DNA of 64,000 nt from the NCBI RefSeq assembly GCF_947581785.1, contig NZ_CANPVO010000020.1, positions 1 through 64,000 of the forward strand. Reading direction: 5' to 3'. A program made the translations under genes and the position numbers. This DNA comes from Candidatus Palauibacter polyketidifaciens (GTDB lineage Bacteria; Gemmatimonadota; Gemmatimonadetes; Palauibacterales; Palauibacteraceae). The notes under the pieces are model-generated. The model was not told the origin of the DNA, did no database searches, and saw only the letters and a program-made list of their open reading frames with translations. Every line of letters begins with the position of its first letter. Position 1 is the first letter of the stretch. Below are positions 1 through 64,000 of this stretch, piece after piece.

Positions 1-437
1 AGCACATCGGCTACGTCTTCCAGATGTTCAACCTCATCCCCTACCTGTCGGTGCTCGACAACATCGCGCTCCCCGCACGCATGACCGCGGGACGCCGCGC
101 CCGGCTGGACGGAGCGGGCGTGAGGGAAACCGCCGCGCAGCTCGCCGATCACCTCCACATCGGCGACCTGCTGAAGAAGCCGGTGACAGAACTCTCGGTG
201 GGCCAGCAGCAGCGGGTCGCCGCCTGCCGGGCGCTGATCGGGTCTCCGGAACTCATCGTCGCCGATGAACCGACCTCCTCCCTGGACTTCGACCGCCGGG
301 AGGCTTTCCTCGAACTGCTCTTTCAGGAGTGCGAGCGCGCCGGCGCCACGCTGGTGTTCGTGAGCCACGACCGCACCCTGGAGGGCATGTTCTCCCGCAG
401 GATCTCGCTCCCCGACGTCAACAAGGCGGTGCTCTGA
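1..437 (+). CDS. ABC transporter ATP-binding protein (5' end cut by window edge)
   Basis: The visible part is the C-terminal two thirds of a LolD/MacB-type ATPase; the frame opens at base 3 and has no start in the window, so Walker A lies upstream. Seen are the Q-loop (V-F-Q-M-F-N near base 20), the signature L-S-V-G-Q-Q-Q-R (about 195-218), Walker B L-I-V-A-D-E-P-T-S-S-L-D (about 250-288) and the switch histidine V-S-H-D. The TGA stop shares bases with the next ATG (TGATG), so it is translationally coupled to the permease and should energise it at the inner face of the membrane. MacB/LolD-type pairs act mechanically on periplasmic or lipoprotein cargo rather than as classical importers. The substrate is unknown; the His-rich partner hints at metal. 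Confidence 0.9.
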   Translation, partial: HIGYVFQMFNLIPYLSVLDNIALPARMTAGRRARLDGAGVRETAAQLADHLHIGDLLKKPVTELSVGQQQRVAACRALIGSPELIVADEPTSSLDFDRREAFLELLFQECERAGATLVFVSHDRTLEGMFSRRISLPDVNKAVL

Positions 438-1888
438 TGCTGGTTTTCGACCTCGCGCTCAAGTCGCTCCGCAACCGCGCCTTCAGCACCTCGCTCACGG
501 TGGGCTCCATCGCCCTCAGCGTCGCCCTCCTGATCGGCGTCGAGAACGTGCGCGCGGGCATGCGCGAGAGCTTCTCCAACACCATCAGCCAGACCGACCT
601 CATCGTGGGCACCAAGGGCGGCACGATTCAGCTGCTGCTGTATTCGGTCTTCGGCATGGGAGCGCCGACGGAGAACGTCTCGTGGGAGGCTTACAGGGAG
701 TGGGCGGACCACCCCGCGGTCGAGTGGACCATCCCCTACAGCCTTGGGGACAGCCACCGGGGGTTCCGGGTCATCGGCACGAACGAGGACTTCTTTCGCC
801 ACTACCGCTACCGCGGAGGACAGGAAATCGCGCTGGCGGAGGGACGGGCGAACGAGGGCCTGTTCGACGTGACGCTGGGCGCGGACGTGGCGGCCGAGCT
901 GAACTACGCACTCGGCGACGAGATCGCGGTCACGCACGGGCTCGGCGAGGTGGGCTTCATCAACCACGACCACATGCCCTTCACGGTCACGGGCGTGCTC
1001 GCGAAGACGTTCACTCCCGTCGACCGCGCGATCTACGTGACGCTCGAGGGCATGGAGGCCATCCACTGGGAGGACGGCGCGCCGCCGGCGTCGGACGACG
1101 AGCACGACCACGAGGCGGAGGCGCAGGCGACTCCCGCAGACGACGGGCACGCCCACGACGAGGCGGAGGCGCAGGCGGCTCCCGCCGACGATGGCCACGC
1201 CCACGACGACGAGGCTGACGCGCAGGCGGCCCCCGCCGACGATGGCCACGCCCACGACGAGGCCGACGCGCAGGCGGCCCCCGCCGACGATGGCCACGCC
1301 CACACGGAGGATGTCTCGATCGAGGATGTCGAAGTCACGCAGGTCACCTCGTTCTTCGTGGGCACGACGAACCGCCGGGACGTGCTGCAGCTGCAGCGCG
1401 AGATCAACGACTTCGAGGACGAGCCGATGATGGCCGTGATCCCCGGAGCCGCGCTGAACGAGATGTGGCAGGGTCTGGCCTACGCCGAGACCGGGCTGCG
1501 GCTGGTGGCCATCTTCGTAGTCCTGGTAGGGCTGCTCGGGATGCTGGTCTCGCTCTACACGTCGCTCAACGAGCGGCGGCGGGAGATGGCGATCCTGCGC
1601 GCCGTCGGCGCCGGACCCAACCGGATCATCGCCCTGCTCGTGCTCGAATCGCTGTGCCTGGCCTCGGCCGGAGCGCTCGCGGGACTCACGCTGGTGTACG
1701 CGCTGCTCTCCGTCGCACAGCCCCTCGTCGAAGCGCAGGCGGGGCTCTTCATCCCGATCCGGCCGCCCGGTTCCATCGAGCTGCTCTTCCTCGGCGCCGT
1801 GGTGACGGCCGGATTCCTGATGGGCTTCGTACCCGCGCTCAAGGCCTACCGCACCGCCCTCCACGACGGGTTGGCGGTGCGGGTGTAG
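437..1888 (+). CDS. MacB/FtsX-type ABC permease with a His-rich periplasmic repeat
   Basis: The 483-residue inner-membrane permease has the MacB/LolE layout. One N-terminal membrane segment (about residues 20-40) is followed by a large periplasmic domain and three C-terminal membrane segments (about 355-380, 400-435 and 445-470) of FtsX type. The ATG overlaps the ATPase stop. Residues about 226-290 of the periplasmic domain are four near-identical copies of E-A-E/D-A-Q-A-A-P-A-D-D-G-H-A-H-D, rich in His and Asp, a composition typical of metal-binding loops. Vibrio ZrgBC, part of a Zur-regulated zinc system, uses a comparable ATPase/permease pair; the resemblance in domain type is my inference. 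The next gene, folE2, encodes a family often induced by zinc starvation. A lipoprotein or antimicrobial export role is the alternative. Confidence 0.88.
   Translation: MLVFDLALKSLRNRAFSTSLTVGSIALSVALLIGVENVRAGMRESFSNTISQTDLIVGTKGGTIQLLLYSVFGMGAPTENVSWEAYREWADHPAVEWTIPYSLGDSHRGFRVIGTNEDFFRHYRYRGGQEIALAEGRANEGLFDVTLGADVAAELNYALGDEIAVTHGLGEVGFINHDHMPFTVTGVLAKTFTPVDRAIYVTLEGMEAIHWEDGAPPASDDEHDHEAEAQATPADDGHAHDEAEAQAAPADDGHAHDDEADAQAAPADDGHAHDEADAQAAPADDGHAHTEDVSIEDVEVTQVTSFFVGTTNRRDVLQLQREINDFEDEPMMAVIPGAALNEMWQGLAYAETGLRLVAIFVVLVGLLGMLVSLYTSLNERRREMAILRAVGAGPNRIIALLVLESLCLASAGALAGLTLVYALLSVAQPLVEAQAGLFIPIRPPGSIELLFLGAVVTAGFLMGFVPALKAYRTALHDGLAVRV
1112..1306. repeat. In-gene tandem repeat, four copies of 48-51 bp, coding His-rich units
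   Basis: Copies begin at 1112, 1160, 1211 and 1259. The second copy carries one extra GAC codon. Each encodes about 16 residues ending G-H-A-H. Copies 2-4 are more alike to each other than to copy 1, suggesting recent expansion within the permease gene. Confidence 0.93.
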
Positions 1889-1907
1889 CCGGTCGAGGGC
1901 CGCCGGG

Positions 1908-1953
1908 AGCCCTCAGCCTGGCGGCAGCCCTCAGCCTGGCGGCAGCCCTCAGG
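1908..1953. repeat. 18-bp direct repeat, about 2.5 copies, between convergent genes
   Basis: AGCCCTCAGCCTGGCGGC occurs at 1908-1925 and exactly again at 1926-1943. A third diverging copy starts at 1944 and runs toward the folE2 stop. Confidence 0.9.
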
Positions 1954-1967
1954 CGTGGTGGCCGCTC

Positions 1968-2792
1968 TCAGCCGGCCGGCAGCTCTCGGCTCGACGCGCG
2001 GGCGGGCTCCTCCACCTGCGCGTACGCGTCGTGCTCGTGGATCGACTCGAAGTTGATCACGTTGACGCTGAACCAGGTCACCTGGTGCAGCGCGCGGAGA
2101 CGGAGCGTGACCTCGCGAACCAGATCCTCGACGAACCGCGGATTGTCGTACGCGTGCTCCGTGACCCACTTCTCGTCGGCGCGCTTCAGCACCGGATAGA
2201 GCTCGCAGGAGGCCGACGCGTCCACCAGCGCCACGACGTCCTCGATCCACAGCTGCCCCGTGAAGCGCGTCTTGACGGTGACGATGCTGCGCTGGTTGTG
2301 CGCCCCGCGCGCACTGATCTCGCGGGAGCACGGACACAGCGTCGTCACGGGAATCTTGACCGTGAGGATGAAATCGTCCTCCACCCCGCTGGAGGCGTCA
2401 AAGGCGCAGTCGTACGACAGCAGGCCCGCCGCGCCGGTCACGGGAGCTTCCTTCTCCATGAAGTAGGGGAAGGAGATGCCGAGGTGGGCGGTCTCGGCAT
2501 GCAGACGCTGGCGCATCGTGCGCAGGATTGCGGGCAGCGCTTCGACCGAGATCTCGTCATCGTAGGAATTGAGGATCTCCATGAAGCGGCTCATGTGGGT
2601 CCCCTTGAAGTCGTGGGGAAGGTCTACGGACATGTCGATGTTCGCGATCGTGTGCTGAGCCGCCTTCCGACGGTCCCTCACGGAGATGGGGAAGCGGACA
2701 TTCTGTACGCCCACGCGGCTGATCGGCACCCTGCGGGTGTCGGGATGGGCCTGCACGTCGGCCAGCGGAGCCGCGTCGAGGATCTTCGTCAT
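1968..2792 (-). CDS. folE2: GTP cyclohydrolase FolE2 (type IB)
   Basis: This 274-residue cytoplasmic enzyme converts GTP to 7,8-dihydroneopterin triphosphate, the first step of folate (and queuosine) synthesis. It belongs to the COG1469/MptA family, unrelated in sequence to zinc-dependent FolE. Family hallmarks seen are the N-terminal V-Q-N-V-R-F-P, the C-P-C-S-R-E-I-S segment with the conserved active-site cysteine, G-A-H-N-Q-R shortly after it, and a C-terminal half rich in Glu/Arg. Length matches the family. An AAGG lies about 10 nt before the ATG. In many bacteria folE2 backs up the zinc enzyme under zinc limitation. No other folE is visible, so it may simply be the only cyclohydrolase. 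It converges on the His-rich permease gene. Confidence 0.93.
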   Translation of the reverse strand: MTKILDAAPLADVQAHPDTRRVPISRVGVQNVRFPISVRDRRKAAQHTIANIDMSVDLPHDFKGTHMSRFMEILNSYDDEISVEALPAILRTMRQRLHAETAHLGISFPYFMEKEAPVTGAAGLLSYDCAFDASSGVEDDFILTVKIPVTTLCPCSREISARGAHNQRSIVTVKTRFTGQLWIEDVVALVDASASCELYPVLKRADEKWVTEHAYDNPRFVEDLVREVTLRLRALHQVTWFSVNVINFESIHEHDAYAQVEEPARASSRELPAG

Positions 2793-2885
2793 ATGTCATC
2801 AACCTTACCGGGTTCATGCCGTCCATCGGGTTCCACGATCCAGCCAAACTATCGAAAACAGGGCGCGGGGGCTCATATTCCCGCC

Positions 2886-3440
2886 ATGGACGATTCAGCG
2901 GAAGGGCCGGGCGGCGTCGTCGCCCGTATCGGCATCCTCTCGGTTTCGGACCGTGCCTCCCGAGGCGAGTACGAGGATCGGGGCGGTCCGGGGGTCGAGG
3001 CGTATCTCAGGGATGTCCTCACCTCCCCCTGGGAGGCGGCCACGCGCGTCATCCCCGACGAGACGGAGCTGATCCGCGCGACTCTGATCGAGCTGGTCGA
3101 CGAGGCCGGGTGTTGTCTGGTCATCACCACCGGGGGCACCGGGCCCGCCCCGCGCGATGTCACCCCTGAGGCGACCACCGCGGTGCTCGACAAGGAACTC
3201 GCCGGTTTCGGCGAAGCGATGCGCGCGGTCTCCCGGCCCCACGTGCCGACCGCGATCCTCTCGCGCCAGACGGCGGGGGTGCGGGGTTCGGCGCTGATCA
3301 TCAACCTCCCCGGGTCGCCCAAGGCCGTGCGCGAGTGCCTGGACGCGGTGTTCGCGGCGGTGCCCGACTGCGTCGACCTCATCGGCGGCCCCCGTCTGGA
3401 AACGGATTCGGACAGGGTAGAGGCCTATCGCCCCCACTGA
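2886..3440 (+). CDS. mogA: Molybdopterin adenylyltransferase (MogA/MoaB family)
   Basis: The 184-residue product activates molybdopterin by adenylation before metal insertion in molybdenum/tungsten cofactor synthesis in the cytoplasm. Seen are I-L-S-V-S-D-R-A-S-R-G-E-Y-E-D at the N-terminus, the T-T-G-G-T-G-P-A-P-R-D-V-T-P-E nucleotide/cofactor loop near the middle, and R-G-S-A-L-I-I-N-L-P-G-S-P near the end, all typical of the MogA/MoaB fold. The ATG at 2886 is chosen because family homology begins about 13 residues later; upstream in-frame codons look non-coding. It is transcribed away from folE2, whose start is 93 bp upstream. A tungstate/molybdate importer (tupABC) lies at 36.8-39.5 kb, which fits an active cofactor pathway. 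MoaB is the alternative name. Confidence 0.9.
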   Translation: MDDSAEGPGGVVARIGILSVSDRASRGEYEDRGGPGVEAYLRDVLTSPWEAATRVIPDETELIRATLIELVDEAGCCLVITTGGTGPAPRDVTPEATTAVLDKELAGFGEAMRAVSRPHVPTAILSRQTAGVRGSALIINLPGSPKAVRECLDAVFAAVPDCVDLIGGPRLETDSDRVEAYRPH

Positions 3441-3461
3441 CCCGGTGCCACAGCGGGTAGC

Positions 3462-3490
3462 TTGCATAATTATTCACCATCTGGTATAAT
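3462..3490 (+). promoter_or_regulatory. Sigma-70 type promoter of argGHR overlapped by an ARG box
   Basis: A -35 TTGCAT (3462-3467) and a perfect -10 TATAAT (3485-3490) are separated by 17 nt. TGCATAATTATTCA (3463-3476) differs at one base from the ArgR half-box pair TGAATNNNNATTCA and covers the -35. This is an AT-rich island in GC-rich DNA, 61 bp before the argG ATG. ArgR, encoded three genes downstream, is the expected binder. Confidence 0.82.
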
Positions 3491-3550
3491 CTCCCACTTC
3501 TCAAGCGGTTCGTGAGCGATTCTCCCCACTGCCATTCTCGGGATCGATGC

Positions 3551-4876
3551 ATGCATAAAGACACGACGAAGAACGTGAAGCGGGTCGCCCTCGCGTATTC
3601 CGGCGGCCTCGACACATCGGTAATGGTCACCTGGCTGAAGGAGAACTACGGCTGCGAAGTCGTCGCGGCCGTGGTGGATGTCGGACAGCGGGAAGACTTT
3701 GACGAGATCCGCGACAAGGCGTTGGCGACGGGAGCCGTCGCCTGCCGCGTCGTCGATCTCCGCGAGCGGTTCCTCACCGAGTGCGCGTTCCCGGCGCTCA
3801 AGGCGGGGGCCGTGTACGAGCGCCGCTACCTCCTCGGGACCTCCCTTGCCCGGCCCGTGATCGCGGCCGCCCAGGTCGAGGTCGCGCGGGAGTTCGACTG
3901 CGACGCCGTCGCGCACGGCTGCACCGGCAAGGGCAACGACCAGGTCCGCTTCGAACTCGCCTACCAGGCGCTCGCTCCGGACCTGGCCGTTATCGCCCCC
4001 TGGCGAGAATGGGAGATCACGTCGCGCGAGGACGCCTTCGCGTATGCCGCGGAACGGGACATCCCCGTACCGGGCAGCCCCCGGAAGCTCTACAGCATCG
4101 ACCGGAATCTGTGGCACACCTCGTTCGAGGGCGGCATCCTCGAGGACCCGACGGCGGCGACGCCGGACGAGTTGCGCGAACTCACGGTGGACCCGGCCGA
4201 GGCGCCGGACACCCCGGAGGACGTCATGATCTCGTTCGAGCGCGGCGTTCCGGTCGCGCTCGATGGCGAAACGCTCGATCCGGTGACGCTCGTGCAGAGG
4301 CTCAACGAGACCGCCGGAGCCCACGGCGTGGGCCGGGTCGACCTCGTGGAGAACCGGCTCGTCGGCATGAAGAGCCGCGGGGTCTACGAGACGCCGGCCG
4401 GGACCGTCCTCCTCGCCGCGCTAGCGGACCTGGAGGCGCTCACCCTCGACCGGGACACGGCGGGCTTCAAGCGCGGCATCGCGGACCGGTATGGGGAACT
4501 CGTCTACCAGGGTCTCTGGTTCTCGCCATTGCGGGCGGCGTTCGACGCCTTCCTCGACGAGGCGCACGCCATGTCGACCGGAGAGGTGACCGTGCGGTTG
4601 TTCAAGGGTTCCGCGATGCCCGTCGCGCGGACGTCCCGCTACTCGCTGTACCGGGAGGACCTCGCCACGTTCGAGGAGGACTCGGTCTACGACCAGGCCG
4701 ATGCGGGCGGGTTCGTCCGGCTGTGGGGCCTCCCTTCGAGTCTCGCCGCGCGCGTGCGGGCGAGGGCGGCGAGCGGCGACCGGGACTGGGCCGCGTCCGC
4801 TTCCGTCGAGACCGTCCGAAGCTCGGCGAAGCCGATGCAGCGGCCCGGGCGGGCGGTGGCATCCGGGTCGGGCTGA
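3551..4876 (+). CDS. argG: Argininosuccinate synthase
   Basis: The 441-residue enzyme condenses citrulline and aspartate with ATP to argininosuccinate, the penultimate step of arginine synthesis. Seen are the PP-loop A-Y-S-G-G-L-D-T-S at residues 15-23, the G-C-T-G-K-G-N-D-Q-V-R-F-E block that binds citrulline/aspartate, and P-V-P-G-S-P-R-K-L-Y-S-I-D-R-N-L-W. Length is slightly above the usual 400-450. ATG 3551 is preferred; an in-frame GTG at 3512 would lie only about 20 nt after the predicted -10 and would add 13 residues lacking family similarity. The last 25 or so residues are Arg/Ala-rich and look like a lineage-specific tail. It heads an operon with argH (9-nt gap) and argR. Confidence 0.96.
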   Translation: MHKDTTKNVKRVALAYSGGLDTSVMVTWLKENYGCEVVAAVVDVGQREDFDEIRDKALATGAVACRVVDLRERFLTECAFPALKAGAVYERRYLLGTSLARPVIAAAQVEVAREFDCDAVAHGCTGKGNDQVRFELAYQALAPDLAVIAPWREWEITSREDAFAYAAERDIPVPGSPRKLYSIDRNLWHTSFEGGILEDPTAATPDELRELTVDPAEAPDTPEDVMISFERGVPVALDGETLDPVTLVQRLNETAGAHGVGRVDLVENRLVGMKSRGVYETPAGTVLLAALADLEALTLDRDTAGFKRGIADRYGELVYQGLWFSPLRAAFDAFLDEAHAMSTGEVTVRLFKGSAMPVARTSRYSLYREDLATFEEDSVYDQADAGGFVRLWGLPSSLAARVRARAASGDRDWAASASVETVRSSAKPMQRPGRAVASGSG

Positions 4877-4885
4877 GGCCGCCCG

Positions 4886-6352
4886 ATGCCGGATGACGCT
4901 CTCTGGGGAGGGCGCTTCACGGCGCCCGTACATCCGGCGATCCAGGAGTTCACGAACTCGCTGCCGTTCGACCGCCGGCTCGTCCGACACGACCTCCTCG
5001 CGAGCCTTGCGCACGCCCGCATGCTGCGCGAGGCGGAGATCCTCGCCGGGAGCGAGAGCGACCTGATTCTGTCCGGCCTGTCGGAGATCCTGCGGGAGGT
5101 GGAGACGGGCGAACTCGAGGTCGAGGGCCCGGACGAGGACGTGCACACCTGGATCGAACGCACGCTCGTCGAGCGCGTGGGGGACGCCGGCAAGCGGCTG
5201 CACACGGCGAGGAGCCGGAACGACCAGACGGCGGTCGCGCTGAGGCTGTACGTGCGCGAGCGCCTCGAGGACATCCTCTCCGGGGTCGCCGGCCTGCAGC
5301 GGGTGCTGACCGGCCAGGCGGCCGCGTTCCGCGAGGCTTTTTTGCCCGGCTACACGCACCTCCAGCCGGGGCAGCCGGTGAGCCTCGCGCACCACCTTCT
5401 CGCCCATGTGGCCTCGCTCGGCGCGGACGCGGAACGGCTTCGGGCGGCGCACCGGCTGGCCGGCGTGTCGCCGCTCGGCGCGGGGGCGCTCGCCGGCACG
5501 TCGTTCCCGATCGATCCGGCCCGCAGCGCCGCGCTGCTCGGGCTCGACCGCACCTTCGCCAACAGCATGCATATCGTCGGCGACCGCGACTACGTGCTCG
5601 ATGCGGCCTACGCCTGCGCCATGCTCTCCGTGCATCTCTCCCGCTGGGCGGATGAGATCGTGCTCTGGTCGACGCGGGAGTTCGGGTTCATCGAACTGGA
5701 CGACTCCGTGGCGCAGGGCAGCAGCATCATGCCGCAGAAGAAGAACCCCGAGGCGGCCGAGATCCTGCGCGGGAAGTCCGCCCGGGCGATCGGGAACGTG
5801 ACGGCGCTGCTAGCGCTGATGAAGGGTCTTCCGCTCACGTTTAGCAGCGACTTTCAGGAAGACAAGGAACGCCTGTTCGACACGCTCGACACGGCGGACT
5901 GGTCCCTCGCCGCAGCGATTGCGGTGGCGCGGGGTGTTAACTTCCGGACGGACGTCATGGAGGACGCGCTCGCGGGCGGGATGCTGACCGCGACCGAACT
6001 CGCCGACCATCTCGTCCGCCGCGGCGTCCCGTTCCGGCGGGCGCACCACCAGGTCGGCGAGGCCGTGCGCCTGGCCGAAGAAGGCGGAGTGGAGCTATGG
6101 GAACTGGATTTCGAGACCCTGCGGACGTGCTGTCCTTCCGCGGGAGACGAGGTACACGACGTGCTGCGGCCTCAGGCGGCCGTCGCGGCGCACGATTCGC
6201 CCGGCGGGCCGGCGCCGGGACGCGTGCTGGAGCAATTGCAGGAAGTCGACCGCGAGCTGGCGGCGCTCGAAGCGTGGCTGGACGGACGCACCGATCCGCC
6301 GATCCGGCGCGCCCACATCGAGCAGCGGCTCCTGGATGCGGTGCTCACATGA
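4886..6352 (+). CDS. argH: Argininosuccinate lyase
   Basis: The 488-residue member of the fumarase/aspartase superfamily cleaves argininosuccinate to arginine and fumarate, completing arginine synthesis. Seen are the N-terminal L-W-G-G-R-F, H-T-A-R-S-R-N-D-Q, the catalytic histidine region G-Y-T-H-L-Q-P-G-Q-P, and the superfamily signature G-S-S-I-M-P-Q-K-K-N-P containing the mobile catalytic serine loop. The size is normal (about 460-490). The start lies 9 nt after the argG stop. It ends 16 nt before argR, so all three are probably one transcript from the ARG-box promoter at 3462-3490. Confidence 0.96.
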   Translation: MPDDALWGGRFTAPVHPAIQEFTNSLPFDRRLVRHDLLASLAHARMLREAEILAGSESDLILSGLSEILREVETGELEVEGPDEDVHTWIERTLVERVGDAGKRLHTARSRNDQTAVALRLYVRERLEDILSGVAGLQRVLTGQAAAFREAFLPGYTHLQPGQPVSLAHHLLAHVASLGADAERLRAAHRLAGVSPLGAGALAGTSFPIDPARSAALLGLDRTFANSMHIVGDRDYVLDAAYACAMLSVHLSRWADEIVLWSTREFGFIELDDSVAQGSSIMPQKKNPEAAEILRGKSARAIGNVTALLALMKGLPLTFSSDFQEDKERLFDTLDTADWSLAAAIAVARGVNFRTDVMEDALAGGMLTATELADHLVRRGVPFRRAHHQVGEAVRLAEEGGVELWELDFETLRTCCPSAGDEVHDVLRPQAAVAAHDSPGGPAPGRVLEQLQEVDRELAALEAWLDGRTDPPIRRAHIEQRLLDAVLT

Positions 6353-6368
6353 ACCACGCGAGGCTTTC

Positions 6369-6836
6369 ATGACGCTCGAACGCCGCAGGACCCGCGAGCG
6401 GGCGATCCTGCACATCATCGATACCCAGGAGATCCGGAGCCAGATCGAACTCGTGGCGGCGCTCGCGCGAGAGGGGATCTCGACCACGCAGACGACGCTG
6501 TCGCGCGACTTCCGGCGCCTCGGCATCGTGAAGCGGGCGGACGCGGGCGGACCCAGATACCACCGGCCCGGACGGGATACGACGCCGCCCTGCCCTCAGC
6601 GCATGCTCGCGGCGACGCTGAGCGAACTGGCGCTGGACGTCGGCCCGGGCAATGCACTGTTCGCGATTCGCACGCTGAGCGGCTGCGCCAATGCCGTCGC
6701 GATCGCCATCGACGAGGCGGATCTCGAGGGCGTCCTCGCGACGGTGGCCGGGGATGACACGATCCTCGTGCTGTGCCGCGACGCGAAGACCCGTTCCGCG
6801 CTGGTGGACGAACTCAGGTCGCTCGCCAAACTCTGA
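6369..6836 (+). CDS. argR: Arginine repressor ArgR
   Basis: The 155-residue DNA-binding regulator senses arginine and binds ARG boxes as a hexamer. The N-terminal winged helix (about residues 10-58) contains the recognition region T-T-Q-T-T-L-S-R-D-F-R-R-L-G. The C-terminal oligomerisation/arginine-binding domain has S-G-C-A-N-A-V-A-I-A-I-D and V-A-G-D-D-T-I-L, where the two aspartates bind arginine. ATG 6369 is chosen since 11 extra upstream residues from 6336 would overlap argH and lack similarity. It is the last gene of argGHR, so by inference it represses its own operon through the ARG box, closing a feedback loop. Confidence 0.94.
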   Translation: MTLERRRTRERAILHIIDTQEIRSQIELVAALAREGISTTQTTLSRDFRRLGIVKRADAGGPRYHRPGRDTTPPCPQRMLAATLSELALDVGPGNALFAIRTLSGCANAVAIAIDEADLEGVLATVAGDDTILVLCRDAKTRSALVDELRSLAKL

Positions 6837-6879
6837 GCCCGCGCGTCACCGTGAGAACTGAACCGGGAAGAGCCCCACG

Positions 6880-8412
6880 CTAGCGGGTGCCGCTTGTGAT
6901 CGCCTGGCCGGGGTATACGCCGGGCACAAGCCCTCCGTCACGGACCACGGCCGTCCCCTCGACGAGCAGGTGCATCACGCCCTCCGACGGCGCCGCCGGG
7001 TCGGCGTACGTCGCGCGGTCGATGATCGTCTCCGGATCGAACACGACGATGTCCGCGTCCGCGCCGACCTGGACCCTTCCCTTCCGCGCCATGACCGGGG
7101 CGAACCCCTCGACGCGCTGCGCCGGCAGGATCGTCATCTTCGCGAGCGCGTCCATCAGGCTCAGCGCCCCGCGCTCGCGCACGTAGTATCCGAGTACGCG
7201 TGAATACGTCCCGGCGCCGCGCGGGTGGATCGCGGCGTACAGGTACGGGATTCCGTCGCTCGCGATGATCACGTCGGGCTGTGCGACGATCCACTCGTTC
7301 GTCTCCTCGCTCCTCCCGTGGATCACGACCCAGCCGCCCTGCTCCCGGTAGCGCCGGAAGCTGCCCGCGTTCAGCCGCTCCGGCGTCCCCGACCACTGCA
7401 GGCGGCCGTACTCCTCGTCGGAGCGGCCCTCCCACGGGTCGAACAGGGCCGATTCGATCCGCGTCGAGCCCGCCGTATACGGATAGGACTCCGTCGTGAT
7501 GTCGATGCCACGCTCGCGCGCCCCGCGGATCATCTCCAGCGTCATGCGCGCCATCTCGTCGGCGCTCGAGTTCATGTGGACGATGTGGAGCGAGGCGCCG
7601 GTCGCGAGCGCGTTCGCGATCACCTCCTGGAACGCTCCCAGCGTGCCGCCCGAGTTCTCGCCCCGGATGTGGACGTACGCCGGCGCCCCCTGCGCGGCAG
7701 CGAGCTGGAAGACGCGGTAGATCTCCGTCCTCGAGGCGCCCGGCGTGTACGTGATGCCGAACCCGATCCCGAGTCCGCCCTCCTCCAGGCCCGACGCGAT
7801 GAGCCCGTTCAGTTCGAGGACCTGATCGTCGTCGATCGCCCCGTAGACCGCATCGAACTCGAAGGGGCTGGCTTCGCCCGGCGGCGTCATCACCGAGTGG
7901 CCGACATCGAAGCCCGCGAGCAGCTTCGTGCGCGCCCCCGGGTGGCTCACCGTCGCCCCGAAGTGGATGGGCGCCGTCCCCTCGCGGGAGGCGACCCATT
8001 CGGCCACCGGGTACACGCCGAGCTCCATCTCGAGGGCCGTCGTCACGCCGTCCAGCGCCTGGAGCTTCGCGCTCACCGTATCCTGTCCGTGTGCGTGCAG
8101 GTCGACGAAGCCGGGCGCGACGACGAGGCCCGTGGCGTCGATCGTGTCCCGTCCCGCAACGCCCCCTTCGGCGATGTCCGTGATGCGTCCGTTCGCGACC
8201 GCGACATCGCGCACGGCGTCGAGACGCGTCTCCGGGTCCATGACCCGGCCGCCGAGGATGACGAGGTCCGCGACACCTCCCGCCCCGGCGGCCGCGTCTT
8301 CGCTTGCGGGGCCACTCTCGGGGGAAGCGCACGCCGCGAACGCGAGGGCCGCCAGCGACGCCGCTCGCCGGCCGCGACCGCCCGTGCGACCCGCGGGGCG
8401 ATGGATCGTCAT
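6880..8412 (-). CDS. Exported amidohydrolase, D-aminoacylase/dihydroorotase-like family
   Basis: The 510-residue putative lipoprotein has an N-terminal Arg-rich stretch, a hydrophobic run and the lipobox L-A-F-A-A-C (about residues 23-28). The mature part has the amidohydrolase beta-sandwich (V-I-L-G-G-R-V-M-D-P-E-T), the metal motif D-L-H-A-H-G, and later conserved histidines in Y-V-H-I-R-G-E and H-I-V-H-M-N. This matches N-acyl-D-amino-acid deacylases, which release D-amino acids from N-acyl forms. The usual metal-bridging cysteine segment (N-C-G) reads E-L-G here, so the metal site or specificity may differ. It overlaps the upstream FAD dehydrogenase by 4 nt (ATGA), suggesting one transcript and perhaps linked catabolism of amino or hydroxy acids. 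Exact substrate is unknown. Confidence 0.85.
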   Translation of the reverse strand: MTIHRPAGRTGGRGRRAASLAALAFAACASPESGPASEDAAAGAGGVADLVILGGRVMDPETRLDAVRDVAVANGRITDIAEGGVAGRDTIDATGLVVAPGFVDLHAHGQDTVSAKLQALDGVTTALEMELGVYPVAEWVASREGTAPIHFGATVSHPGARTKLLAGFDVGHSVMTPPGEASPFEFDAVYGAIDDDQVLELNGLIASGLEEGGLGIGFGITYTPGASRTEIYRVFQLAAAQGAPAYVHIRGENSGGTLGAFQEVIANALATGASLHIVHMNSSADEMARMTLEMIRGARERGIDITTESYPYTAGSTRIESALFDPWEGRSDEEYGRLQWSGTPERLNAGSFRRYREQGGWVVIHGRSEETNEWIVAQPDVIIASDGIPYLYAAIHPRGAGTYSRVLGYYVRERGALSLMDALAKMTILPAQRVEGFAPVMARKGRVQVGADADIVVFDPETIIDRATYADPAAPSEGVMHLLVEGTAVVRDGGLVPGVYPGQAITSGTR

Positions 8413-9806
8413 GCGACCACCTTCCCGGGGTTCATGAGGCCCTTCGGGTCGAGCGCCTCCTTGATCGAACGCATGGCGTCGACCGCATCTCCGTGCTGCG
8501 CCCGCATGTAGGGGATCTTGCCGTAGCCGACGCCGTGCTCGCCGGTGCAGGTGCCGCCGACCGAGATCGCCTGCTCGATCATGCGCGCGTTCACCCGCTT
8601 CGCGCGCGCCATCTCCTCCTCATCGTCCGGGTCGATGATGAAGAGGACGTGGAAGTTGCCGTCTCCAGCGTGGGCGACGATCGGGGCGAGGAGACCCTCC
8701 GCGTCGATGTCCTCGCGCGTCTTCAGGAGACAGTCGGCGAGCGAGGAGATCGGGACGCAGACATCCGTCGCCCACCCCCGGGCGCCCGGACGGAGGGCGA
8801 GCGACGCGTAGTAGGCCTCGTGCCGGGCCGCCCACAGCCGCGAGCGTTCCTCGGCCCGCGTGGCCCACTCGAAGTCCGTCCCGCCGAGTTCCTTCGCGAT
8901 CAGACCCACCTCGGTCGACTGTTCCTCGACGCCGGCGGCCGTCGCGTGGAACTCGAAGAAGAGCGTGGGACGCACCGGGTAGTCGAAGTCGGAGTACCGG
9001 TTCACCGCGTCCATCTGCACGTCGTCGAGGAGTTCGACCCGCGCGACCGGCACCCCGCTCTGGATCGTGTAGATCACCGCGTCCACCGCGTCGGCGAGCG
9101 TCGGGAAGGAGCAGACCGCCGAGGCGATCGCCTCCGGGATCCCGTGCAACCGCAGGAGGACCTCCGTGATGATGCCGATCGTGCCCTCGGAGCCGAGGAA
9201 GAGCCGCGTGAGGTCGTAGCCCGCGGAGGATTTTCTCGCGCGCCCGCCCGTCCGGATCACCGTCCCGTCGGGGAGCACGACGGTGAGCCCGAGCACGTTC
9301 TCGCGCATCGTGCCGTAGCGGACCGTGGTCGTACCCGAAGCGCCGGTCGCGGCCATCCCTCCCAGGCTCGCGTCGGCCCCCGGGTCGATGGGGAAGAAGA
9401 GGCCCGTCCCCTTCAGGTGCTGCTCCAGCGCCTTGCGCGTCATCCCCGCCTCGACGCGGCAGTCCATGTCCTCGGGGTTCAGGTCGACGAGGCGCGTGAG
9501 GCCGCTCGTGGCGATCGTCACCCCCCCGCGCAGGGCGGCGACGTGCCCTTCGAGCGAGGTCCCGGCGCCGAACCCGATCATCGGGGCGCCGTGCCGGTGG
9601 CAGGCGCGCACGACCGCGGACACCTCGGCCGTGGACTCGGGGAAGACGACCGCGTCGGGCGGCTCGTTGGTGTGGAACGACTCGCCTTCGCCGTGCTGGC
9701 GGCGCATCGCCTCGGCCGTCGTGAACCGGTCGCCGAACACCTCTTCGAGTTCGTTCTCGAGCGCCGCCGGGAGCGGGGTCCGTTGCGTCGGTGCGGTCGT
9801 ACTCAT
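8409..9806 (-). CDS. FAD-linked 2-hydroxyacid dehydrogenase (D-lactate/glycolate oxidase GlcD type)
   Basis: This 465-residue flavoprotein is of the vanillyl-alcohol oxidase fold. The N-terminal FAD-binding domain (about 35-215) shows P-D-A-V-V-F-P-E-S-T-A-E-V, G-A-G-T-S-L-E-G-H and D-P-G-A-D-A-S-L-G-G-M-A. The C-terminal substrate domain has H-A-G-D-G-N-F-H and T-G-E-H-G-V-G-Y-G-K, which hold the conserved histidines. It oxidises a 2-hydroxyacid, most likely D-lactate or glycolate, passing electrons to a quinone or cytochrome. Length and architecture match single-subunit D-lactate dehydrogenases; no glcE or glcF is adjacent. Its stop overlaps the start of the downstream amidohydrolase. Substrate choice among 2-hydroxyacids cannot be settled from sequence alone. 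Confidence 0.9.
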   Translation of the reverse strand: MSTTAPTQRTPLPAALENELEEVFGDRFTTAEAMRRQHGEGESFHTNEPPDAVVFPESTAEVSAVVRACHRHGAPMIGFGAGTSLEGHVAALRGGVTIATSGLTRLVDLNPEDMDCRVEAGMTRKALEQHLKGTGLFFPIDPGADASLGGMAATGASGTTTVRYGTMRENVLGLTVVLPDGTVIRTGGRARKSSAGYDLTRLFLGSEGTIGIITEVLLRLHGIPEAIASAVCSFPTLADAVDAVIYTIQSGVPVARVELLDDVQMDAVNRYSDFDYPVRPTLFFEFHATAAGVEEQSTEVGLIAKELGGTDFEWATRAEERSRLWAARHEAYYASLALRPGARGWATDVCVPISSLADCLLKTREDIDAEGLLAPIVAHAGDGNFHVLFIIDPDDEEEMARAKRVNARMIEQAISVGGTCTGEHGVGYGKIPYMRAQHGDAVDAMRSIKEALDPKGLMNPGKVVA

Positions 9807-9913
9807 GCCGGACGTTGCCGCCGGGCCCCGCCGTTCGTCAAACGCCGTCCCGGGGACGCCGATCCCGCAGGCGGTCTCTTGACCCGTCCCGGCGCCACCC
9901 GGACTTTGCGCGC

Positions 9914-10390
9914 ATGGACATGCGTGGAGTGATGCTCTTTCTGCATCTGGTCGGGCTGGCGCTGTGGTTCGGCGTCACCCTTTCGCTCGCGATCCTCGGC
10001 GTCCGGGCCAACAAGACGGGCGACCGGAACGTGATCGCGTTCATCTATCGCGCCGGCCACCGGCTGCTCAGGGGCCCCGGGCTCCTCGGCATGCTGCTGA
10101 CCACGATCGCCGGCTTCGGACTCGCCGGCCTCGGCGGCTACGGCGTCTTCCGGCTCACGCCGCACTGGCAGTTTCAGATGCAGGTGCTGGGACTCATCGC
10201 CTTCGTCCTCGCGGTCGCGATCCAGATCCCCAACTCGGGCCGGCTCGCGCGCGCCGCGGAGGCCTCCGCCAACGCCGATGAGGACAGCGCCTCGTTCGTC
10301 CGCTTCCGGAAGACGAACGCGATCGTGGCCTCGATCAACGGCGCCCTGATCCTCATCGTCACCCTGCTCGGCACTATCCGCCCCATGTAG
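9914..10390 (+). CDS. Small four-helix integral membrane protein (CopD/DUF2269-like)
   Basis: The 158-residue protein has about four hydrophobic segments: residues 5-25 (F-L-H-L-V-G-L-A-L-W-F-G), 55-80, 92-112 and 135-155. It has short charged loops and an Asp/Glu-rich loop before the last helix. Histidines sit in the first and third segments. The helix pattern resembles small DUF2269 or CopD-like membrane proteins, which I infer but cannot confirm; no enzymatic motif is visible. ATG 9914 is used since it starts just before the first helix; an ATG at 9920 is almost equally good. It is divergent from the FAD dehydrogenase, and its stop lies 6 bp from the stop of the convergent DUF2723 gene. 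Confidence 0.75.
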   Translation: MDMRGVMLFLHLVGLALWFGVTLSLAILGVRANKTGDRNVIAFIYRAGHRLLRGPGLLGMLLTTIAGFGLAGLGGYGVFRLTPHWQFQMQVLGLIAFVLAVAIQIPNSGRLARAAEASANADEDSASFVRFRKTNAIVASINGALILIVTLLGTIRPM

Positions 10391-10396
10391 GCGGCG

Positions 10397-12709
10397 TCAG
10401 TCGGAGGGCGAAGCGAAACCGCCGAGTTGCGCGAAGTGGTTTGCGCGCCGGTAGGCCCATTCCGCAGCCTCCAGGTTTCCGTGCAACTCCTCGGAAGCTC
10501 CCTGGAAGATGTGCGCCGTGTAGTAGGCGCCGGGGATGTTTGATCTCGTGGAGGGATCCGGCCACTCGTCCCATGCCAGGACGTCATCCACGAGGAACAC
10601 GCCTTCCAGCAGCTCTCCGGTGCGGATCCGGTCGTTCCACGTCGGCAGCGGCGAGTCGGAAAAGTACTCGCTCAGGTCAACGAGGTTTTCGGAGGCCTCG
10701 AGCGGCCCGTCCACGAGCTTGAAGGCGAGTCCCTGCCGGACGAGGTGCGGCTGAAGCTGCCACCGGTTCCACACGGGGGTCGCCGTCGCCGCGAAGTACA
10801 CCGGCCGGTCCCCCAGCGCCTGCCGAGCGATCTGAAACACCCGGATGTCCGCGGGCGGCACCACGTCGCCCCCGCGCACCGTCCCCGAGATCCCGTCCGC
10901 GAGTTCGTAGGTCGAGTCCTCCGGGACGGACAGAGACCGCGAGAGGTCGTCGATCCCCGCCTCGGGTGGGGGGATGGCCGAGCGCGTAGGCGGCGTCGCG
11001 GCCATCTCCGCGTACAGCTCCGCCGCCGTCGCCGGGTCGAACGGCCGCTGGCACACGATCGTCGTCGGAGAATCCTCCGGTGACTCCCCCGGTTCGCACG
11101 GCTTCGTCAGCCGCCGCAGCTGCCGGTGGTACCAGTCCGTCCCCAGGTACGACCGCACGATCACGGTCACGTCGCGCCGGATCCCCTCCACCTCCTGCAG
11201 ATACCAGAGCGGGAAGGTGTCGTTGTCGCCGTAGGTGAAGAGCACGGCGTAGGGTTCGACGGACTGCAGCATGTTGTAGGCGAGGTTGCGCGCGGCGCGG
11301 TCCCCCGTCCGGTCCGCCTGGCCGAAGTTGAAGAAGAAGGGGATGAGGCCGAGCGCGAGGAGCGCCGCCGCCTTCCGGTGCCCGGGGCCGAACCCGGCCG
11401 GTATCCGCTCCGGCTCGCGCCCCGCAGCGGACGCGGTCCACCGTCCCCACAGGGCGGCGAGCCCCAGCCCGGCGTAGATCCCCCACATCTGGAAGCCGAT
11501 GATGAAGAAGTAGTCGCGTTCGCGGACCTCGTGGGCCGCGATGTTCGGCGCCTCCTCCCAGTACATCGAGTAGCCGTACCTGAAGTTCAGGTAGTAGACG
11601 AGCAGCAGCGTGACGGTGAAGAAGAGCGTGCCCGCGTAGACGAACGTCTTCCGGTCGCTCCGCAGGTGGGTCCACAGGCCGATGAGCGCGAGGAAGAGGA
11701 AGAGGATGCTCACGGCGACCCGGGCACCCGGAGGCAGCGAGCGCGCCCACTGCCAGTCGAAGTACTGCCAGTAGTTCGCGTACTGGGCCGACAGCGGCGC
11801 CTGGCGCAGCTTGACCGGGGTCGGAGCGTACTGGGCGCGGATCAGCGATAGAGCGAGCGGTTCGCACGCCACGGCGAGCTTGCTCTGCCCGTAGGGGTCG
11901 TCGATCCGCCGCGGCGTGACGGCCGCGAGGAGCGTGGGACACTCGGGGTCCGCCTCGTCGATGATCGGGTTCTGCGCCGAGCGGATGGGGACGAAGAGGA
12001 ACTGCAGCGAGTAGCCCACGGCGAGGAGCGCCACGGCGGGTCCCAGGACGCGCGGGTTCAGGGCGGCCCGCCAGCGGTGCAGCAGCACGAAGGCGGCCAG
12101 CGCCAGCGCCGGGAGCATCGACATCGTGTGGTTCGCCCACCCCAACCCGAGCAGGAGCGCGATGAGCAGGAGAAGACGGTTGCCGCGCACGGCGTCCGCC
12201 CGGTCCATCCAGACCATGGCGAGGTAGCTCACGAGGGCCACGACGAACATCGAGAGGGGATAGACCTTCTCGTTCAGGTTCGACTGCGTCCACACGGTGA
12301 AGGCGGTGGCTCCGATCCATACGGCCGCGATCGCGGCGACGAGCACCTCGTGCCGGTTCTCCCGGAAGCGCCCGACGATTCGGACAACGGCCAGGAACCA
12401 GAAGAAGCTCGCCCCGGCGGAAAGCGTGGCGCCGAGCGCGTTGATCCGCAGCGCGACGGGGAGGCCCGTAAACCCGGTCAGGAGGTCCCACACGCGACCG
12501 ACGACGACGAAGAGCGGATTCCCCGGCGGGTGGGGGAGCCCGAGGATGTGCGCGGTGGTCACGTACTCCGACGCGTCCCAGAACCCGACCGTCGGAGCCA
12601 GCGTCAGGAGGTAGAGAACCCAGATCGCGGACGCGGTCAGCAGCCCCCAGGCCCGCAGCGTCAATGGGCCGACCTTCTCCCGCTGCACGTCAGTGTGGTG
12701 TCGCGACAT
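10397..12709 (-). CDS. DUF2723 (TMEM260-like) polytopic membrane protein, copy 2
   Basis: The 770-residue protein has about ten membrane segments in its first 530 residues and a soluble C-terminal third. Early residues F-W-D-A-S-E-Y and H-P-P-G-N-P lie in the first large loop, where GT-C glycosyltransferases place an acidic catalytic residue. G-D-N-D-T-F-P-L-W-Y-L-Q-E follows in the periplasmic part. DUF2723 proteins include human TMEM260, an O-mannosyltransferase, so a lipid-linked-sugar transferase role is likely but inferred. ATG 12709 is chosen: it lies 5 nt after the upstream paralog's stop and the residues match that paralog's N-terminus. The C-terminus has TPR-like residues (A-E-W-A-Y-R-R-A-N-H-F). 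Acceptor proteins are unknown. Confidence 0.88.
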   Translation of the reverse strand: MSRHHTDVQREKVGPLTLRAWGLLTASAIWVLYLLTLAPTVGFWDASEYVTTAHILGLPHPPGNPLFVVVGRVWDLLTGFTGLPVALRINALGATLSAGASFFWFLAVVRIVGRFRENRHEVLVAAIAAVWIGATAFTVWTQSNLNEKVYPLSMFVVALVSYLAMVWMDRADAVRGNRLLLLIALLLGLGWANHTMSMLPALALAAFVLLHRWRAALNPRVLGPAVALLAVGYSLQFLFVPIRSAQNPIIDEADPECPTLLAAVTPRRIDDPYGQSKLAVACEPLALSLIRAQYAPTPVKLRQAPLSAQYANYWQYFDWQWARSLPPGARVAVSILFLFLALIGLWTHLRSDRKTFVYAGTLFFTVTLLLVYYLNFRYGYSMYWEEAPNIAAHEVRERDYFFIIGFQMWGIYAGLGLAALWGRWTASAAGREPERIPAGFGPGHRKAAALLALGLIPFFFNFGQADRTGDRAARNLAYNMLQSVEPYAVLFTYGDNDTFPLWYLQEVEGIRRDVTVIVRSYLGTDWYHRQLRRLTKPCEPGESPEDSPTTIVCQRPFDPATAAELYAEMAATPPTRSAIPPPEAGIDDLSRSLSVPEDSTYELADGISGTVRGGDVVPPADIRVFQIARQALGDRPVYFAATATPVWNRWQLQPHLVRQGLAFKLVDGPLEASENLVDLSEYFSDSPLPTWNDRIRTGELLEGVFLVDDVLAWDEWPDPSTRSNIPGAYYTAHIFQGASEELHGNLEAAEWAYRRANHFAQLGGFASPSD

Positions 12710-12714
12710 CACAC

Positions 12715-15045
12715 TCAGTTCGCGGGGGCGCCGAGACCCGCAAGGAACCCGAAGCGGTCCGCGCGCTGATACGCCTGTTCGGCGGCTTCCACGTCGCCCA
12801 GGTGCTCCTCCGTCATCCCCTGGAGGTAGTACGCGAGATAGTACTGGGCCGGGATGCTCGACTGGGTGGACGGCTCGGGCCACTCCTCCCATTCCAGCAC
12901 GTCTTCGACCTCGAACACCTCCCACAGCAGTTCCGCCGTGCGCGACCGGTCGTTCCACGTCGGCGAGATCGTGTTCGGCATGTACTCGCGCAGGTCCACG
13001 AGGTCGTCGGTCGCCTCCAGCGGCGCGTTCACGAGCTTGAAGGCGAGCCCCTGCCGGACGAGGTGCGGCTGCAACCCCCACTTCCCGTACACCGGCGGGG
13101 CGGTGGCCGCGAAGTAGACCGGCCGGTCCCCGAGCGACTGCTGCATGATGTGGAACACGAGGATGTCGGGGTACAGGACCGAGTCCCCGGCGCGCACGGT
13201 CGCCGTCACCGCGCTTGAGACCCGGAACGCCGTGTCCCGGGCGATCGCGATCCCCGGCGTGAGTCCGTCGATCTGCTCGTCGGTCAGGGCGATGATCGAG
13301 CGCGAGGGGGGCGTCGCTTCCGCGTCGGCGTACGGGCTCGCCGCATTCGCCTCATCGAAGGGGCGCTGGCACACGACGGTCGTCGGGGAATCCGCCGCGG
13401 ACACCCCCGGCTCACACGGCGTCGTCAGCGACCTCAACTGCTTGGGATACCAGTCCGTCCCGAGGTAGGAGTGGACGATGACGGTCACGTCGCGCCGAAT
13501 CCCCTCCACCTCCTGCAGGTACCAGAGCGGGAACGTGTCGTTGTCCCCGTTGGTGAACAGCACCGCGTACGGCTCCACCGACTGCAGGATGTTGTACGCC
13601 CAGTCGCGGGCCGCGCTGTCCTCCGTCCGGTCCGCGCGCGCGAAGTTGAAGAAGAAGGGGACGAGCGCGACCGCGAGGATCGGCGCCGCCCTCCGGTGCC
13701 GCGCGCTGAATCCGGCCGGGTGGCCCTCGGGCAGACTTGTTCTTTCCGGGGACACCACGCTCCTCTGCCCGGCCGGGACGGTCCAGTTGCCCCACAGCGC
13801 GACGAGCCCCAGTCCGGCGTAGATCCCCCATAGCTGGAAGCCGATGATGTAGAAGTAGTCCCGCTCCCGGACCTCGTGCTGGAGGATGTTCGGCACCTCC
13901 TCCAGGTAGAGGGAGTAGCCGTGCTTGAAATTCAGGTAGTAGACGAGGAGCAGGGTGACCGTGAAGAAGAGCGTGCCCGCGTAGACGAAAGTCTTCCGGT
14001 CGCTCCGGAAGTGGGTCCACAGACCGAGGAGCGCGAGGAAGAGGAAGATCATGCTGACGGCGACCCGGCCGCCCGGCGGCAGCGAGCGCGCCCATTGCCA
14101 GTCGAAGTACTGCCAGTAGTTCGCGTACTGGCGGTGAAGCGGAGCCTGGCGCTGCGTGACCGGCCCCGGGCCGTACTGGTCGCGGATGAGCGAGAGCGCG
14201 AGCGGCTCGCACGCCACCGAGATCTTGCTGTTCCCGAACCGGTCGTCGATCACGCTCGGCGTGACGGCCGAGAGGAGCGTCGGACACTCCGGGTCCGCCT
14301 CGTCGATGATCGGGTTCTGCGCCGACCGGATGGGAACGAAAAGGAGCTGCACCGAGTAGCCGACCGCGAAGAGCGCGACCCCCAGCCCGAGGACGCGCGG
14401 GTTCAGCGCGGCCCGCCATCGGTGCAGGAGGACGAAGAGCGCCAGCGCCGGACCCGGCAGCAGCGACATCGTGTGGTTCGACCAGCCCAGACCGAGCAGA
14501 AGCGCGATCAGCACGAGCAGCCGGTTCCCCCGCGCCGAATCCGCCTCGTCCACCCACAGCATCGTCAGGTAGCTCACGAGCGAGACGACGAAGAGCGAGA
14601 GCGTGTAGACCTTCTCGTTCAGATTCGACTGGGTCCACACGGTGAAGGCCGTGGCCCCGATCCACACCGCGACCATCGAAGCCACGAGGATCTCGTGCCG
14701 GTTCTGCCGGAAATGCGCGACCATGCGCGCCACCGCGAGGAACGAGAAGAAGCTCGCCCCGGCGGAGAGCGTGGCGCTGAGGATGTTGATGCGCAGCGCG
14801 ACCGGGAGTCCCGTGAACTCGAGCAGCACCGTCCACACGCGCCCGACGAGGACGAATCCCGGATTCCCCGGCGGGTGCGGGAGCCCGAGGATGTGCGCCG
14901 TCGTCACGTACTCCGACGTGTCCCAGAACCCGGTCGTCGGCGCGATCGTCAGCAGGTAGAGGGCCCACACGGCGAGGGCCGTCACGAGTCCCCACAGACG
15001 CAGCGTCAGCGGACCGATCTTCTCGCGCTCGATGCCGTTCATCAC
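12715..15045 (-). CDS. DUF2723 (TMEM260-like) polytopic membrane protein, copy 1
   Basis: The 776-residue paralog of the next gene is collinear from G-P-L-T-L-R-L-W-G near the N-terminus to the TPR-like C-terminal stretch Q-A-Y-Q-R-A-D-R-F. The same F-W-D-T-S-E-Y, H-P-P-G-N-P and N-G-D-N-D-T-F-P-L-W-Y blocks are present, so both copies keep the presumed catalytic loop. Most of the difference is in the C-terminal soluble region, which has a short P-E-R-T-S-L-P-E-G insertion. Two ATGs (15045, 15042) begin the frame. It is divergent from hicBA. The pair likely forms a tandem duplication giving two GT-C-type transferases with distinct acceptors or donors. Confidence 0.88.
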   Translation of the reverse strand: MMNGIEREKIGPLTLRLWGLVTALAVWALYLLTIAPTTGFWDTSEYVTTAHILGLPHPPGNPGFVLVGRVWTVLLEFTGLPVALRINILSATLSAGASFFSFLAVARMVAHFRQNRHEILVASMVAVWIGATAFTVWTQSNLNEKVYTLSLFVVSLVSYLTMLWVDEADSARGNRLLVLIALLLGLGWSNHTMSLLPGPALALFVLLHRWRAALNPRVLGLGVALFAVGYSVQLLFVPIRSAQNPIIDEADPECPTLLSAVTPSVIDDRFGNSKISVACEPLALSLIRDQYGPGPVTQRQAPLHRQYANYWQYFDWQWARSLPPGGRVAVSMIFLFLALLGLWTHFRSDRKTFVYAGTLFFTVTLLLVYYLNFKHGYSLYLEEVPNILQHEVRERDYFYIIGFQLWGIYAGLGLVALWGNWTVPAGQRSVVSPERTSLPEGHPAGFSARHRRAAPILAVALVPFFFNFARADRTEDSAARDWAYNILQSVEPYAVLFTNGDNDTFPLWYLQEVEGIRRDVTVIVHSYLGTDWYPKQLRSLTTPCEPGVSAADSPTTVVCQRPFDEANAASPYADAEATPPSRSIIALTDEQIDGLTPGIAIARDTAFRVSSAVTATVRAGDSVLYPDILVFHIMQQSLGDRPVYFAATAPPVYGKWGLQPHLVRQGLAFKLVNAPLEATDDLVDLREYMPNTISPTWNDRSRTAELLWEVFEVEDVLEWEEWPEPSTQSSIPAQYYLAYYLQGMTEEHLGDVEAAEQAYQRADRFGFLAGLGAPAN

Positions 15046-15104
15046 GCCTCTGCCAAGCTCCTCTGCTCAGGAAGTTCGCGCGGGAAGATACCGCCTCCCC
15101 AGCT

Positions 15105-15132
15105 TTGCCGCCGCACCCGCAACACCTATTCT
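15105..15132 (+). promoter_or_regulatory. Candidate promoter of hicBA
   Basis: TTGCCG (15105-15110) and TATTCT (15127-15132) are spaced by 16 nt, about 77 bp before the hicB GTG. The match is partial and judged by eye only. Confidence 0.35.
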
Positions 15133-15208
15133 CATGACTGAGCCAGGGCCGCGGCGCTCCGCCCGCCCTACCACCCAGTCGGCGACCCAGATCGCCGGGA
15201 GGTCAGTT

Positions 15209-15430
15209 GTGGACCTGCGATGCACGGCGGTGTTCCGGAAAGTTCCTGAAGGCTACATCGCCTTCATCGAGGAGTTTCCCGGCGCCAACACCCAGGGCGC
15301 TTCGCTCGAAGAAGCGCGGTCCAACCTCCGCGAAGCCATCGCCCTGGTGATCGAAGCCAACCGGGAAATGGCCCGCGAGGACGTCGGCGGCCGCACGGTC
15401 ATAAGAGAGCCCATCACCGTCACGGCGTGA
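15209..15430 (+). CDS. hicB: HicB-family antitoxin
   Basis: This 73-residue protein has the HicB partial RNase-H-like fold: F-R-K-V-P-E-G-Y-I-A-F-I-E-E-F-P-G followed by G-A-S-L-E-E-A-R-S-N-L-R-E-A-I. It should bind and neutralise HicA and may repress its own promoter, though no C-terminal DNA-binding domain is present in this short form. The GTG at 15209 is preferred: GGGAGG (15197-15202) stands 6 nt upstream, and homology begins immediately. An in-frame ATG at 15134 would add 25 residues lacking similarity. Its stop overlaps the hicA GTG (GTGA), so the two are translationally coupled in hicB-hicA order. Confidence 0.85.
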   Translation: MDLRCTAVFRKVPEGYIAFIEEFPGANTQGASLEEARSNLREAIALVIEANREMAREDVGGRTVIREPITVTA

Positions 15431-15621
15431 AGCGCCGGGCTTTGCTGCGGCACCTGACACGGCACGGTTGCGCCTTCCTGCGTGAGGGCGGCAACCACAC
15501 GCTCTACATCAACCCGACGGCCAAGAAGGTCTCGACGATCCCCCGACACAACGAGATCAACCGGGACCTCGCCCGAAAGATCTGCAAGGACCTCCAAGTT
15601 CCCCGGCCTCCCGACAGCTGA
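15427..15621 (+). CDS. hicA: HicA-family mRNA interferase toxin
   Basis: The 64-residue small basic protein of the HicA/YcfA family has a double-stranded-RNA-binding-like fold. Typical residues are L-L-R-H-L-T-R-H-G-C-A-F-L-R-E-G-G-N-H-T-L-Y, with the catalytic histidine in the G-G-N-H segment, and I-P-R-H-N-E-I-N. HicA cleaves mRNA and halts translation when HicB is lost. The GTG start is within the hicB stop. The catalytic histidine is intact, so the toxin looks functional. The module lies between a DUF2723 gene and the end of the propeller operon, with no transposase nearby. Confidence 0.85.
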   Translation: MKRRALLRHLTRHGCAFLREGGNHTLYINPTAKKVSTIPRHNEINRDLARKICKDLQVPRPPDS

Positions 15622-15625
15622 AATG

Positions 15626-15638
15626 GCGAGCGGCTCGC
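15626..15638. terminator. Short hairpin between convergent hicA and the propeller operon
   Basis: GCGAG-CGG-CTCGC forms a 5-bp stem with a 3-nt loop in the 30-bp gap between the two stops. There is no T tract, so a terminator role is weakly supported. Confidence 0.25.
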
Positions 15639-15651
15639 GAGACGTCGCGCT

Positions 15652-16908
15652 TCACGAACCGGAGCGGGTGAGGGGCCAGAGTTGGACGTATTCGATCTGG
15701 AATTCGTCGTAGGTGGCGCCGAGGAGGTAGTCGGGGCCGATCTCGAAGATGCGCAGACCCGGCGGGGTCTCCAGGAGACCGAGGACCCGGCCCGCGGGGT
15801 CGAATACGGTCCAGATCCGGCGCGTTTCGCCATAGTGGCGGTATTCCTCGACCCAGAGATGCTCGAGTTCATCTACGCGGACGCTAGTGAAGGCCGGGAA
15901 GGCGTCCGTCAGCGGCATGTCGGCCACGTCGGCCAGCGCGGCGGACCGTTCCGGGCCGGACAGGTTCTCGTACCGCCGGGCGAAATGGGCGTTGAGGCCC
16001 GCGCGGGTCGGGCGCCGGGCCTCGTGCTCCAGCCGCACGATCCTCGCCAGCCGGCCGTCGGTGGCGTGGGCGCGGAATTCGTAGCGGTCGTTCGTGCCCA
16101 GCACGACCAGGTCGCCCCACACGGCGGAGATCGGGTTGCGGCCGAAGGGGTGCGGCCGGACGGACATGTCTTCGGCACTGGCCGCCCACTCGCTGCCGGG
16201 ATGCGTGCCCAGCGTCGCATGCACGCCGCCGTCCGGCTCGACGACCGCGTACTCCACCTCCCGCCGCGACAGGCCGTCCGGGAACTCGCCACCGGTGAAG
16301 CGAAACCCGGATGAGGACACGACGACCAGCTTCCCGTCCGGCAGAACTCCGGCCAGGCTCTGGTAGGGATCCGGCAGCCGCGAGGTGCGGCCGAGTTCTC
16401 CGTTTGCGTCGAAGACGGAGAACCGCCGCTCGCCAGTGTCCGACGCCGAGATGGAGTCGCCGGGCCAGGCCCCGACTCCGGAAGGAGCGCCGAGGCTGAA
16501 CTCCCCCGGCCCCTCGCCCTGCCCTCCCCAGGACTGCAGATGGGTCCCGGAGGCGTCGAACGCCCGCAGTTCGCCGGAACCCGCGTTGGCGACGAGGATC
16601 CTTCCATCCGGCAGGCGCGTCGCGTCCGCCACCCGAAACAGTTCGTACGCGGGGTCGCCCTCGACGGCCCCGATCGAGAGCGCGGGCTCCGCCCCGATCC
16701 TCCAGCCGACCCGCGTGTCCGCCGCGGGCGCCTCGTTCTCCACGATCGTCACACCCGCACTGTCCCGCACCACCGCCTGAAGGCCCGCGCTCGCCCCCTG
16801 TGCGCCGCCGTACGCAGCGAAGGAGGCCGCCGTCGCGAATAACCCGCCGCAAACGATGTGCCGCGTGGCGTGCCGCATGGTGTGCCACTCCGGATTCCGG
16901 GGTCTCAC
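15652..16908 (-). CDS. Secreted 6-bladed beta-propeller protein, array member 7
   Basis: The 418-residue exported protein is last in a ten-gene minus-strand run. After a hydrophobic leader (about 17-40) comes V-V-R-D-S-A-G-V-T-I-V-E-N, then repeated blade-like motifs (G-R-I-L-V-A-N-A-G-S-G-E-L-R, G-Q-G-E-G-P-G-E-F) typical of 6-bladed NHL/PF17170-like propellers. It ends D-E-F-Q-I-E-Y-V-Q-L-W-P-L. It is most similar to member 4 (19271-20497) through nearly its entire length. There is no lipobox cysteine, unlike most siblings, so it may be periplasmic or secreted. The start overlaps the upstream stop (ATGA); ATG 16878 is an alternative. Function is unknown. Confidence 0.85.
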   Translation of the reverse strand: MRPRNPEWHTMRHATRHIVCGGLFATAASFAAYGGAQGASAGLQAVVRDSAGVTIVENEAPAADTRVGWRIGAEPALSIGAVEGDPAYELFRVADATRLPDGRILVANAGSGELRAFDASGTHLQSWGGQGEGPGEFSLGAPSGVGAWPGDSISASDTGERRFSVFDANGELGRTSRLPDPYQSLAGVLPDGKLVVVSSSGFRFTGGEFPDGLSRREVEYAVVEPDGGVHATLGTHPGSEWAASAEDMSVRPHPFGRNPISAVWGDLVVLGTNDRYEFRAHATDGRLARIVRLEHEARRPTRAGLNAHFARRYENLSGPERSAALADVADMPLTDAFPAFTSVRVDELEHLWVEEYRHYGETRRIWTVFDPAGRVLGLLETPPGLRIFEIGPDYLLGATYDEFQIEYVQLWPLTRSGS

Positions 16909-18113
16909 ATACGTCCTCCAATATCCTGCAGTGCCGTGGGAAGGGGGTAGAGGGAGACGTATTCGATGTCGAGTTCGTCTTGCTCAATGACGATGAGATG
17001 CCGCTCGCCAACGCGGGTCAGCCTGGTGCGCGCGGGGAGCGCGATGCGACCGAGAAGACGCCCTGCGCCGTCAAAGGCGAGCCAGCGCTCGCCGTCCGGA
17101 TCGCCGGGGCGGCTCCACTCCTGCACCCAGAGGCCGCCGGCCGGAGTGGCGCGAAGTCCGGACACGGTACCGAACGCCTCGGCGGCCGGCGCGGCGTCGA
17201 AGAACCTCGCCGCCTGCTGCCGCGCCTCGGGGGGCGCGCCCTGGATCGTCTCCTCCCGCGCCGCGTCCACGTGCGCCCGGGTGACGGTCCGGTCGCGCCC
17301 CGTCCAGCGGATCCGTCGGGTCAGCCGCCCGTCGGGATCCAGGATCCTGACCTCGTACGCGTTGCCCGTCGTCAGCGCGATGGCGTCGTCCAGGGCCGCC
17401 GCACCGGCCAGACCTTCGAAGTGCCGGGGCAGGAGCCGCGTTTCCCCCCCGATGTCGACGGGTCCGAGGTGCCATCCCGGGACGTTGAACACCGTGTCCC
17501 GCAGCGCTCCGGACCCGGTGTAGCGGAGGCCGATGAGCGGCGACCAGGCGAAGTCCCGCGCTCGCGTCATCAGCAGGCTGGTAACGAGTACGGTCCCGTC
17601 CCGGAAGCGCCCTCCGGGCAGCGGGGCGGCCGGGAGCGGGCGCATCGGGTTTACCGAGAGGAAGCTCCCGCCCGCGGTCCAGTAGGCGAGGCGTCGATTG
17701 CGCCAGTCATAGATGACGAGGGAATCCGACCCCGCCTTCCACACCCTCTGCGGGAGACCGAATTCGCGCGGGCCTTCGCCGAGAGACCCGAAGTGCGCCC
17801 GGAGCGTGCCATCTGTGGCGAAGATGCGGATCAGGGGCTCGATCTGGCTCACCACGACGACGGATCCGTCGTCCAGTTCGAGGGCGTCGGGGACGCGGAA
17901 CATCTGGTATTCGGGCGGACCGTCCTGTCTTCCCAGGCGCAACGTCGCCGGCCCCGGCAGGCCGAACTCCGGGATATCGCCGCGGTTCTCGACGATCTCG
18001 ACGCCCGCGCTGTCGCGTACCTGGAAGTCCTGGGGCGAGGCGCCGGACGCCGTATCGCATCGGATCCACAAGGCGGCGGCAACCAGGATCGTCGTCCTGC
18101 GGACGTTGTTCAT
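16905..18113 (-). CDS. Secreted 6-bladed beta-propeller protein, array member 6
   Basis: The 402-residue protein has a short hydrophobic leader (residues 8-17) ending I-R-C, perhaps a weak lipobox. Q-V-R-D-S-A-G-V-E-I-V-E-N follows, then propeller repeats including G-S-L-G-E-G-P-R-E-F, and the family terminus D-E-L-D-I-E-Y-V-S-L-Y-P-L. The C-terminal segment beyond the shared terminus is short. A GGGAGGA stands just before the ATG, stronger than for its coupled neighbours, suggesting independent initiation after the 12-nt gap from member 5. The gene overlaps member 7 by 4 nt. Ligand or partner is not identifiable. Moderate divergence from members 4 and 7 suggests an older duplication. Confidence 0.83.
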   Translation of the reverse strand: MNNVRRTTILVAAALWIRCDTASGASPQDFQVRDSAGVEIVENRGDIPEFGLPGPATLRLGRQDGPPEYQMFRVPDALELDDGSVVVVSQIEPLIRIFATDGTLRAHFGSLGEGPREFGLPQRVWKAGSDSLVIYDWRNRRLAYWTAGGSFLSVNPMRPLPAAPLPGGRFRDGTVLVTSLLMTRARDFAWSPLIGLRYTGSGALRDTVFNVPGWHLGPVDIGGETRLLPRHFEGLAGAAALDDAIALTTGNAYEVRILDPDGRLTRRIRWTGRDRTVTRAHVDAAREETIQGAPPEARQQAARFFDAAPAAEAFGTVSGLRATPAGGLWVQEWSRPGDPDGERWLAFDGAGRLLGRIALPARTRLTRVGERHLIVIEQDELDIEYVSLYPLPTALQDIGGRM

Positions 18114-18125
18114 GTGTTCCTCCCG

Positions 18126-19274
18126 CTACGGGATTCGGGTGAAGCGGACGCGGGCGGCGCGCGAGACGTCGAGCGAGTCGCGCGTCGTGCCGTAGAGTTC
18201 CGTTTCGGTGACCCAGGCGGGGTATGCGAGGTTGCTGACCCCGCGCGGCCAGCGGTATCGCGCCTCCAGCGTGCCCTCGCGATAGACGTCGGCCTCGCGC
18301 ATCTCATCTCCGTCGACCCCCGTCTTCTCCACCCACAGCCGGCCGGCGCGGTCGAAGAAGAGTTCGGCCAGGACCGGCTTGCGGTCGGGGACACCGAACG
18401 GATGGTCGCGCAGGTCGAACCTCTCCTTCTCCTGGTCGATCCGGGCCTGCGCGCGGCGGCGCTCGTCCGGACTCAACTCCGGTCCCTGCAGCGGCGCCTC
18501 GAGGCGCGACGTGCTCCCGTCGGGATGGTGGAGCGCGATCGCGTACGCGGAGTTGACGGCCGTGGCCCACCAGCCGCCCGACCCGTGCCCGTGAATCCAC
18601 AGCGGACCGAAGGGCTGGTAGACGAAGAATGTGGCGGCCTGATCTCCTATCCTGATGTCGACGGGGCTGAAGCCGGTGGCCTGCTCCTCGGCCGTGGCCA
18701 TCGGGACCGTGTCCACGGCCATGCCCGGACCCAGGTGGAAGCGCGTGAGCCGGGTTTCGCCGGCCGCCATGCCGAGGTCCACGAGCCGGCCCTCGGCGTC
18801 GAAGGTGACCGGAGCGACCAGGTTGAAGGAGGCGTTGACGCTCCTGAGGCTGCGCGCGTACTCCGCGCCGTCGTCGCCGAGCCTGAACGCGCTGTAGCGG
18901 GCGCTCTCCCGCACCCACAGGAGTCCATCGGGCCCGAACGTCATGCAGCAGGGGTTCGTCAGCTCGCCGGGACCGTCCCCCTGGCCTCCCAAACGGAAGG
19001 CGAAGCGCCCGTCCGCCTCGAACACCCGCACCTCGTGCGTCTGGTAGTCCGCGACGATCACCCGCCCGCGGTCGTCCGCCACCACGGAGCCGATTCTCGT
19101 GAACAGGTACGGATCTTCTCCCTCGACTTCGCCGATCTCGAGGTCGATCGCCCCTTCGAAGACCGGGACCTCGGGAGGCGGAGCGGGGGGTTCATCGGCG
19201 CACGCGGCGACGCCGGCGAACAGCACGACCGCGACCGCGAGGAGCACGACCCTCACCGGGATTCCGGGCTTCAC
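18126..19274 (-). CDS. Propeller-type lipoprotein, array member 5 (divergent)
   Basis: The 382-residue lipoprotein has signal peptide 6-25 and lipobox F-A-G-V-A-A-C. It keeps the propeller landmarks V-V-A-D-D-R-G-R-V-I-V-A-D-Y and G-G-Q-G-D-G-P-G-E-L, yet lacks both the N-terminal D-S-A-G-V motif and the C-terminal E-Y-V signature shared by its siblings. Its C-terminus instead ends in V-S-R-A-A-R-V-R-F-T-R-I-P. A Cys-Cys pair (N-P-C-C-M) may bind metal or form a disulfide. It begins in the stop of member 4 (ATGA). It could be a distinct propeller family recruited into the array. Confidence 0.82.
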   Translation of the reverse strand: MKPGIPVRVVLLAVAVVLFAGVAACADEPPAPPPEVPVFEGAIDLEIGEVEGEDPYLFTRIGSVVADDRGRVIVADYQTHEVRVFEADGRFAFRLGGQGDGPGELTNPCCMTFGPDGLLWVRESARYSAFRLGDDGAEYARSLRSVNASFNLVAPVTFDAEGRLVDLGMAAGETRLTRFHLGPGMAVDTVPMATAEEQATGFSPVDIRIGDQAATFFVYQPFGPLWIHGHGSGGWWATAVNSAYAIALHHPDGSTSRLEAPLQGPELSPDERRRAQARIDQEKERFDLRDHPFGVPDRKPVLAELFFDRAGRLWVEKTGVDGDEMREADVYREGTLEARYRWPRGVSNLAYPAWVTETELYGTTRDSLDVSRAARVRFTRIP

Positions 19275-20497
19275 GAGCCGGAGCGGTCGAGAGGCCAGGA
19301 TTCGACGTACTCGACGTCGAGTTCGTCATCCCGCGAGCCGAGGATGTAGTCCTCGCCGATCTCCTCGACGGAGAAGCTCCCCGGCATCTCGACCAGGCCG
19401 AGGACGCGGCCCTCCGGATCGAACACGGTCCACAGCCGGTGCTGCTCTCCCGGAAGCCGGTACTCCCGGACCCAGAGGTAACCCAGCCGGTCGACGCGCA
19501 CCGAGGCGAAGGCGGGGAACGCCTCGACGAGCGGCATGTCGCCGACCGCGTCCAGCGCCTCGGGACGGTCGGGGTTCTGCCGGGCCACAGCGTCCCGCAG
19601 GTCGCCCCGCGTCGGTGCGCGGACCTCGTGGTCGAGGCGGACGATCCTCGCCAGCGGCCCGTCGGGCCGGTACGCGCGGATCTCGTACTCGTCGTTGGTG
19701 GTCATGACGACCAGGTCCCCCCACGTGAACTGGAACGAGCTTCGGGGGAAGGGATAGGGGCGTGGAAAAGGCGACCCGTCGACCGTGTTGACCATGTACA
19801 GTTCCGATCCGCGGTACGCTCCCAGATCCCGCTGCACGCTCCCGTCCGCCTGGAGGATGCCATACTCCACATCCGGTCGGATGATCTCCGAGGTGCCCGG
19901 CTCACCGCGCTCGAACGTCGTGAGAGTGGCGGCGAAGACGCTCCCGTCGGTCAGCGGTCCGACGACCGACCGGTAGCCGCCTTCCGGCCTGAGAGCGCGG
20001 CCGAACGTTCCATCCGTGGAGAAGATCGAGATCCGGCCGCTGAACGGATCTCTGGCCATCAGCGAGTCGCCCGGCCACGGTTCCAGTCCACTTGGAGCCA
20101 TGGCTCCGAATTCGCCGGGACCGTCGCCCTGGCCACCCCACGACGCGAGGTGGACGCCGTTCGCGTCGTACACGCGGAGTTCGCCGGTCCCCGCGTTGGC
20201 AACCACGATCCGTCCGTCCGAGAGGCGCATCGCGCCGCCGACGCGGAAGAGTTCGTAGGCGGGGTCACCCTCCGCCGTCCCGATCGACACGGTGGCCTCG
20301 AGACCCACCCGCCACCCCAGCCGCGAGTCGAGCGGAGGCCGCTGGTTTTCGACGATCGTAACCCCGGCACTGTCACGCACCGTGCTTTGCAGGCCGCCAC
20401 CGTCGCCGCCGCCGCCGCACGCCGCAGAGAGGGAGCCGAGGATGAGCGCGGGCGTGGCCCGCAGCGTCCGCATCGTTCGCGCCATTCGGATTGTCAT
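19271..20497 (-). CDS. 6-bladed beta-propeller lipoprotein, array member 4
   Basis: The 408-residue lipoprotein has lipobox S-L-S-A-A-C followed by a Gly-rich tether. T-V-R-D-S-A-G-V-T-I-V-E-N precedes propeller repeats with G-G-Q-G-D-G-P-G-E-F and G-R-I-V-V-A-N-A-G-T-G-E-L-R, and the end is D-E-L-D-V-E-Y-V-E-S-W-P-L-D-R-S-G-S. The final R-S-G-S is identical in member 7, indicating a recent duplication. The start is uncertain: ATG 20497, 20485 and 20473 are all in frame with weak ribosome sites. A 57-nt gap separates it from member 3, the longest gap among the propellers. Confidence 0.84.
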   Translation of the reverse strand: MTIRMARTMRTLRATPALILGSLSAACGGGGDGGGLQSTVRDSAGVTIVENQRPPLDSRLGWRVGLEATVSIGTAEGDPAYELFRVGGAMRLSDGRIVVANAGTGELRVYDANGVHLASWGGQGDGPGEFGAMAPSGLEPWPGDSLMARDPFSGRISIFSTDGTFGRALRPEGGYRSVVGPLTDGSVFAATLTTFERGEPGTSEIIRPDVEYGILQADGSVQRDLGAYRGSELYMVNTVDGSPFPRPYPFPRSSFQFTWGDLVVMTTNDEYEIRAYRPDGPLARIVRLDHEVRAPTRGDLRDAVARQNPDRPEALDAVGDMPLVEAFPAFASVRVDRLGYLWVREYRLPGEQHRLWTVFDPEGRVLGLVEMPGSFSVEEIGEDYILGSRDDELDVEYVESWPLDRSGS

Positions 20498-20554
20498 GAC
20501 GTGTCCAGGGAAGGAAGGCGGGGTCGGTTCAGCCGCACCGAACCGGAGACACGA

Positions 20555-21790
20555 TCAACGACGCCTTGGTTGCGCGGAGATGAGCTCGTACACGGCGACG
20601 CTTTCTACGTCCAGGTTGTCGCGGAGGACGGCGAGGACGAGGTCTTCGGTCACGTCGAGGATTCGGAAGCGGGGTGGGGTCTCGACCGTGCCCAGCCACT
20701 CGCCGTCGGGGGAGATGACGGTGTAGGGCGAGCCCTCTTCCGGGTAGGCCGGGCGGTAGGAGGGCAGCCATACGTTGCCGTCGGCGTCGGCGAAGGGGAT
20801 GCCGAAGAACGGCACCGGCTGGCCGATCATGGCGCGATACGCGGCCATGTCTTCCCGGATGATATCCTCGCGCCGAGCTTCGGACCCTACGCGGTGCCTG
20901 CGGTAGAGCATCCGCATGTAGGCCTCGCCGTGCTCCAGGAGTTCCGCGGCGAGCAGGTTGGGCCCGGGCCGCCATCGCACGATCTGGGATATCGCGCCGT
21001 CCGGCAGGCGCCAGGTGATCTCGGGCCTGTCGGATCGGGTGTAGACGAACTGCCCCGCGGCCACCGTCACCTCGCCCATGGGCCGGATGATCGGGGCTTC
21101 CTCTCCCGACCGCTGCCTCGGGAAGTGGTCGTACGACGCGACCGTGTCGAGGGCGCCGGTCTCGGTATCGAAGAGGGTCATGTGCCCGGCGAGCCACTCG
21201 TCCTCGATATCGATCCAGAGACTGGCAGGGTGTCGGTTCCAGAGCAGCAGCTCGCCGGATGGGCGGATCCCGGCCACGCCGAAGTGCCCGGCCCGGGGGA
21301 GGCTTGAGATGCGCGCGACCGAATCACCGACGAAGAGCGTGAGGCGGGACAGACGATCATCGGGCACGAGGACGCTGTCCTGGCCCTGGACGAACACCGC
21401 GTGGGGGGAGATGACTTCGCCCGGTCCCTCTCCGGCGGTGGCGAGCACCTCGTGCGTCGTGCCGTCCGGACTCAGGACGACCATGCCGCTGTACCAGGCG
21501 ACGACGGCGCTTCCATCCGGCAGGAGCCGGCCGGCGTCGACGAACTGGAATTCGTAGTCGCCGGGGTTCGCCCCGTGCCGGTACCGCGGTTCCGCCGCGA
21601 GGCCGAAGGGCGCCTCGCCCTCCGGCCGGCCGGCATACTCGACGATCCGCACGCCGGCGCTGTCCCGGACCTGGACCCCGATGTCGTCGGTAAGCCGGGG
21701 CTCCCCCCCGCAGGCGGCGAAGGTCGCCGCCAGGACCGGTATGCGGCTCGGCGCGAGTAGGCGGCTCAGCGGCTGTGCGCGGTGCCTCAC
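20555..21790 (-). CDS. 6-bladed beta-propeller lipoprotein, array member 3
   Basis: The 411-residue lipoprotein starts at a GTG at 21790 that overlaps the stop of member 2 (GTGA). This start gives a clear signal peptide and lipobox A-A-T-F-A-A-C-G-G, whereas the open frame upstream is Arg/Pro-rich shadow sequence. Q-V-R-D-S-A-G-V-R-I-V-E-Y follows, then propeller repeats with A-T-A-G-E-G-P-G-E-V, and a modified terminus D-N-L-D-V-E-S-V-A-V-Y-E-L. The middle contains an R-E-D-I-I-R-E-D helical stretch absent from siblings. It is coupled to member 2 and separated from member 4 by 57 nt. Confidence 0.82.
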   Translation of the reverse strand: MRHRAQPLSRLLAPSRIPVLAATFAACGGEPRLTDDIGVQVRDSAGVRIVEYAGRPEGEAPFGLAAEPRYRHGANPGDYEFQFVDAGRLLPDGSAVVAWYSGMVVLSPDGTTHEVLATAGEGPGEVISPHAVFVQGQDSVLVPDDRLSRLTLFVGDSVARISSLPRAGHFGVAGIRPSGELLLWNRHPASLWIDIEDEWLAGHMTLFDTETGALDTVASYDHFPRQRSGEEAPIIRPMGEVTVAAGQFVYTRSDRPEITWRLPDGAISQIVRWRPGPNLLAAELLEHGEAYMRMLYRRHRVGSEARREDIIREDMAAYRAMIGQPVPFFGIPFADADGNVWLPSYRPAYPEEGSPYTVISPDGEWLGTVETPPRFRILDVTEDLVLAVLRDNLDVESVAVYELISAQPRRR

Positions 21791-22896
21791 CGGGCGAAGG
21801 GCAAGTCGGCGATGTCGTACCAGTCGAGCGCTCGATCGGGAATCCCGTCGCCGTCGTCCGGGCCGACCTGCCGGTCCACCAGCACGACCAGCGTCGAGCC
21901 CAGGATGTCGAAGGCGCGGAGCCGATCGCGGACCCGCACCGACCCGAGGTAGGCGGCATCCTCGTACACGTCCAGCCAGGACCATTCGTGCTGGTCGCGC
22001 TGGGTGGCGATCCAGTAGCGGTTGGCGGCGTCGAACAACTGCTCGCCCGCGCGCAGGTAGTAGTTCTTCGGAGTGGCGCGGTAGCGCTCCAACGCCTCGT
22101 CGATGGCGGGCGTGCGCGGGAGACCCTGCGACCTGTTGAGGGCCAGGAGTTCCTCTTCCGTCCGGGCCACGTCCTGCTCGTTCGGGAGTTCCGGGACGTA
22201 CAGCGGCGCGCGGAGCACGGTGGCGTCGCCGGCGCCGCCGACGAAGATCAGGTGCCCCTCGCAGGCCACGAACGCCCAGCCCCCGGCCGGGTCCGGGATG
22301 CCGTGGACGACTTGCTCGCACTCGATGTCCCACGGCCCGGGCGGCGACTCTTCCTGCCCCACGACCCCCCCGGAGGCGAGGTCCACATCGTACCGGGTCA
22401 TCAGCGATCCGGACATCCGGCCGAGCATCACCATGTAGTCCAGCGACACGCCTGAAACGGCGGCCTCGAACGACGGGAAGGGCTGGAATACCTCCGGCAG
22501 CATCACATCCAACACCCAGACGCCCGATGGCTCGAAGACCGTGAAGCGGCCCAGGTCGGAATCCACCACGCCGACGGTTCCCGCCTCTCCGCGCGCGAGA
22601 TACGCGGGGTCGATGAACTCGCCGGGACCTTCGCCCTCGCGTCCGAAGACTCCGACGACGCGGCCTCCCCCGTCCACGCAGCGGACCTGCCCCTCGTAGG
22701 AGTCGATGACGCAGGCCGTACGCTCGTCCGCGAGCAGCGCGACTTCCTCGCTCTCGCTCAGCGGTACGGCCGCCGTGCTGATGAGTTCGGGCGTGAAGAC
22801 GCCCGAGCCCGCGGCGTCACCCCGACCGCACGCCGCTGCGAAGGCCAGGAGTGGAAGCCACGCGGTTCCGCGAATCCCTTGCACGCGGCTCATCAT
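21787..22896 (-). CDS. Propeller-like lipoprotein, array member 2 (divergent)
   Basis: The 369-residue lipoprotein has lipobox A-F-A-A-A-C-G-R. ATG 22896 overlaps the TGA of member 1 (ATGA); 18 further in-frame codons upstream lie inside member 1 and are not needed for export. It retains G-R-E-G-E-G-P-G-E-F and blade-like hydrophobic repeats but lacks D-S-A-G-V at the N-terminus and the E-Y-V terminus, ending D-W-Y-D-I-A-D-L-P-F-A-R. With member 5 it forms a diverged class. Two cysteines within R-T-A-C-V-I-D and G-Q-V-R-C-V may pair. Function unknown. Confidence 0.8.
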   Translation of the reverse strand: MMSRVQGIRGTAWLPLLAFAAACGRGDAAGSGVFTPELISTAAVPLSESEEVALLADERTACVIDSYEGQVRCVDGGGRVVGVFGREGEGPGEFIDPAYLARGEAGTVGVVDSDLGRFTVFEPSGVWVLDVMLPEVFQPFPSFEAAVSGVSLDYMVMLGRMSGSLMTRYDVDLASGGVVGQEESPPGPWDIECEQVVHGIPDPAGGWAFVACEGHLIFVGGAGDATVLRAPLYVPELPNEQDVARTEEELLALNRSQGLPRTPAIDEALERYRATPKNYYLRAGEQLFDAANRYWIATQRDQHEWSWLDVYEDAAYLGSVRVRDRLRAFDILGSTLVVLVDRQVGPDDGDGIPDRALDWYDIADLPFAR

Positions 22897-24146
22897 GGCT
22901 TTTCGAGGGAATAGAGGCGGACGTATTCGATGTCCTGCGCATCGCGCCATACGCCGAGCAGGTAGTCGTCGCCGATCTGGAGGCCGGGGGCCATGTCCGC
23001 GGTGAACCCTCGGCGCAACCCGGACGGCACGGAGACGGCGCCCAGCCAGGTGCCGTCGGCGGCGAAGACCTCGAAGGGCCCGACATCGATCCCCGCGCCG
23101 AAGAACGGCTCCACCCAGAGGTTTCCCGCCTCATCCAGTCGGATGGAACGCAGGATCGGGAGCGTCGGAGCTCTGGGATCGTCGCGCCGGCCCCGCCCCA
23201 TCTCCTCCGCCTGCTCGCGGGAAACGCCGCCGTAGGTGACGTTCGTCTCGATGTACTCCTCGATCTCAGCGTCCACGTGGGCGCTCGTGACTGGAGTGGG
23301 CGCGATGTCGCGGCGAAGGATGCGCTCGGCCCCGCTGTCCCCGAGGGAGATCGATCGTATGTGGAACGCCTCCGTATCGACCGCCGCGAGCCACCCGGGA
23401 GCGACGGCGAACCGCGGCTCCTTTCCGAAGTCGTAGGCCATAAAGGCGACACTCTCACCGTATTGCCGTACCACCTGCTCGGCGCCGGGGAAGTCCGAGA
23501 CCGCCTCGATCGCCCCGTCGGCCAAGTCGACCGTTGCGACTCTGATGTCGGGCCATCTCACGACCCCTCCCTCCGGGATATCGGTACGATCCGCGAAGGA
23601 CATGACGAGCTTGCGACCGGAGACGCCGAGTGCCCTCCACGGCATGAACCCGCGCCACGGCGATTCGACCGTGAGCGTGCGGACGCGTTCGCCCGCCGCG
23701 TCGAAGATCTGCACGCGTTGCAACGCGAGGTCGTACGAGACCAGGGAGTCGCCGGAGAGCGCGCCCAGGAAGGAGAGAAACTGGTGTTCGCCGGGGCCTT
23801 CGCCTTCTCCGGCCGCGCGCCACACGAAGGTCCCGCCGGGATCGTAGCGGCGGAGTTCGCCGGAGCCCCCGTCGCCGAGCACGATGTCGCCGGAACTGAG
23901 GCGGACCGCCCCGACGACACCGTCGAGCTCGTAGTCGGGATCTCCGGTCGCGGCCCCGATCTGGAGCAGCGGCGGCTCGCCCACCGTCCAGCCCCCGCCC
24001 GGACCCCAAGCCGACTCGACCGCCGTGGCGACCGCGACGCCGGCGGAATCCGAGTGCAGCGTGCCCGCCGGCGCCCCCGCCGAATCGCAGGCCTGCGCGG
24101 CGAGTGCGGCCAGCAGGGGAACGAAGGCGCTACGGCCGTGCCTCAT
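22893..24146 (-). CDS. 6-bladed beta-propeller lipoprotein, array member 1
   Basis: The 417-residue lipoprotein begins at ATG 24146, 14 nt after the HEAT gene; the longer frame upstream is low-complexity Arg/Gly sequence inside that gene. Lipobox L-A-A-Q-A-C is followed by L-H-S-D-S-A-G-V-A-V, a weakened form of the family motif. Blades include G-D-I-V-L-G-D-G-G-S-G-E-L-R and G-E-G-E-G-P-G-E-H, and the end is D-A-Q-D-I-E-Y-V-R-L-Y-S-L. It is the first propeller after the sigma/anti-sigma/HEAT genes and couples to member 2 by ATGA. Confidence 0.83.
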   Translation of the reverse strand: MRHGRSAFVPLLAALAAQACDSAGAPAGTLHSDSAGVAVATAVESAWGPGGGWTVGEPPLLQIGAATGDPDYELDGVVGAVRLSSGDIVLGDGGSGELRRYDPGGTFVWRAAGEGEGPGEHQFLSFLGALSGDSLVSYDLALQRVQIFDAAGERVRTLTVESPWRGFMPWRALGVSGRKLVMSFADRTDIPEGGVVRWPDIRVATVDLADGAIEAVSDFPGAEQVVRQYGESVAFMAYDFGKEPRFAVAPGWLAAVDTEAFHIRSISLGDSGAERILRRDIAPTPVTSAHVDAEIEEYIETNVTYGGVSREQAEEMGRGRRDDPRAPTLPILRSIRLDEAGNLWVEPFFGAGIDVGPFEVFAADGTWLGAVSVPSGLRRGFTADMAPGLQIGDDYLLGVWRDAQDIEYVRLYSLEKP

Positions 24147-24160
24147 GCCGCGGCCTCGTT

Positions 24161-26020
24161 TCAGCCGGGTCGCCTGGGCACCGTATCGGCGGCCGGAGGA
24201 ATCACCGTATCCGCGGCCGGGGGGCTCAGCAATTCGAGGAGGAAGTCGACCGCCTCCTCCGATCCGGTGCGGCCGAGCCAGTAGATGCCGCGCTCGCGCA
24301 CCTCCTGGTCCGGTTCGTTGCGGATCAGTTCCATCAGGACCCGGGGGGCGTCGGAGTCGGAATCGGCCCGCTCGAAGATGGCGTAGATGGCCTGCATCTT
24401 CAGGAAGGGCTCCGAAATCTCGCCGTAGAGGTCGGCAAGGTACGCCACCGTCACCGTCGGGTGACCCGCCCACGCGGTGAAAGCTTCCTCGCGCACGTCC
24501 TCGGACTCCTCCGTGTCGAAGGCGACGGAGCGCGCCCAGGCGGCGGTTTCCATGTCCTCCTCTTCGCGCACCTTTCGTTGCACGGCCCAGAACACCGAAC
24601 CCTTGAGGACGTCCGCATGGAGTCGTTCGTAGACCGGAATGAAGGCGGCGGCATGCACGTCATCCCGACGGCCCATCGCTCTGATCGCCGCGCTGCGGAT
24701 GCTCTCCGACTTCGATTCATCGAGGGCCGCGTCGAGGAGCGCATTCACGGCCCCGTTGCGAAGGCCATACTGCATCCAGGCGGCACCGGTCGTCGTCCCC
24801 TCGAACGCACTCCTGCGAAGGGCTTCGATCGCGTCGCTCTGCATGGCGTAGTCGTCCGAGTGCTCGAGCGTCCGCTTGAGCACCTGGTACACATCCCAGG
24901 AGTTGAAACGCCACATTTCCTGCAGCGCGTGCCGGCGGACGGACCTCTCCGAATGGGTCTCGAAGATGCCGAGGAGAACGTCCTCCGCATCGTCGGTTTC
25001 CTCTCTCGCGATGAGTCCGACGGCCTCCTCGTGTAGCCGCGTCGAACACTCGTCGTCACGGGCCAGGACGCCGCGAAGCACCTGCATCCGGTTGATCTCG
25101 TAGCGCATGACCGCTTCGAGCGCCGCCAACTGCACTGACACGTCGTCGCACGTTCCTCGCTCCTGCGACGCGGCGCGCAGGGCCTCCTGGTATTCCGCCC
25201 GCTGCCAGTCGTAGTCCGGGACCGTCCGCGCGTCGTAGTCCGGGACCGTCCGCGCGTAGTCCGCAACCAGCCGCTCGAAATCGGTGATCCTCTCCGAGGA
25301 TTCCGCCAATCGCTGGAGGTAGTCCTCCGCCGCGTCTTGTGCGTCCGGCGCGTCCGGCTCGCCCAGTGCGTCCGGCTCGCCCTGAGCGTCGGCCAGCGAA
25401 TCGGCGGCCAGCGAGTCCGGCACAGCCGTCAGGTCTGCCACTCGGACAGGAAGCGTGAGGGTGCGGTCCCCCACCTCCATGGGCATCACGCGAAAGCCGG
25501 GCGTCGTGGCGAAGTCGAGGGTTTCCTCCGCCTCGCGCAGCAGCCGCTCCGCATCGCCGGCGTCGCCCTGCGACGCAAGCTGGCCCCGGATCTCGAATTG
25601 CAGGGCCCGCGCGTCATGGTACAGCCGCCCGGCCTCCCTGTGCAGGCGAGGCTCGGCCTGGCGCGCCTCGGGGAACCCGACCATCAGTATTTCGAGCAGC
25701 AACTGCGCCTCGGCCAGGTCGCCGAGGCGATAGCGGGCGAACGCCTCCCAATAGTAGGAATCGGGCTCGAACGGGGGCGTCGTCAGCGCGGATTCGGTCC
25801 GCACCGCCTGGAAGAGCGCCACCGCGCGCTCGAACTCCTCCGCGTTGATGGCGCGACGCGCCTCGAGGAATCGCGCCACCTCTCCCTGCTGGACGGTCTG
25901 CGCGGCAAGGGTTCCCGCCCCGAGCACGGGCAGCGCATCGCCCGCGGGGGCGGCGTCCACGATCGTGAGGCCGGCCAGCAGCAGTCCGGTCCACGTCAAG
26001 TGCCTTACGCGATTATTCAT
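24161..26020 (-). CDS. Exported HEAT-repeat protein
   Basis: The 619-residue product has a cleavable signal peptide (about residues 1-42, ending near L-A-A-Q-T) and then alpha-helical repeats. The first third resembles TPR-like helices (E-F-E-R-A-V-A-L-F-Q-A-V; Y-Y-W-E-A-F-A-R-Y-R-L-G-D). The second half has HEAT-type repeats (S-I-R-S-A-A-I-R-A-M-G-R-R; E-D-V-R-E-E-A-F-T-A-W; Q-E-V-R-E-R-G-I-Y-W-L-G-R). These folds scaffold protein contacts. The linker contains an exact 24-bp duplication coding A-R-T-V-P-D-Y-D twice. It sits 34 nt after the anti-sigma gene and 14 nt before the first propeller, so it probably acts in the periplasm with that set. Confidence 0.83.
   Translation of the reverse strand: MNNRVRHLTWTGLLLAGLTIVDAAPAGDALPVLGAGTLAAQTVQQGEVARFLEARRAINAEEFERAVALFQAVRTESALTTPPFEPDSYYWEAFARYRLGDLAEAQLLLEILMVGFPEARQAEPRLHREAGRLYHDARALQFEIRGQLASQGDAGDAERLLREAEETLDFATTPGFRVMPMEVGDRTLTLPVRVADLTAVPDSLAADSLADAQGEPDALGEPDAPDAQDAAEDYLQRLAESSERITDFERLVADYARTVPDYDARTVPDYDWQRAEYQEALRAASQERGTCDDVSVQLAALEAVMRYEINRMQVLRGVLARDDECSTRLHEEAVGLIAREETDDAEDVLLGIFETHSERSVRRHALQEMWRFNSWDVYQVLKRTLEHSDDYAMQSDAIEALRRSAFEGTTTGAAWMQYGLRNGAVNALLDAALDESKSESIRSAAIRAMGRRDDVHAAAFIPVYERLHADVLKGSVFWAVQRKVREEEDMETAAWARSVAFDTEESEDVREEAFTAWAGHPTVTVAYLADLYGEISEPFLKMQAIYAIFERADSDSDAPRVLMELIRNEPDQEVRERGIYWLGRTGSEEAVDFLLELLSPPAADTVIPPAADTVPRRPG
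25208..25255. repeat. Exact 24-bp tandem duplication inside the HEAT-repeat gene
   Basis: The 24-bp unit at 25208-25231 is repeated without mismatch at 25232-25255 and adds eight in-frame residues (A-R-T-V-P-D-Y-D). Perfect identity implies a recent event. Confidence 0.95.
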
Positions 26021-26054
26021 GGTATGCCTCCGTACGGTTCATTCACGTGCCGCT

Positions 26055-27059
26055 TCATGTGCCGCTCGCGGACCGCAGCCGCATCAGCGTCGCCTGCCGT
26101 TCCATGCTCTCGCGGGCCAGTTCGCGCTCGAAGTCCGGGGCGTCCGGGCCGAGGCGCGCGATCTGCACGAGGACGAGTTCGAGATCCTGCAGCAGTGCCC
26201 GCTCCCGCTGGCCTTCCGCGGCGGGCGTGTTGAGCAGCGAACGGGTCTCGACCAGGAACTCGCGCGCCCACCTGGCGAGGTCGCGCTGCGATTCGTCGGT
26301 CCCGATATCCGTGCGGAACGCGACCAGCAGGGCCTGGGTCCGGTCCAGGTGACGAGAGATCCGGGACATGTCGTATTCGTCGGCGGCGGCGCGGACGGGC
26401 GGGTTCGCTGCGGCCCGGCCCGTCGCGGCCGGGGCCGGGTCGGCGGCCGGCGGCGGATCGGCCGCCGCGAACTGCCGGTTCGTCTCCAGCGGCTCCTCGA
26501 GGACGGAAAGCGCCAGCGCCTCCTCGGCGGCCGTCGGAGCGAGGGGGCCGGAGTCGGTCGCGGCGACCGTTTCCGGCTCGGCGGGCACAGGCAGCTGCGA
26601 GCCGCGGTCGAGCGCCACGGCCAGCACGACCGAAGCGGCGGCGGCGCCCGTCAGCCACACCGAGGTCCGGCGGGGCCGCCGCGCGAGCGTCCGAGCCACG
26701 AAAAGCCGCAGCGGGCCGCGCGGCGCCGTGCGCGCGCCGGGGTTCTCCGGCTGCTGCGCGACCCACTCCGCCTCGATGCGTTCCCACATTGCCTCGCGCG
26801 GAGCGGGCGGCGGGTCGTGGTAGCCCAGCACATCGAAGGAGTGATCGACGGCGCGGCCGACGGCGTCGCCGACGCCGGCCGCGGCCCCCGTCACGTCCGC
26901 CGTCTCGGGCGAGTCGGGCACGGGCGGCGCCCCAAGCCGCGTTTCGATCCCGGCCCACATCGCTTCGACCGGGGTCTCCGGCGGGTCGTGGTAGTCGGCC
27001 GCCTCCCGGCGGACAAACCGGGCGAAGCGGCTCGCGTCGTCCATGCGATCCTTCAGCAT
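26055..27059 (-). CDS. Membrane-anchored anti-sigma factor with duplicated N-terminal motif
   Basis: The 334-residue product of the gene directly after the ECF sigma factor has a cytoplasmic N-terminal domain, one membrane segment (about 134-150, W-L-T-G-A-A-A-A-S-V-V-L-A-V-A-L) and an extracytoplasmic Ala/Pro-rich then helical C-terminal domain. The motif Y-H-D-P-P-x-x-P-x-E-A-M-W-x-x-I-E occurs twice (about 23-39 and 80-96). No Zn-binding H-x3-C-x2-C of ZAS anti-sigma factors is present. ATG 27059 is chosen since GGGAG stands 7 nt upstream; it overlaps the sigma stop by 7 nt (ATGCTGA). By position and topology it should hold the sigma factor inactive until an envelope signal arrives. Confidence 0.78.
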   Translation of the reverse strand: MLKDRMDDASRFARFVRREAADYHDPPETPVEAMWAGIETRLGAPPVPDSPETADVTGAAAGVGDAVGRAVDHSFDVLGYHDPPPAPREAMWERIEAEWVAQQPENPGARTAPRGPLRLFVARTLARRPRRTSVWLTGAAAASVVLAVALDRGSQLPVPAEPETVAATDSGPLAPTAAEEALALSVLEEPLETNRQFAAADPPPAADPAPAATGRAAANPPVRAAADEYDMSRISRHLDRTQALLVAFRTDIGTDESQRDLARWAREFLVETRSLLNTPAAEGQRERALLQDLELVLVQIARLGPDAPDFERELARESMERQATLMRLRSASGT

Positions 27060-27595
27060 GCCCATTCTCCCGCGAAATCCGCGAGCTTCTCCCTCAGGCG
27101 GCTGCGCGCCCGGAAGAGCTGTGACTTGGACGTCCCGGCCTTGATGCCGAGCATCGTCCCGATCTCCTCGTGCGTGTAGCCCTCGAGGTCGTGCAGCAGG
27201 AAGACGGTTCGATAGCCGGCGGGAAGCTCGTCGATGGCGCGGTGCAGCCGCTCCTTGACGTCGGGTTCGAGGCCGTGCACCCCGCGGGTCGAGCGCAGGT
27301 CGTCGTGAAGCGCGGTCTCGCGGCTGCGAAAGCGCTTCACCTTGCGGAGCCCGTTCAGCGACACCGTCGTGGCGATCGATCCCAGCCACGTCCCGAACGC
27401 GGCCTCGCCGCGAAACGTGTCGATCTTCGTGAACGCCCGCACGAACGTCTCCTGCGTGAAATCCTGGGCGAGATGGTCTTCGCCCGCGAACCGGTAGCAG
27501 ATCCGGAACACGCGGTCGACGTGCGCGTCGTACAACGCGCGCGCCGCGTCCTGGTCTCCGTCCCTGAGCCGCTGAATGAGTTGCGGTTCCGTCAC
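27053..27595 (-). CDS. ECF-type RNA polymerase sigma factor
   Basis: The 180-residue product is of sigma-70 ECF type. Region 2 includes L-Y-D-A-H-V-D-R-V-F-R-I-C-Y-R and D-F-T-Q-E-T-F-V-R-A-F-T, and region 4 the helix-turn-helix G-Y-T-H-E-E-I-G-T-M-L-G-I-K-A-G-T-S-K-S-Q-L. The GTG at 27595 starts 8-10 residues before region 2. Further GTG/TTG codons near 27658 would add a Lys/Arg-rich leader and cannot be excluded. It heads the ten-gene run ending at 15652, so it probably drives the propeller array and its own expression. Region 1 is absent, as expected for ECF members. Confidence 0.9.
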   Translation of the reverse strand: MTEPQLIQRLRDGDQDAARALYDAHVDRVFRICYRFAGEDHLAQDFTQETFVRAFTKIDTFRGEAAFGTWLGSIATTVSLNGLRKVKRFRSRETALHDDLRSTRGVHGLEPDVKERLHRAIDELPAGYRTVFLLHDLEGYTHEEIGTMLGIKAGTSKSQLFRARSRLREKLADFAGEWAC

Positions 27596-27653
27596 CGTGC
27601 CGGGATCTCCGGGTACACGTCGGTTCTTCCGCTTCTTCTGCTTCTGGACCGGT

Positions 27654-27679
27654 GACACAGGCAACCGGGGATTGGTTGC
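27654..27679 (-). promoter_or_regulatory. Candidate ECF-type autoregulatory promoter
   Basis: On the minus strand GCAACC (27679-27674) and GTC (27656-27654) are 17 nt apart, resembling the AAC-containing -35 and GTC -10 of many ECF promoters. GCAACC is also the arm of a perfect 6-bp inverted repeat with GGTTGC (arms at 27661-27666 and 27674-27679). It lies about 60 bp before the sigma GTG. Confidence 0.3.
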
Positions 27680-27780
27680 GCGGGGATCGGGCGGACCGCC
27701 GGAGGGGGAATCGACGGTCGGACCCGTGGGGCGACCGGACCGCGACGAGGATGCGCCGCGGCCGGTCGACCGGCGGGGTT

Positions 27781-27803
27781 CCGGGAGCGGTGGAGGCTCC
27801 CGG
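27781..27803 (-). terminator. Strong hairpin after rocD
   Basis: CCGGGAGC (27781-27788) pairs with GCTCCCGG (27796-27803), an 8-bp perfect stem with a 7-nt loop, 17 nt beyond the rocD stop. A 14-bp palindrome GCCGGTCGACCGGC (27761-27774) follows. No T tract is present. Confidence 0.42.
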
Positions 27804-27819
27804 TCAGGCGCCCGGCGCT

Positions 27820-29037
27820 CTAGGCGACGGCGACCGCCGCGCCCTCCAGCACCTCGGCGATGTTCTCCAGCGCCCATTCCAGGCTCGCCTTCTCAATCGT
27901 GAGCGGAGGCGCGAACCGGATCACCTGCTCGTGCGTCTCCTTGGCGAGGATCCCGCGCGCCTGCAGCGCCTCGCAGAACGGACGCGCCGACCCCGACTCG
28001 TCCCGCACGACCACGCCGATGAACAGGCCGCGCCCGCGCACGTGGTCCACGTGCGGCGAATCGATCGCCTCCAGTTCTCCCTTGAACCAGGAGCCCAGTT
28101 CGTTCGACCGCCCGGCGAGATCCTCATCCCGGATCACGTCCAGCGCCGCCATCCCGACCGCCGCCCCGAGCGGATTTCCGCCGAAGGTCGAGCCGTGGTC
28201 TCCCGGATGGAACACGTCCATGATCTCGGAGTTCGCGAGGATCCCTGAGACAGGGAACACGCCCCCGCCGAGCGCTTTGCCGACGATCATGATGTCGCCG
28301 CGGTCCGCCTCCCAGTCGGCGCAGAACAGCTTGCCGGTCCGTCCCAGACCCGTCTGGATCTCGTCGTTGATCATGAGGACGCCGTTCGCGCGGCAGATCT
28401 CCAGCGCCCGCGCATAGAAACCATCCGGCGGCACGACGACGCCCGCCTCGCCCTGGATGGGCTCGACGAGGAAGCCGACGGTGTTCTCCGTGATCGCCGC
28501 CTCGAGCGCGTCCGCCTCGCCGTAGGGGATGGGCACGAAGCCCGGCGTGAAGGGACCGAACCCGAACGTGGATCCCTCATCCGAGGAGAACCCGACGATG
28601 GTCGTCGTCCGGCCGTGGAAGTTCTGCTCGCAGACGATGATCTCCGCCCGGTCCTCCGCCACGCCCTTTACGGTGTAGCCCCACTTGCGGGCCGCCTTGA
28701 TCGCCGTCTCCACTCCCTCGGCGCCGGTGTTCATCGGCAGCGCGCGCTCGAACCCCGTCATCTCGCACAGCTTCTGGAGGAACGGGCCCATCCGGTCGTT
28801 GTGGAAGGCGCGCGACGTGAGCGTGAGCTTCTCCGCCTGCGCGCGCAGCGCCTCGATGATGCGCGGGTGGCGGTGTCCCTGGTTCACCGCGGAATAGGCG
28901 CTCAGCATGTCGAGGTACTTCCTGCCCTCGACGTCCCACACCCACTCGCCTTCGCCGCGCTCGAGCACGACGGGAAGCGGGTGGTAGTTGTGGGCGCTCC
29001 ACGTGTCGACCTGAGAGATGTAATCGCTGGTGTTCAT
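27820..29037 (-). CDS. rocD: Ornithine aminotransferase
   Basis: This 405-residue class III, PLP-dependent transaminase transfers the delta-amino group of ornithine to 2-oxoglutarate, giving glutamate semialdehyde. Family blocks are Y-L-D-M-L-S-A-Y-S-A-V-N-Q-G-H-R-H-P, M-N-T-G-A-E-G-V-E-T-A-I-K, N-F-H-G-R-T-T-T-I-V-G-F-S-S, I-N-D-E-I-Q-T-G-L-G-R-T-G and the PLP lysine in V-G-K-A-L-G-G-G. ATG 29037 is used: GAGGAAG lies just upstream and length matches the family (about 400). Other class III aminotransferases (acetylornithine) are less likely because the Y-S-A-V-N-Q-G-H and N-T-G-A-E pattern is OAT-like. Its role links to arginine/ornithine turnover, though it is distant from argGHR. Confidence 0.9.
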   Translation of the reverse strand: MNTSDYISQVDTWSAHNYHPLPVVLERGEGEWVWDVEGRKYLDMLSAYSAVNQGHRHPRIIEALRAQAEKLTLTSRAFHNDRMGPFLQKLCEMTGFERALPMNTGAEGVETAIKAARKWGYTVKGVAEDRAEIIVCEQNFHGRTTTIVGFSSDEGSTFGFGPFTPGFVPIPYGEADALEAAITENTVGFLVEPIQGEAGVVVPPDGFYARALEICRANGVLMINDEIQTGLGRTGKLFCADWEADRGDIMIVGKALGGGVFPVSGILANSEIMDVFHPGDHGSTFGGNPLGAAVGMAALDVIRDEDLAGRSNELGSWFKGELEAIDSPHVDHVRGRGLFIGVVVRDESGSARPFCEALQARGILAKETHEQVIRFAPPLTIEKASLEWALENIAEVLEGAAVAVA

Positions 29038-29227
29038 CGCTTCCTCATTGGGCTGCCGAGCAGTACTCGGCCCGCGGTTGGACCTGAACCCCGTCGAGGG
29101 ACGGGCACCGTTCTCGCCGGATCGAACCGGACCTGAAAGGGTAGGCATCGATCCGACCTCCGACAAGGTAGGCTGCCACGCTACTGCCGGGTGCCCGTCC
29201 CATGCCGCGGGCTGCTACCTTGGGCGC

Positions 29228-30715
29228 ATGAGCGACGCTTCCGCCATCCCCGACTTTACCGAATTCTCCCGCCTCGCCGAGCCCGGGCGGATGGTTCCCG
29301 TGGCCATCGAAATCCCGTTCGATCTGGACACTCCGGTTACGGCGTTCTCGAAGCTGCGACGCGGCCCGTTCTCCTTCCTCCTCGAGTCGGTCGAGGGAGG
29401 GGAACGCTGGGCGCGATTCAGCTTCGTCGGCTCCGAACCCCGGGAAGCGTGGCGGCTCGACGGTTCGGAGACCCGGCTCTGGACGCCCGCGGCGGGTTGG
29501 GGCGAGCCCGAGACCACGAGCGACCCCTTCGGCGCCTTCGAGGCATGGATCGCGCGGTACGAGCCCGTCGAGATCGCGGGCCTGCCGCGGTTCTGGGGCG
29601 GGGCCGTCGGGTTCTTCGGCTACGACACGGTGCGCTGGATCGAGCGGCTGCCGGACGCGCCTCCGGACGACCTCGGCGTGCCGGACGCCTGCTTCATGGC
29701 GACGGAGCGCATGCTCATCGTAGACAACCTGTATTCCCGCGCCTTCGCCATCGCGGCCGTGCCGGTCACGCCCGACGACGACCCGGCCGAGCTGTACGGG
29801 AACGCCGTGGATCGACTCGCCGACTGGGTAGGCGGCCTGGAGAGAGCGCACGGGCTGGGGCCGCTCGGCAACGGCGGCGAGGCGAGCACGCCGGAGGTGG
29901 TCGGAAACCGCTCGCGGGACGACTACGAGGCGGCCGTCGAGCGCATCCGCGAGTACATCGTGGCGGGGGACGCGTACCAGGTCGTGGTCTCGCAGCGCGC
30001 CGGCGCCCGTTACGCGGGCGATCCTCTGGAACTCTACCGCGCCCTCCGTCGCAGCAATCCATCCCCCTATCTCTTCTTCATCGAACTGGACGGCATGCGC
30101 CTCATCGGTTCATCCCCCGAGACACTCGTCCGGGTGGAAGACGGGATGGTGACCGTCCGCCCGATCGCCGGGACGCGTCCGCGCGGAGCCACGCCGCGCG
30201 AGGACGAACGCCACGCGCGCGAGCTGCTCGCCGACGAGAAGGAGCGGGCGGAACACCTCATGCTGGTGGATCTCGGCCGCAATGATGTGAGCCGCGTCGC
30301 CCGTCCCGGCTCCGTCGAGGTGTCGCGCTTCATGGAGATCGAGCGCTACAGCCACGTCATGCACCTCGTGAGCGAGGTGGCCGGTTCGCTGAAGGTCGGA
30401 GCCGACGCCGTCGATGCCTTCAAGGCCTGCTTCCCCGCCGGCACGCTCACCGGCGCCCCGAAGGTGCGGGCGATGGAGATCGTCGATGAACTCGAACCGA
30501 CGCGGCGCGGGCCCTACGGGGGGGCGGCGGGCTACGTCGGTTACGGCGCGACGAGCCTCGACATGGCCATCGTCATCCGCACGCTGCTCTCCGTCGGGGA
30601 ACGCGTGTACGCGCAGGCCGGGGCCGGGATCGTCTACGACTCGGAACCCGCGCGCGAGTGGGAAGAGACCCGCCACAAGGCCCGCGTCCTCCTGGAGGCC
30701 CTGACGAAGGTCTAG
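29228..30715 (+). CDS. trpE: Anthranilate synthase component I
   Basis: The 495-residue chorismate-utilising enzyme makes anthranilate from chorismate with ammonia from a partner TrpG. The N-terminal regulatory domain has the L-E-S-V-E-G-G-E-R-W-A-R-F-S-F-V-G motif that includes the tryptophan feedback-site Ser. The C-terminal chorismate-binding half has I-G-S-S-P-E-T-L-V-R-V, P-I-A-G-T-R-P-R-G, H-L-M-L-V-D-L-G-R-N-D and F-P-A-G-T-L-T-G-A-P-K. ATG 29228 is chosen as homology starts nearby. No trpG/D/C flanks it, so the glutaminase must be elsewhere. It is divergent from rocD and the 190-bp gap shows no clear promoter. para-aminobenzoate synthase is less likely given the intact feedback motif. 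Confidence 0.9.
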   Translation: MSDASAIPDFTEFSRLAEPGRMVPVAIEIPFDLDTPVTAFSKLRRGPFSFLLESVEGGERWARFSFVGSEPREAWRLDGSETRLWTPAAGWGEPETTSDPFGAFEAWIARYEPVEIAGLPRFWGGAVGFFGYDTVRWIERLPDAPPDDLGVPDACFMATERMLIVDNLYSRAFAIAAVPVTPDDDPAELYGNAVDRLADWVGGLERAHGLGPLGNGGEASTPEVVGNRSRDDYEAAVERIREYIVAGDAYQVVVSQRAGARYAGDPLELYRALRRSNPSPYLFFIELDGMRLIGSSPETLVRVEDGMVTVRPIAGTRPRGATPREDERHARELLADEKERAEHLMLVDLGRNDVSRVARPGSVEVSRFMEIERYSHVMHLVSEVAGSLKVGADAVDAFKACFPAGTLTGAPKVRAMEIVDELEPTRRGPYGGAAGYVGYGATSLDMAIVIRTLLSVGERVYAQAGAGIVYDSEPAREWEETRHKARVLLEALTKV

Positions 30716-30725
30716 CGGGGTGTCG

Positions 30726-31118
30726 CTAGCGCGCGAGGCGCTCCTCGCGGGCGACGATGGGGTCGATCTGGTCGGCGTATTCCTCGGCATAGGCGAGGGC
30801 TTCCTCGAGCGCCTCCGTCCGCGTCCCGGCGAAGCGCTGGCCCACGGCAGCGCTCATCGCCCGGCCTGGTCCGGCGGCCGCCGCGATCTCCCAGACCTCC
30901 GGCCCGCCGCGGAGCGCCGCGCGCCGGCCCGCCCGCGTCTCCCGGAACTCGATCTGCGGGAATCGCTGCACGGCGAGCCACTCCAGCAGGATGTTTCTGA
31001 GCCCTTCCGAGGGAGTCCATTGCTGCTCGAGGAACACCCGTTCGAGTTCCGACTCGATCTCGCGTGAGACACGCGTGCAGAGAGGACGGGGCAGAGGCAT
31101 GTATACATGGTATACCAT
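30726..31118 (-). CDS. Orphan antitoxin-like protein
   Basis: The protein is 130 residues from ATG 31118 or 124 from ATG 31100. The N-terminal part, V-S-R-E-I-E-S-E-L-E-R-V-F, could be ribbon-helix-helix-like. The middle F-P-Q-I-E-F-R-E-T-R-A-G-R-R-A-A-L-R-G-G-P-E-V-W-E resembles DUF433-type antitoxins that partner DUF5615 PIN-like toxins. The C-terminus is Glu-rich. No toxin frame is found on either side: trpE ends 10 bp downstream and the vWA gene diverges upstream. GGAGG abuts ATG 31118, awkward for initiation, and a palindrome covers the region between the two ATGs, so the true start is uncertain. Family assignment is tentative. Confidence 0.6.
   Translation of the reverse strand: MVYHVYMPLPRPLCTRVSREIESELERVFLEQQWTPSEGLRNILLEWLAVQRFPQIEFRETRAGRRAALRGGPEVWEIAAAAGPGRAMSAAVGQRFAGTRTEALEEALAYAEEYADQIDPIVAREERLAR
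31101..31115. promoter_or_regulatory. Inverted repeat GTATAC-ATG-GTATAC at the antitoxin-like start
   Basis: Two perfect GTATAC half-sites flank 3 nt and form the only AT-rich patch nearby. It sits between the candidate start codons of the antitoxin-like gene and about 200 bp before the vWA gene, suggesting an autoregulatory operator or a -10 element. Confidence 0.4.
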
Positions 31119-31317
31119 CCTCCGGAGACGTGCCAGTCCGGGCGGAGCCCGCGGCGCGGCGGCGAACCTCGGTGTAACCCTTTCGCCATTCGCGGCGTCT
31201 ACGGGTGTATCGGGGGGCGCTGCCGCTCCCTGAAGTCGGATGGAACCGGAACGACGTAACGCGCTTCGGCCTCGGTTTCGCACCCGGTTTCGGCCCTGGA
31301 CAGGAGACGACGCGACC

Positions 31318-33297
31318 ATGGCAACCCTGAACGTATGCGGAATCCGGCAGCGAATCGGCGGCCTGTTGGCACTGACGCTCGCGATCGCGGGCCCGGCCCC
31401 GGCTCACGCCCAGTCGGAGACGGGCGCCGTGCGCGGGACGGTACTCGATGCGACGGCCAACGTCGGCGTCGCGGGAGCCCAGGTCTTCGTGGCGGGGACG
31501 GCAATCGGCACGCTGACCGACGCGAATGGCGCCTACTTCCTCCCGGGCGTGCCCGCGGGGGAGCGGGTCGTCACGGTCCGGTTGATCGGCTACAGGGAAA
31601 CGAGCAAGTCGATCACCGTCACGGCGGGCGAGACGGTCACGCTGGGTTTCTCCGTCGAGCAGACGGCGCTGCGGCGGCAGGATCCCACCGTGACGGGCGT
31701 GGCCGGCGAGACTCCGCGGGTACTCCCGTACGCGATCGATCGCGCCGCGCGCGGGCTTGCGGCCACTTCGGTCATGCGCGCGTACGCCGACTTCAACACC
31801 GAGTCGTACGCCCGGATCGAGGAGAACGGTTTCCGCAGCGTCGGCTCGTCGCCTCTCTCCACCTTTTCCATCGATGTGGACCGCGCGTCGTATGCAAACG
31901 TCCGGCGCTTCATCCAGGCGGGGGAGCGGCCGCCCGTCGACGCGGTCCGGATCGAGGAGATGATCAACCACTTCCCGTACGAGTGGGACTCCGAGCGGGA
32001 CTCGGCAGCCGGCAGGCGGAGCTCGGCAGCCGGCGACCATCCCTTCCGGATCCTCACGGAGGTCTGGGACGCGCCGTGGAAGCCGGAGCACCGGCTCGTT
32101 CGCATCGGACTCCGCGCACCCTCCATCGACACGGAGAATCTGCCGCCGAGCAACCTGGTCTTCCTGCTCGACGTTTCGGGGTCCATGTCGCCGCCCGACA
32201 AACTTCCGCTGCTGAAGAAGGCCTTCGCCCTGCTCGCCGAGCAGCTCCGACCGCAGGACCGGGTCGCGATCGTCGTCTACGCCGGCGCGGCGGGGCTCGT
32301 GCTTCCCTCGACGCCGGGGAACCGGCGCGCCCGGATCCTGTCGGCGGTGGAGCAGCTACAGGCGGGCGGAAGCACGGCGGGCGGCGCCGGGATCGCACTC
32401 GCCTACGAGGTGGCGCGGGAGCACTTCGTCGAGGACGGCAACAACCGCGTCATTCTCGCGACCGACGGGGACTTCAACGTGGGCGCCTCCAGCGACGCCG
32501 AGATGGTGCGCCTCATCGAGAAGGAACGGGAGAGCGGGATCTTTCTCACGGTCCTCGGCTTCGGCACCGGCAACCTGAAGGACTCGAAGATGGAGCAGAT
32601 CGCGGACTACGGGAACGGCAACTTCCACTACGTGGATGGCCTCCTTGAAGCCCGCAAGGTGCTTGTGGAGGAGATGGGAGGGACGCTCCTCACGGTCGCG
32701 AAGGACGTGAAGCTGCAGGTGGAGTTCAACCCCGCGCGCGCCGCCGCGTACCGGCTGATCGGGTACGAGAACCGGCTGCTCGCCGACGAAGACTTCAACG
32801 ACGACACGAAGGACGCGGGCGAACTCGGGGCCGGCCACACGGTGACCGCGCTGTACGAGGTCGTGCCCGCCGGTCTCCCGGTCCCCCGCAGCGCGGATCC
32901 GTTGCGGTACCAGCGGACGGCCGAGCCGCGGCCCCCGGTTGAAGCGCCCCCGGCTGAAGCGCCGCCGGGTGCGTTCGAAGACGAACTGCTCTACGTGAAG
33001 GTCCGTTACAAGGACCCGGACGGCTCCGAGAGCAGGCTCCTGGCACATGCGGTCGAGGACCGCGTCCGGTCGCCCTCGCGGAGCTTCCGCTTCGCCGCGG
33101 CCGTGGCGGGGTTCGGCATGCTGTTGCGGGACTCGCCCCACGCCGGAGGGCTCACGCCGGACAATGTCATCGCAATGGCGGAGAGGGGACGGGGCGACGA
33201 CCGGCGGGGCTATCGCGGCGAGTTCATCCGACTCGTGGAGGCCGTTCGCGACCTGGATCTGCTCGGAACGGCAGCGGAGGAGGACGACCAGCGTTAA
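31318..33297 (+). CDS. Exported von Willebrand factor A protein with carboxypeptidase-regulatory N-domain
   Basis: The 659-residue protein has signal peptide residues about 10-31 (cleaved near A-H-A-Q). A carboxypeptidase D-regulatory-like beta-sandwich follows (about 38-115; V-A-G-A-Q-V-F-V-A-G-T, T-D-A-N-G-A-Y-F-L-P-G-V). Next comes a YfbK-type vWA N-terminal region with S-T-F-S-I-D-V-D-R-A-S-Y-A-N-V-R-R-F-I, the vWA domain with MIDAS D-V-S-G-S at 285-289, and a DUF3520-like C-terminus. The MIDAS serines are intact, so it should bind a divalent metal and a protein ligand in the periplasm. ATG 31318 has an AGGAG about 13 nt upstream. Ser/Ala-rich duplicated linkers (A-A-G-R-R-S-S-A-A-G; P-P-V-E-A-P-P-A-E-A-P-P) lie inside. 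Partner unknown. Confidence 0.88.
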   Translation: MATLNVCGIRQRIGGLLALTLAIAGPAPAHAQSETGAVRGTVLDATANVGVAGAQVFVAGTAIGTLTDANGAYFLPGVPAGERVVTVRLIGYRETSKSITVTAGETVTLGFSVEQTALRRQDPTVTGVAGETPRVLPYAIDRAARGLAATSVMRAYADFNTESYARIEENGFRSVGSSPLSTFSIDVDRASYANVRRFIQAGERPPVDAVRIEEMINHFPYEWDSERDSAAGRRSSAAGDHPFRILTEVWDAPWKPEHRLVRIGLRAPSIDTENLPPSNLVFLLDVSGSMSPPDKLPLLKKAFALLAEQLRPQDRVAIVVYAGAAGLVLPSTPGNRRARILSAVEQLQAGGSTAGGAGIALAYEVAREHFVEDGNNRVILATDGDFNVGASSDAEMVRLIEKERESGIFLTVLGFGTGNLKDSKMEQIADYGNGNFHYVDGLLEARKVLVEEMGGTLLTVAKDVKLQVEFNPARAAAYRLIGYENRLLADEDFNDDTKDAGELGAGHTVTALYEVVPAGLPVPRSADPLRYQRTAEPRPPVEAPPAEAPPGAFEDELLYVKVRYKDPDGSESRLLAHAVEDRVRSPSRSFRFAAAVAGFGMLLRDSPHAGGLTPDNVIAMAERGRGDDRRGYRGEFIRLVEAVRDLDLLGTAAEEDDQR

Positions 33298-33372
33298 TGT
33301 GGCGCCTCATCCCCGGGCCGCGGCGCCGAGCAGTACCGTCGCGGCGGTCCGCACCGGGAGGAGCCGCGCCCG

Positions 33373-34113
33373 TTGAAGCTCAATCGACGCATCTCCGGCC
33401 AGATCGAACGGCCGGCGGACAAACGCCGCTACGTGCGACGGCTGTTCGCCGGCGTGGCCGGTCGCTACGACGTCACCAACGATCTCATGTCGCTGGGTCT
33501 CCACCGCCGCTGGAAGCGCCGGCTGCTTGAACGGGCCGAACTGCGCCCGGACCACCGCGTCCTCGATCTCGCGGCCGGTACGGGAGACCTCGCCCGGGGA
33601 GCGCTGGGCCAGGCCGCGCGCGAGGCGTTCGAGATTCACGTCGTGGCCGCGGATCTCACGCCGGAGATGATGCGGGTGGGGCGTGGACGTCCGGGCCCCG
33701 ACCTCGCCGGCTGGATCGGGGCCGATGCGCTTCGTCTGCCCTTCCCCGACGGCGCGTTCGACCGCGTCGTCATCGGCTACGGGCTGAGGAACTTCGCCGG
33801 CCTGGACTCCGCACTGGCCGAGAGCTTCCGCTGCCTGCGACCGGGCGGGCGGCTGATCTCGCTCGACTTCGGCCACCCTCGCTCCGAGGCATTGCGCCGC
33901 CTCTACCTCGGATACCTCGACGTTTCGACCCGCATCGCGGGTTGGGCGCTTCACCGCGATCCGGAGTCCTACGTGTACATCCCCGAGTCGCTGAGGCGGT
34001 TCCCGGATCAGCGGGAGATGGTCCGCAGGATGGAAGCGGTCGGGTTCGTGGAGTGCGGCTACGAAGACCTGATGATGGGCACGATGGCCATCAACTACGG
34101 AGACCGCCGTTAG
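33373..34113 (+). CDS. menG: Demethylmenaquinone methyltransferase (UbiE/MenG)
   Basis: The 246-residue SAM-dependent methyltransferase carries out the last step of menaquinone (or ubiquinone) synthesis. Seen are F-A-G-V-A-G-R-Y-D-V-T-N-D-L-M-S-L-G-L-H-R-x-W-K-R, the SAM motif V-L-D-L-A-A-G-T-G-D-L-A, G-Y-G-L-R-N-F, and S-L-D-F-G-H-P. The start is a TTG with GGGAGGAG (33356-33363) 9 nt upstream, the only good ribosome site. Menaquinone is assumed since no ubiquinone genes are visible. It follows the vWA gene by about 75 bp and is not clearly co-regulated with it. Confidence 0.92.
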   Translation: MKLNRRISGQIERPADKRRYVRRLFAGVAGRYDVTNDLMSLGLHRRWKRRLLERAELRPDHRVLDLAAGTGDLARGALGQAAREAFEIHVVAADLTPEMMRVGRGRPGPDLAGWIGADALRLPFPDGAFDRVVIGYGLRNFAGLDSALAESFRCLRPGGRLISLDFGHPRSEALRRLYLGYLDVSTRIAGWALHRDPESYVYIPESLRRFPDQREMVRRMEAVGFVECGYEDLMMGTMAINYGDRR

Positions 34114-34144
34114 CGTCGCGGCTGGTCGGCGTCGCGGCTGGAGA
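34113..34144. repeat. 16-bp direct repeat after menG
   Basis: GCGTCGCGGCTGG occurs at 34113 and again 16 bp later at 34129. It begins at the last base of the menG stop codon. Confidence 0.85.
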
Positions 34145-34161
34145 CTCGGGCTGGCAGCCCG

Positions 34162-34353
34162 CTACATGCCCGGGCTGGATTCCGTCTTCCAGACGGTGAA
34201 CTGGCGCTGGCCGGATTCGCTTTCCTCGAGGCGAACCTTCAACGCATCGCCATCGGCCAGTCGCATATGGTCGCGCATCTCCAGAGGAATCGTGATGCGG
34301 CCGCCGCTTCCTACGGTGATGTCGCGGTAATACATGACGCGGAAGATCGCCAT
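34162..34353 (-). CDS. AbrB/MazE-type small DNA-binding protein
   Basis: The 63-residue product has the swapped-hairpin fold signature V-G-S-G-G-R-I-T-I-P-L-E-M-R-D-H (about 14-29), as in AbrB, MazE and SpoVT domains. Many such proteins are antitoxins, but no toxin is adjacent; the nearest upstream gene is divergent and the downstream gene is convergent. GGGGAGG stands about 5 nt before the ATG, so translation should be efficient. It may repress its own promoter and that of the neighbouring ABC exporter through the GGATTC half-sites in the shared intergenic region. Assignment to the fold is firm, its specific role open. Confidence 0.82.
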   Translation of the reverse strand: MAIFRVMYYRDITVGSGGRITIPLEMRDHMRLADGDALKVRLEESESGQRQFTVWKTESSPGM

Positions 34354-34374
34354 CTAACCTCCCCATGGAGGGTT

Positions 34375-34414
34375 GGATTCGGCAAAGTGAGGGGAATCCT
34401 CAATATGGGGATTC
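34375..34414. promoter_or_regulatory. Three GGATTC half-sites in the divergent AbrB/ABC-exporter gap
   Basis: GGATTC (34375-34380), GAATCC (34394-34399) and GGATTC (34409-34414) lie in alternating orientation. The last two form an inverted repeat with a 9-nt AT-rich spacer. They could be operators for the AbrB-type product. Confidence 0.35.
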
Positions 34415-34499
34415 GACGGCCCCTGCGGTAGGCCGCGTCCGACGGACACCCGGGGCGGACGACGGGGCTGCTGCTTGGCGACGGGTGCGGGCAGTCCGT

Positions 34500-35462
34500 A
34501 TGATCGGGGCCGTGAATACACCGGCCATTCGCCTCCGGGGCGTCACGAAGCGCTTCGACAGGAAGACTGCGGTCCGCGACCTCGACCTCGAGATCCCGCA
34601 CGGATCGATCTACGGGCTCATCGGCCCGAACGGCGCCGGGAAGACGACGACGCTCCGCATCATCCTCGACATCATCGGGCCCGACGCCGGCTCCGTGGAC
34701 GTCTTCGGTTCCCCCAACGTCGAGTCCATGCGCACCCGCATCGGGTACCTGCCGGAGGAGCGCGGCATGTACCAGAAGATGACGGCTGCGGACCACCTCG
34801 CGTTCTTCGGCCAACTGAAGGGACTGAAGCGGAAGGATGCGCTCGCGCGGGCCCGCTCCGGCCTGGACGCGGTGGGCCTCGGCGACCGGGCCGACGACAA
34901 GGTGGAGACCTTCTCGAAGGGGATGGCCCAGAAGGCCCAGTTCCTGGGGGTTATCCTTCATGAGCCCGACCTGCTGGTGCTCGACGAGCCGTTCAGCGGC
35001 CTCGATCCGCTGAACGTCGAACTGTTCAAGCAACTTCTGCAGGAACGACAGCAGGCCGGAGCCACGATCCTCCTCTCGACTCACCTCATCGAGGACGCCG
35101 AGCGGCTGTGCGAGCGGGTGTGCATGATCGCGGGAGCGACCAAGGTGCTCGACGGCCGGGTCCGCGACATCAAGGCTGCGGCGGGGCGGCGCGACATCGC
35201 GCTATCCTTCGAGGGGAACCCCACGTTCCTCGATGCGCCGGACCTTATCGAGGACATTTCGGCGCACGGCACGTACGTGGAGGTCCGCATGCTGGAGGGG
35301 GCGGATCCGCAGGCGCTGTTGCGGCGGGCGGTGGACAGCGGGGCCCTGATCTCGCGCTTCGAACTCATCGAACCCTCGCTGCGCCAGATCTTCATCGAGA
35401 AGGCGACGGAGGCCGGACTCTCGCACGAGGACGAGAGCGAAGACGACGAGGCGGCGGCATGA
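34500..35462 (+). CDS. ABC-2 type exporter ATPase (NatA-like)
   Basis: The 320-residue ATPase has Walker A G-P-N-G-A-G-K-T-T, signature F-S-K-G-M-A-Q-K-A-Q, Walker B L-L-V-L-D-E-P-F-S-G-L-D-P and the switch region S-T-H-L-I. A C-terminal extension of about 80 residues (about 240-320) follows, as in NatA/COG4152 proteins. ATG 34500 is used; a GTG at 34512 (V-N-T-P-A-I-R-L) is an alternative, as ribosome sites are weak for both. It overlaps the permease by 4 nt (ATGA). NatAB of Bacillus is a sodium/drug exporter, but substrates of this branch vary. Its relation to tupA, which follows, is positional only. Confidence 0.9.
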   Translation: MIGAVNTPAIRLRGVTKRFDRKTAVRDLDLEIPHGSIYGLIGPNGAGKTTTLRIILDIIGPDAGSVDVFGSPNVESMRTRIGYLPEERGMYQKMTAADHLAFFGQLKGLKRKDALARARSGLDAVGLGDRADDKVETFSKGMAQKAQFLGVILHEPDLLVLDEPFSGLDPLNVELFKQLLQERQQAGATILLSTHLIEDAERLCERVCMIAGATKVLDGRVRDIKAAAGRRDIALSFEGNPTFLDAPDLIEDISAHGTYVEVRMLEGADPQALLRRAVDSGALISRFELIEPSLRQIFIEKATEAGLSHEDESEDDEAAA

Positions 35463-36790
35463 ACCCGTTCACGCCCAGGGTCGCGGCCGTGGTCCGACGG
35501 GAGTTCATCCTGCGCGTAAAGTCGAAGTGGTTCCTCCTCTCCACGCTCGGCCTCCCCGTGCTGATCGTCGGGCTCGGCGGCCTCGCCGGCTTCCTCGCCG
35601 TAAGGAGCGCGACGGATGCGGGCGAGGAGCGCAGGGTCATCGGGGTCGCCGACCCCGCCGGACTCATTGGCGACTTCCTCGTCGAAGAACTCCTCGCGGA
35701 TTCGCTCGACGCCGTGCGCGCAGCGGACATGGAGGCGTTGTCGGTCGACGAGGCGCGGTCGCGGCTCTCGGGCTCCTCCTACGATCTGCTGCTGATGATC
35801 CCGAGGAGTGAGGGCCGGCGCTCCGCGGAGATGCCGGGGGCGACGCCGGACGCGGACGAAGGGGAGGGCGACGACGACCGGACGACGCTGCTCGCGCGGG
35901 CCAGCGTGCCTTCCGTCATCGAGAGCTCGGTCCGGGGCTCCCTTCAGCGGGCATCGGTACGGGCGCGCCTGCGCTCGGTCGGCGTGCAGAGCATCGATCC
36001 CGGGGCGCTGCTCCAGCGGACCTCGTTCGACGTCATCAACGTCACGGAGTCCGGCGAAGCGCGGTCCCAGGATATCTACCGGGCGCTCAGCTTCGGCATC
36101 GCGTTCTTCTTCTACTTCATCCTGCTCATCTACGGGCAGATGATCGTGCGGGCGATCCTCGAGGAGAAGCAGTCCGACATCGTCGAGATCATGGTCTCCT
36201 CCCTTCGCCCGTGGGAACTGATGCTGGGCAAGATCGTGGGCGTCGGCGCCGTGGGTATCGCGCAGATGGCGGTCTGGGCGCTGGTCTTCGCGCTCGCCGC
36301 GGTCTACGGCCTCACCGCCGGGGCATCCACGCTGGCGGAGGCGGGGATCGACATCGCGAGCATCCCGATCCCGTGGGGCACGCTCGTGCTGATGTTCTTT
36401 TTTCTCGTCTTCGGCTACCTGCTCTACGCGGGCATGTTCGCCGGGGCCGGCGCGACGATCAGCAACGAGCACGACGCCCAGCAGGTCATGCTCCCGATCA
36501 CGATGCTGATCATCCTCCCCTTCATCGCGACGCAGGGCGTGATCCAGAGCCCGAACGCGGGCTGGGGCGTCATCCTCTCCCTCGTGCCGTTCTTCAGTCC
36601 GCTGGTGATGCCGGCGCGGCTGTTCGCCACCTCGGTCCCGGTGTGGCAGTGGCTCGCGTCGCTGGTTCTGCTGGGAGTCTTCGTCCTCGGGGCGGCGTGG
36701 GTCGCGGGCCGCATCTTCCGGGTCGGGATTCTGATGAAGGGCCAGCGCGCCAACCTGCCGCAGGTGCTGCGGTGGATACGCCACGGCTAG
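35459..36790 (+). CDS. ABC-2 type exporter permease (NatB-like)
   Basis: The 443-residue membrane protein has one N-terminal membrane segment (about 26-48), a large extracytoplasmic domain with an Asp/Glu-rich loop (about 125-143), and then five or six C-terminal segments including F-G-I-A-F-F-F-Y-F-I-L-L-I-Y-G. This is the NatB/COG1668 layout. V-E-I-M-V-S-S-L-R-P follows the second segment, conserved in ABC-2 permeases. Paired with the ATPase by ATGA overlap, it should export a cation, drug or lipid. The start of tupA lies 19 nt inside its 3' end, so the exporter and the tungstate importer may share a transcript. Confidence 0.88.
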   Translation: MNPFTPRVAAVVRREFILRVKSKWFLLSTLGLPVLIVGLGGLAGFLAVRSATDAGEERRVIGVADPAGLIGDFLVEELLADSLDAVRAADMEALSVDEARSRLSGSSYDLLLMIPRSEGRRSAEMPGATPDADEGEGDDDRTTLLARASVPSVIESSVRGSLQRASVRARLRSVGVQSIDPGALLQRTSFDVINVTESGEARSQDIYRALSFGIAFFFYFILLIYGQMIVRAILEEKQSDIVEIMVSSLRPWELMLGKIVGVGAVGIAQMAVWALVFALAAVYGLTAGASTLAEAGIDIASIPIPWGTLVLMFFFLVFGYLLYAGMFAGAGATISNEHDAQQVMLPITMLIILPFIATQGVIQSPNAGWGVILSLVPFFSPLVMPARLFATSVPVWQWLASLVLLGVFVLGAAWVAGRIFRVGILMKGQRANLPQVLRWIRHG

Positions 36791-37629
36791 CCGGCCCTGA
36801 CAGACGCGCGCGGCGGAGCGCCTTCGCCCTTCTCTTCGCTCTCGGCGGGGGAGTGGGCGCCGGAGCGTGCGGGACCGACGCGGACACGTTCGTGCTCGGC
36901 GCCACGACGTCCACTTACGATTCGGGTCTGCTCGAACACCTGATCGCCCGCTTCAACGAAGACCATCCCGGGCTCCGGGTGCGCACGGTCATCGCGGGGA
37001 GCGGCGAAGCGCTGGAACTCGGTCGCACGGGAGACGTGGATCTCCTGCTCGTGCACGCGCCCGAAGCCGAGGCCCGCTTCGTCGAGGCGGGGCACGCGCC
37101 CCGGCGGAGTCCCGTCCTCGTCAACGGGTACGTGATCGCGGGGCCGCCCTCGGATCCGGCGCGGGTTCGCGGGTCGGCATCCCCGTCCGACGCGTTCGCG
37201 ACCCTCGCGCGGGTGGAGCACGACTTCGTCTCGCGCGGCGACAGTTCGGGCACGCACTACCGCGAAATCGCCCTCTGGCGCGAGGCGGGGGTGGCCGGGG
37301 CCGGTGCCTGGTACGTGGAGTCCGGGCAGGGTCAGGCCACGACGCTGCACGTGGCGAGCGAACGCCGCGCCTACGTCCTCACGGATGTCGCGACGCTCGC
37401 GATGCTCTCGCCGGTGCTCGACCTGGATCCGCTCGTCGCGGACCACCCCTCGCTGCGCAACGTCTATTCGCTGCTGGCGCCGCGCGCCGCGGCCCGGCCG
37501 GAACGCGCCGCCGTCTTCGCGGACTGGCTGCGCTCAGGAGACGGACGCCGCGCGATCGGGGAATTCCGGGTGCGGGGCGGCGCAGAGGCCCACTTCGCCC
37601 CGTGGCCCCACGACGACCCGATTCCCTAG
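36772..37629 (+). CDS. tupA: Tungstate/molybdate-binding lipoprotein (TupA family)
   Basis: The 285-residue substrate-binding protein begins with the hallmark L-G-A-T-T-S-T-Y-D-S-G-L-L after export; TupA proteins bind tungstate through such a T-T-S-T loop. H-D-F-V-S-R-G-D-S-S-G-T-H-Y and Y-V-L-T-D-V-A-T are further family blocks. A GTG at 36772 gives R-R-A-R-R, a hydrophobic run and a lipobox G-A-G-A-C; no ATG is suitable. The gene overlaps natB by 19 nt. With the next two genes it forms a high-affinity tungstate (or molybdate) importer. Preference between the two anions cannot be read directly, but TupA proteins generally favour tungstate. Confidence 0.88.
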   Translation: MDTPRLAGPDRRARRSAFALLFALGGGVGAGACGTDADTFVLGATTSTYDSGLLEHLIARFNEDHPGLRVRTVIAGSGEALELGRTGDVDLLLVHAPEAEARFVEAGHAPRRSPVLVNGYVIAGPPSDPARVRGSASPSDAFATLARVEHDFVSRGDSSGTHYREIALWREAGVAGAGAWYVESGQGQATTLHVASERRAYVLTDVATLAMLSPVLDLDPLVADHPSLRNVYSLLAPRAAARPERAAVFADWLRSGDGRRAIGEFRVRGGAEAHFAPWPHDDPIP

Positions 37630-37638
37630 ATTCGGCGC

Positions 37639-38337
37639 GTGGATCCGCTGCTCGAGGCTCTCCGGCTCATCACGTCGGGTGACCTGTACGTCTGGAACGT
37701 CATCCTCCGCTCTCTGCAGATCAGCGGATCGGCGCTCCTCCTGGCCATGGTCATCGGACTCCCCATCGGGATCGCCGTCGGGCTGACGCGATTCCGGCTC
37801 CGGCTGCCCGTGGTCGCGGTGATCAACGCGGGTCTCGCCTTCCCTCCCGTCGTCGTCGGCCTCGGGGTCTTCCTCTTCCTGTCGCGGGCGGGCCCGCTCG
37901 GCGACCTGCAACTGCTCTACACGCCGGCCGCCATGATCGGCGCCCAGGCGATCCTCGCGGGGCCGTACATCGCCGCGGTGAGTCTCGCCGCGGTGGAGAA
38001 CATCCCCCGGGACATCGCGCTTCAGGCGCGGGCGCTCGGCGCGAGCCGGCGGCAGGCGATCCTCCTGCAGTTGAGGGAGGTGCGGACGTCGCTCGTGGCC
38101 GCGGTGGCGGCGGGGTTCGGGGCCATCATCAGCGAGGTGGGGGCGGTGATGATGGTGGGGGGCAACATCCTCGGAGAAACCCGGGTGATGACGACGGCGA
38201 TCGTGCTCGAGACGCGGCGCGGCAACTTCGACGTCGCGATCGCCATGGGGATCGTACTCATGCTCATCGCTCTCTGCGTGAACGCGGCGCTCCTCCTGCT
38301 CGGCCGGCGGGCGATCCGCCGCGGCCACGTCGCGTGA
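37639..38337 (+). CDS. tupB: Tungstate ABC transporter permease (TupB)
   Basis: The 232-residue inner-membrane permease has about five or six membrane segments and the EAA-like cytoplasmic loop A-L-G-A-S-R-R-Q-A-I-L-L-Q-L-R-E-V, which docks to the ATPase. I-S-E-V-G-A-V-M-M-V-G-G-N-I and T-T-A-I-V-L-E are TupB family blocks. It starts at a GTG 9 nt after tupA and overlaps tupC by 4 nt. The layout tupA-tupB-tupC is the standard tungstate operon. The 232-residue length is normal. The encoded importer would supply metal for a molybdopterin or tungstopterin enzyme, which fits mogA at 2.9 kb. Confidence 0.91.
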   Translation: MDPLLEALRLITSGDLYVWNVILRSLQISGSALLLAMVIGLPIGIAVGLTRFRLRLPVVAVINAGLAFPPVVVGLGVFLFLSRAGPLGDLQLLYTPAAMIGAQAILAGPYIAAVSLAAVENIPRDIALQARALGASRRQAILLQLREVRTSLVAAVAAGFGAIISEVGAVMMVGGNILGETRVMTTAIVLETRRGNFDVAIAMGIVLMLIALCVNAALLLLGRRAIRRGHVA

Positions 38338-39458
38338 ACGCCGCAGCGGGGCCGCTCCTCGACGGCATCGGCCTGCGCCGCAGCTACGGCGGAAGGACGG
38401 CCGTCGAGGTGGACCGCATCGAACTGCGGGAGGGCGAGATGCTCGCGGTGTTCGGGCCGAACGGGGCCGGAAAGTCCACGTTGCTGCGCCTGCTCGCCAT
38501 GCTGGAGAAGCCCGACGCCGGAGAGGTCGCGTTCCGCGGCGGGTCGGGACGGCCGGCCGAGCGGGCACTCCGGGCCGCGTCCGCCGTCGTGTTTCAACGC
38601 CCCCATTTCTGGAGCGACTCCGTCGAGTACAACGTGGGGCTCGGGCTGGCCCTGCGCGGCGTGCCCCGGCCCGAAGCCCGCGCCCGCTCGCGCGCGGTGT
38701 GCGAGCAACTCGCGATCTCGCACCTGCTCGGAGCCCCGATATCGCGGCTGTCCGGAGGAGAGGCACAGCGCGTAGCGCTCGCGCGGGCGCTCGTCCTCGA
38801 CCCGGAGATCCTCTTCCTCGACGAGCCGACGGCGAATCTCGATACGGATTCGCGGCTCGACCTCCGCCACGACCTGGAGCGCGTGGCCCGGGAACGGGCG
38901 ACGAGCGTCTTTCTGATCACCCACGACCGGGGCGAGGCCTTCCACCTCGCGGATCGGGTCGCCGTGATCCGGGACGGGAAGCTGGTCCAGACGGGTACGC
39001 CGAAGGAGATCTACGAGAATCCCGCGGACGTCTACACGGCGCGCGTCACCGGGGCGGAGTTCACGATCTCCGGCGCCGTGACGCGGGCGCACGAGCGCAT
39101 GGTCACCGTCGACATCGGGGGCGCTTCGCTCGTGGCCCTCGGCGAGGCGGTCCCGGGCACGCCCGTGAAGATCGCCTATCGGCCGGAGGACCTCGTCCTC
39201 GGGCCCCCGGACGTCCCCCCCGCGGATCTGAGCACGCGCAACCTGGTCGTGGCGACGGTGGAGGAACGGCGCGACATGGGCGGGCTCGTGCGGCTGCGGC
39301 TTCGCGGTCCCGTCGAACTCGTGGCGCTCGTCACGCTCGACGCCGCGGAGGAACTCGGCGTCGACCCCGGCGTGCGCGTCGCGGTGCGGGTAAAGGCCAC
39401 GGCGTTGCACGCGTTCCCCGCCGCGCCGGTCGAACCGAGGGAATCCGGCACCTCCTAG
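38334..39458 (+). CDS. tupC: Tungstate/molybdate ABC transporter ATPase (TupC)
   Basis: The 374-residue ATPase has Walker A G-P-N-G-A-G-K-S-T, signature L-S-G-G-E-A-Q-R-V-A-L, Walker B I-L-F-L-D-E-P-T-A-N-L-D and switch histidine I-T-H-D-R. The C-terminal third (about 235-360) is a TOBE/MOP-like regulatory domain, common in ModC/WtpC proteins. It starts at a GTG overlapping the tupB stop. The stop TAG shares CTAG with the stop of the convergent plug gene. TupC proteins are often shorter, lacking the TOBE part, so this longer form may allow anion-dependent feedback. Confidence 0.9.
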   Translation: MNAAAGPLLDGIGLRRSYGGRTAVEVDRIELREGEMLAVFGPNGAGKSTLLRLLAMLEKPDAGEVAFRGGSGRPAERALRAASAVVFQRPHFWSDSVEYNVGLGLALRGVPRPEARARSRAVCEQLAISHLLGAPISRLSGGEAQRVALARALVLDPEILFLDEPTANLDTDSRLDLRHDLERVARERATSVFLITHDRGEAFHLADRVAVIRDGKLVQTGTPKEIYENPADVYTARVTGAEFTISGAVTRAHERMVTVDIGGASLVALGEAVPGTPVKIAYRPEDLVLGPPDVPPADLSTRNLVVATVEERRDMGGLVRLRLRGPVELVALVTLDAAEELGVDPGVRVAVRVKATALHAFPAAPVEPRESGTS

Positions 39459-40687
39459 CCCGAATTCCGCCGGAGCGAGGGGCCCGTCCAGATGACGATG
39501 GCTCCGCAGCGCCCCACGGCCCCGCCAAACTCGGCCGGCAACTCGCTCGCGCCCCGATAGACTTCGATCCCGGCGATCTCGGACGGCGAGACGAAGTTGT
39601 CGATCGATTCGCCGGCACCGCCGTCCCGGATCACGCGCACGCCGTCCAGGTAGACGTTCGCGTTCATGCACCCGAACTCGGCGCGGCTGCTCAGGCTGGG
39701 CACGCCACGCGTCATGCGGATGATGCAGTTGTTGTTCGCGCCTCCGCTGCACTCCGTGCGCACGCCCGGAATCCGTCCCAGGTAGTGCGTGACGCGGATC
39801 GCGCCGGCGTCCTGGATGTCGTCCCGCGTGAGGAATACTCCGGAGCCGATCGCCTCGCCGAGTTCTCGCCGGTCGTAGAACCCCTGCAACTCCAGCCGCT
39901 TCTCGCGCAGCGCCGTGACGACGATCGGCGCGAGTTCGATCGGGTCCACGCTGAGTTCGAAATCCACCTGCACGGTTCGGTCGCTCGGGAGACGCACCAA
40001 CTGGTCGAGGGGGTCGAAGGTGAGGTGGTCCACGGTCACCCGGTACATTCCCGGATCGAGTTCGGAGAACATGAAGCGGCCGCTGCCGTCGGTCATTCCC
40101 TGCCGGTCCTCCGCAAGCAGCGTGTCCGAAAGCACGACGTTCGCCGCTTCGACCGGACGGCCGGAACGCCGATCCACCACCCGACCCACGATTCGGCCGG
40201 GCACGGTGAGCAGCCTGGAGAGCGCGCCTTCCTCCACGCCCACGAGGATGTCCCATCCGGCCGGTGGGCCGGGTGCGATGCTCACTCGAGTCGGCTCCGT
40301 GCGGAAGAACGGGAACCTTGCGCTCACCGTGAGATCCTCCCGGGGCGGAAGGCCACAGAGGACGTACACGCCCTCGCTGTCCGCGTCCACGGAGACCGTG
40401 CGCTGCCGTCCTGCGCCCTCGGTCCAGCTCGCGGAGACCGTGGCGCCCGGAATGAGGATGCCCTGGAGCGTATCGCGGACGACGCCGGCGAGGCCGGTCA
40501 GGGACGGATCCATCTCCGCGGGACACGTCACGATGCCCTGGGGAGGGGTGAGGGTCAGGCTCTGAGCGGCCAGCCGGGACCCGGACGACGTCAGGATGGC
40601 GGCTCCCGCCAGGGCGAAGAACGCAACTCGGCAGACCGTTCTTCTCTGCGCCTGCGCCTCCGAACGACCCTCTCGCTGTGTTCGCAT
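39455..40687 (-). CDS. Exported carboxypeptidase-regulatory/TonB-plug protein without a barrel
   Basis: The 410-residue protein has a signal peptide (to about 46, S-R-L-A-A-Q). Two carboxypeptidase-regulatory-like sandwiches follow (about 60-140 and 160-240; G-R-V-V-D-R-R-S-G-R-P-V-E-A-A-N-V). A TonB-receptor plug-like region then runs to the end (I-E-L-A-P-I-V-V-T-A, F-Y-D-R-R-E-L, A-N-V-Y-L-D-G-V, G-R-C-G-A-I-V-I-W-T). The outer-membrane barrel that normally follows a plug is absent; the frame stops about 15 residues after the plug. ATG 40687 has GGAG 8 nt upstream. It shares the S/Q-G-F-Y-D/E-R motif and C-G-A-I-x-I/L-W ending with 45859-47274 and 47294-48700. Location is probably periplasmic; role unknown. 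Confidence 0.82.
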   Translation of the reverse strand: MRTQREGRSEAQAQRRTVCRVAFFALAGAAILTSSGSRLAAQSLTLTPPQGIVTCPAEMDPSLTGLAGVVRDTLQGILIPGATVSASWTEGAGRQRTVSVDADSEGVYVLCGLPPREDLTVSARFPFFRTEPTRVSIAPGPPAGWDILVGVEEGALSRLLTVPGRIVGRVVDRRSGRPVEAANVVLSDTLLAEDRQGMTDGSGRFMFSELDPGMYRVTVDHLTFDPLDQLVRLPSDRTVQVDFELSVDPIELAPIVVTALREKRLELQGFYDRRELGEAIGSGVFLTRDDIQDAGAIRVTHYLGRIPGVRTECSGGANNNCIIRMTRGVPSLSSRAEFGCMNANVYLDGVRVIRDGGAGESIDNFVSPSEIAGIEVYRGASELPAEFGGAVGRCGAIVIWTGPSLRRNSG

Positions 40688-40873
40688 CCGGCGGTCTCCG
40701 CCACAACGTCGACAAGCCACATGTAGAAAGTAATGCAGGCGCGTACCGCGCACACGACGCGCGCCGGCCCGGGGCCGCCCCGGGCTCCGGGGGTTTGCGA
40801 CGCGCGCCGGTATTGCGAGACACTCCCGGACGCCGTCACTCTTTCGAGGGTTCCTCGGCCGCGGAGTCTCATC

Positions 40874-41326
40874 TTGCAAATCGTGCGAAACCGGCAGGCA
40901 CGCTACGCAATCGGCGTCGCTTGCATCCTCGTTGGATTGTCCGGCTGCCTGGATCTGGGGCTCGGAATCTCCCCGACCGTGGGGAAGATGCTCTCGTCCG
41001 TGGTCAGCGAGGGATCCGCCCTGCCCGAGTTCGCGCGCGCCGCCGGGGGGCCCGGATCCATGCGAGTCTCGGGCCAGATCGTAGGCAAGCTGCGGTGCGA
41101 CTACCTGTCCCCCGATCTGCGGGAGGTCGACGGAGGGCTGGAACTGGCCATCACGATCGTGTCGGGCCGGCAGGGCTGCAACAGTCTGACGCCCTCGACG
41201 CTGTCCTACGTGGCGAACATCTACAACGTAGAGCCCGGGTCCTGGTCGATTCTCGTGGAGCACCGCTACGAAGGCGTGGACGGAAAACCCGGCGAGCGGC
41301 TGTACGACGTCGTCACGGTGGACTAG
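40874..41326 (+). CDS. Putative small lipoprotein of unknown function
   Basis: The 150-residue protein starts at a TTG (GGAG lies 7 nt upstream) or at a GTG at 40883. The signal segment A-I-G-V-A-C-I-L-V-G-L-S-G-C contains a lipobox ending at the cysteine near residue 24. The mature part has balanced composition and a C-terminal beta-rich stretch (S-W-S-I-L-V-E-H-R-Y-E-G-V), but no known domain. Two cysteines (L-R-C-D-Y and Q-G-C-N-S) could form a disulfide. It is divergent from the plug gene. Longer in-frame extensions upstream are Arg/Pro-rich and unlikely. Confidence 0.6.
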   Translation: MQIVRNRQARYAIGVACILVGLSGCLDLGLGISPTVGKMLSSVVSEGSALPEFARAAGGPGSMRVSGQIVGKLRCDYLSPDLREVDGGLELAITIVSGRQGCNSLTPSTLSYVANIYNVEPGSWSILVEHRYEGVDGKPGERLYDVVTVD

Positions 41327-41340
41327 CCGCCGGAGGCTCG

Positions 41341-41380
41341 CGCCCGCTGCGTCACTCCGGCGCCCGCTGCGTCACTCCAG
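41341..41380. repeat. 20-bp tandem duplication at the end of a small minus-strand gene
   Basis: CGCCCGCTGCGTCACTCCGG (41341-41360) is followed by a copy differing at one base (41361-41380), within which the stop of the gene at 41372 lies. Confidence 0.9.
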
Positions 41381-41641
41381 AGGCGTGGAGCGGGAATGGA
41401 GTCCCAGCAGATCCGCGTCGCTCATGTCGGCCAGGGCGCGCGTCGCCTCGGCCACGCTGCGACTCTCATGCGGCAGCCAGCGCGGCGGCGCGAACGGATC
41501 CTCGAGGCACACGAAGTAGATGCGGGCCGCGTGCGGCGTGTTCGGCTGGCCGCCCGACACGTAGGCCTCCCAGCGGACCATTCCCCCGTCGAGGAAGGTG
41601 CGGGAGAGCGCCTTCTTCGGATCCACGCTCGCGCCGCTCAC
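41372..41641 (-). CDS. Hypothetical protein, partner of the upstream small gene
   Basis: The 89-residue product starts at a GTG overlapping the upstream stop (GTGA). Sequence: polar N-terminus, then W-E-A-Y-V-S-G-G-Q-P, Y-F-V-C-L-E-D-P-F-A-P-P-R-W and a helical tail rich in Ala/Asp. No known domain is recognised. The coupling and shared orientation suggest the two proteins act together. Its coding end lies in a 20-bp tandem duplication, so its C-terminus may vary between strains. Confidence 0.6.
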   Translation of the reverse strand: MSGASVDPKKALSRTFLDGGMVRWEAYVSGGQPNTPHAARIYFVCLEDPFAPPRWLPHESRSVAEATRALADMSDADLLGLHSRSTPLE

Positions 41642-41928
41642 ACCTTCACCGAGCGCGCGAGCAGTTCGCGGAGTCCCGCCTCGTTCATCTCTGACACGGC
41701 CTGCTTCGGCACCTTGGAGATGCCCGGCGGCGCCTGGTTGTAGCGCTGCGGGATGGTGATGTCGTCCCGGTTCCGGAACATCACGAGCAGCCGGGGCGAC
41801 TGTTGCGTGGTGCCCGAGAAGATCGAGAACTCGGCCTCCCAGGTGGCCCCCGACTCGCTCGTGAACCGGGTGCGGGCGCTGTCCGCAGCCCCGTCCATCC
41901 GGAAGATCAGTTTCTTCAGAAGCGACAT
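41638..41928 (-). CDS. Hypothetical protein, first of a two-gene pair
   Basis: The 96-residue product begins M-S-L-L-K-K-L-I-F-R-M. The body is beta-rich (T-W-E-A-E-F-S-I-F-S-G; R-L-L-V-M-F-R-N-R-D) and ends in a helix-like E-M-N-E-A-G-L-R-E-L-L-A-R-S. No known domain is recognised. ATG 41928 is preferred because upstream in-frame codons are low complexity. The gene is coupled to the next one by GTGA overlap and divergent from the serine hydrolase gene. Confidence 0.62.
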   Translation of the reverse strand: MSLLKKLIFRMDGAADSARTRFTSESGATWEAEFSIFSGTTQQSPRLLVMFRNRDDITIPQRYNQAPPGISKVPKQAVSEMNEAGLRELLARSVKV

Positions 41929-42110
41929 GTGTGCGCGCGGTTGGTGCGTTTGCGTGGCTAGGCGCGGAGACACTAGGCGAGTCGGGCTCGACCCGCCAGC
42001 CTGCCGCCGGCCCGAAGGCTTCCGATGCAGGCGAGAAGCTGCGACTATGCATTGGATTCGAGCCCGGCGGAGGCTTTCCGGCCACCCGTCGGCCACGCAA
42101 GGAGAACGTC

Positions 42111-43298
42111 ATGCCGGTCCACCGTCGCTCATCCCTCGCCGCTGCGGCGCCCCGCCCGTATGCCGCGACGATCGTCTTCCTTCTCGGCTTTCTCGGCGTC
42201 CTCCTCCTTCCGTCCGCCGCGGCCGGTCAGGACGCGGACGTCATCGATGCGTTCTCGCGGCAGATCGCGGCGGATGTCGAAGCGGACGGCATCGGCGGGA
42301 TCACGGCGGCGGTCTTCAGGGGAGACCAGGTGATGTGGTCGCAGGGGTTCGGCTGGGCCGATCCGGAGAACCGCGTGCCCGCGGGAGTGCGGACGATCTA
42401 CCGAACCGGGTCGATCTCGAAGTCGGTGACGGCGATCCTGATGGCGGACCTGGTGGAGGAAGGGACGGTCGCTCTCGATGACGCCGTCGTGGACCACCTG
42501 CCCGAGGTCGCCGGCTTCGGGGATCCGCCGGCCGACATGGCGCCGATCACGCTCCGGCAACTGGCGAGCCACACCGCCGGCCTCATTCGGGAGCCTGAAC
42601 TCGAAGGCGCGGCGGCGGGGCCGATCGAGGACTGGGGATACAAGATCCTCGCTTCGATCCCCCACACCCGCTACGACACGATGCCCGGAGCCCGGTATCA
42701 GTACTCGAACATCGGGTACGGCGTGCTCGGTTACGCTCTGCAGCGGGCGGCCGGGACGTCCTTCATGGATCTCGTCGAGGACCGCCTGTTCGAACCCCTG
42801 GGGATGCGCTCTTCAACCTTCATCGCCGGCCCCGACATGTGGCGCCGGGTCGCGGTGGGGTACGTCAACTGGGACGACGGCACGGTGGACCCCGATCTCC
42901 CGGCGCTGGAACACGAGGGGCGCGGGTACAAGGTGCCGAACGGCGGCGTCTACGCGACGGTCGGAGACCTCGCGACGTTCGCGGCCGCGGTCATGGGCAT
43001 GACCGAACACGAACTCCTGGAGCCGGCGACGCGACGGGAGGTCATGACGGTCCAGACGCCCGAGGATCCCGACGCGGGGTACGGTCTCGGCTTCTCGATT
43101 CGCACGGTCGCCCTCGAGGGAGGCACCGTGCGGTTCGTCGGCCACGGCGGTTCCGTCGCCGGGTACAACATGTATCTCGTGTTCGAACCCGAGAGCGGCT
43201 ACGGCGTCGCGCTCGGCCGCAACTACAATCGCGGCGCCACCAGCCTTGGCGAGGTCGGGAACGGGCTCCTTCAGGCGCTGCTCGAGGCCGGCGGTTGA
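42111..43298 (+). CDS. Exported serine hydrolase of the beta-lactamase class C/PBP family
   Basis: The 395-residue protein has signal peptide about 17-39 (ending S-A-A-A-G-Q). The catalytic S-x-x-K is in S-I-S-K-S-V-T-A (about residue 106), the second motif Y-x-N in Y-S-N-I-G-Y-G, and an H-G-G near the C-terminus stands where K-T-G is found in beta-lactamases. This pattern fits esterase/peptidase members of PF00144 rather than a true cephalosporinase. ATG 42111 has GGAG 6 nt upstream. The stop overlaps the TTG start of the next plug gene (TTGA), so both are co-translated. Substrate could be a peptide, ester or peptidoglycan fragment. Confidence 0.88.
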   Translation: MPVHRRSSLAAAAPRPYAATIVFLLGFLGVLLLPSAAAGQDADVIDAFSRQIAADVEADGIGGITAAVFRGDQVMWSQGFGWADPENRVPAGVRTIYRTGSISKSVTAILMADLVEEGTVALDDAVVDHLPEVAGFGDPPADMAPITLRQLASHTAGLIREPELEGAAAGPIEDWGYKILASIPHTRYDTMPGARYQYSNIGYGVLGYALQRAAGTSFMDLVEDRLFEPLGMRSSTFIAGPDMWRRVAVGYVNWDDGTVDPDLPALEHEGRGYKVPNGGVYATVGDLATFAAAVMGMTEHELLEPATRREVMTVQTPEDPDAGYGLGFSIRTVALEGGTVRFVGHGGSVAGYNMYLVFEPESGYGVALGRNYNRGATSLGEVGNGLLQALLEAGG

Positions 43299-44365
43299 AC
43301 GGCTGCGGGCCGCCCCCGGGCAGGGTCGCGCCGCTCCTCACGCCGGCGGCCGCTCTCGCGCTGGCGGCGGTCGCCCTCGTGCCGTCCCCGGCCGCGGGAC
43401 AGGAAGAGGAGGAGGAGCGGGTCCTCCGCATCTGCCGGCAGCTCGGACAGGCGGAACTCGAGGTCGGGATCGAGGGCACGATCCGGGACGATGAGAGCAA
43501 GGTCCCGCTGCCGGGGGCGACGGTCGTGATCCGCTACGAGGCTGAACGCGGGCTGCCCACGCCGGAGGACGTACAGGTCGAGGCGGATGGGCGAGGGCGA
43601 TACCAGGCCTGCGGCCTCGAAGCTTTCCGGGAGATCCGGGTGCGCCCGAACTATCGGTCCCGGCGCGGGAAGGACCGCAAGGTCGAACTCGACCGGTCGA
43701 AGTTTGTCGACCTCGAGGTGGATATGGGGGACGCGGCCTTCGTCGTCCTTTCCGTCGTGGACGCCGCCGACGGGCGACCGGTGGCGGGCGCGCAGATCGA
43801 CTTCACCCCGCTGCCCGTCTCCGGGGTCACGGATTCGCTCGGACGCGCCGCGTTCCGCTCCTTGCCGCCACTCACGTACGGTCTGCGCGTCGCGCACATC
43901 GGTTACGCGCCCCTCGAGACCGAGATCAACGTCCTCACGGACCAGAACGCGGAGTTCCGCGTCGAACTCAACACCCAGGCGATCGCGCTCGCGCCGATCG
44001 AGGTGAGAGTGACGGGCCGCGATCCGTTCCTGCTCACGTCGGGGTTCTACGAGCGCCGCCAGTCCATCGACGAGGGCTACTTCGCGACCTATCCGGAGAT
44101 CGACCAGTTCATCCACCTCGGACAGCTGTTCCAGTTCAAGCGGGAACTCTCCATCCGATACCGCCGTAACCAGCTCATCCTCCTCAACGGGCGGCCGGCC
44201 AGCCGCCTCGGGTTCACCCGGAGAAACCTGGGCGAACTGAAATTCGACACCGTTCGGGGCGTCGAGGCGTACAGGTGCAGCGAGGCGCCGCCCGAGATCA
44301 TGAACCAGGTACCCAACACCCTGCTCCTGACCGACTGCAACCTCGTCGCGATCTGGACGTACTGA
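43295..44365 (+). CDS. Exported carboxypeptidase-regulatory/plug-like protein, coupled to a serine hydrolase
   Basis: The 356-residue protein starts at a TTG in the previous stop (TTGA); no ATG fits. A hydrophobic signal (about 10-33, ending P-S-P-A-A-G-Q) precedes Glu-rich sequence. Two carboxypeptidase-regulatory-like sandwiches follow (G-T-I-R-D-D-E-S-K-V-P-L-P-G-A-T-V; D-A-A-D-G-R-P-V-A-G-A-Q-I). The C-terminal portion shares I-A-L-A-P-I-E-V, S-G-F-Y-E-R-R and a final N-L-V-A-I-W-T-Y with the other plug-like proteins. The Cys that precedes the A-I-x-I-W ending in siblings is here in L-T-D-C-N. No outer-membrane barrel is present. Role unknown. Confidence 0.8.
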   Translation: MNGCGPPPGRVAPLLTPAAALALAAVALVPSPAAGQEEEEERVLRICRQLGQAELEVGIEGTIRDDESKVPLPGATVVIRYEAERGLPTPEDVQVEADGRGRYQACGLEAFREIRVRPNYRSRRGKDRKVELDRSKFVDLEVDMGDAAFVVLSVVDAADGRPVAGAQIDFTPLPVSGVTDSLGRAAFRSLPPLTYGLRVAHIGYAPLETEINVLTDQNAEFRVELNTQAIALAPIEVRVTGRDPFLLTSGFYERRQSIDEGYFATYPEIDQFIHLGQLFQFKRELSIRYRRNQLILLNGRPASRLGFTRRNLGELKFDTVRGVEAYRCSEAPPEIMNQVPNTLLLTDCNLVAIWTY

Positions 44366-44411
44366 CTCCCCACGGCCGGCTAAACCGCTTCCTCCCGACA
44401 GGACGATTCCC

Positions 44412-45839
44412 TTGAGCGACACTGGCCGGCCCGAAGGGGAAACTGCGGCTCCCCGCCGGTCCGGAGTGGGGGGGACACTGCGGGCGCTGCTGTGGGGAAC
44501 GCGCGAGGACTTCACGTCGGGAAGCCTGAACCGCGGGGTCCTGCTCCTCGCCATCCCGATGGTGCTGGAGATGGCGGGGGAGTCGCTGTTCTTCCTCGTG
44601 GACATGGCGGTCGTGAGCCGACTCGGGGCCAACGCGCTCGCGGCGATCGCGCTCACCGAAGCGATGCTGGCGGTCATCTACTCGGTCGCGGTGGGATTGG
44701 CGATGTCCACCACGGCGATGGTCGCGCGACGGACGGGCGAGAAGGACGAGCGCGGGGCGGCGACGGCCGCCGTGCAGGCAATCGCGCTGAGCGTCGGCAT
44801 AGCCGTGGTCCTCGGCCTGGCCGGTGCGCTCCTGGCCCCGTGGCTGCTGCGGGTGATGGGCGGCTCACCGGAAGTCGTGGCCCAAGGCACCATGTACGCC
44901 CGCATCCAACTGGGCGGGATGGTCGTCATCATCCTCCTCTTCGTGAACAACGCGATCTACCGGGGCGCGGGGGACCCGTCGATGGCGATGCGTTCCGTGT
45001 GGCTGGCCAACGGGATCAACATCGTGCTCGATCCCGTGCTCGTATTCGGCCTCTGGATCTTCCCCGAACTCGGACTCCCGGGCGCCGCCGTGGCCACGAC
45101 GACCGGGCGCGGGATCGGGGCTCTGTACCAGTTGTGGCACCTGTCCCGCGGCGAGCGTATCCGGGTGCGGCGGAGCGATCTCCGGGTCCGCTGGCCCGTG
45201 ATCGGCCGGCTCGCGCGCGTGTCGGTCGGCGGCGTGGGGCAGATGCTCGTGACGCAGGTCAGCTACATCATCTCGATCCGGTTCCTGTCGGAGTTCGGGA
45301 CGATCGCCCTCGCGGGCTACACCATGGCGATCCGCGTCGTCATCTTCATCATCCTCCCCGCCTGGGGCCTCGCGAACGCCGCCGCCACGCTCGTAGGCCA
45401 GAATCTCGGCGCCGGGAAGCCCGACCGCGCCGAGCGGGCCGTCTACCTCACCGGCTTCTGGAACATGCTGTTCATGGCCGTGGTGACGGTGGTTTTCGTG
45501 GCCTTCCCGGGGCCGATCCTCGCGCCGTTCGCGCCGGATCCTGAGACGCTCGACGTGGGCGTGCGCGCGCTCCGGATCATCAGCTACGGGTACATCTTCT
45601 ACGCCTGGGGCATGGTGACGATGCAGGCCTTCAACGGCGCGGGCGACACGGCGACGCCGACGTGGATCAACATCGGCGTGTTCTGGTTCTTCCAGCTGCC
45701 GGTCGCGGCGCTGCTCGCCTTCGTTATCGGGTGGGGCGAGACGGGCGTGTTCTGGTCGTTCGCGGTCGCCTACTCGCTGTCGGCCGTCGTCGGCCTCTGG
45801 ATCTTCCGGCGCGGCCGCTGGAAGCAGAAGGTGGTCTAG
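44412..45839 (+). CDS. MATE-family multidrug/sodium efflux transporter
   Basis: The 475-residue transporter has about twelve membrane segments in two six-helix halves. Family blocks are L-L-L-A-I-P-M-V-L-E-M-A-G-E-S-L-F and G-Q-N-L-G-A-G-K-P-D-R-A-E-R in the second half. The N-terminal tail is about 40 residues and polar. The start is a TTG with AGGA about 8 nt upstream. MATE proteins exchange cationic drugs or metabolites for sodium or protons at the inner membrane. It follows the plug gene by 46 bp and converges on the next one. Its substrate is unknown. Confidence 0.9.
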   Translation: MSDTGRPEGETAAPRRSGVGGTLRALLWGTREDFTSGSLNRGVLLLAIPMVLEMAGESLFFLVDMAVVSRLGANALAAIALTEAMLAVIYSVAVGLAMSTTAMVARRTGEKDERGAATAAVQAIALSVGIAVVLGLAGALLAPWLLRVMGGSPEVVAQGTMYARIQLGGMVVIILLFVNNAIYRGAGDPSMAMRSVWLANGINIVLDPVLVFGLWIFPELGLPGAAVATTTGRGIGALYQLWHLSRGERIRVRRSDLRVRWPVIGRLARVSVGGVGQMLVTQVSYIISIRFLSEFGTIALAGYTMAIRVVIFIILPAWGLANAAATLVGQNLGAGKPDRAERAVYLTGFWNMLFMAVVTVVFVAFPGPILAPFAPDPETLDVGVRALRIISYGYIFYAWGMVTMQAFNGAGDTATPTWINIGVFWFFQLPVAALLAFVIGWGETGVFWSFAVAYSLSAVVGLWIFRRGRWKQKVV

Positions 45840-45858
45840 CTTCCCTGGTAGGCCGTGC

Positions 45859-47274
45859 CTAGGCGGTGCACCGCGTCCGGCCTGCCGCTCCCTTCGACCG
45901 GAGGCCGATCACGACGCTCGCCTGCTGCCCCTCGGCAAGTTCCACCTCCCGCACTCTGAGGTCGAAACCCCCGCAGAGGGCGCTGATCCTGTGGGTTCCC
46001 GGCGACAACCCCTCCAGCGAGAATCGGCCGGCTCGATCCGTCGTGACGCGGACACCCGTGCCGGCCACCGTCACGCTGGCGGCCTCGAGCGGCCGTTCGG
46101 TGCGCTCGTTCACGACGATGCCCGTGATCCGCCCGGGTGATGTCACGGTCAGGGCGAGCCCTGCCTCGACGCCGGCCTCTGCGACGACCGTCGCGGGCTG
46201 GCCCCGGTGCGGACCGTAGGCGGCCGTCAGTTCCAGCGATACGTCGGCGGGAACCTCGCACAGCCGGTATCGTCCGAGCGAGTCCGTACGGACCACGGTT
46301 TCCACGCGTTCGAGGCCGGTGGGATCCCCGGGATTCGCGTAAGAGGCGAACACGTGCGCGGCGGGCAACCGGACTCGGGTAACCTGATCTTCCACCAACC
46401 CGTCCACCGCCACCTCGCCGGGCCGGCCGGCCGGCTCGCACAGCTCGACCTCGATCTGCGGTATCTCCGGTGTCTCCGCCGTCCAGTTGGACCACAGGAT
46501 GATCGCGCCGCAGCTCATGGAGGTCCCGTCCCAGGCAAAGAACGGTATCTTGCTACCAGGTTGGTACAACTCCGCCGCACCGAGGTCGTGCACGGAGAGT
46601 TCGTCGAGCAGCGTCGGCGGCGGCGCCTCTGGAGAACTGAAGGTTCCCGCCGGATTCAGGGAGTACGACCGGCTCGTTCCCGAGCCGTCTGCCGCTCCGA
46701 TCCGCCTCCGGTCGAGGTATACCGGAATCCTCGCGCACCGCGGGAGAGGGGCGCGCATCTGGAGGGTCGACATGAAGTCGGCGAGGCGCACGAAGCCCCG
46801 CTTGTTGGCTTCGATCCATGCCGGCTCGACGAACGCACCCCAACCCTCCTCCATCCGGTCGTAGAAGCCGGACTCCACGAGGCGGGGCGGGCGGCCTTCC
46901 ACGCCGACCTCCAGCGGCTCCAGCGGGATCGCCTGCGGGGTTAGCTGTACCTCCAGCGGTGGCGTGGCCCTGGGGCCGATTTCCAGCGGGATGGAGAGGA
47001 CTTCATAGCCGAGGCGGCGGACCCCGAGCGTGTATGTGCCCGGCACGATCTGAGCGAAGGCGAACGCGCCGTCGGGTCCCGTGATCGTCTCCCGAGCCGA
47101 ACCCGACGGATCGACCAGCCGCACCGTAGCGCCCTCGATCGGCGCCCTTGTCCCGCCCTCGGTGATGATTCCCTGGATCCCGACCGCCTCCTGGGCGCTC
47201 GCCGCGTCGGACAGGAAGGCGTTCCCCGCCACGAGGGCGACGGCCAAGGCCAGCAACGGCGTCCGCTTCGTCAT
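45859..47274 (-). CDS. Plug-like protein with multiple carboxypeptidase-regulatory domains, tandem copy B
   Basis: The 471-residue protein has signal peptide to about residue 30 (A-A-S-A-Q). The first regulatory sandwich (about 33-110) shares I-E-G-A-T-V-R-L with copy A. E-V-G-V-E-G-R-P-P-R-L-V-E-S-G-F-Y-D-R and M-E-E-G-W-G-A-F come next, then a plug-like part ending S-C-G-A-I-I-L-W-S-N-W. Two further regulatory sandwiches follow (about 290-370 and 385-465; G-I-V-V-N-E-R-T-E-R-P-L-E-A-A-S). It ends R-T-R-C-T-A. It sits 19 bp from copy A, with near-identical domain order. Both lack a beta barrel. Probably periplasmic; interaction partner unknown. Confidence 0.82.
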   Translation of the reverse strand: MTKRTPLLALAVALVAGNAFLSDAASAQEAVGIQGIITEGGTRAPIEGATVRLVDPSGSARETITGPDGAFAFAQIVPGTYTLGVRRLGYEVLSIPLEIGPRATPPLEVQLTPQAIPLEPLEVGVEGRPPRLVESGFYDRMEEGWGAFVEPAWIEANKRGFVRLADFMSTLQMRAPLPRCARIPVYLDRRRIGAADGSGTSRSYSLNPAGTFSSPEAPPPTLLDELSVHDLGAAELYQPGSKIPFFAWDGTSMSCGAIILWSNWTAETPEIPQIEVELCEPAGRPGEVAVDGLVEDQVTRVRLPAAHVFASYANPGDPTGLERVETVVRTDSLGRYRLCEVPADVSLELTAAYGPHRGQPATVVAEAGVEAGLALTVTSPGRITGIVVNERTERPLEAASVTVAGTGVRVTTDRAGRFSLEGLSPGTHRISALCGGFDLRVREVELAEGQQASVVIGLRSKGAAGRTRCTA

Positions 47275-47293
47275 TCGCAACGGCTTCTTCCAG

Positions 47294-48700
47294 CTAGACC
47301 GAGCACGTCCCCCGCCTGGCAAGATTCGTCGCGCGTAGCCGGAGGACCACGGCCACGTTCCCTCCCTCGGCCAGTTCCACCTCCTGCGCGGCACCGGTAT
47401 AGCCGGCGCACACGGCCCGGATCGTGTAGGACCCCGGTGGCAGGTCCTCGAGGGAGAATCGTCCCGCGGCGTTCGTCACCGTACGGAAGTCCGTGTCGAC
47501 GAGCACGATCCGCGCGCCCTCCATCAGCGCCGAGGTCGCCTCGTTGAGGACCATGCCGGTGATCGTCGCCGGAGACGTTACCGGCACCGTCAGCTTCAGC
47601 GCGTCGCCGTCCGCCGCCGCAAGCGCAACCAGCGGCCCGCCCGCGTGCGGGCCGTACTCCGGAGTGAGATGGATGACGGCGCCCTCCGGCAGGTCGCACA
47701 CGCGATATCGTCCGAGCGAGTCGGTGCGAACGACCGTTTCCACGCGCTCGAGGCCGTCCGGATCTTCGGGGTTCGCGTATGACGCGGACACATGCGCGGC
47801 GGGCAGCCTCACTTCGGTAACCTCGTCGTCGACGAAGCCGTCGAGCGCCACTTCTCCCGGACGGCCCTCGGGGTCGCACAGCTTCACCTCGATCGTCGGT
47901 ATCTCCGGCAGGCCCGCCGTCCAGTCGGACCAGAGGATGACCGCGCCGCAAACCGCGGTCGTGAAGGTCCAGGCGAACATCGGAATCTTCGTTCCCGGCT
48001 GGTAGACCTCAGCCGCGCCGAGATCGGACACGGACATCTCTTCGAGCAGCGGGGGAAGGCGATCCAACCCCACAGTGAAGATCCCTCCCGGATACGAATC
48101 GTCTGTCCCCCAGCCTGGCGTCGTGCCGATCGGCCTCCGGTCGAGGTACACGGGGACCTTCTCGCACCGGGACAGGGGCGCGCGGTTCTGGAGGACCCAG
48201 AGGTAGTCCTTCAGTAGTACGAAGCCGACCTTGCTGGCCTCGATCCATTCGGGCTCGAAGAACGTGCCCCAGCCTTCTTCCATTCGATCGTAGAAGCCGG
48301 ACTCCACGAGGCGGGGCGGGCGGCCTGCCACGCCGACTTCCAGCGGCTCGAGCGGGATCGCCTGCGGGGTCAGGCGGATGTCCAGTTGCGGGGGCGCCTG
48401 CGCGCCGATCTCCAGCGGCGTGCTGAGCAACTCGTATCCGAAGCGCCGCACGGCGAGCGCATATGTGCCCGGCGCAACCTGGGCGAAGGCGAACGCGCCG
48501 TCCGGTCCCGTGATGGTCTCCCGAGCCGAACCGGACGCGTCGGCCAGCCGCACGGTCGCGCCGTCGACCGGCTCGCCCGTCCCATCGTCGACGACGGTTC
48601 CGGCGACCTCCACCGCCTCCTGAGCCGTCATGCCGTCGGGAGCCATGCCCGGGATCGCCGTCAGCGCTAAGGAGATCAGGAATGCACGGGTTTGTGTCAT
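47294..48700 (-). CDS. Plug-like protein with multiple carboxypeptidase-regulatory domains, tandem copy A
   Basis: The 468-residue paralog of copy B shows the same order: signal peptide (to M-T-A-Q), regulatory sandwich, E-V-G-V-A-G-R-P-P-R-L-V-E-S-G-F-Y-D-R, plug-like part ending V-C-G-A-V-I-L-W-S-D-W, then two more sandwiches. Differences from copy B concentrate in the loop after M-E-E-G-W-G (R-L-A-D-F versus L-L-K-D-Y) and in the last sandwich. Both proteins end within three residues of a Cys (R-G-T-C-S-V here). It starts at ATG 48700, 125 bp from the next upstream gene. The pair appears to be a recent tandem duplication with diverging loops. Confidence 0.82.
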   Translation of the reverse strand: MTQTRAFLISLALTAIPGMAPDGMTAQEAVEVAGTVVDDGTGEPVDGATVRLADASGSARETITGPDGAFAFAQVAPGTYALAVRRFGYELLSTPLEIGAQAPPQLDIRLTPQAIPLEPLEVGVAGRPPRLVESGFYDRMEEGWGTFFEPEWIEASKVGFVLLKDYLWVLQNRAPLSRCEKVPVYLDRRPIGTTPGWGTDDSYPGGIFTVGLDRLPPLLEEMSVSDLGAAEVYQPGTKIPMFAWTFTTAVCGAVILWSDWTAGLPEIPTIEVKLCDPEGRPGEVALDGFVDDEVTEVRLPAAHVSASYANPEDPDGLERVETVVRTDSLGRYRVCDLPEGAVIHLTPEYGPHAGGPLVALAAADGDALKLTVPVTSPATITGMVLNEATSALMEGARIVLVDTDFRTVTNAAGRFSLEDLPPGSYTIRAVCAGYTGAAQEVELAEGGNVAVVLRLRATNLARRGTCSV

Positions 48701-48825
48701 GTGAAACGTCCGCGAGGTTGAATGGCCCGGATCCCGGACCGGGAGAATAGACCATGGCACCGCCCGTGAGTAGACGGGGCAACCCGCGTTCGCGTCACTT
48801 TCGAGGATTCGACCGGGCGCTGGCT

Positions 48826-50145
48826 CTACGGAGTCCGGTTCTCCGTCAGTGGGGCATCCGGGGCCAGTTGGACGACGCGCACGATCGGGTAACCGAGGTC
48901 GTGCGTGTCCACGTAGGCCATGAGGCCGTCCGGGCCGAACGCGTCCGGGACTCGGAGTCCTCCCGGTTGGATCGTGCCCAGGTAGCGGGCGTCGGGCGTC
49001 ACAATGTCGATCGGCCCTTCCTCGTTGGGGAGCGGGGTCCGAACCACCCACAAGCGATCGTCGAAGTCCACCGCCAAGGCCTCGATTGCGGGGATGACCT
49101 CGGCGAACGTCATCTCTCCGATGCGGGCCCGGAGAGCCTCCTGCAACTGGCTCGCGAAGTCGTCCGGCATGCGGATGTCCGGGCGCCCCGCGAGGGAAAG
49201 GGTCGTCGGGCTCCGATTCCCCTCCAGCTCGGCCAGCCGACGCTCCCGCTCCGCACTCCGCACGGTGTTCGTCACCGGGGTCGGCGTGAGCGGCCGTTCC
49301 AGAACCTCACTCACGGCACCGTCCTCGCCGATCAGCCTGATCCGGTATCCCGAGGAGTCGACGACGGCGATTCGCCCGTCCGATAGCGCGGCGAAATGCA
49401 GCCCCGCGTCGAACGCCCTCACGGGGCTGAGATTGAAGGAAAAGCTGCCACCGCTGGCTTCCGCCGCGTCTCCGGTGGGCGGCGGCGGCTCCCAGGCCGT
49501 GTAGAACGGCTCGCGAGTTCCGTCCGTCCGGTAGCGGACGAGGGGGCGTCCGGGTGCGTCTCCCGTGCCGCCGACGGAGCTGCTCACCGACATGGCCTCC
49601 GCCGTTCCACTCACCACGAACTCGCGGGCGGTGATGATGCTCCCGTCCGAGAGCCACGCGCCGACGCGCCTGGGCGCGCCCTGCTTCGGATCGAAGGGCG
49701 CCGATTCCGCGTATTCGCCCTCCGGCGTGAAGAACTGGATTCCGTTGCGACCCCCGTCGAACACGGCGAGACGACCATCGGCGAGCAGGGATATCGATTC
49801 GGGATCGGTCAGTTCGCCGGGGCCTTCGCCCTGCCGGGAGATGGTTCGAAGGTAGACCCCGTCCCGGTCGAACACGACGACGTGCCCGGCCTGTTCGTCC
49901 AGTATGAAGAGGTCGCCCGCCTCGTTGAAGATCAGGTCGGCGATGGACCCGAAGACTTCCCAGTCCTCCCCATCCAGGGCCCCGGCGATCCAGCGGGATT
50001 CATGCGCCGGAGCGATCGTAAAGTCGGGACCGTCGATGACCCCCGACCCGCCAACCGGCGTCCCACCGCCGCCATCGCCCCCGCACGCGGCCAGGAGCCA
50101 GAGGCCCGCACCAAACAGGGAATGACGCCGGATTGCGTGGATCAT
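48826..50145 (-). CDS. Propeller-type lipoprotein outside the main array
   Basis: The 439-residue lipoprotein has lipobox L-W-L-L-A-A-C-G-G and a Gly-rich tether. Blades show S-R-Q-G-E-G-P-G-E-L, D-G-R-L-A-V-F-D-G-G and D-S-S-G-Y-R-I-R-L-I. It shares the G-x-G-P-G-E motif with the seven array members but lacks both D-S-A-G-V and the E-Y-V terminus, ending V-V-Q-L-A-P-D-A-P. It follows the M56 genes (93 bp) and precedes the plug pair on the same strand, so the region could be a second envelope cluster. No ligand site is recognised. Confidence 0.82.
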   Translation of the reverse strand: MIHAIRRHSLFGAGLWLLAACGGDGGGGTPVGGSGVIDGPDFTIAPAHESRWIAGALDGEDWEVFGSIADLIFNEAGDLFILDEQAGHVVVFDRDGVYLRTISRQGEGPGELTDPESISLLADGRLAVFDGGRNGIQFFTPEGEYAESAPFDPKQGAPRRVGAWLSDGSIITAREFVVSGTAEAMSVSSSVGGTGDAPGRPLVRYRTDGTREPFYTAWEPPPPTGDAAEASGGSFSFNLSPVRAFDAGLHFAALSDGRIAVVDSSGYRIRLIGEDGAVSEVLERPLTPTPVTNTVRSAERERRLAELEGNRSPTTLSLAGRPDIRMPDDFASQLQEALRARIGEMTFAEVIPAIEALAVDFDDRLWVVRTPLPNEEGPIDIVTPDARYLGTIQPGGLRVPDAFGPDGLMAYVDTHDLGYPIVRVVQLAPDAPLTENRTP

Positions 50146-50212
50146 GGGTTCCTCCCCGGGTTGTGCCGTCTCCTGCTCCTAGGGAAACCGTAGCCCCGAG
50201 GATGGTTGCCAA

Positions 50213-50229
50213 GGGGGGGCCGCCCCCCC
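50213..50229 (-). terminator. G7/C-rich hairpin after the first M56 gene
   Basis: A run of seven G, then CCG, then a run of C gives a 7-bp pure G-C stem with a 3-nt loop, about 11 nt beyond the M56 stop. No T tract follows; the homopolymers may also be assembly or slippage prone. Confidence 0.35.
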
Positions 50230-50239
50230 CCGCCTCACC

Positions 50240-51568
50240 CTAGATCACCTGGAAGGTCACCCACTGGGAGACCCAGACGGCGGTCGGTTCACCCTGGTTG
50301 CTCGCGGGGCGGAACCGCATCTGCCGGGCGACTTCCATGGCGGCGCGGTCCAGCACGTCGTTGCCGCTGCTCGTCTTGATCTCCTGGTTGGCAACGGCGC
50401 CGGACAGGTCGACGTACAGCCACATCTCGACCCGGCCGCCGGTACCCGCATTCATCAGGTCGCGCGGATAGGCCCTCTGCAGAACCTGCTGGATCTCGCC
50501 CCCGTTCTGAAGAACCGGGGGCGTGTCGTACGCGACGGAGGTCGTCCGCTCCGCCTGCGCGGCCCTCTCGGCCAGGAGGGCCAGCGGGTTCTCCTCGATA
50601 GGGAGACCCCGGTCGGCATCGGCTTCGGGCGCGGGAGCATCCATCGACGCCTCGGGCTGCGGGGTGCCCAGCACGAGAATGAGGGCGAGCGCCGCCACGC
50701 CGGAAGCGCCCAGGGTTCTCGGAATGCGGAGCCGGGCCAGTGGCTCGGTCATGCGGCGCAGCCGCTTCTCCACGGCCGGCTTGCGTTCGGCGAAGGCGGC
50801 CGCGGCCAGCAGTGGCGCGGAGACACGACCTCCCACCGTGATGAGGGCATCCGCGTAGTCGCGCGGGGACTCTCCCCGTTCCAGCACGCGTCGGTCGCAG
50901 TCGAACTCGATCGCCAGCCGCAGCCGCGATGCCTGCCACCACAGGAACACGTTCCACGGCATCAGCACGAGGGCCGCGACCGCCGCGGCGAAGAGACGGT
51001 GGTCACCGGCGCATTGGTGTTCGTGCTCGTGCAGGAAGACCAGGCGCAACAGCCGGTCTTCGAGTTCGGGGATCCACCTCGGCATCACGACGACCGAGCG
51101 CCGGATTCCGACCACGGCCGGGCCCCGGTCATCCGCGATCATGACCCGCGATCCGAGGACGCAACCCGGCGTCCACGTCCGCATTTCCGACCGCAGGCGC
51201 CCGTACGCCCGCCCGAGATGGAGGAGCATCCCCACCGCGAGCAACACCCAGACCCCACCCGCGAGGACACTCATCGCGCCGGTATCGAACCACGCCGTGG
51301 GCACCGCCTCGAGCGCAGCGGGCGCGGAGGCCACGACCACCGGCTCGCTCAACCACACGAGAGGAGCCCAGGGTGCCGCGCCGATGCCCGGGAAGAGGCC
51401 GGGAGCGAGAAACGCCGCGAACGGGAGCGTCACGGAGCCGACGATCGCCGCGAACCAGCCCCAGCGCACGGGCTTCCGGAAGTGACCCAGAGCCCGCTCG
51501 GTCGCGAATGCGGCCAGGGCGAGGAGTCCCGAAATCAACAGGCAGTATCCGATCCAGGCGATGACCAT
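50240..51568 (-). CDS. M56 (BlaR1-like) membrane metallopeptidase with TonB C-terminal domain
   Basis: The 442-residue protein has about four membrane segments in its first 125 residues and a cytosolic-type zinc peptidase with H-E-H-E-H at 180-184, matching HExxH. L-R-L-A-I-E-F-D-C-D-R-R-V-L is the downstream glutamate/Asp block. A further membrane segment (about 288-305) leads to a TonB-C-like domain (about 365-442; G-G-R-V-E-M-W-L-Y-V-D-L-S-G). M56 proteins sense envelope signals and cleave BlaI-type repressors; here TonB-C replaces the beta-lactam sensor. Its ATG is preceded by GAAGGAG, which is the remaining tip of a lost blaI copy. It is the distal and shorter of two paralogs. Confidence 0.88.
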   Translation of the reverse strand: MVIAWIGYCLLISGLLALAAFATERALGHFRKPVRWGWFAAIVGSVTLPFAAFLAPGLFPGIGAAPWAPLVWLSEPVVVASAPAALEAVPTAWFDTGAMSVLAGGVWVLLAVGMLLHLGRAYGRLRSEMRTWTPGCVLGSRVMIADDRGPAVVGIRRSVVVMPRWIPELEDRLLRLVFLHEHEHQCAGDHRLFAAAVAALVLMPWNVFLWWQASRLRLAIEFDCDRRVLERGESPRDYADALITVGGRVSAPLLAAAAFAERKPAVEKRLRRMTEPLARLRIPRTLGASGVAALALILVLGTPQPEASMDAPAPEADADRGLPIEENPLALLAERAAQAERTTSVAYDTPPVLQNGGEIQQVLQRAYPRDLMNAGTGGRVEMWLYVDLSGAVANQEIKTSSGNDVLDRAAMEVARQMRFRPASNQGEPTAVWVSQWVTFQVI

Positions 51569-51572
51569 GTCC

Positions 51573-51611
51573 CTACTCCTTCGAGGTCAGGCGTTCGTGC
51601 ATCCCTTCCAG
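51573..51611 (-). pseudogene. C-terminal remnant of a duplicated blaI-type gene
   Basis: On the minus strand this stretch codes L-E-G-M-H-E-R-L-T-S-K-E-stop, matching the intact regulator's terminus L-R-G-M-V-D-E-R-L-S-S-K-E-stop with a one-codon gap. The sequence from GAAGGAGTAG through the ATG of the following M56 gene is identical in both copies. The rest of the repressor is gone, replaced by about 10 bp before the preceding stop. It seems to survive because it supplies the ribosome site for the M56 gene. Confidence 0.78.
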
Positions 51612-51621
51612 GGCCGGGGTT

Positions 51622-53568
51622 CTACCGGCCGCCAGCCCCCGCCCTCTCTTTCGTCGTGATTTCGATCACGCCGTGTTGGGCCTTCTCCCCGTACGTCTCT
51701 GTGGCACGCTCACCTCTCACGATCGTGACATGATCGATGTCGAGTGTGCCGAACTCCGACAGCCCCGCAGCGTCGGAAATCACGCCATCGATGACGATCA
51801 GCGGATCGGGCATGTTCCCCGAACGGGGCACGATCGCGAAGTCCAGCAAGCCATCCCCGTCGACATCGTCGAGGACCGCCGTGCGAACGATGTCTTCGAT
51901 CTCGAGGCCACGGTCGGTAGCGGGCGGCGTTCGGGAGGGGGCTCCTTCCCTCATGCGGCTCATCAGGAAGGATGGGCGGTCAGCCGCCGGAGACTCGCTG
52001 TCCGCAGCGCCGTCCTTCGTCGTGATCTCGATCACGCCGTTCGTGGCGCGCTCGCCGTACAACTCGATGGCCGCGCTCCCCTTGATGACCTCGACGTGGT
52101 CGATATCGAGGGCCCGGAGGTCTGCCATGCTCGTGCCCTCGGATTGAATGACGCCGTCGACGATGACGAGCGGAGCATCCTCATCGGTTGGGGAAGAACT
52201 CCGGGCGGGGGCGGTGTCCGCATCGCTCGCCATCTGGAAGGTGATCCACTGGGCAATCCAGACGTCGGTCGGCTGGTCGCGGTTCATCGCGGGCTCGAAG
52301 CGCATCGTCGCGACGACATCCGCGGCGGCGGCGTCCAGGTCGCTGTTGCCGCTGCTCGTCTTGAGTTCCGTGTTGCGAACCATGCCGGACGTGTCGACGT
52401 ACAGCCACATCTCGACCCGCCCGCCGATGCCCGCTGCCTTCAGGTTCGACGGGTAGGCTTGAACCAGCGCGTTGGATACTTCCGCCGCGTTCTGAAGCAC
52501 CGGAGGCCTGTCGAACGCGATGAAGGACGGCCGGTCGCCGCGCCCGACGGCCTCCTCGTCGGGCACCACCGGGGGCACCCAGTCACTGGCTTCGGAGGGC
52601 GGAGTCACTGTCGCGGTGGGCGCTTCCGGCGCGTTCATGCCGCTCTCGGGCCCGGGGCAGCCGAGTACGAAGAGGACGGCGACCATGGCCAGCCCCGAGG
52701 CGCCGAGCGTGCGGAACAGGCGCATGTTGGCGGGCGGCTCGGTCATGCGGCGCAGGCGTCGCTCCACGGCCGGCTTGCGTTCGGCGAAGGCGGCAGCGGC
52801 GAGCAGCGACCCGGAGACGCGGCTTCCCACCGTGATGAGGGCGTCCGCGTAGTCGCGCGGCGACTCTCCCCGACCGAGCACGCGACGGTCGCAGTCGAAC
52901 TCGATCGCGAGCCGCAGCCGGGACACCTGCCACCACGCGACCGGGTTCCAAGGCATCAGGACGAGCGCCGTAACCGCCGCCGCGAAGAGCCGATGGTCGC
53001 CGGCGCGCTGATGCTCCCGCTCGTGGAGGAAGACGAGGCGGAGCAGTCTGTCGTCGAGTTCGGGGATCCACTTCGGCATCACGACGACCGAGCGCCGGAT
53101 CCCGACGACGGCCGGCCCCCGCTCGTCGGAGAACATGACCGGCGACCCCGCCACGCGGCCCGGCCGCCACGTCCGCATCTCCGACCGCAGCCGGCCGTAG
53201 ACGCGTCCGACGTAGCCGATCATGGCAGCGGCCATGGCCAGCCAGCCCCACCCCAGCACCGCACCCACGGCCACCGCATCGAAACCTCCACCAGCCGCCG
53301 CGGCCGTTGCGGGCAGCTCCGCAGCCGTGGTTGCGGCCGGCAGACCGCTCAACCCGACGCCCGGCGCGACGGACGACACCCCGAAGCCGGGAAGGAGTCC
53401 GGGCGCGAAGAAGGCGACGACGGGCACCGTCACGGATCCGACGATCGCCGCGAACCACGCCCAGCGCACGGGCGTCCGGAAGTGACCCAGCGCCCGCTCC
53501 GAGGCGAAGGCGGCCAGGGCGAGGAGTCCCGAAATCAACAGGCAGTATCCGATCCAGGCGATGACCAT
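51622..53568 (-). CDS. M56 metallopeptidase-TonB-C fusion extended by two plug-like repeats
   Basis: The 648-residue paralog of the next gene has membrane segments in the first 125 residues, H-E-R-E-H at 182-186, F-D-C-D-R-R-V-L at 224-231, a membrane segment at 290-304 ending in a lone lipobox-like F-V-L-G-C, and a TonB-C domain at about 365-447. Two repeats then follow, 466-518 and 589-641. Each reads P-L-V/I-I-D-G-V-I ... L-D-I-D-H-V-x-I-x-K/R-G ... Y-G-E-x-A-x-x-G-V-I-E-I-T-T-K, the turn signature of TonB-receptor plugs. ATG 53568 lies 4 bp past the repressor stop. It should sense or relay envelope signals to the BlaI-type repressor encoded upstream. Confidence 0.87.
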   Translation of the reverse strand: MVIAWIGYCLLISGLLALAAFASERALGHFRTPVRWAWFAAIVGSVTVPVVAFFAPGLLPGFGVSSVAPGVGLSGLPAATTAAELPATAAAAGGGFDAVAVGAVLGWGWLAMAAAMIGYVGRVYGRLRSEMRTWRPGRVAGSPVMFSDERGPAVVGIRRSVVVMPKWIPELDDRLLRLVFLHEREHQRAGDHRLFAAAVTALVLMPWNPVAWWQVSRLRLAIEFDCDRRVLGRGESPRDYADALITVGSRVSGSLLAAAAFAERKPAVERRLRRMTEPPANMRLFRTLGASGLAMVAVLFVLGCPGPESGMNAPEAPTATVTPPSEASDWVPPVVPDEEAVGRGDRPSFIAFDRPPVLQNAAEVSNALVQAYPSNLKAAGIGGRVEMWLYVDTSGMVRNTELKTSSGNSDLDAAAADVVATMRFEPAMNRDQPTDVWIAQWITFQMASDADTAPARSSSPTDEDAPLVIVDGVIQSEGTSMADLRALDIDHVEVIKGSAAIELYGERATNGVIEITTKDGAADSESPAADRPSFLMSRMREGAPSRTPPATDRGLEIEDIVRTAVLDDVDGDGLLDFAIVPRSGNMPDPLIVIDGVISDAAGLSEFGTLDIDHVTIVRGERATETYGEKAQHGVIEITTKERAGAGGR

Positions 53569-53572
53569 GTCC

Positions 53573-53944
53573 CTACTCCTTCGAGCTGAGGCGTTCGTCC
53601 ACCATGCCGCGCAGGTTCTCGAGGTCCTCCTTCGAGAGCGCACGGTCGGAGACGAGGTGCGTGAGCAGCAGTTCGGGCGACCCCTGGAACATCTTCTGAA
53701 CCAGCCGGCGCACCGCGCTCGCGCCGGCGCAGTCGCGCCCCACGAGCGTGTGATAGCGGTAGGCCTTCCCCTCCTGGGTGTGCCCCACGTACCCCTTCTC
53801 CTCCAGCGTCCGGAGGATCGTGAGCACGGTGGTGTAGGCCAGCTCGTCGCCGAGGCGTTCCTGCACCTCCGCGACGGTCGAGGCCCCTCTCTCCCACAGC
53901 ACCGCCATGAGGTCGAGTTCCCGCGTCGTGAACTTGATCTCCAC
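53573..53944 (-). CDS. BlaI/MecI-family repressor
   Basis: The 123-residue winged-helix repressor has the N-terminal T-T-R-E-L-D-L-M-A-V-L-W-E-R-G and Y-T-T-V-L-T-I-L-R-T-L-E-E-K-G-Y-V recognition helices typical of BlaI/MecI/CopY, and a C-terminal dimerisation helix. BlaI proteins dimerise on inverted repeats and are cleaved or displaced when an M56 partner is activated. It precedes the two M56 genes; its stop lies 4 bp before the second start and its 3' end supplies that gene's ribosome site. It probably represses the operon from the inverted repeat at 54072-54085. Confidence 0.92.
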   Translation of the reverse strand: MEIKFTTRELDLMAVLWERGASTVAEVQERLGDELAYTTVLTILRTLEEKGYVGHTQEGKAYRYHTLVGRDCAGASAVRRLVQKMFQGSPELLLTHLVSDRALSKEDLENLRGMVDERLSSKE

Positions 53945-54042
53945 GAGACAGGTCCTTTCGTCCCGAACCGTCAGCGTCGCCCCCCGCAGCGGCCGCCCGT
54001 CGCCGAAGCGACGGCGGGCCGAGCGGGCATCATTCCCGATTG

Positions 54043-54085
54043 AGCGTAAACGCGTCAGGATGCCGCTGTCAACTAGACACGTAGT
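54043..54085 (-). promoter_or_regulatory. Candidate promoter and operator of the blaI-M56 operon
   Basis: On the minus strand TTGACA (54072-54067) and TACGCT (54048-54043) are 18 nt apart. ACTAGACACGTAGT (54072-54085), an inverted repeat with 4-bp arms, touches the -35 and is positioned as an operator. It is about 100 bp upstream of the repressor start. Confidence 0.45.
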
Positions 54086-54148
54086 AGAAACGTCCGAGGG
54101 ACCCCGCCTCTGACAGGGCGCGGGAGGCGGGGCAGATGCCGCAGGCTG

Positions 54149-57100
54149 CTAAACGCGCAACCAGTTGTGTGCGAAGCGCACGAACCAGGAGGCGCCCGCG
54201 GACCGCAGGAAGCCGCAGGCCTCGCGTTGATCGCCGGGCCGGTTGGGTGGAGCGTAAGTGCCGGCCAACACTCTCAGCTTCTCGGCGCTCAGCCTGTCTA
54301 TCTCGGCGGTATGATCCGCCGCTTCGATGAGACCGGCGATGGTCTTTCGGCGATCGCGAGTCCCCATCGCCGCGGCACGAAACCAGGTCACCAGGTAGAG
54401 GTCGTTCTCCCCCACTACGGCGGAACAGTCCTCCAGCGACTCGAGGCAGGCCTCGACCTCGCGCTGATCGTCGTCGGCCATCGCCAGGAGGCCGGTGAGC
54501 GCCCATGCCTGCGCCGCGAACGGATGCCGACCCGTGTGCCCGGAACCCCGGAGCAACTGCTCCATGTATTCCCGGCAGAGAGCGTAGTCCCCCTTGAAGA
54601 AGACGCACTGCGCCTGATTCAGCAGGGCGTAGGCCCGGGCTTTGGGTGGACTCTCGAGCTCCTCGTCGATCGCGCGGCTGCGGCCGAGTTCATCGAGCGC
54701 CCGTTCGAAGTTGCCGAGTTCGAGCAGCACCGCACCCAGGTTGTTGAGGTTCGCGGATTCGTGTCGGTTCTCGTTGCAGCTCTCCGAGGTGTCTTCCAGC
54801 AACTGGAGGGCGTCATGAAGACGCGCGCCTCGCATGGCCACCCAGAACTCCGCGGCGGTGGCGGCGCGGAGACCCTCGTAGCCGAGCCGGACAAGCCCGT
54901 GACGGCAGGTCTCGAGAACTCGGCGAGCCTCCGCAAGGCCGCTCTGACCTCCAACCCGATGGAAGAGAAGCCGAAACGCGTCGCACCAGACACCTGCGTA
55001 ATCGGCGTCCTCGGGGACGATCCCGCGGAGGCGCGTACGGAACCTCTCGAGACGGGGCTTGCCGTTGCGCCGGGGCGTAGCTTCCGTCGCGTCGAGGACA
55101 GCGGTCTGCATCGCCAGCGCGCGGATTAGCGCCGGGTCGGTCGCATGCCCCAGAGACTCCGCGAGATTCTGACGGTGGAGATCCGTCGCGAGTCGATCTC
55201 CCGCCGCCAACGCCGCCCGCGCCAACGCCAGGTGGACGCGGCTCAGGTCGTTCCCGGTGTCGGCCACGGCGGCAATCTGGTGAAGGACGCTCATGGCCCG
55301 CCGAAACCGTCCCCGCTGCAACTCGGCCTCCGAGAGGAGGAGGCCGGAACGCAGGCGGTCGGCCCCGCCACTGGCATGCTCGAACGCCAACGCCGCCGCC
55401 TCACCCGCTACCGGTGACCGACCCTCCCCCAACGCCCCCTTTGCCACCTCACAGGCCAGACTGAAGGCGCGGGAGGACTCTCCGGCCGCGGCGAGCTCGG
55501 AGGCGGCCGCCGCCCGCGCGCCGAGACCCGCGTTCTCGAGGACTCCGGCCGCCGCCCGGTGTACCTGCGCCCTCTCGTCCGGCGGCAGATTCCACGCGAG
55601 CACGGCACCGGCCAGGGGGCGGCTCAACGTCCATCGATCCGTTTCGGAGTGTAACCAGCCCTTGGCGCGGAGCCCTTCAACAGCACCCCCACTCGAATCT
55701 GCGCCCACGATCGATTCGGCGTGGGCCCGTGCCGGGCGCGTGAGCAGCACCAACGTCGCCGCCAGTCGTCCTTCCCGGAGCGAGAGCGTCTCCAGTTGAT
55801 CGCCGACGAGCGAACGAACCTCGGTGGACCGCTCGTAGGCCAATCGCCCGCCCGATTCCCGGTCGCCGACGGTCGTCGGGCTGAAGTTGTGACGCATCCA
55901 CACCCTGAGGATGGCCCGGGCCAGAGCCGGATTGCCGCCGGAGAGCCTGGCGCATTCAGTCGCCTGTACCGGACTGCAGCCCCTCTCGGTTGCCTGAAGC
56001 GACGCCGCACACGCGTCGGTGGTGAGTGGATCGAAGGTGATCACGAAGTCCACGAGACGCGCGGCTTCTGCCCGCCGAGCCACGTCCGGGTTCGAAAAGC
56101 CGACCACCATGGCGCCCGGGAAATCCGCGGTCCGCATGACTTCATCCACGGTGGTCCAATCCGGAACGTCGGCCCTGATGACGATGAGTCGGGTCTTTCG
56201 AGGGTATCGGCCCAGCTCCGAGGCCAGATTCTCGCGCGTCCCCGCAAGGTCCGGCGGAAGCCACTGCACCGACCCTCCACCGCTGGATACGAATCTGGCG
56301 AAGTCCCGCACGACGTCTTCCCGTCCGAGACCGCGCTCGCCGGCCAGAGCCAACCGTATGGGCACCGCGCGGGACGAACGGAGAGCGAGGCTCAGCTGGC
56401 GGAACTCTCCTCCTCGATCCGACATCCGCGGTTCCCGGCGCTCGCGGACGACCAGGGGTGCGGCGTCAAGCTGGTTCCGAGCCCACGCCGCCGTCTCCGT
56501 CAGCTCCGTGGCGCTGGCGACCCAACCGCATTTCTCCAGCGCTCGGTAGTAGGAAAGGGCGGAGGCGTAGTCGCCCTTCATGCACAAGGCACGCATGAGG
56601 GTGCTGTGCGCGTGTTCGTCGAACTCGTTCTGCCTCACGAGCCGGAGCGCAGCCAGACACGTCCGGTCCCAGTCGCCGCTCTCCTCGGCGGCTTGTTGCA
56701 CGGTCTTGAGCGCCATGGCGACCAGGACGCGACAACGCTCCCGTTCGCCGTCCAGCCAGCGCTCGAACTCGTCCGCTCCCAGGTTGAGCAGACCGGGGGC
56801 GAAGTCTCCCCGGTACAGATCGATGACGGTCTCGTGGTCCCTGGCCTGGAACGCCCGTTCGAATGCATCGAGTTCGTATGTGATCCGCTGCGGCACGAGT
56901 CGGACCGTGTTGGCGTCCACGGTGATCACCGGACCCATGGACGACCGGATGTCGTAGAGTGCCTGGCTGAGCGAGTGTCGCGCTTTTCTGTCGCGACTGT
57001 CCCACAGGAGATCGGCGAGCGTCTCCCGCATGTGGACGGTTCCGGGGTGTGCAACGAGATACAGCAGGAGACCCGTGTGCTTCCGTGACCGCAGCGGGAT

Positions 57101-57157
57101 CCTTGCCCCGCGTGGGTCCGAGGTCGCGACCTCGCCGAAGCAGCGCAGCGTAAGCAT
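54149..57157 (-). CDS. Large SARP-type transcriptional regulator (BTAD domain)
   Basis: The 1002-residue regulator has an N-terminal OmpR-like winged helix (about 1-90; R-S-R-K-H-T-G-L-L-L-Y-L-V). A BTAD bacterial transcriptional activation domain follows (about 95-240; F-E-R-W-L-D-G-E-R-E-R-C and A-L-x-Y-Y-R-A-L-E-K). The middle, where related regulators carry an AAA/NB-ARC ATPase, begins R-L-A-L-A-G-E-R-G-L-G-R-E-D-V, but lacks the G-K-T/S of Walker A. The remaining helical repeats (about 600-950) resemble TPR-like scaffolds. Its likely role is a promoter-specific activator sensing a protein or metabolite. The start follows AAAGGAAC. An AT-rich promoter lies upstream. Target genes are unknown. 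Confidence 0.87.
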   Translation of the reverse strand: MLTLRCFGEVATSDPRGARIPLRSRKHTGLLLYLVAHPGTVHMRETLADLLWDSRDRKARHSLSQALYDIRSSMGPVITVDANTVRLVPQRITYELDAFERAFQARDHETVIDLYRGDFAPGLLNLGADEFERWLDGERERCRVLVAMALKTVQQAAEESGDWDRTCLAALRLVRQNEFDEHAHSTLMRALCMKGDYASALSYYRALEKCGWVASATELTETAAWARNQLDAAPLVVRERREPRMSDRGGEFRQLSLALRSSRAVPIRLALAGERGLGREDVVRDFARFVSSGGGSVQWLPPDLAGTRENLASELGRYPRKTRLIVIRADVPDWTTVDEVMRTADFPGAMVVGFSNPDVARRAEAARLVDFVITFDPLTTDACAASLQATERGCSPVQATECARLSGGNPALARAILRVWMRHNFSPTTVGDRESGGRLAYERSTEVRSLVGDQLETLSLREGRLAATLVLLTRPARAHAESIVGADSSGGAVEGLRAKGWLHSETDRWTLSRPLAGAVLAWNLPPDERAQVHRAAAGVLENAGLGARAAAASELAAAGESSRAFSLACEVAKGALGEGRSPVAGEAAALAFEHASGGADRLRSGLLLSEAELQRGRFRRAMSVLHQIAAVADTGNDLSRVHLALARAALAAGDRLATDLHRQNLAESLGHATDPALIRALAMQTAVLDATEATPRRNGKPRLERFRTRLRGIVPEDADYAGVWCDAFRLLFHRVGGQSGLAEARRVLETCRHGLVRLGYEGLRAATAAEFWVAMRGARLHDALQLLEDTSESCNENRHESANLNNLGAVLLELGNFERALDELGRSRAIDEELESPPKARAYALLNQAQCVFFKGDYALCREYMEQLLRGSGHTGRHPFAAQAWALTGLLAMADDDQREVEACLESLEDCSAVVGENDLYLVTWFRAAAMGTRDRRKTIAGLIEAADHTAEIDRLSAEKLRVLAGTYAPPNRPGDQREACGFLRSAGASWFVRFAHNWLRV

Positions 57158-57253
57158 GTTCCTTTCTCCCCTGAGAGATTGACGTGGCGGCAGTGGTTCT
57201 GTCGCCCGAGAACTACTTACGGGGGAGATATCTACATGGTATCAACATATTGT

Positions 57254-57281
57254 GATATAATAAGATAAAGCGATGTGTCGA
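57254..57281 (-). promoter_or_regulatory. Candidate promoter of the SARP regulator in an AT-rich island
   Basis: On the minus strand TCGACA (57281-57276) and TATATC (57259-57254) are 16 nt apart. They lie in a sharply AT-rich island (57228-57269: 33 of 42 bases A or T) in otherwise GC-rich DNA, with the palindrome-like ATAT-TGTG-ATAT at 57247-57258. The regulator starts about 97 bp downstream. Confidence 0.42.
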
Positions 57282-57332
57282 ACTCGTCGACCGCACATTC
57301 AACCCCTCTGAATTGGGGGGTCGGACGAACGT

Positions 57333-57620
57333 TTACCGGAGGGTGTCGAGCGCTCTCAGGATCGCCGCCTCGATCTCGTCCAACAGCTCCGGCCAGTCGA
57401 GCGTTGCGGTCTTCGTCACCGTGATGAAGTTCTCGACGATGAGCAGGGCCCGGACTCCATCGACCTCGAACAGGCGCGCCGCCAGCGGGTCTTCGGCGGC
57501 GGACTCGGGATCGAAATAGCTCCGGCTCCCCTTGCCGGGGATGTCGCGGTCCAGGACGAACTTCGCCGCGTGCGGGTTCGGGGTCCCCTCAACCGTGATC
57601 TGGATATCGGAGTCTGTCAT
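57333..57620 (-). CDS. Nfu/NifU N-terminal domain protein
   Basis: The 95-residue protein has the Nfu_N (PF08712-like) sequence E-G-T-P-N-P-H-A-A-K-F-V-L, a structural core often attached to Fe-S scaffold proteins, followed by F-E-V-D-G-V-R-A-L-L-I-V-E-N-F-I-T-V-T-K. The C-terminal CxxC NifU domain that carries the cluster is absent, so it may assist another scaffold or act alone. ATG 57620 begins 9 residues before homology. It is divergent from the PIG-L operon (132 bp gap). No Fe-S genes are adjacent. Confidence 0.87.
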   Translation of the reverse strand: MTDSDIQITVEGTPNPHAAKFVLDRDIPGKGSRSYFDPESAAEDPLAARLFEVDGVRALLIVENFITVTKTATLDWPELLDEIEAAILRALDTLR

Positions 57621-57752
57621 CGGGTCCCGAGTTGAAGCCGTGGATGCGATGCGTTTGAGTATCGGCGGGCTGGGCTCGCTCGCAAGGCCTCCTTGCCCGG
57701 ACTTCCGCCCGCGGACACGATGCGAACGCGGACCCACGGACCTGGATGATCC

Positions 57753-60524
57753 ATGATCGCTCACAGGCAACCCGGACTCGGCGCCGTCCTTCCGGTGGCC
57801 CTGGCGGCCCTGGCGACCCTCGCGGGGGTTGCGGCGGCGGTCGGGCAATCGGGCCCCGCCGTCCGGGGGCCGGATCGCGTCCTCGCCTTCCCCGCCCCGG
57901 TCGGAGAGGAACGGCTGGAGGTGGACCGCGGGGCGATGGGAGCCTGGCACCGCATCCGCAAACTCGCCACGACGGCGAGCCTGCTCCACGTCACCGCGCA
58001 CCCCGACGACGAACACGCCGGCATGCTCACGCTGGCCAGCCGGGGGTGGGGCGCCCGGACCGCCCTCCTCAGCCTCAACCGCGGCGAGGCCGGCGCCAAT
58101 GCGATCGGCCCCGAACTTTTTGACGGCCTCGGGCTGATCCGGACCCGCGAACTCGTCCTCTCGGGCCGCTACTACGGCCTCGACGACCTCTACTTCACGA
58201 CGGCGGTCGACTACGGCTACTCGAAGTCGGTGGACGAAGCCTTCCGAAGCTGGGACCGCGAGGCAGTGCTCGAGGACATGGTCCGTGTCATCCGCCTCAA
58301 CCGCCCGCTCGTCGTCGTGAGCCGCTTCCACGGGTCGGCCCGCGATGGACACGGGCACCACCACGCGGCGGGGCTGCTGACGCCGGAAGCGGTGGCGGCG
58401 GCCGCGGATCCGACGCGCTTCCCCCGCCAGATCGCCGAAGAGGGACTCCGGCCCTGGCGGGTCCTCCGCACCTTCCGCGGGGGGCTTCGCGTCGACGAGC
58501 CGCACGATGTGGAGGTGAATGCGACCGGGATGAGCCCGTGGCTCGGCGATACGTACCAGCGCTGGGCCAGCCGGGGACTCGGCCTCCAGCGTTCCCAGAC
58601 GGCGGGGCGCGTGCGAACGGGCGGCGGCCGCCATCTCTACGGACGCCTCGACGGGACCGGCGGCCGGGCGACGGGGGTCGAGGGTTCGTTCTTCGCGGGA
58701 CTCGACACGACGCTGAGCGGACTCCCCGCACTCCTGGGCGAGGCGGCCTCACCCGAGGTGGATTCGCTGCTCGCCGAACTGGACCGCCTCGTCGGCGCCG
58801 TGACGTCGGCTTTCGACTTCCGAGACCCGGAGCGCGCCGCGGCCGACCTCGCTCGGGGGCTGGGTTGGGTCCGGGCGGTGGCCGCCGCGCTCCCGGACGC
58901 TCCGGAGACGCGATTTCATCTCTCGCTGAAGGAACGACAGTTCGAGGACGCGATTCTGGCGGCGACCGGAACCACGGTGTCCGCGAGACTCTCGGGCGGC
59001 CCAGCCGGTCGGGGCGAGGCCGTCCTGACGCCGGGCCAGCCCGCCAACGTTCGCCTCCGGGTCGAGCCGCCGGAGGCCGCGGAGGGGGACGGGGTCACGA
59101 CCTGGATCGAGAGCCGCGGCGGCGAGACGCTGGCGTCGTCGAACGGGGGCGCCCGTCTGCCGGACGGCTCGGCGCAGCCGCTCGAGATCCGGGTTCCGGC
59201 CACGCCCGCCGCACCGTACTTCGGACGCGGGGACGTGTCGGAGAACCACTACCAGGTATCCGACTCGGCGGACCTTCATCTCCCGTGGCGGCGGCCGGCG
59301 CTCGCAGCCGGTGTCGAACTCGCCGTCGGCGGGCATGTCATCGCGCATACCGTTCCGGTGACGGCGCCGGTCTCGCGTCTGCCCTACGGTTCCGTGACAC
59401 GGAGGGTGGAGACCCTGCCCGCTCTCTCCGTTTCGCTGGCGCCGGGCGTGGGCATCGTGCCCGTCGACGGCGCGGGTGGCGACGTCGACTCGCCCGGGGA
59501 CGGCGGCGCGGCGCGCATTGAATTGCGTGCGCGGGTCGTGGCGAACGCGCCGCCGCTCTCCGCCACCGTTCATCTCGAGCTGCCGGAGGGGTGGACGACG
59601 GTCCCCGGCACTCCCGCCACCGTGGAGCACGACTTCCGCGGCCCGGGCGAGGTCGTGGACGCGGCGTTCCTCATCGCGCCCCCAGCCGGGTGGCGGGGCG
59701 AGGCGGAGATCGCGGCGGTGGCCCGCGCGCGGGGAACGGACCATCGCCGCGGCTATACGACGATCGAGCACCGGGACCTGCCGCTTGCGCGGCTCTGGCG
59801 CCCCGCGCGGACCACGGTGCGGTCGGTGGGCGTCGCCCGACTCGACGGCGTCCGGGTCGGCTACGTGATGGGGGTCGGCGATGAAGTCCCGGCCGGGATC
59901 GAGGCGCTCGGCGCCACCGTCGAACTCCTGGACGAAGCCGCCCTCGCGGAACTGGATCCGGCCGCCGGCGCGGGTTCCGGCGACGAGGCGGGGTTCCACG
60001 CGATCGTCGTGGGCACCCGCGCCTACGCCGTGCGCGAAGACCTTGTCGAATACAACCCGCGCCTGCTGGAGTACGCCCGCCGGGGCGGGCATCTCGTCGT
60101 CCTCTACCAGACACAGGAATACGTGCCGTCGGCGATGGCGCCGTATCCGGCCTCCCTCCCCCGGGGAGCGGAAGAAGTGTCGGAGGAGGACGCGCCCGTC
60201 CGCCTGCTCCGACCCGACCACCTCTTGATGGCCGCGCCCAATCGCCTCGCCGATGCCGATTTCGACGGATGGATCGAGCAGCGCGGCTCCAAGTTCTTCT
60301 CCGACTGGGATCCGGCCTACACGCCGCTCGTGGAGACGCACGACACCGGCCAGGCTCCGCAGGAGGGCGTGTGGCTCACCGCTCCGGTGGGCGACGGGCG
60401 CTATACCTATCTCGCGCTCGCCCTCCACCGGCAACTGCCGTACGGAGTGCCGGGCGCCTACCGCATCCTCTCCAACGTCCTCACCCCTCGCGGGGCATCG
60501 GCGCCCGCTCCCGGAGACCGCTGA
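57753..60524 (+). CDS. Exported PIG-L/LmbE-type N-deacetylase, large form
   Basis: The 923-residue exported protein has a signal peptide (about 11-32). The LmbE/PIG-L zinc site is A-H-P-D-D-E-H-A-G at 82-90, with G-H-G-H-H-H-A-A-G (about residues 204-212) supplying the third ligand. These enzymes remove N-acetyl groups from amino sugars or glycolipids. The rest holds beta-sandwich segments (about 430-690) and a C-terminal glutamine-amidotransferase-like fold (V-G-Y-V-M-G-V-G-D-E; A-I-V-V-G-T-R-A-Y; R-R-G-G-H-L-V-V-L-Y-Q-T) without a visible catalytic Cys. The combination matches long periplasmic PIG-L proteins of unknown specificity. It is followed within 3 nt by a symporter and glycosidase, suggesting a glycan-utilisation operon. 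Confidence 0.88.
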   Translation: MIAHRQPGLGAVLPVALAALATLAGVAAAVGQSGPAVRGPDRVLAFPAPVGEERLEVDRGAMGAWHRIRKLATTASLLHVTAHPDDEHAGMLTLASRGWGARTALLSLNRGEAGANAIGPELFDGLGLIRTRELVLSGRYYGLDDLYFTTAVDYGYSKSVDEAFRSWDREAVLEDMVRVIRLNRPLVVVSRFHGSARDGHGHHHAAGLLTPEAVAAAADPTRFPRQIAEEGLRPWRVLRTFRGGLRVDEPHDVEVNATGMSPWLGDTYQRWASRGLGLQRSQTAGRVRTGGGRHLYGRLDGTGGRATGVEGSFFAGLDTTLSGLPALLGEAASPEVDSLLAELDRLVGAVTSAFDFRDPERAAADLARGLGWVRAVAAALPDAPETRFHLSLKERQFEDAILAATGTTVSARLSGGPAGRGEAVLTPGQPANVRLRVEPPEAAEGDGVTTWIESRGGETLASSNGGARLPDGSAQPLEIRVPATPAAPYFGRGDVSENHYQVSDSADLHLPWRRPALAAGVELAVGGHVIAHTVPVTAPVSRLPYGSVTRRVETLPALSVSLAPGVGIVPVDGAGGDVDSPGDGGAARIELRARVVANAPPLSATVHLELPEGWTTVPGTPATVEHDFRGPGEVVDAAFLIAPPAGWRGEAEIAAVARARGTDHRRGYTTIEHRDLPLARLWRPARTTVRSVGVARLDGVRVGYVMGVGDEVPAGIEALGATVELLDEAALAELDPAAGAGSGDEAGFHAIVVGTRAYAVREDLVEYNPRLLEYARRGGHLVVLYQTQEYVPSAMAPYPASLPRGAEEVSEEDAPVRLLRPDHLLMAAPNRLADADFDGWIEQRGSKFFSDWDPAYTPLVETHDTGQAPQEGVWLTAPVGDGRYTYLALALHRQLPYGVPGAYRILSNVLTPRGASAPAPGDR

Positions 60525-60527
60525 CGG

Positions 60528-62330
60528 GTGGCGCTGACCACGCTCGACTGGGTCGTCGTCTGCATCTACGGCGCGATCGTCCTCGCCATCGGGTTCGGGT
60601 TCGCCAGGCGGGCCAGCGGCAGCGTCGAGGATTACTTCATCGCGGGCCGCTCGCTGCCCTGGTGGCTCGCGGGCACGTCCATCGCGGCCACTTGGTTCGC
60701 GACGGACGCCCCGCTCGCCACGGCCGCCCTCGTGCGCCGGCAGGGCGTGTACGGCAACTGGCTCTGGTGGTACGAGGCGGCGGGGATCCTCATGCTGACC
60801 TTCTTCTACGCGCGTCTGTGGCGGCGCGCGGGCGTCCTCACCGACGCCGAGGTCATCGAGATCCGCTACGGCGGGGCGCCGGCACGGGCGCTGCGGGGCT
60901 TTTCGGCCGTCTACCAGGGCCTGCTCAAGAACGCCGTCGTCATGGGCTGGGTCATGCTCGCGATGGTGAAGTTCAGCCGGGTGCTCCTCGGCTGGGACCC
61001 CGCCGTGACCCTGACCGTCTGCGTCGGACTCGCGCTGGCCTACACGGTCGCATCGGGACTCTGGGGCGTCGTCGTGACCGACCTCCTCCAGTTCGTCGCC
61101 GGCATGCTCGGGGCGATCACCCTGGCGGGAATCGTACTCACGCGCTTCGGCGGTCCGGCGGCGATGGCGGACGCCGTGCGCGAGATGCCGCAGGCGCCGC
61201 CGGGCGCCCTCGACCTCGTGCCGTCCGCCGGGACCGCATCCTCGCTCGAGATTGTCTCCTTCCTGTGCCTCATCGGCATCCTGTGGCTGAGGAGCGGACA
61301 GGGCGACGGCTACGTGGCCCAGCGCCTGTTCGCGACACGGGACGAGCGTCAGGCCGTGAAGGCCTCGCTGTGGTTCGCCTTCGCGGGAACCGTGCTCCTC
61401 ACCTGGCCCTGGATCGTCGTCGGCCTCGGGTCGCTCCTCGTCTTCCCGCCGACGGCCATGGACCCGGCGCTCGCCGCGGATCCCGAACTCGCCTACCCGA
61501 TGATGATCCGGGAACTCATGCCGGCCGGGCTCCGGGGGCTGATGGTCGCCACCTTTTTGGCCGCGTTCATGAGCACGATGGACACGCACCTGTGCTGGGG
61601 CGCGTCGTACATGGTGAACGATGTCTACCGCCGCTTCCTGAGGAAGGATCGCTCCGAGCGGCACTACGTCGCGGCGTCGCGGGTCATGGTCGTGCTGCTC
61701 GCGGTGGTCGCGGCGGGCGTGGCCTGGCAGATGGAGTCGATCCGGAGGGGCTGGATCTACATCATCGAACTCACGGCGGGGGTCGCGCTCGTCTGGCTCC
61801 TGCGCTGGTACTGGTGGCGGGTGAACGCGTGGGCCGAGATCGCCGCGATGGCGGGGTCGGTGCTGCTGGCCAACGGCCGGCACCTGCTCGGCCTCATCGA
61901 GCCCGCCCTGCCCGCGGCGGCGATCCGGGCCGCGGACGGCTTCTACGCGCCGGAGATGGACCTCATCCGGGCGGTGGTCATCCTCATCGCCTGCACCGCG
62001 CTCTGGCTCGCCGTCGTCCTCGTCACCCGGCCCGAGTCGGATGACGTGCTGGACCGTTTCTACCGGCGTGTCCACCCCGGCGGCTGGTGGCACCGCGTGG
62101 CGGAACGCACCGGCGTCCGCTCGTCCGACCCGCCCGCGAGCCGCATGTGGCCGGGCTTCCTCCTCGGCGCAGTCTTCGTCTACGCGAGCCTGCTCGGCAT
62201 CGGATACCTGCTCACGGGCCGCGCCGGCGTGGGCGCGCTCCTGCTCGCCGTGTCGGTGGCCGCGGGCGCGATCTCCGTCCGCATCGCGCACGCCGACACG
62301 GCCCCGTCGCCCTCGGGGACTTCGCCATGA
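60528..62330 (+). CDS. Sodium:solute symporter (SSS family)
   Basis: The 600-residue transporter has about thirteen to fifteen membrane segments. The start is a GTG 3 nt after the deacetylase. SSS hallmarks include the first helix with V-E-D-Y-F-I-A-G-R-S-L-P-W-W and the helix with L-A-A-F-M-S-T-M-D-T-H, the sodium-site serines/threonines. It imports a sugar, sugar acid or related solute with sodium. The C-terminal hydrophobic extension after about 480 is longer than the SSS minimum. It couples by ATGA overlap to the glycosidase, so the imported solute is probably a glycoside released outside. Confidence 0.9.
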   Translation: MALTTLDWVVVCIYGAIVLAIGFGFARRASGSVEDYFIAGRSLPWWLAGTSIAATWFATDAPLATAALVRRQGVYGNWLWWYEAAGILMLTFFYARLWRRAGVLTDAEVIEIRYGGAPARALRGFSAVYQGLLKNAVVMGWVMLAMVKFSRVLLGWDPAVTLTVCVGLALAYTVASGLWGVVVTDLLQFVAGMLGAITLAGIVLTRFGGPAAMADAVREMPQAPPGALDLVPSAGTASSLEIVSFLCLIGILWLRSGQGDGYVAQRLFATRDERQAVKASLWFAFAGTVLLTWPWIVVGLGSLLVFPPTAMDPALAADPELAYPMMIRELMPAGLRGLMVATFLAAFMSTMDTHLCWGASYMVNDVYRRFLRKDRSERHYVAASRVMVVLLAVVAAGVAWQMESIRRGWIYIIELTAGVALVWLLRWYWWRVNAWAEIAAMAGSVLLANGRHLLGLIEPALPAAAIRAADGFYAPEMDLIRAVVILIACTALWLAVVLVTRPESDDVLDRFYRRVHPGGWWHRVAERTGVRSSDPPASRMWPGFLLGAVFVYASLLGIGYLLTGRAGVGALLLAVSVAAGAISVRIAHADTAPSPSGTSP

Positions 62331-63739
62331 ACGACCCGCTCAGGATCGTCCTCGTCGGGGCCGGCAGCCGCGAGTTCGGCCCTGCCTCCATCCGCGACGT
62401 CCTCCTCAGCGATCCCCTGTGCGATCGGGACCTGAGCCTGGTCCTCGTCGACATCGACCCGTCGGAACTGCCCCGCGCGCGGGCGTACGCGGAAGCGGTG
62501 GCGGAGCGGCTGGGCCGGCGCGTCGCCGTATCCGCGACCACGGACATCGAGACGGCGCTCCCCGGCGCCCGCGCGGTCGTCCTCGCGATCGAGATCGACC
62601 GCTACTTCTACTGGGCGCAGGACTTCCACGTCCCCCGCGCGTTCGGCTCCTCCCAGATCTACGGGGAGAACGGCGGGCCGGGCGGCCTCTTCCACGCCCT
62701 GCGCAACATGCGTCCGGCGGTGGAGTTGGCGCGGGCGATGGAGGCCCACTGTCCCGAGGCGTGGCTCGTCAACTACACGAACCCGCTCACGAAGCTGTGC
62801 GAAGCCCAGAGCCGGCTCTCGTCCGTGCGCGTCGTCGGACTCTGCCACGGCGTCTTCCACGGGATGGAACAGATGGCGCGCCTCCTGGAGCTGCCGGTCG
62901 AGCGCCTCGACGCCCGGGCGAGCGGGCTCAACCACTTCAGCTGGTTCGAGTCCGTGCGCGACCGCGAGACGGGCGAGGACCTCTACCCGAGGCTGCGGCG
63001 CCGCGAGCGGGAGGCGCATTGGCTCCACGACTGGGACGAGATCGCGCTGAGCCGGATCCTGTTCCGGGTCTTCGGCCGCTATCCCAGCCCCGGGGCAAAC
63101 CATATCGGCGAGTACCTGGGATGGGGACGGGAATTCCTCGGCAGCAGCCTCCTCCAGTTCTTCTACGACCCCGTGCACGGCGCGCCGTGGGAGAGGGGGG
63201 AGACCCCGACCTGGCTCTACAATCTCGGCGAGAACCCGACGGATGTGCCGGCCTTTCCGGAGTCCCCGCTGCCCCGGGTGCGGGACGAGGACAACGGCCG
63301 CAACCGTGGGGACGACATCGGGGCCGGCGGAGAACTCACGTCGTCAGGAGATCTCGCTCCGTCCGGCGAGCTGGCGGTGCCCCTTCTCGAGGGCGTGCTG
63401 TGCGGCGTGGACACCCACCTCGACGCAGTGAACGTCCCCAATGAGGGCTACGTCCCCGGCCTGCCGGACGGCGCCGTGGTGGAAGTCCCGGCCCGCGCCG
63501 ACGCGAACGGGCTGCATCCCGCCGCCATGGAACCGCTTCCCGAGGGGATCCTCGGACTCCTCCGGACCCAGACTTCGATCAACCGCCTCCTCGTCGACGC
63601 CTTCGCCGACGGCGCCCGCGGGACGCTGCTCCAGGCGCTGCTCCTCGATCCCACGACGGACTCCTACCGCACCGCGGTCCACACCATCAACGAGATGTTC
63701 CGGCTCCAGGCGGACGTGCTGCCCGAGATGGAGTGGTAG
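62327..63739 (+). CDS. NAD-dependent family 4 glycosidase
   Basis: This 470-residue GH4 enzyme uses NAD and a divalent metal for redox-assisted hydrolysis of alpha- or beta-glycosides. Seen are the N-terminal dinucleotide motif V-L-V-G-A-G-S-R-E-F-G-P, the N-Y-T-N-P-L motif, the metal-binding Cys-His of G-L-C-H-G, and G-L-N-H-F-S-W. A longer Asp/Gly-rich insert (about 320-345) with G-E-L-T-S-S-G-D-L-A-P-S-G-E-L duplication is unusual. It starts in the symporter stop (ATGA). Substrate may be a 6-phosphoglycoside, a galacturonide or a simple glycoside; the paired symporter suggests an unphosphorylated sugar. It is cytoplasmic. Confidence 0.9.
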   Translation: MNDPLRIVLVGAGSREFGPASIRDVLLSDPLCDRDLSLVLVDIDPSELPRARAYAEAVAERLGRRVAVSATTDIETALPGARAVVLAIEIDRYFYWAQDFHVPRAFGSSQIYGENGGPGGLFHALRNMRPAVELARAMEAHCPEAWLVNYTNPLTKLCEAQSRLSSVRVVGLCHGVFHGMEQMARLLELPVERLDARASGLNHFSWFESVRDRETGEDLYPRLRRREREAHWLHDWDEIALSRILFRVFGRYPSPGANHIGEYLGWGREFLGSSLLQFFYDPVHGAPWERGETPTWLYNLGENPTDVPAFPESPLPRVRDEDNGRNRGDDIGAGGELTSSGDLAPSGELAVPLLEGVLCGVDTHLDAVNVPNEGYVPGLPDGAVVEVPARADANGLHPAAMEPLPEGILGLLRTQTSINRLLVDAFADGARGTLLQALLLDPTTDSYRTAVHTINEMFRLQADVLPEMEW

Positions 63740-63756
63740 CGGGCGGGTTGTCGGGG

Positions 63757-63789
63757 GTGGACGTCTTCTACCAATTGTAGGATGTCCAC
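63757..63789. terminator. Bidirectional hairpin between the GH4 and zinc-ribbon genes
   Basis: GTGGAC (63757-63762) pairs with GTCCAC (63784-63789), and CTAC (63768-63771) with GTAG (63777-63780) around CAATT, giving an interrupted stem. It overlaps the last codons of the minus-strand gene and lies shortly after the GH4 stop. No T tract is visible. Confidence 0.35.
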
Positions 63790-64000
63790 GCGCCGCAGTC
63801 GGTGGCCGGGCACACGAGCCGTACCCGGAACGGCGAATCGTCGGAGCGGGGGGCCCGGTGTTGCTCGACGCAGCGCACCATGCGGGCCTCGCACCGGGGG
63901 CAGTCCGGCTCGCCACCGGGACCGGCGTGTTTGCGGTCGCGCCGCTCGAGCGTCTGACCTGCCTCGAAATCGAGAAGCGGCCCCTTCTCCGGGGCCGACG
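63768..64000 (-). CDS. Zinc-ribbon protein, 5' end cut by window edge
   Basis: On the minus strand 77 residues are open before the edge, without a start codon. C-P-R-C-E-A-R-M-V-R-C-V and V-C-P-A-T-D-C-G-A-W provide two Cys pairs spaced as in zinc ribbons, separated by about 28 residues. It ends S-Y-N-W-stop. The N-terminal visible part is charged (A-P-E-K-G-P-L-L-D-F-E-A-G-Q). The Cys pairs and balanced composition support a real coding end rather than chance. It is convergent with the GH4 gene. Function unknown, as the N-terminus is missing. Confidence 0.6.
   Translation of the reverse strand, partial: SAPEKGPLLDFEAGQTLERRDRKHAGPGGEPDCPRCEARMVRCVEQHRAPRSDDSPFRVRLVCPATDCGAWTSYNW

Follow-up and report, generated by a model that had tools for sequence, protein, structure and literature searches.

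The plug is usually treated as part of a barrel receptor. In Oar-type transporters such as Oar of Myxococcus xanthus (PF13620 + PF07715 + barrel), a sandwich domain is followed by a TonB box and then by the plug. SusC/RagA receptors (TIGR04056, e.g. Bt1763) show a comparable arrangement, in which a transthyretin-like N-terminal extension, with 5aq0 as its closest fold, is separated from the plug by a flexible Ton box (PMC7782687). It was shown in a two-hybrid assay that a fragment of Oar containing the sandwich and the plug, without the barrel, binds TonB1 (PMC6434023). A third system of interest is BlaR1/BlaI (Peptidase_M56 + Penicillinase_R), since both of its parts are encoded by genes neighbouring two of the proteins described here. 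Database annotation would presumably name such proteins after the Plug or the carboxypeptidase regulatory-like domain. A literature search found no paper on barrel-less plugs and no described family uniting such proteins, and TonB and plugs are not mentioned in the Palauibacterales paper.

The present study deals with four proteins, A to D, encoded in a stretch of 64,000 nt from Candidatus Palauibacter polyketidifaciens (Gemmatimonadota; GCF_947581785.1, NZ_CANPVO010000020.1, positions 1-64,000), the whole of which is called the window. They belong to a multi-copy exported family which carries the front half of a SusC/Oar-type receptor, has no barrel and forms one lineage. The proteins and their modules are as follows.

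39455..40687, minus strand: protein A; signal peptide, sandwich regX, sandwich reg, TonB-box-like linker, plug (CarboxypepD_reg 93.5 bits, Plug 42.4 bits)
39485..39931, minus strand: TonB-box-like APIVVTA (39911-39931), GFYDR (39869-39883) and plug module of A
43295..44365, plus strand: protein B; architecture of A, divergent plug without YLDG, stop exactly at the plug end (TTG start inferred)
43991..44362, plus strand: linker APIEVRV, GFYER and degenerate plug module of B (97.9% to the family profile)
45859..47274, minus strand: protein C; signal peptide, reg, plug module, regX, reg, continuing past the plug
46489..46920, minus strand: linker EPLEVGV, GFYDR and plug module of C
47294..48700, minus strand: protein D; shares 61% identity with its paralog C and lies 20 bp upstream of it on the same strand
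47927..48349, minus strand: linker EPLEVGV, GFYDR and plug module of D

C and D are probably one operon because of their spacing and common strand. The region 39455-48700 also contains an unrelated beta-lactamase-fold hydrolase, a MATE pump and two unannotated ORFs. The order of sandwich, TonB-box-like linker and plug is that of SusC and Oar, which fits the proposal of the sequence-only reading that these proteins mimic the SusC plug. Unlike Oar, the family lacks the barrel and has extra sandwiches, a GFYxR insert and a conserved cysteine pair. Unlike SusC/RagA, it has neither barrel nor SusD, and the full TIGR04056 model gives the window proteins 29-38 bits, from the sandwich part only, far under the cut-off of 368.

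Regulatory sandwiches had been claimed for all four proteins, and PF13620/PF13715 matches were indeed found above the Pfam cut-off in each of them, which places A-D among the CarboxypepD_reg/transthyretin-like proteins; the sandwich of B in addition resembles the transthyretin-like domain 5aq0 (Foldseek, TM 0.87). The G-F-Y-[DE]-R motif is likewise present in all four, and all four ORFs have signal-peptide-like N-termini as judged by eye. A common ending near A-I/V-x-I/L-W holds for two of the four: A and B are built as sandwich-sandwich-plug and have 9 and 0 residues after this motif, but C and D (sandwich-plug-sandwich-sandwich) run on for 209 and 210 residues, which form two sandwiches. Similarly, the V-Y-L-D-G/R turn is found in A, C and D but not in B, which reads L-I-L-L-N-G-R. 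Thus, the picture of exported sandwich proteins with a plug module and no barrel stood, and the ending in C/D and the turn in B did not. Conservation of the motifs across the family rules out chance. Because of the differing domain order, whole-protein MAFFT alignment of A-D placed A/B against the C-terminal half of C/D, and the modules were aligned instead.

Identity of the module as a plug was assessed at the level of profiles. PF07715 recognises A directly, above the Pfam Plug threshold (42.4 bits), as it does 15 of 15 diverse family members; B, C and D are reached through the family profile as an intermediate, so that their plug identity, claimed earlier for all four alike, is indirect. 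All 30 matches of the family profile against the PDB were TonB-dependent receptors (BtuB, Cir, FoxA, FhuA, FecA and others), and hhalign matched the family profile to nine receptor plugs of the same genome at 97.6%. Against the family profile B scored 97.9% and C/D 98.7%, with a sandwich control at no more than 0.2%, and these matches identify B and C/D as plugs that have diverged, as far as profile homology can tell. A direct hhalign comparison of the C/D plugs with receptor plugs gave no match (E 0.04). AlphaFold models of D (pLDDT 81, pTM 0.40) and B (pLDDT 70, pTM 0.37), in which the placement of the domains is unsure, show mixed strand-helix elements across the plug module. Foldseek with the whole-chain models of D and B retrieved sandwich, pilin and TTR domains only and no plug, so that independent support from fold comparison was not obtained for the plug; the predicted resemblance was borne out at the level of sequence profiles and of secondary-structure prediction, but not by this search. 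In place of the 22-strand barrel of TonB-dependent receptors, the plug is followed by 0-9 residues in A and B and by two sandwiches in C and D.

Absence of the barrel could in principle mean that A-D are truncated relics, that is, receptors with recent barrel loss or assembly artefacts. The clear homology to receptor plugs would agree with this, as would the copy number of C/D, which differs among genomes, and a copy adjoining the D/C position in genome G002 (L048, 7898-9395) that is split over two frames. This split reflects either damage to the copy or an error in sequencing. The ends of the proteins, on the other hand, are of the same kinds in many genomes: members read at full length stop 0-30 residues after the plug, or carry a C/D-type extension, or continue into a second plug. 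A further 38 matches came from eight complete genomes. In 36 of them no more than 41 residues follow the plug (one of these ends at masked bases), and in one 133 residues follow; the weakest match proved to be a regular SusC-like receptor, whose plug is followed by 729 residues. Clear receptors of the genome containing the window have 439-818 aa in this position. Homologs with full barrels were looked for and none was found, and A-D themselves as well as the homologs read at full length lack an outer-membrane barrel, as had been stated. Median dN/dS was 0.17 for B, 0.21 for both A and C and 0.23 for D, which indicates purifying selection on the four genes; in addition, the genes around A-D have the same order in 11 Palauibacter genomes. 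In a plug tree, which has few columns and receptor plugs from this genome only, 68 family modules were split from 16 receptor plugs on one branch (SH-aLRT 99.5). Taken together, the separate branch, the low dN/dS, the conserved ends and the conserved gene order led us to reject relics, an explanation to which we give almost no weight. The description as barrel-less plugs with regulatory domains was thus upheld by profile homology, the missing barrels, purifying selection and a branch apart from receptors.

In the same tree C, D and a third paralog cluster with the first plug of two-plug proteins and the second plug of the latter falls with A, which indicates that fusion or loss links the architectures. 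Two-plug members (L029, L058, L059) read sandwich-plug-sandwich-sandwich-plug, and C/D resemble them minus the last plug.

The family is widely distributed in Gemmatimonadota. The module profile matched 233 of 297 sampled genomes and 88 of 119 genera at E<=1e-8; inspection covered part of the listed matches, the weakest excepted, so that receptor plugs may underlie a few of the 233. Within the genus Palauibacter there are 3-25 module copies per genome. A contig scan with two peptide patterns returned matches from Gemmatimonadota only, including Ca. Palauibacter species in the same subfamily, and tblastn against plasmids gave a single match, in Gemmatirosa, which is likewise a member of Gemmatimonadota. 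Tandem arrays of three to six family genes were seen at L122:954-17312 (G045) and at L056, L062, L121 and L130. Apparently this is an old, conserved family rather than a set of broken receptors.

What sets the family plugs apart from those of the genome's receptors is a pair of cysteines. Cysteine at the start of the last strand is present in all 136 distinct family modules, and a second one just before the Y-L-D-G strand in 124; the remaining 12 are all orthologs of B and have a cysteine elsewhere. None of 18 receptor plugs of the same genome has cysteine at the conserved sites. The GFYxR-type insert between linker and plug is similarly absent from the receptor plugs of this genome. When the family is defined by the GFYxR-like insert, a cysteine-pair plug, an end at or near C-G-x-[IV]-x-x-W and no barrel, A shows every feature, C and D show them with a C-terminal extension, and B shows them with the second cysteine moved. 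The conservation of the family cysteines suggests that they form a disulfide, and the genome encodes DsbA-like proteins. As cited in PMC11658791, the isolated plug of FepA is unfolded; a disulfide staple would therefore be an attractive, if unproven, reason for the cysteine pair.

The sequence-only reading had offered blocking or regulation of receptors, or a role as adapters, and these are possible functions of A-D. One form of the former is a plug in trans, in which the separate plug would dock into a receptor barrel, either plug-less or with its own plug displaced, and close or re-gate it. In favour of such docking, family members preserve nearly all of the plug up to the final strand and come to an end where plug and barrel would join. 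Nevertheless, the cysteine pair and the insert are foreign to the receptor plugs of the genome, about 210 residues follow the plug in C and D, and most family genes do not adjoin receptor genes. No plug-less barrel was found in the genome either, where the sole clear PF00593 match lacking a plug is interrupted by the end of its contig. We consider docking of this kind quite improbable. Neither a receptor nor a propeller emerged as a fixed partner, so receptor blocking is not singled out among the proposed roles.

Genes next to D and C bear on the question of partners. The features upstream of D are listed below.

48826..50145, minus strand: 6-bladed beta-propeller protein (DUF5128), upstream of D on the same strand
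50240..51568, minus strand: BlaR1-type M56 membrane peptidase with TonB C-terminal domain (M56 55 bits, TonB_C 54 bits)
51622..53568, minus strand: M56 peptidase with TonB C-terminal domain and C-terminal plug-like segments, 5' end approximate (M56 63, TonB_C 51, Plug 41.5 bits)
53573..53944, minus strand: BlaI/MecI-type repressor (Penicillinase_R, 106 bits), heading the M56-M56-propeller-D-C run

Two of the six TonB_C domains of the genome thus lie upstream of D/C, behind the BlaI repressor, and the order of BlaI, both M56-TonB_C genes and D/C is kept in the Palauibacter regions reaching that far. Unlike in BlaR1/BlaI systems, the M56 proteins here end in TonB_C and D/C lie in the same run; a functional link is suggested by position. 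The plug-like segments of 51622-53568 (V-I-V-D-G-V ... Y-G-E-R-A-T-N-G-V-I-E-I-T-T-K, repeated) make it another type of plug lacking a barrel, here joined to a sensor peptidase. Elsewhere in this genome, a 206-aa frame (L116, C6:138027-138248) contains a half-plug of similar kind (LIIIDGV ... LLYGPRARGGAIDIQTK) and no barrel, and in a 629-aa frame (L104, C47:56019-56264) some 450 residues follow a plug-like stretch.

Upstream of family members of this genome, DUF5128 genes were seen either directly adjoining or one gene away at L109:6653-9094, at L114:7633-11661 and in the window at 47294-50145. A DUF5128 propeller was found within 3 kb of four of the eight family loci of this genome, where 0.35 would be expected (p about 1e-4, uniform null). 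This favours the view that A-D are plain periplasmic or surface binding or scaffold proteins, which reuse the plug fold without TonB and are paired with beta-propellers in Palauibacter. The sandwich repeats resemble pilin and S-layer modules, in line with such a role, and weak binding of the siderophore by the isolated plug of FepA is described in PMC11658791. However, the link with propellers is weak elsewhere (3 of 57 loci, 1.3 expected), the family is also present in genomes with few or no propellers, and the strict order from TonB box to plug would be left without explanation. The propeller was rejected as a general partner, being significant in this genome only, and a scaffold role in general appears to us rather unlikely. 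Most family members stand alone in unrelated neighbourhoods and thus indicate no partner; a fixed neighbour gene was looked for at the other family loci and none was found.

The linker between sandwich and plug may point to a different function. P-[LI]-x-V is nearly invariant in the family linker, and [AE]-P-[LI]-x-V falls in the low-confidence linker of both AlphaFold models (D 92-96, B 198-202), a placement comparable to that of the flexible Ton box in SusC. In front of the plug A reads APIVVTA; B, C and D have only [PD]-[LI]-x-V, possibly an edge strand of the sandwich, and a clear TonB-box motif is confined to A-like members. The genome encodes TonB, TonB_C, ExbB and M56-TonB_C proteins, with six TonB_C proteins in all. 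Binding to TonB-type domains is favoured by the order shared with SusC and Oar, the motif in a flexible linker, the binding of the Oar fragment to TonB1 and the TonB_C genes, some of which are neighbours of D/C. The family proteins would stay in the periplasm, where the disulfide could make folding of the plug possible in the absence of a barrel, and TonB C-terminal domains could be bound by the TonB-box-like strand. As soluble TonB-binding adaptors or competitors they may tune TonB-dependent uptake; alternatively, C/D could be ligands of the adjoining BlaI and M56-TonB_C sensor proteins. We tentatively prefer this reading, of periplasmic, disulfide-stapled barrel-less plugs acting through TonB-type domains or, for C/D, as ligands of the M56-TonB_C sensors, although its chance of being right may fall somewhat short of even. 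More speculative, and in our opinion doubtful, is its extension to the whole phylum, whereby soluble stapled plugs would bind periplasmic TonB-type domains and govern the sharing of the TonB motor, with C/D signalling through M56-TonB_C and BlaI.

Conserved, multi-copy exported plugs with a cysteine pair of their own suggest that the plug has evolved into a free-standing module. If the binding to TonB is true, these proteins would represent naturally occurring, soluble regulators of the TonB motor, and soluble TonB-binding plugs would add a regulatory layer of TonB-dependent transport that was not described before. Biophysical work would also gain a stable plug from the family. For a widespread and hardly cultured phylum like Gemmatimonadota, it makes up a sizeable unexplained share of the exported proteome.

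Follow-up and report, generated by a model that had tools for sequence, protein, structure and literature searches.

The window, the whole 64,000-nt stretch of Candidatus Palauibacter DNA that was analysed, contains at positions 57753-63739, in this order, genes for a deacetylase of the PIG-L family, a symporter of the SSF family and a glycosidase of family GH4. We put the chance that these genes form a three-step amino-sugar uptake operon somewhat above even; in such an operon a substrate would be deacetylated outside the cell, imported as the amine and cleaved by the GH4 enzyme, followed by phosphorylation and deamination of the product. The trio seen in the first-pass annotation is real, and its description as three genes joined by a 3-nt gap (60525-60527, between deacetylase and symporter) and an ATGA overlap was confirmed by the coordinates. 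The features of the locus are as follows:

57753..60524, + strand: deacetylase of the PIG-L/LmbE family, 923 aa, ATG start, carrying beta domains and, at its C-terminus, a ThuA-like domain
57984..58391, + strand: PIG-L catalytic domain, residues 78-213, with H83-P-D85-D86 and H200/H203
59433..59834, + strand: NEW3/NPCBM-associated-like beta domain, residues about 561-694, from PF10633 and a structure match
59844..60497, + strand: ThuA-like or class-I-amidotransferase-like domain without Cys, residues 698-915, from a structure match of the model
60528..62330, + strand: sodium:solute symporter (SSF), 600 aa, GTG start
62327..62330, + strand: ATGA, symporter stop and GH4 start, the sole true overlap in the operon
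62327..63739, + strand: GH4 NAD-dependent glycosidase, 470 aa, no signal peptide seen
62843..62854, + strand: GH4 motif CHGV, residues 173-176, with C173 invariant and H174 nearly so in 25 aligned GH4s

The gene linkage of the trio is far beyond chance. Among 395 Gemmatimonadota genomes the GH4 was found in 39, the matching symporter in 39, the matching deacetylase in 36 and all three in 35; the count of 39 excludes seven of 46 matched genomes with only a distant GH4 (31-41% identical), and PIG-L matches under about 42% identity were treated as paralogues. The PIG-L and symporter match tables were sorted by score and are complete for close matches, and paralogue counts are lower bounds among the matches listed. 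In 38 of the 39 GH4 genomes the contig coordinates place the matching symporter no more than about 170 nt from the GH4, and the pairwise identities of the three proteins covary (Spearman 0.91-0.94, 171 pairs), to which shared descent contributes. Relatives of the trio span two phyla, Gemmatimonadota and that of the Rhodothermales, where the genes occur in a different order (L109-L111) or split over two places (G401, G402). In 244 genomes of the Rhodothermia class, to which G401 belongs, 11 carry the GH4, 19 the deacetylase and 8 both (Fisher 4e-8, on genomes that are not independent). The search in other genomes suggested with the first-pass annotation thus returned a conserved trio, and these comparisons support its reading as an inherited functional unit. 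No printed description of the trio was found in searches of an open-licence library. The genus Palauibacter is known from marine sponges, and many of the trio genomes presumably come from sponge- and coral-linked sets, judging by isolate labels.

Three contigs bear a Gammaproteobacteria label (L097, L098, L119) and did not count towards a further phylum; the label of L097 is probably wrong, because its match values equal those of L082, a locus from the window's own class. Alignment A2 was made without L110, whose reading frame contains two stops, and also without L087, L091, L092, L105 and partial loci.

The association is not strict in either direction. The matching deacetylase is absent from 4 of the 39 Gemmatimonadota GH4 genomes (one possibly through a contig cut) and from 3 of the 11 in the Rhodothermia class, and symporter and GH4 occur without PIG-L in G015, G082, G549, G550 and G556; therefore, the GH4 can work without the deacetylase. 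Conversely, 11 of the 19 Rhodothermia-class deacetylase genomes have no GH4, and in five of those (G640, G641, G642, G644, G645) the deacetylase adjoins a BCCT transporter, so that the deacetylated product does not have to feed a GH4. SusC/SusD accompanies the GH4 in 6 of the 11 Rhodothermia-class GH4 genomes. A loose catabolic cluster, with PIG-L and symporter as one unit and the GH4 as a neighbour with an unrelated substrate, would be in keeping with the separate position of the GH4 in G401 and G402 and with a PIG-L paralogue in the Palauibacter genus that has its own, different SSF neighbour; we consider such an arrangement very unlikely in view of the close symporter-GH4 spacing in 38 of 39 genomes and of the covariation given above.

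Both GH4 Pfam domains of the glycosidase scored over their cut-offs (PF02056, 114 bits; PF11975, 125.9 bits; 8e-33 and 2.9e-36 for the N and C domains), the NAD-binding GxGS is present as GAGS at residues 11-14, and no signal-like stretch was seen at the N-terminus. GH4 enzymes oxidise C3 transiently with NAD+ and then proceed by elimination, and their motif class tracks phosphorylated versus unphosphorylated specificity. The enzyme of the operon combines CHGV with HxxEY, compared with CHSV and HxxEY in E. coli MelA and CHEV and HxxEF in LplD, whereas ChbF and the aligned phospho-GH4 structures have a C[N/D]xP-type motif in place of CHGV; the comparison covered MelA and LplD (in one alignment), ChbF and the phospho-GH4 structures. 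These motifs support a signature of enzymes on unphosphorylated sugars and not of phospho-GH4s; a GH4 restricted to phosphorylated sugars, named at the outset as the result that would speak against the operon, is not what CHGV and HxxEY indicate.

Similarity ranks were less uniform. The best NCBIfam model was the alpha-galactosidase subfamily NF011657 (262.9 bits against a cut-off of 486, below assignment to the MelA type), followed by AglA (131.8 bits). In a single-sequence search of solved structures GlvA scored 122.5, 6dux 110.4, LplD 107.2 and AglA 106.5; as no clear nearest solved relative emerged, the class was read from motifs and not from rank. A profile search of solved structures with the 25-row GH4 alignment ranked a 6-phospho-beta-glucosidase first (323.6 bits), which counts against the reading; the profile includes ChbF and MelA, which pull it. 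The GH4 folded alone (P0003) reached a mean pLDDT of 37 and the model was set aside, and no GH4 relatives were found in a scan of viral contigs.

The PIG-L domain of the deacetylase was assigned from sequence (PF02585, 53.7 bits against a cut-off of 28.2, E 3.9e-14), as the whole-model structure search barely covered residues 1-407. The metal/base motif that defines LmbE-like enzymes is HXDD + H, with a spacer of 97-148 residues from ligand 2 to ligand 3 (PMC4101496); here H83, D85, D86 and H200/H203 are invariant in 21 aligned orthologues and D86 and H203 are 117 positions apart. A hydrophobic signal-like stretch at the N-terminus, likewise seen in all six orthologue N-termini compared, agrees with the export first proposed for this protein. 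The HXDD + H catalytic residues are shared with MshB, BshB and diacetylchitobiose deacetylase, from which the protein of the operon differs in its ThuA-like C-terminal domain and predicted export signal. Deacetylation of GlcNAc-core compounds by PIG-L/LmbE enzymes is established, and the LmbE-like enzymes characterised to date have substrates with N-acetylglucosamine cores (PMC4101496).

An identity as a bacillithiol or mycothiol enzyme was rejected, with the NCBIfam equivalogs MshB, Mca and BshB at 22.6, 18.8 and 18.2 bits against cut-offs of 224, 277 and 182.5. In a related scheme the substrate of the PIG-L protein would be a small amide metabolite, for example a thiol-conjugate-type pseudodisaccharide of the mycothiol or bacillithiol kind; the amine would enter through the symporter, and the GH4 would then split an alpha-glucosaminide, for instance GlcN-malate or GlcN-inositol. 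This scheme draws on the fact that MshB, Mca and BshB were the sole named PIG-L models matching (18-23 bits), that their substrates are alpha-GlcN(Ac) glycosides, and that small charged amines would agree with the BCCT pairing. With scores about a tenth of the cut-offs, and with SusC/SusD beside the Rhodothermia-class GH4 pointing to larger glycans, we give it only a slim chance.

Long PIG-L proteins of this kind are usually annotated just as 'PIG-L family deacetylase'. The beta domain of the operon protein fell under the PF10633 cut-off (21.3 against 24.4 bits), which was exceeded in the orthologues L109 and L117. In the deacetylase model, of only moderate confidence (mean pLDDT 61.7), residues 698-915 matched 2gk3 at Z 15.1 and the ThuA-like 1t0b at Z 14.3 (188-189 residues, 3.3 A), with other folds at about Z 10 in the same comparison; the Foldseek listing, mostly of matches with query TM-scores near 0.1, was set aside, and the second comparison resolved the C-terminal domain. 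No Cys occurs anywhere in the 923-aa protein, which accordingly lacks the catalytic Cys of an active class-I glutamine amidotransferase. The model thus bears out the predicted C-terminal amidotransferase-like fold without a catalytic Cys, whereas the suggested role as a binding module may be too modest: the ThuA-like domain probably does more than bind passively, because its conservation (0.82) is almost that of the PIG-L catalytic domain (0.87), with linkers at 0.60-0.65.

For the symporter, SSF PF00474 scored 149.7 bits against a cut-off of 22.8 (E 1.5e-43), and the NCBIfam model sss 154 bits, below its cut-off of 184. The segment A-F-M-S-T at residues 346-350 aligns with A-I-V-S-S of vSGLT, which we take to be the Na2 site, and Na+ coupling is predicted. 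SSF symporters carry small solutes, and therefore the substrate is probably a small glycoside; import by a sodium-driven protein, as originally suggested, remains the predicted step, but the term glycan for its cargo probably does not hold. The nearest solved relatives are SGLT-type sodium/glucose cotransporters. Together with the alpha-galactosidase and AglA models heading the NCBIfam list and the five genomes with symporter and GH4 but no PIG-L, this would suit a neutral or uronic glycoside operon, in which a disaccharide enters through the symporter, the GH4 is a conventional enzyme for unphosphorylated sugars (alpha-galactosidase, alpha-glucosidase or alpha-galacturonidase), and the PIG-L protein only takes an acetyl or other acyl amide off another part of the same host glycan. 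We regard this as unlikely, given the strong co-inheritance with the deacetylase and the amino-sugar-6-phosphate isomerase genes that adjoin the GH4 of two relatives.

In the first of these relatives (L171; GH4 70% and symporter 64% identical to those of the operon), 82 nt upstream of the symporter lies a gene whose best score is for galactosamine-6-phosphate isomerase (221 bits, under cut-off), ahead of glucosamine-6-P deaminase models (143 and 102 bits) and 6-phosphogluconolactonase (54). In the second, a Paenibacillus locus (L121), a ROK regulator is followed by a NagB/AgaI-like gene, a ROK kinase and the GH4, and the NagB/AgaI-like gene is split at 128 versus 121 bits between the galactosamine and glucosamine alternatives, neither side being favoured. 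Both loci are outside Gemmatimonadota, with no PIG-L gene of the operon's kind seen, and among the 41 distinct GH4 genes flanked by at least 3 kb on each side, only 2 had the isomerase neighbour. Within the genus, NagB was over cut-off in 13 of 13 trio genomes and NagA in none of 17 genomes; the absence of NagA adds little weight, since the NagB gene carries a fused PIG-L domain of its own. This fusion lies elsewhere in the Palauibacter genome and is the sole NagB/AgaI-type gene found there; its PIG-L half may account for the absence of NagA. As to the hexosamine concerned, L171 favours galactosamine, the own genome has only the NagB type, and the LmbE-like precedents (PMC4101496) run against the galactosamine hint.

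In the amino-sugar uptake pathway, the exported PIG-L/ThuA-like protein, recognised by its family and catalytic residues, would deacetylate a small N-acetylhexosaminide in the periplasm. The symporter, placed by its family, would take the free-amine glycoside into the cytoplasm with Na+, where the GH4, with its NAD site and motif class, would cut the unphosphorylated amine glycoside by NAD+ redox-elimination. The freed hexosamine would be phosphorylated and then deaminated by a NagB/AgaI-type enzyme. The order first proposed, with outside deacetylation, import and internal hydrolysis, is retained as the best reading, but the deacetylase is not obligatory.

The E. coli chb operon (ChbG, PTS, ChbF) likewise places a deacetylase ahead of a GH4, here seen as gene linkage only. 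It differs in that ChbG, of the YdjC family, also acts on phosphorylated sugar and uptake is by the PTS with phosphorylation, in contrast to an exported PIG-L protein and an SSF symporter, and in that ChbF shows a CN motif but lacks HxxEY, whereas the operon GH4 has MelA/LplD-type motifs. According to PMC12791066 and PMC9402603, ChbG acts before ChbF, which needs a free amine. Deacetylation before cleavage makes sense here because ChbF takes its substrate only after the deacetylase exposes the amine. E. coli MelA-MelB resembles the locus in a CHxV/HxxEY-type GH4 adjoining a cation symporter; MelA is 27% identical to the operon GH4, MelB, annotated as a melibiose:H+/Na+/Li+ symporter, falls in a transporter family other than SSF, and no deacetylase was found in the melAB neighbourhood. 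The Flavonifractor plautii pair, whose galactosaminidase is a GH36 enzyme, shares the two sequential steps and differs in its enzyme families, without a symporter unit or NAD chemistry. There, as PMC10981661 describes, a GalNAc deacetylase removes the N-acetyl group and a galactosaminidase then cleaves the aminosugar, deacetylase and aminohexosidase being the activities for trimming GalNAc off blood-group A glycans.

A bolder version, possible although doubtful, would be an amino-sugar route independent of the PTS and not described before. Its GH4 would be an NAD-dependent hexosaminidase specific for free-amine glucos- or galactosaminides made outside, the ThuA-like domain, after loss of the amidotransferase Cys, would help to form the active site or provide another site for sugar, and the unit would move between unrelated bacteria feeding on host or matrix aminoglycans.

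If the proposed pathway is true, a substrate class and a pathway would be provided for a GH4 subfamily far under the cut-offs of the nearest NCBIfam models, together with a role for the long PIG-L protein. The strategy of exposing the amine and then cutting would have arisen again with exported PIG-L, sodium symport and a redox glycosidase, versus ChbG, PTS and a phospho-GH4. The new enzyme pair could be useful for such GalNAc trimming, and a concrete nutrient would be predicted for the uncultured Palauibacter.

The first-pass annotation had read three joined genes as an exported deacetylase, an importer and a glycosidase, and the trio proved real and conserved, and its interpretation sound in outline. 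All three genes were confirmed, each with Pfam scores over the cut-off:

57753-60524, + strand: PIG-L deacetylase (Pfam PIG-L, 53.7 bits)
60528-62330, + strand: symporter (Pfam SSF, 149.7 bits)
62327-63739, + strand: GH4 glycosidase (both Pfam GH4 domains, 114 and 125.9 bits)

The deacetylase-symporter junction measures 3 nt and the symporter-GH4 junction is ATGA. Since comparison of N-termini revealed a hydrophobic signal-like stretch in the deacetylase and six orthologues and none in GH4, the likely location is periplasmic or outer for the deacetylase and cytoplasmic for GH4. The operon promoter would sit in the 57621-57752 gap, between the deacetylase gene and a short divergent ORF upstream (57333-57620, - strand) that resembles by eye an Nfu N-terminal-type protein. 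Upstream on the opposite strand, the domain scan identified a 1002-aa BTAD/TPR regulator (54149-57157, - strand), kept only inside the genus in the loci compared. The window also holds a BlaR1/M56 peptidase carrying fused TonB C-terminal and Plug-like stretches, adjoining a BlaI-type repressor (51622-53643 and 53573-53944, both - strand); a similar-looking second ORF lies just past the BlaR1/M56-TonB gene (L066:241-1569).

Close deacetylase and GH4 genes occur together in 13 of the 17 genus genomes. At identities of at least 59% for GH4, 64% for the symporter and 50% for the deacetylase (pieces counted), these were found in 39, 39 and 36 of 395 phylum genomes, respectively. GH4 and symporter co-occur in 38, by coordinates always on the same contig (38/38), and the complete trio is present in 35, which bears out its proposed conservation as a unit. 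The deacetylase lies less than 200 nt from the symporter in 34 of 36 genomes, the exceptions being G294 (separate contigs) and G096 (about 2.3 kb between them, where the named locus L099 has a gene). It was not found in the GH4-bearing genomes G015, G082, G268 and G397, the last perhaps owing to a contig end. The 36 named loci fetched by GH4 comprised 28 with the trio, three with symporter and GH4 (two ending at a contig edge) and five with GH4 alone. Widespread paralogues of the deacetylase (about 34-41%) and symporter (at most 48%) form a separate set; one PIG-L paralogue, at about 38% identity, precedes a distinct SSF symporter of its own (L137:5775-10344, + strand), a pair seen with flanks in seven genus genomes.

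Palauibacter genome G025 has two trio copies (G025:C29, locus L071; G025:C6, locus L015), one about 63-84% identical to that of the window; as its record is 7% contaminated, the second copy may be foreign. Contigs tagged Gammaproteobacteria (L097, L098, L119) hold trio genes near-identical to those of a Gemmatimonadota genome, with identical match values for L097 and L082, and are probably mislabelled bins.

Among 244 Rhodothermia-class genomes, GH4 was detected in 11, the deacetylase in 19 and both in eight, with 0.9 expected under independence. The deacetylase was not found in GH4-bearing G549, G550 and G556. In loci L109-L111 the order is symporter, deacetylase and, farther along, GH4; in two Rhodothermales genomes the symporter-deacetylase pair lies apart from GH4, about 40 kb off (G401) or on another contig (G402). 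Because the proteins of L109 (Rhodothermales) are as near to those of the window as those of other Gemmatimonadota members are (GH4 64% vs 58-61%, symporter 61% vs 65%, deacetylase 51% vs 48-50%), sequence identity suggests horizontal transfer. GH4 stands beside SusC/SusD in six of the 11 GH4 genomes of this class (L109, L114, L115, L173, L175, L176). A divergent PD40/beta-propeller gene of about 850 aa was additionally observed beside GH4 (L109:6585-9149, - strand; also L110, L111, L115, L173, L175, L176); these proteins are 63-73% identical, and a distant relative (27%) occurs near the pair in L072/L113.

The window GH4 carries CHGV at 173-176 and NHIGEY at 258-263, resembling E. coli MelA (CHSV, HFAEY) and LplD (CHEV, HLAEF) and differing from ChbF, which has a CN motif without HxxEY. 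The aligned phospho-GH4 structures have C[N/D]xP instead. By motif, GH4 would thus belong to the unphosphorylated-sugar class, in line with the expectation that it is not restricted to phosphorylated sugars, and this class suits a non-phosphorylating symporter. Since the best NCBIfam models (alpha-galactosidase and AglA) both score far below cut-off, GH4 is, judged by sequence, a subfamily of its own.

The deacetylase was modelled from 21 sequences (mean pLDDT 61.7). Its residues 698-915 matched 2gk3 (cytoplasmic protein STM3548; Z 15.1), 1t0b (ThuA-like protein; Z 14.3), 5xb7 (GH42 enzyme; Z 12.4) and 2zut (galacto-N-biose/lacto-N-biose phosphorylase; Z 11.3), and the whole protein contains no Cys, as anticipated for an amidotransferase-like fold without a catalytic Cys. 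Across 21 orthologues, mean conservation was 0.82 in this ThuA-like domain (91/218 positions invariant), 0.87 in the PIG-L region (114/233) and 0.60-0.65 in the stretches between. Compared with 14 paralogues, 46 positions are fixed in trio-form deacetylases yet different in paralogues, spread over both domains (for example H193, N183 and R178 in the PIG-L part; Q786, E842, K847, Q867 and H892 in the ThuA-like part). The ThuA-like domain is strongly conserved; from this conservation and the trio-specific positions we infer that it helps to bind the substrate or contributes to the active site.

The deacetylase occurs without GH4 in 11 of its 19 Rhodothermia-class genomes, and in five of these (G640, G641, G642, G644, G645) its downstream neighbour is a BCCT transporter gene. 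Two of these BCCT genes were scanned and scored 496.6 and 493.1 bits; the rest were assigned by tblastn at 79% or more. The BCCT-linked long PIG-L proteins are 57-58% identical (G640, G642, G644 and G645, with G641 known by its flank). Loci L179 (6052-10392, - strand), L180, L181 and L186 show this same protein with BCCT directly downstream of it instead of the SSF/GH4 pair. Neither BCCT nor GH4 was found at four other GH4-less deacetylase loci (G537, G539, G561, G562). BCCT transporters carry charged amines, and the pairing agrees with an amine product of the deacetylase, but it shows that this product can go elsewhere than to GH4.

With families, catalytic residues, motif class, linkage and gene context of the trio established, we infer substrate, transport and order of steps as follows: the PIG-L protein would deacetylate its substrate outside the cell, the symporter would import the amine, GH4 would cleave it inside, and a kinase and then a deaminase are predicted to act on the product. 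Against this scheme speak the GH4 genomes in which no matching deacetylase was found and the deacetylase genomes that lack GH4. GH4 chemistry is described as NAD+ oxidation at C3, aglycone elimination, water addition and reduction (PMC7676230, PMC10628242). Deacetylation before cleavage fits the logic reported for E. coli, in which ChbG must deacetylate diacetylchitobiose phosphate before the GH4 enzyme ChbF cuts (PMC12791066, PMC9402603), and for Flavonifractor, in which a GalNAc deacetylase precedes a galactosaminidase (PMC10981661).

Amino-sugar genes also appear in the wider context: of 41 distinct GH4 genes flanked on each side by 3 kb or more, two have an isomerase-type neighbour. In L171 (GH4 70%, symporter 64% identical to the window's), a PF01182 gene lies 82 nt upstream of the symporter on the same strand; its protein scored best, below cut-off, as galactosamine-6-phosphate isomerase (221.4 bits vs 271), followed by glucosamine-6-phosphate deaminase (142.6 and 101.9) and 6-phosphogluconolactonase (54.2). 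In Paenibacillus L121 (GH4 43%), the genes for a ROK-type regulator, a NagB/AgaI-like protein (128 and 121 bits; 6-phosphogluconolactonase 41), a ROK kinase and GH4 follow in order, with 4 nt shared between the kinase and GH4 genes; because this kinase gene adjoins GH4, the arrangement implies that phosphorylation comes after cleavage. The own genome encodes a 637-aa fusion of NagB, a glucosamine-6-phosphate deaminase, with a PIG-L domain (L134:8120-10033, - strand, G000:C6; PRK02122, 863 bits). Among the 17 genus genomes, nagB scored over cut-off in 14, including all 13 with the trio, and NagA in none.

Known LmbE-like enzymes are described as using N-acetylglucosamine cores (PMC4101496), which counts against a galactosamine substrate. 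The window is Gemmatimonadota DNA, and several Candidatus Palauibacter genomes are among its nearest named relatives. Palauibacterales have been described in sponges, in marine sediment and in saline soil, and their CAZymes vary among these habitats (PMC10469786). As read here, the trio offers a testable substrate class.
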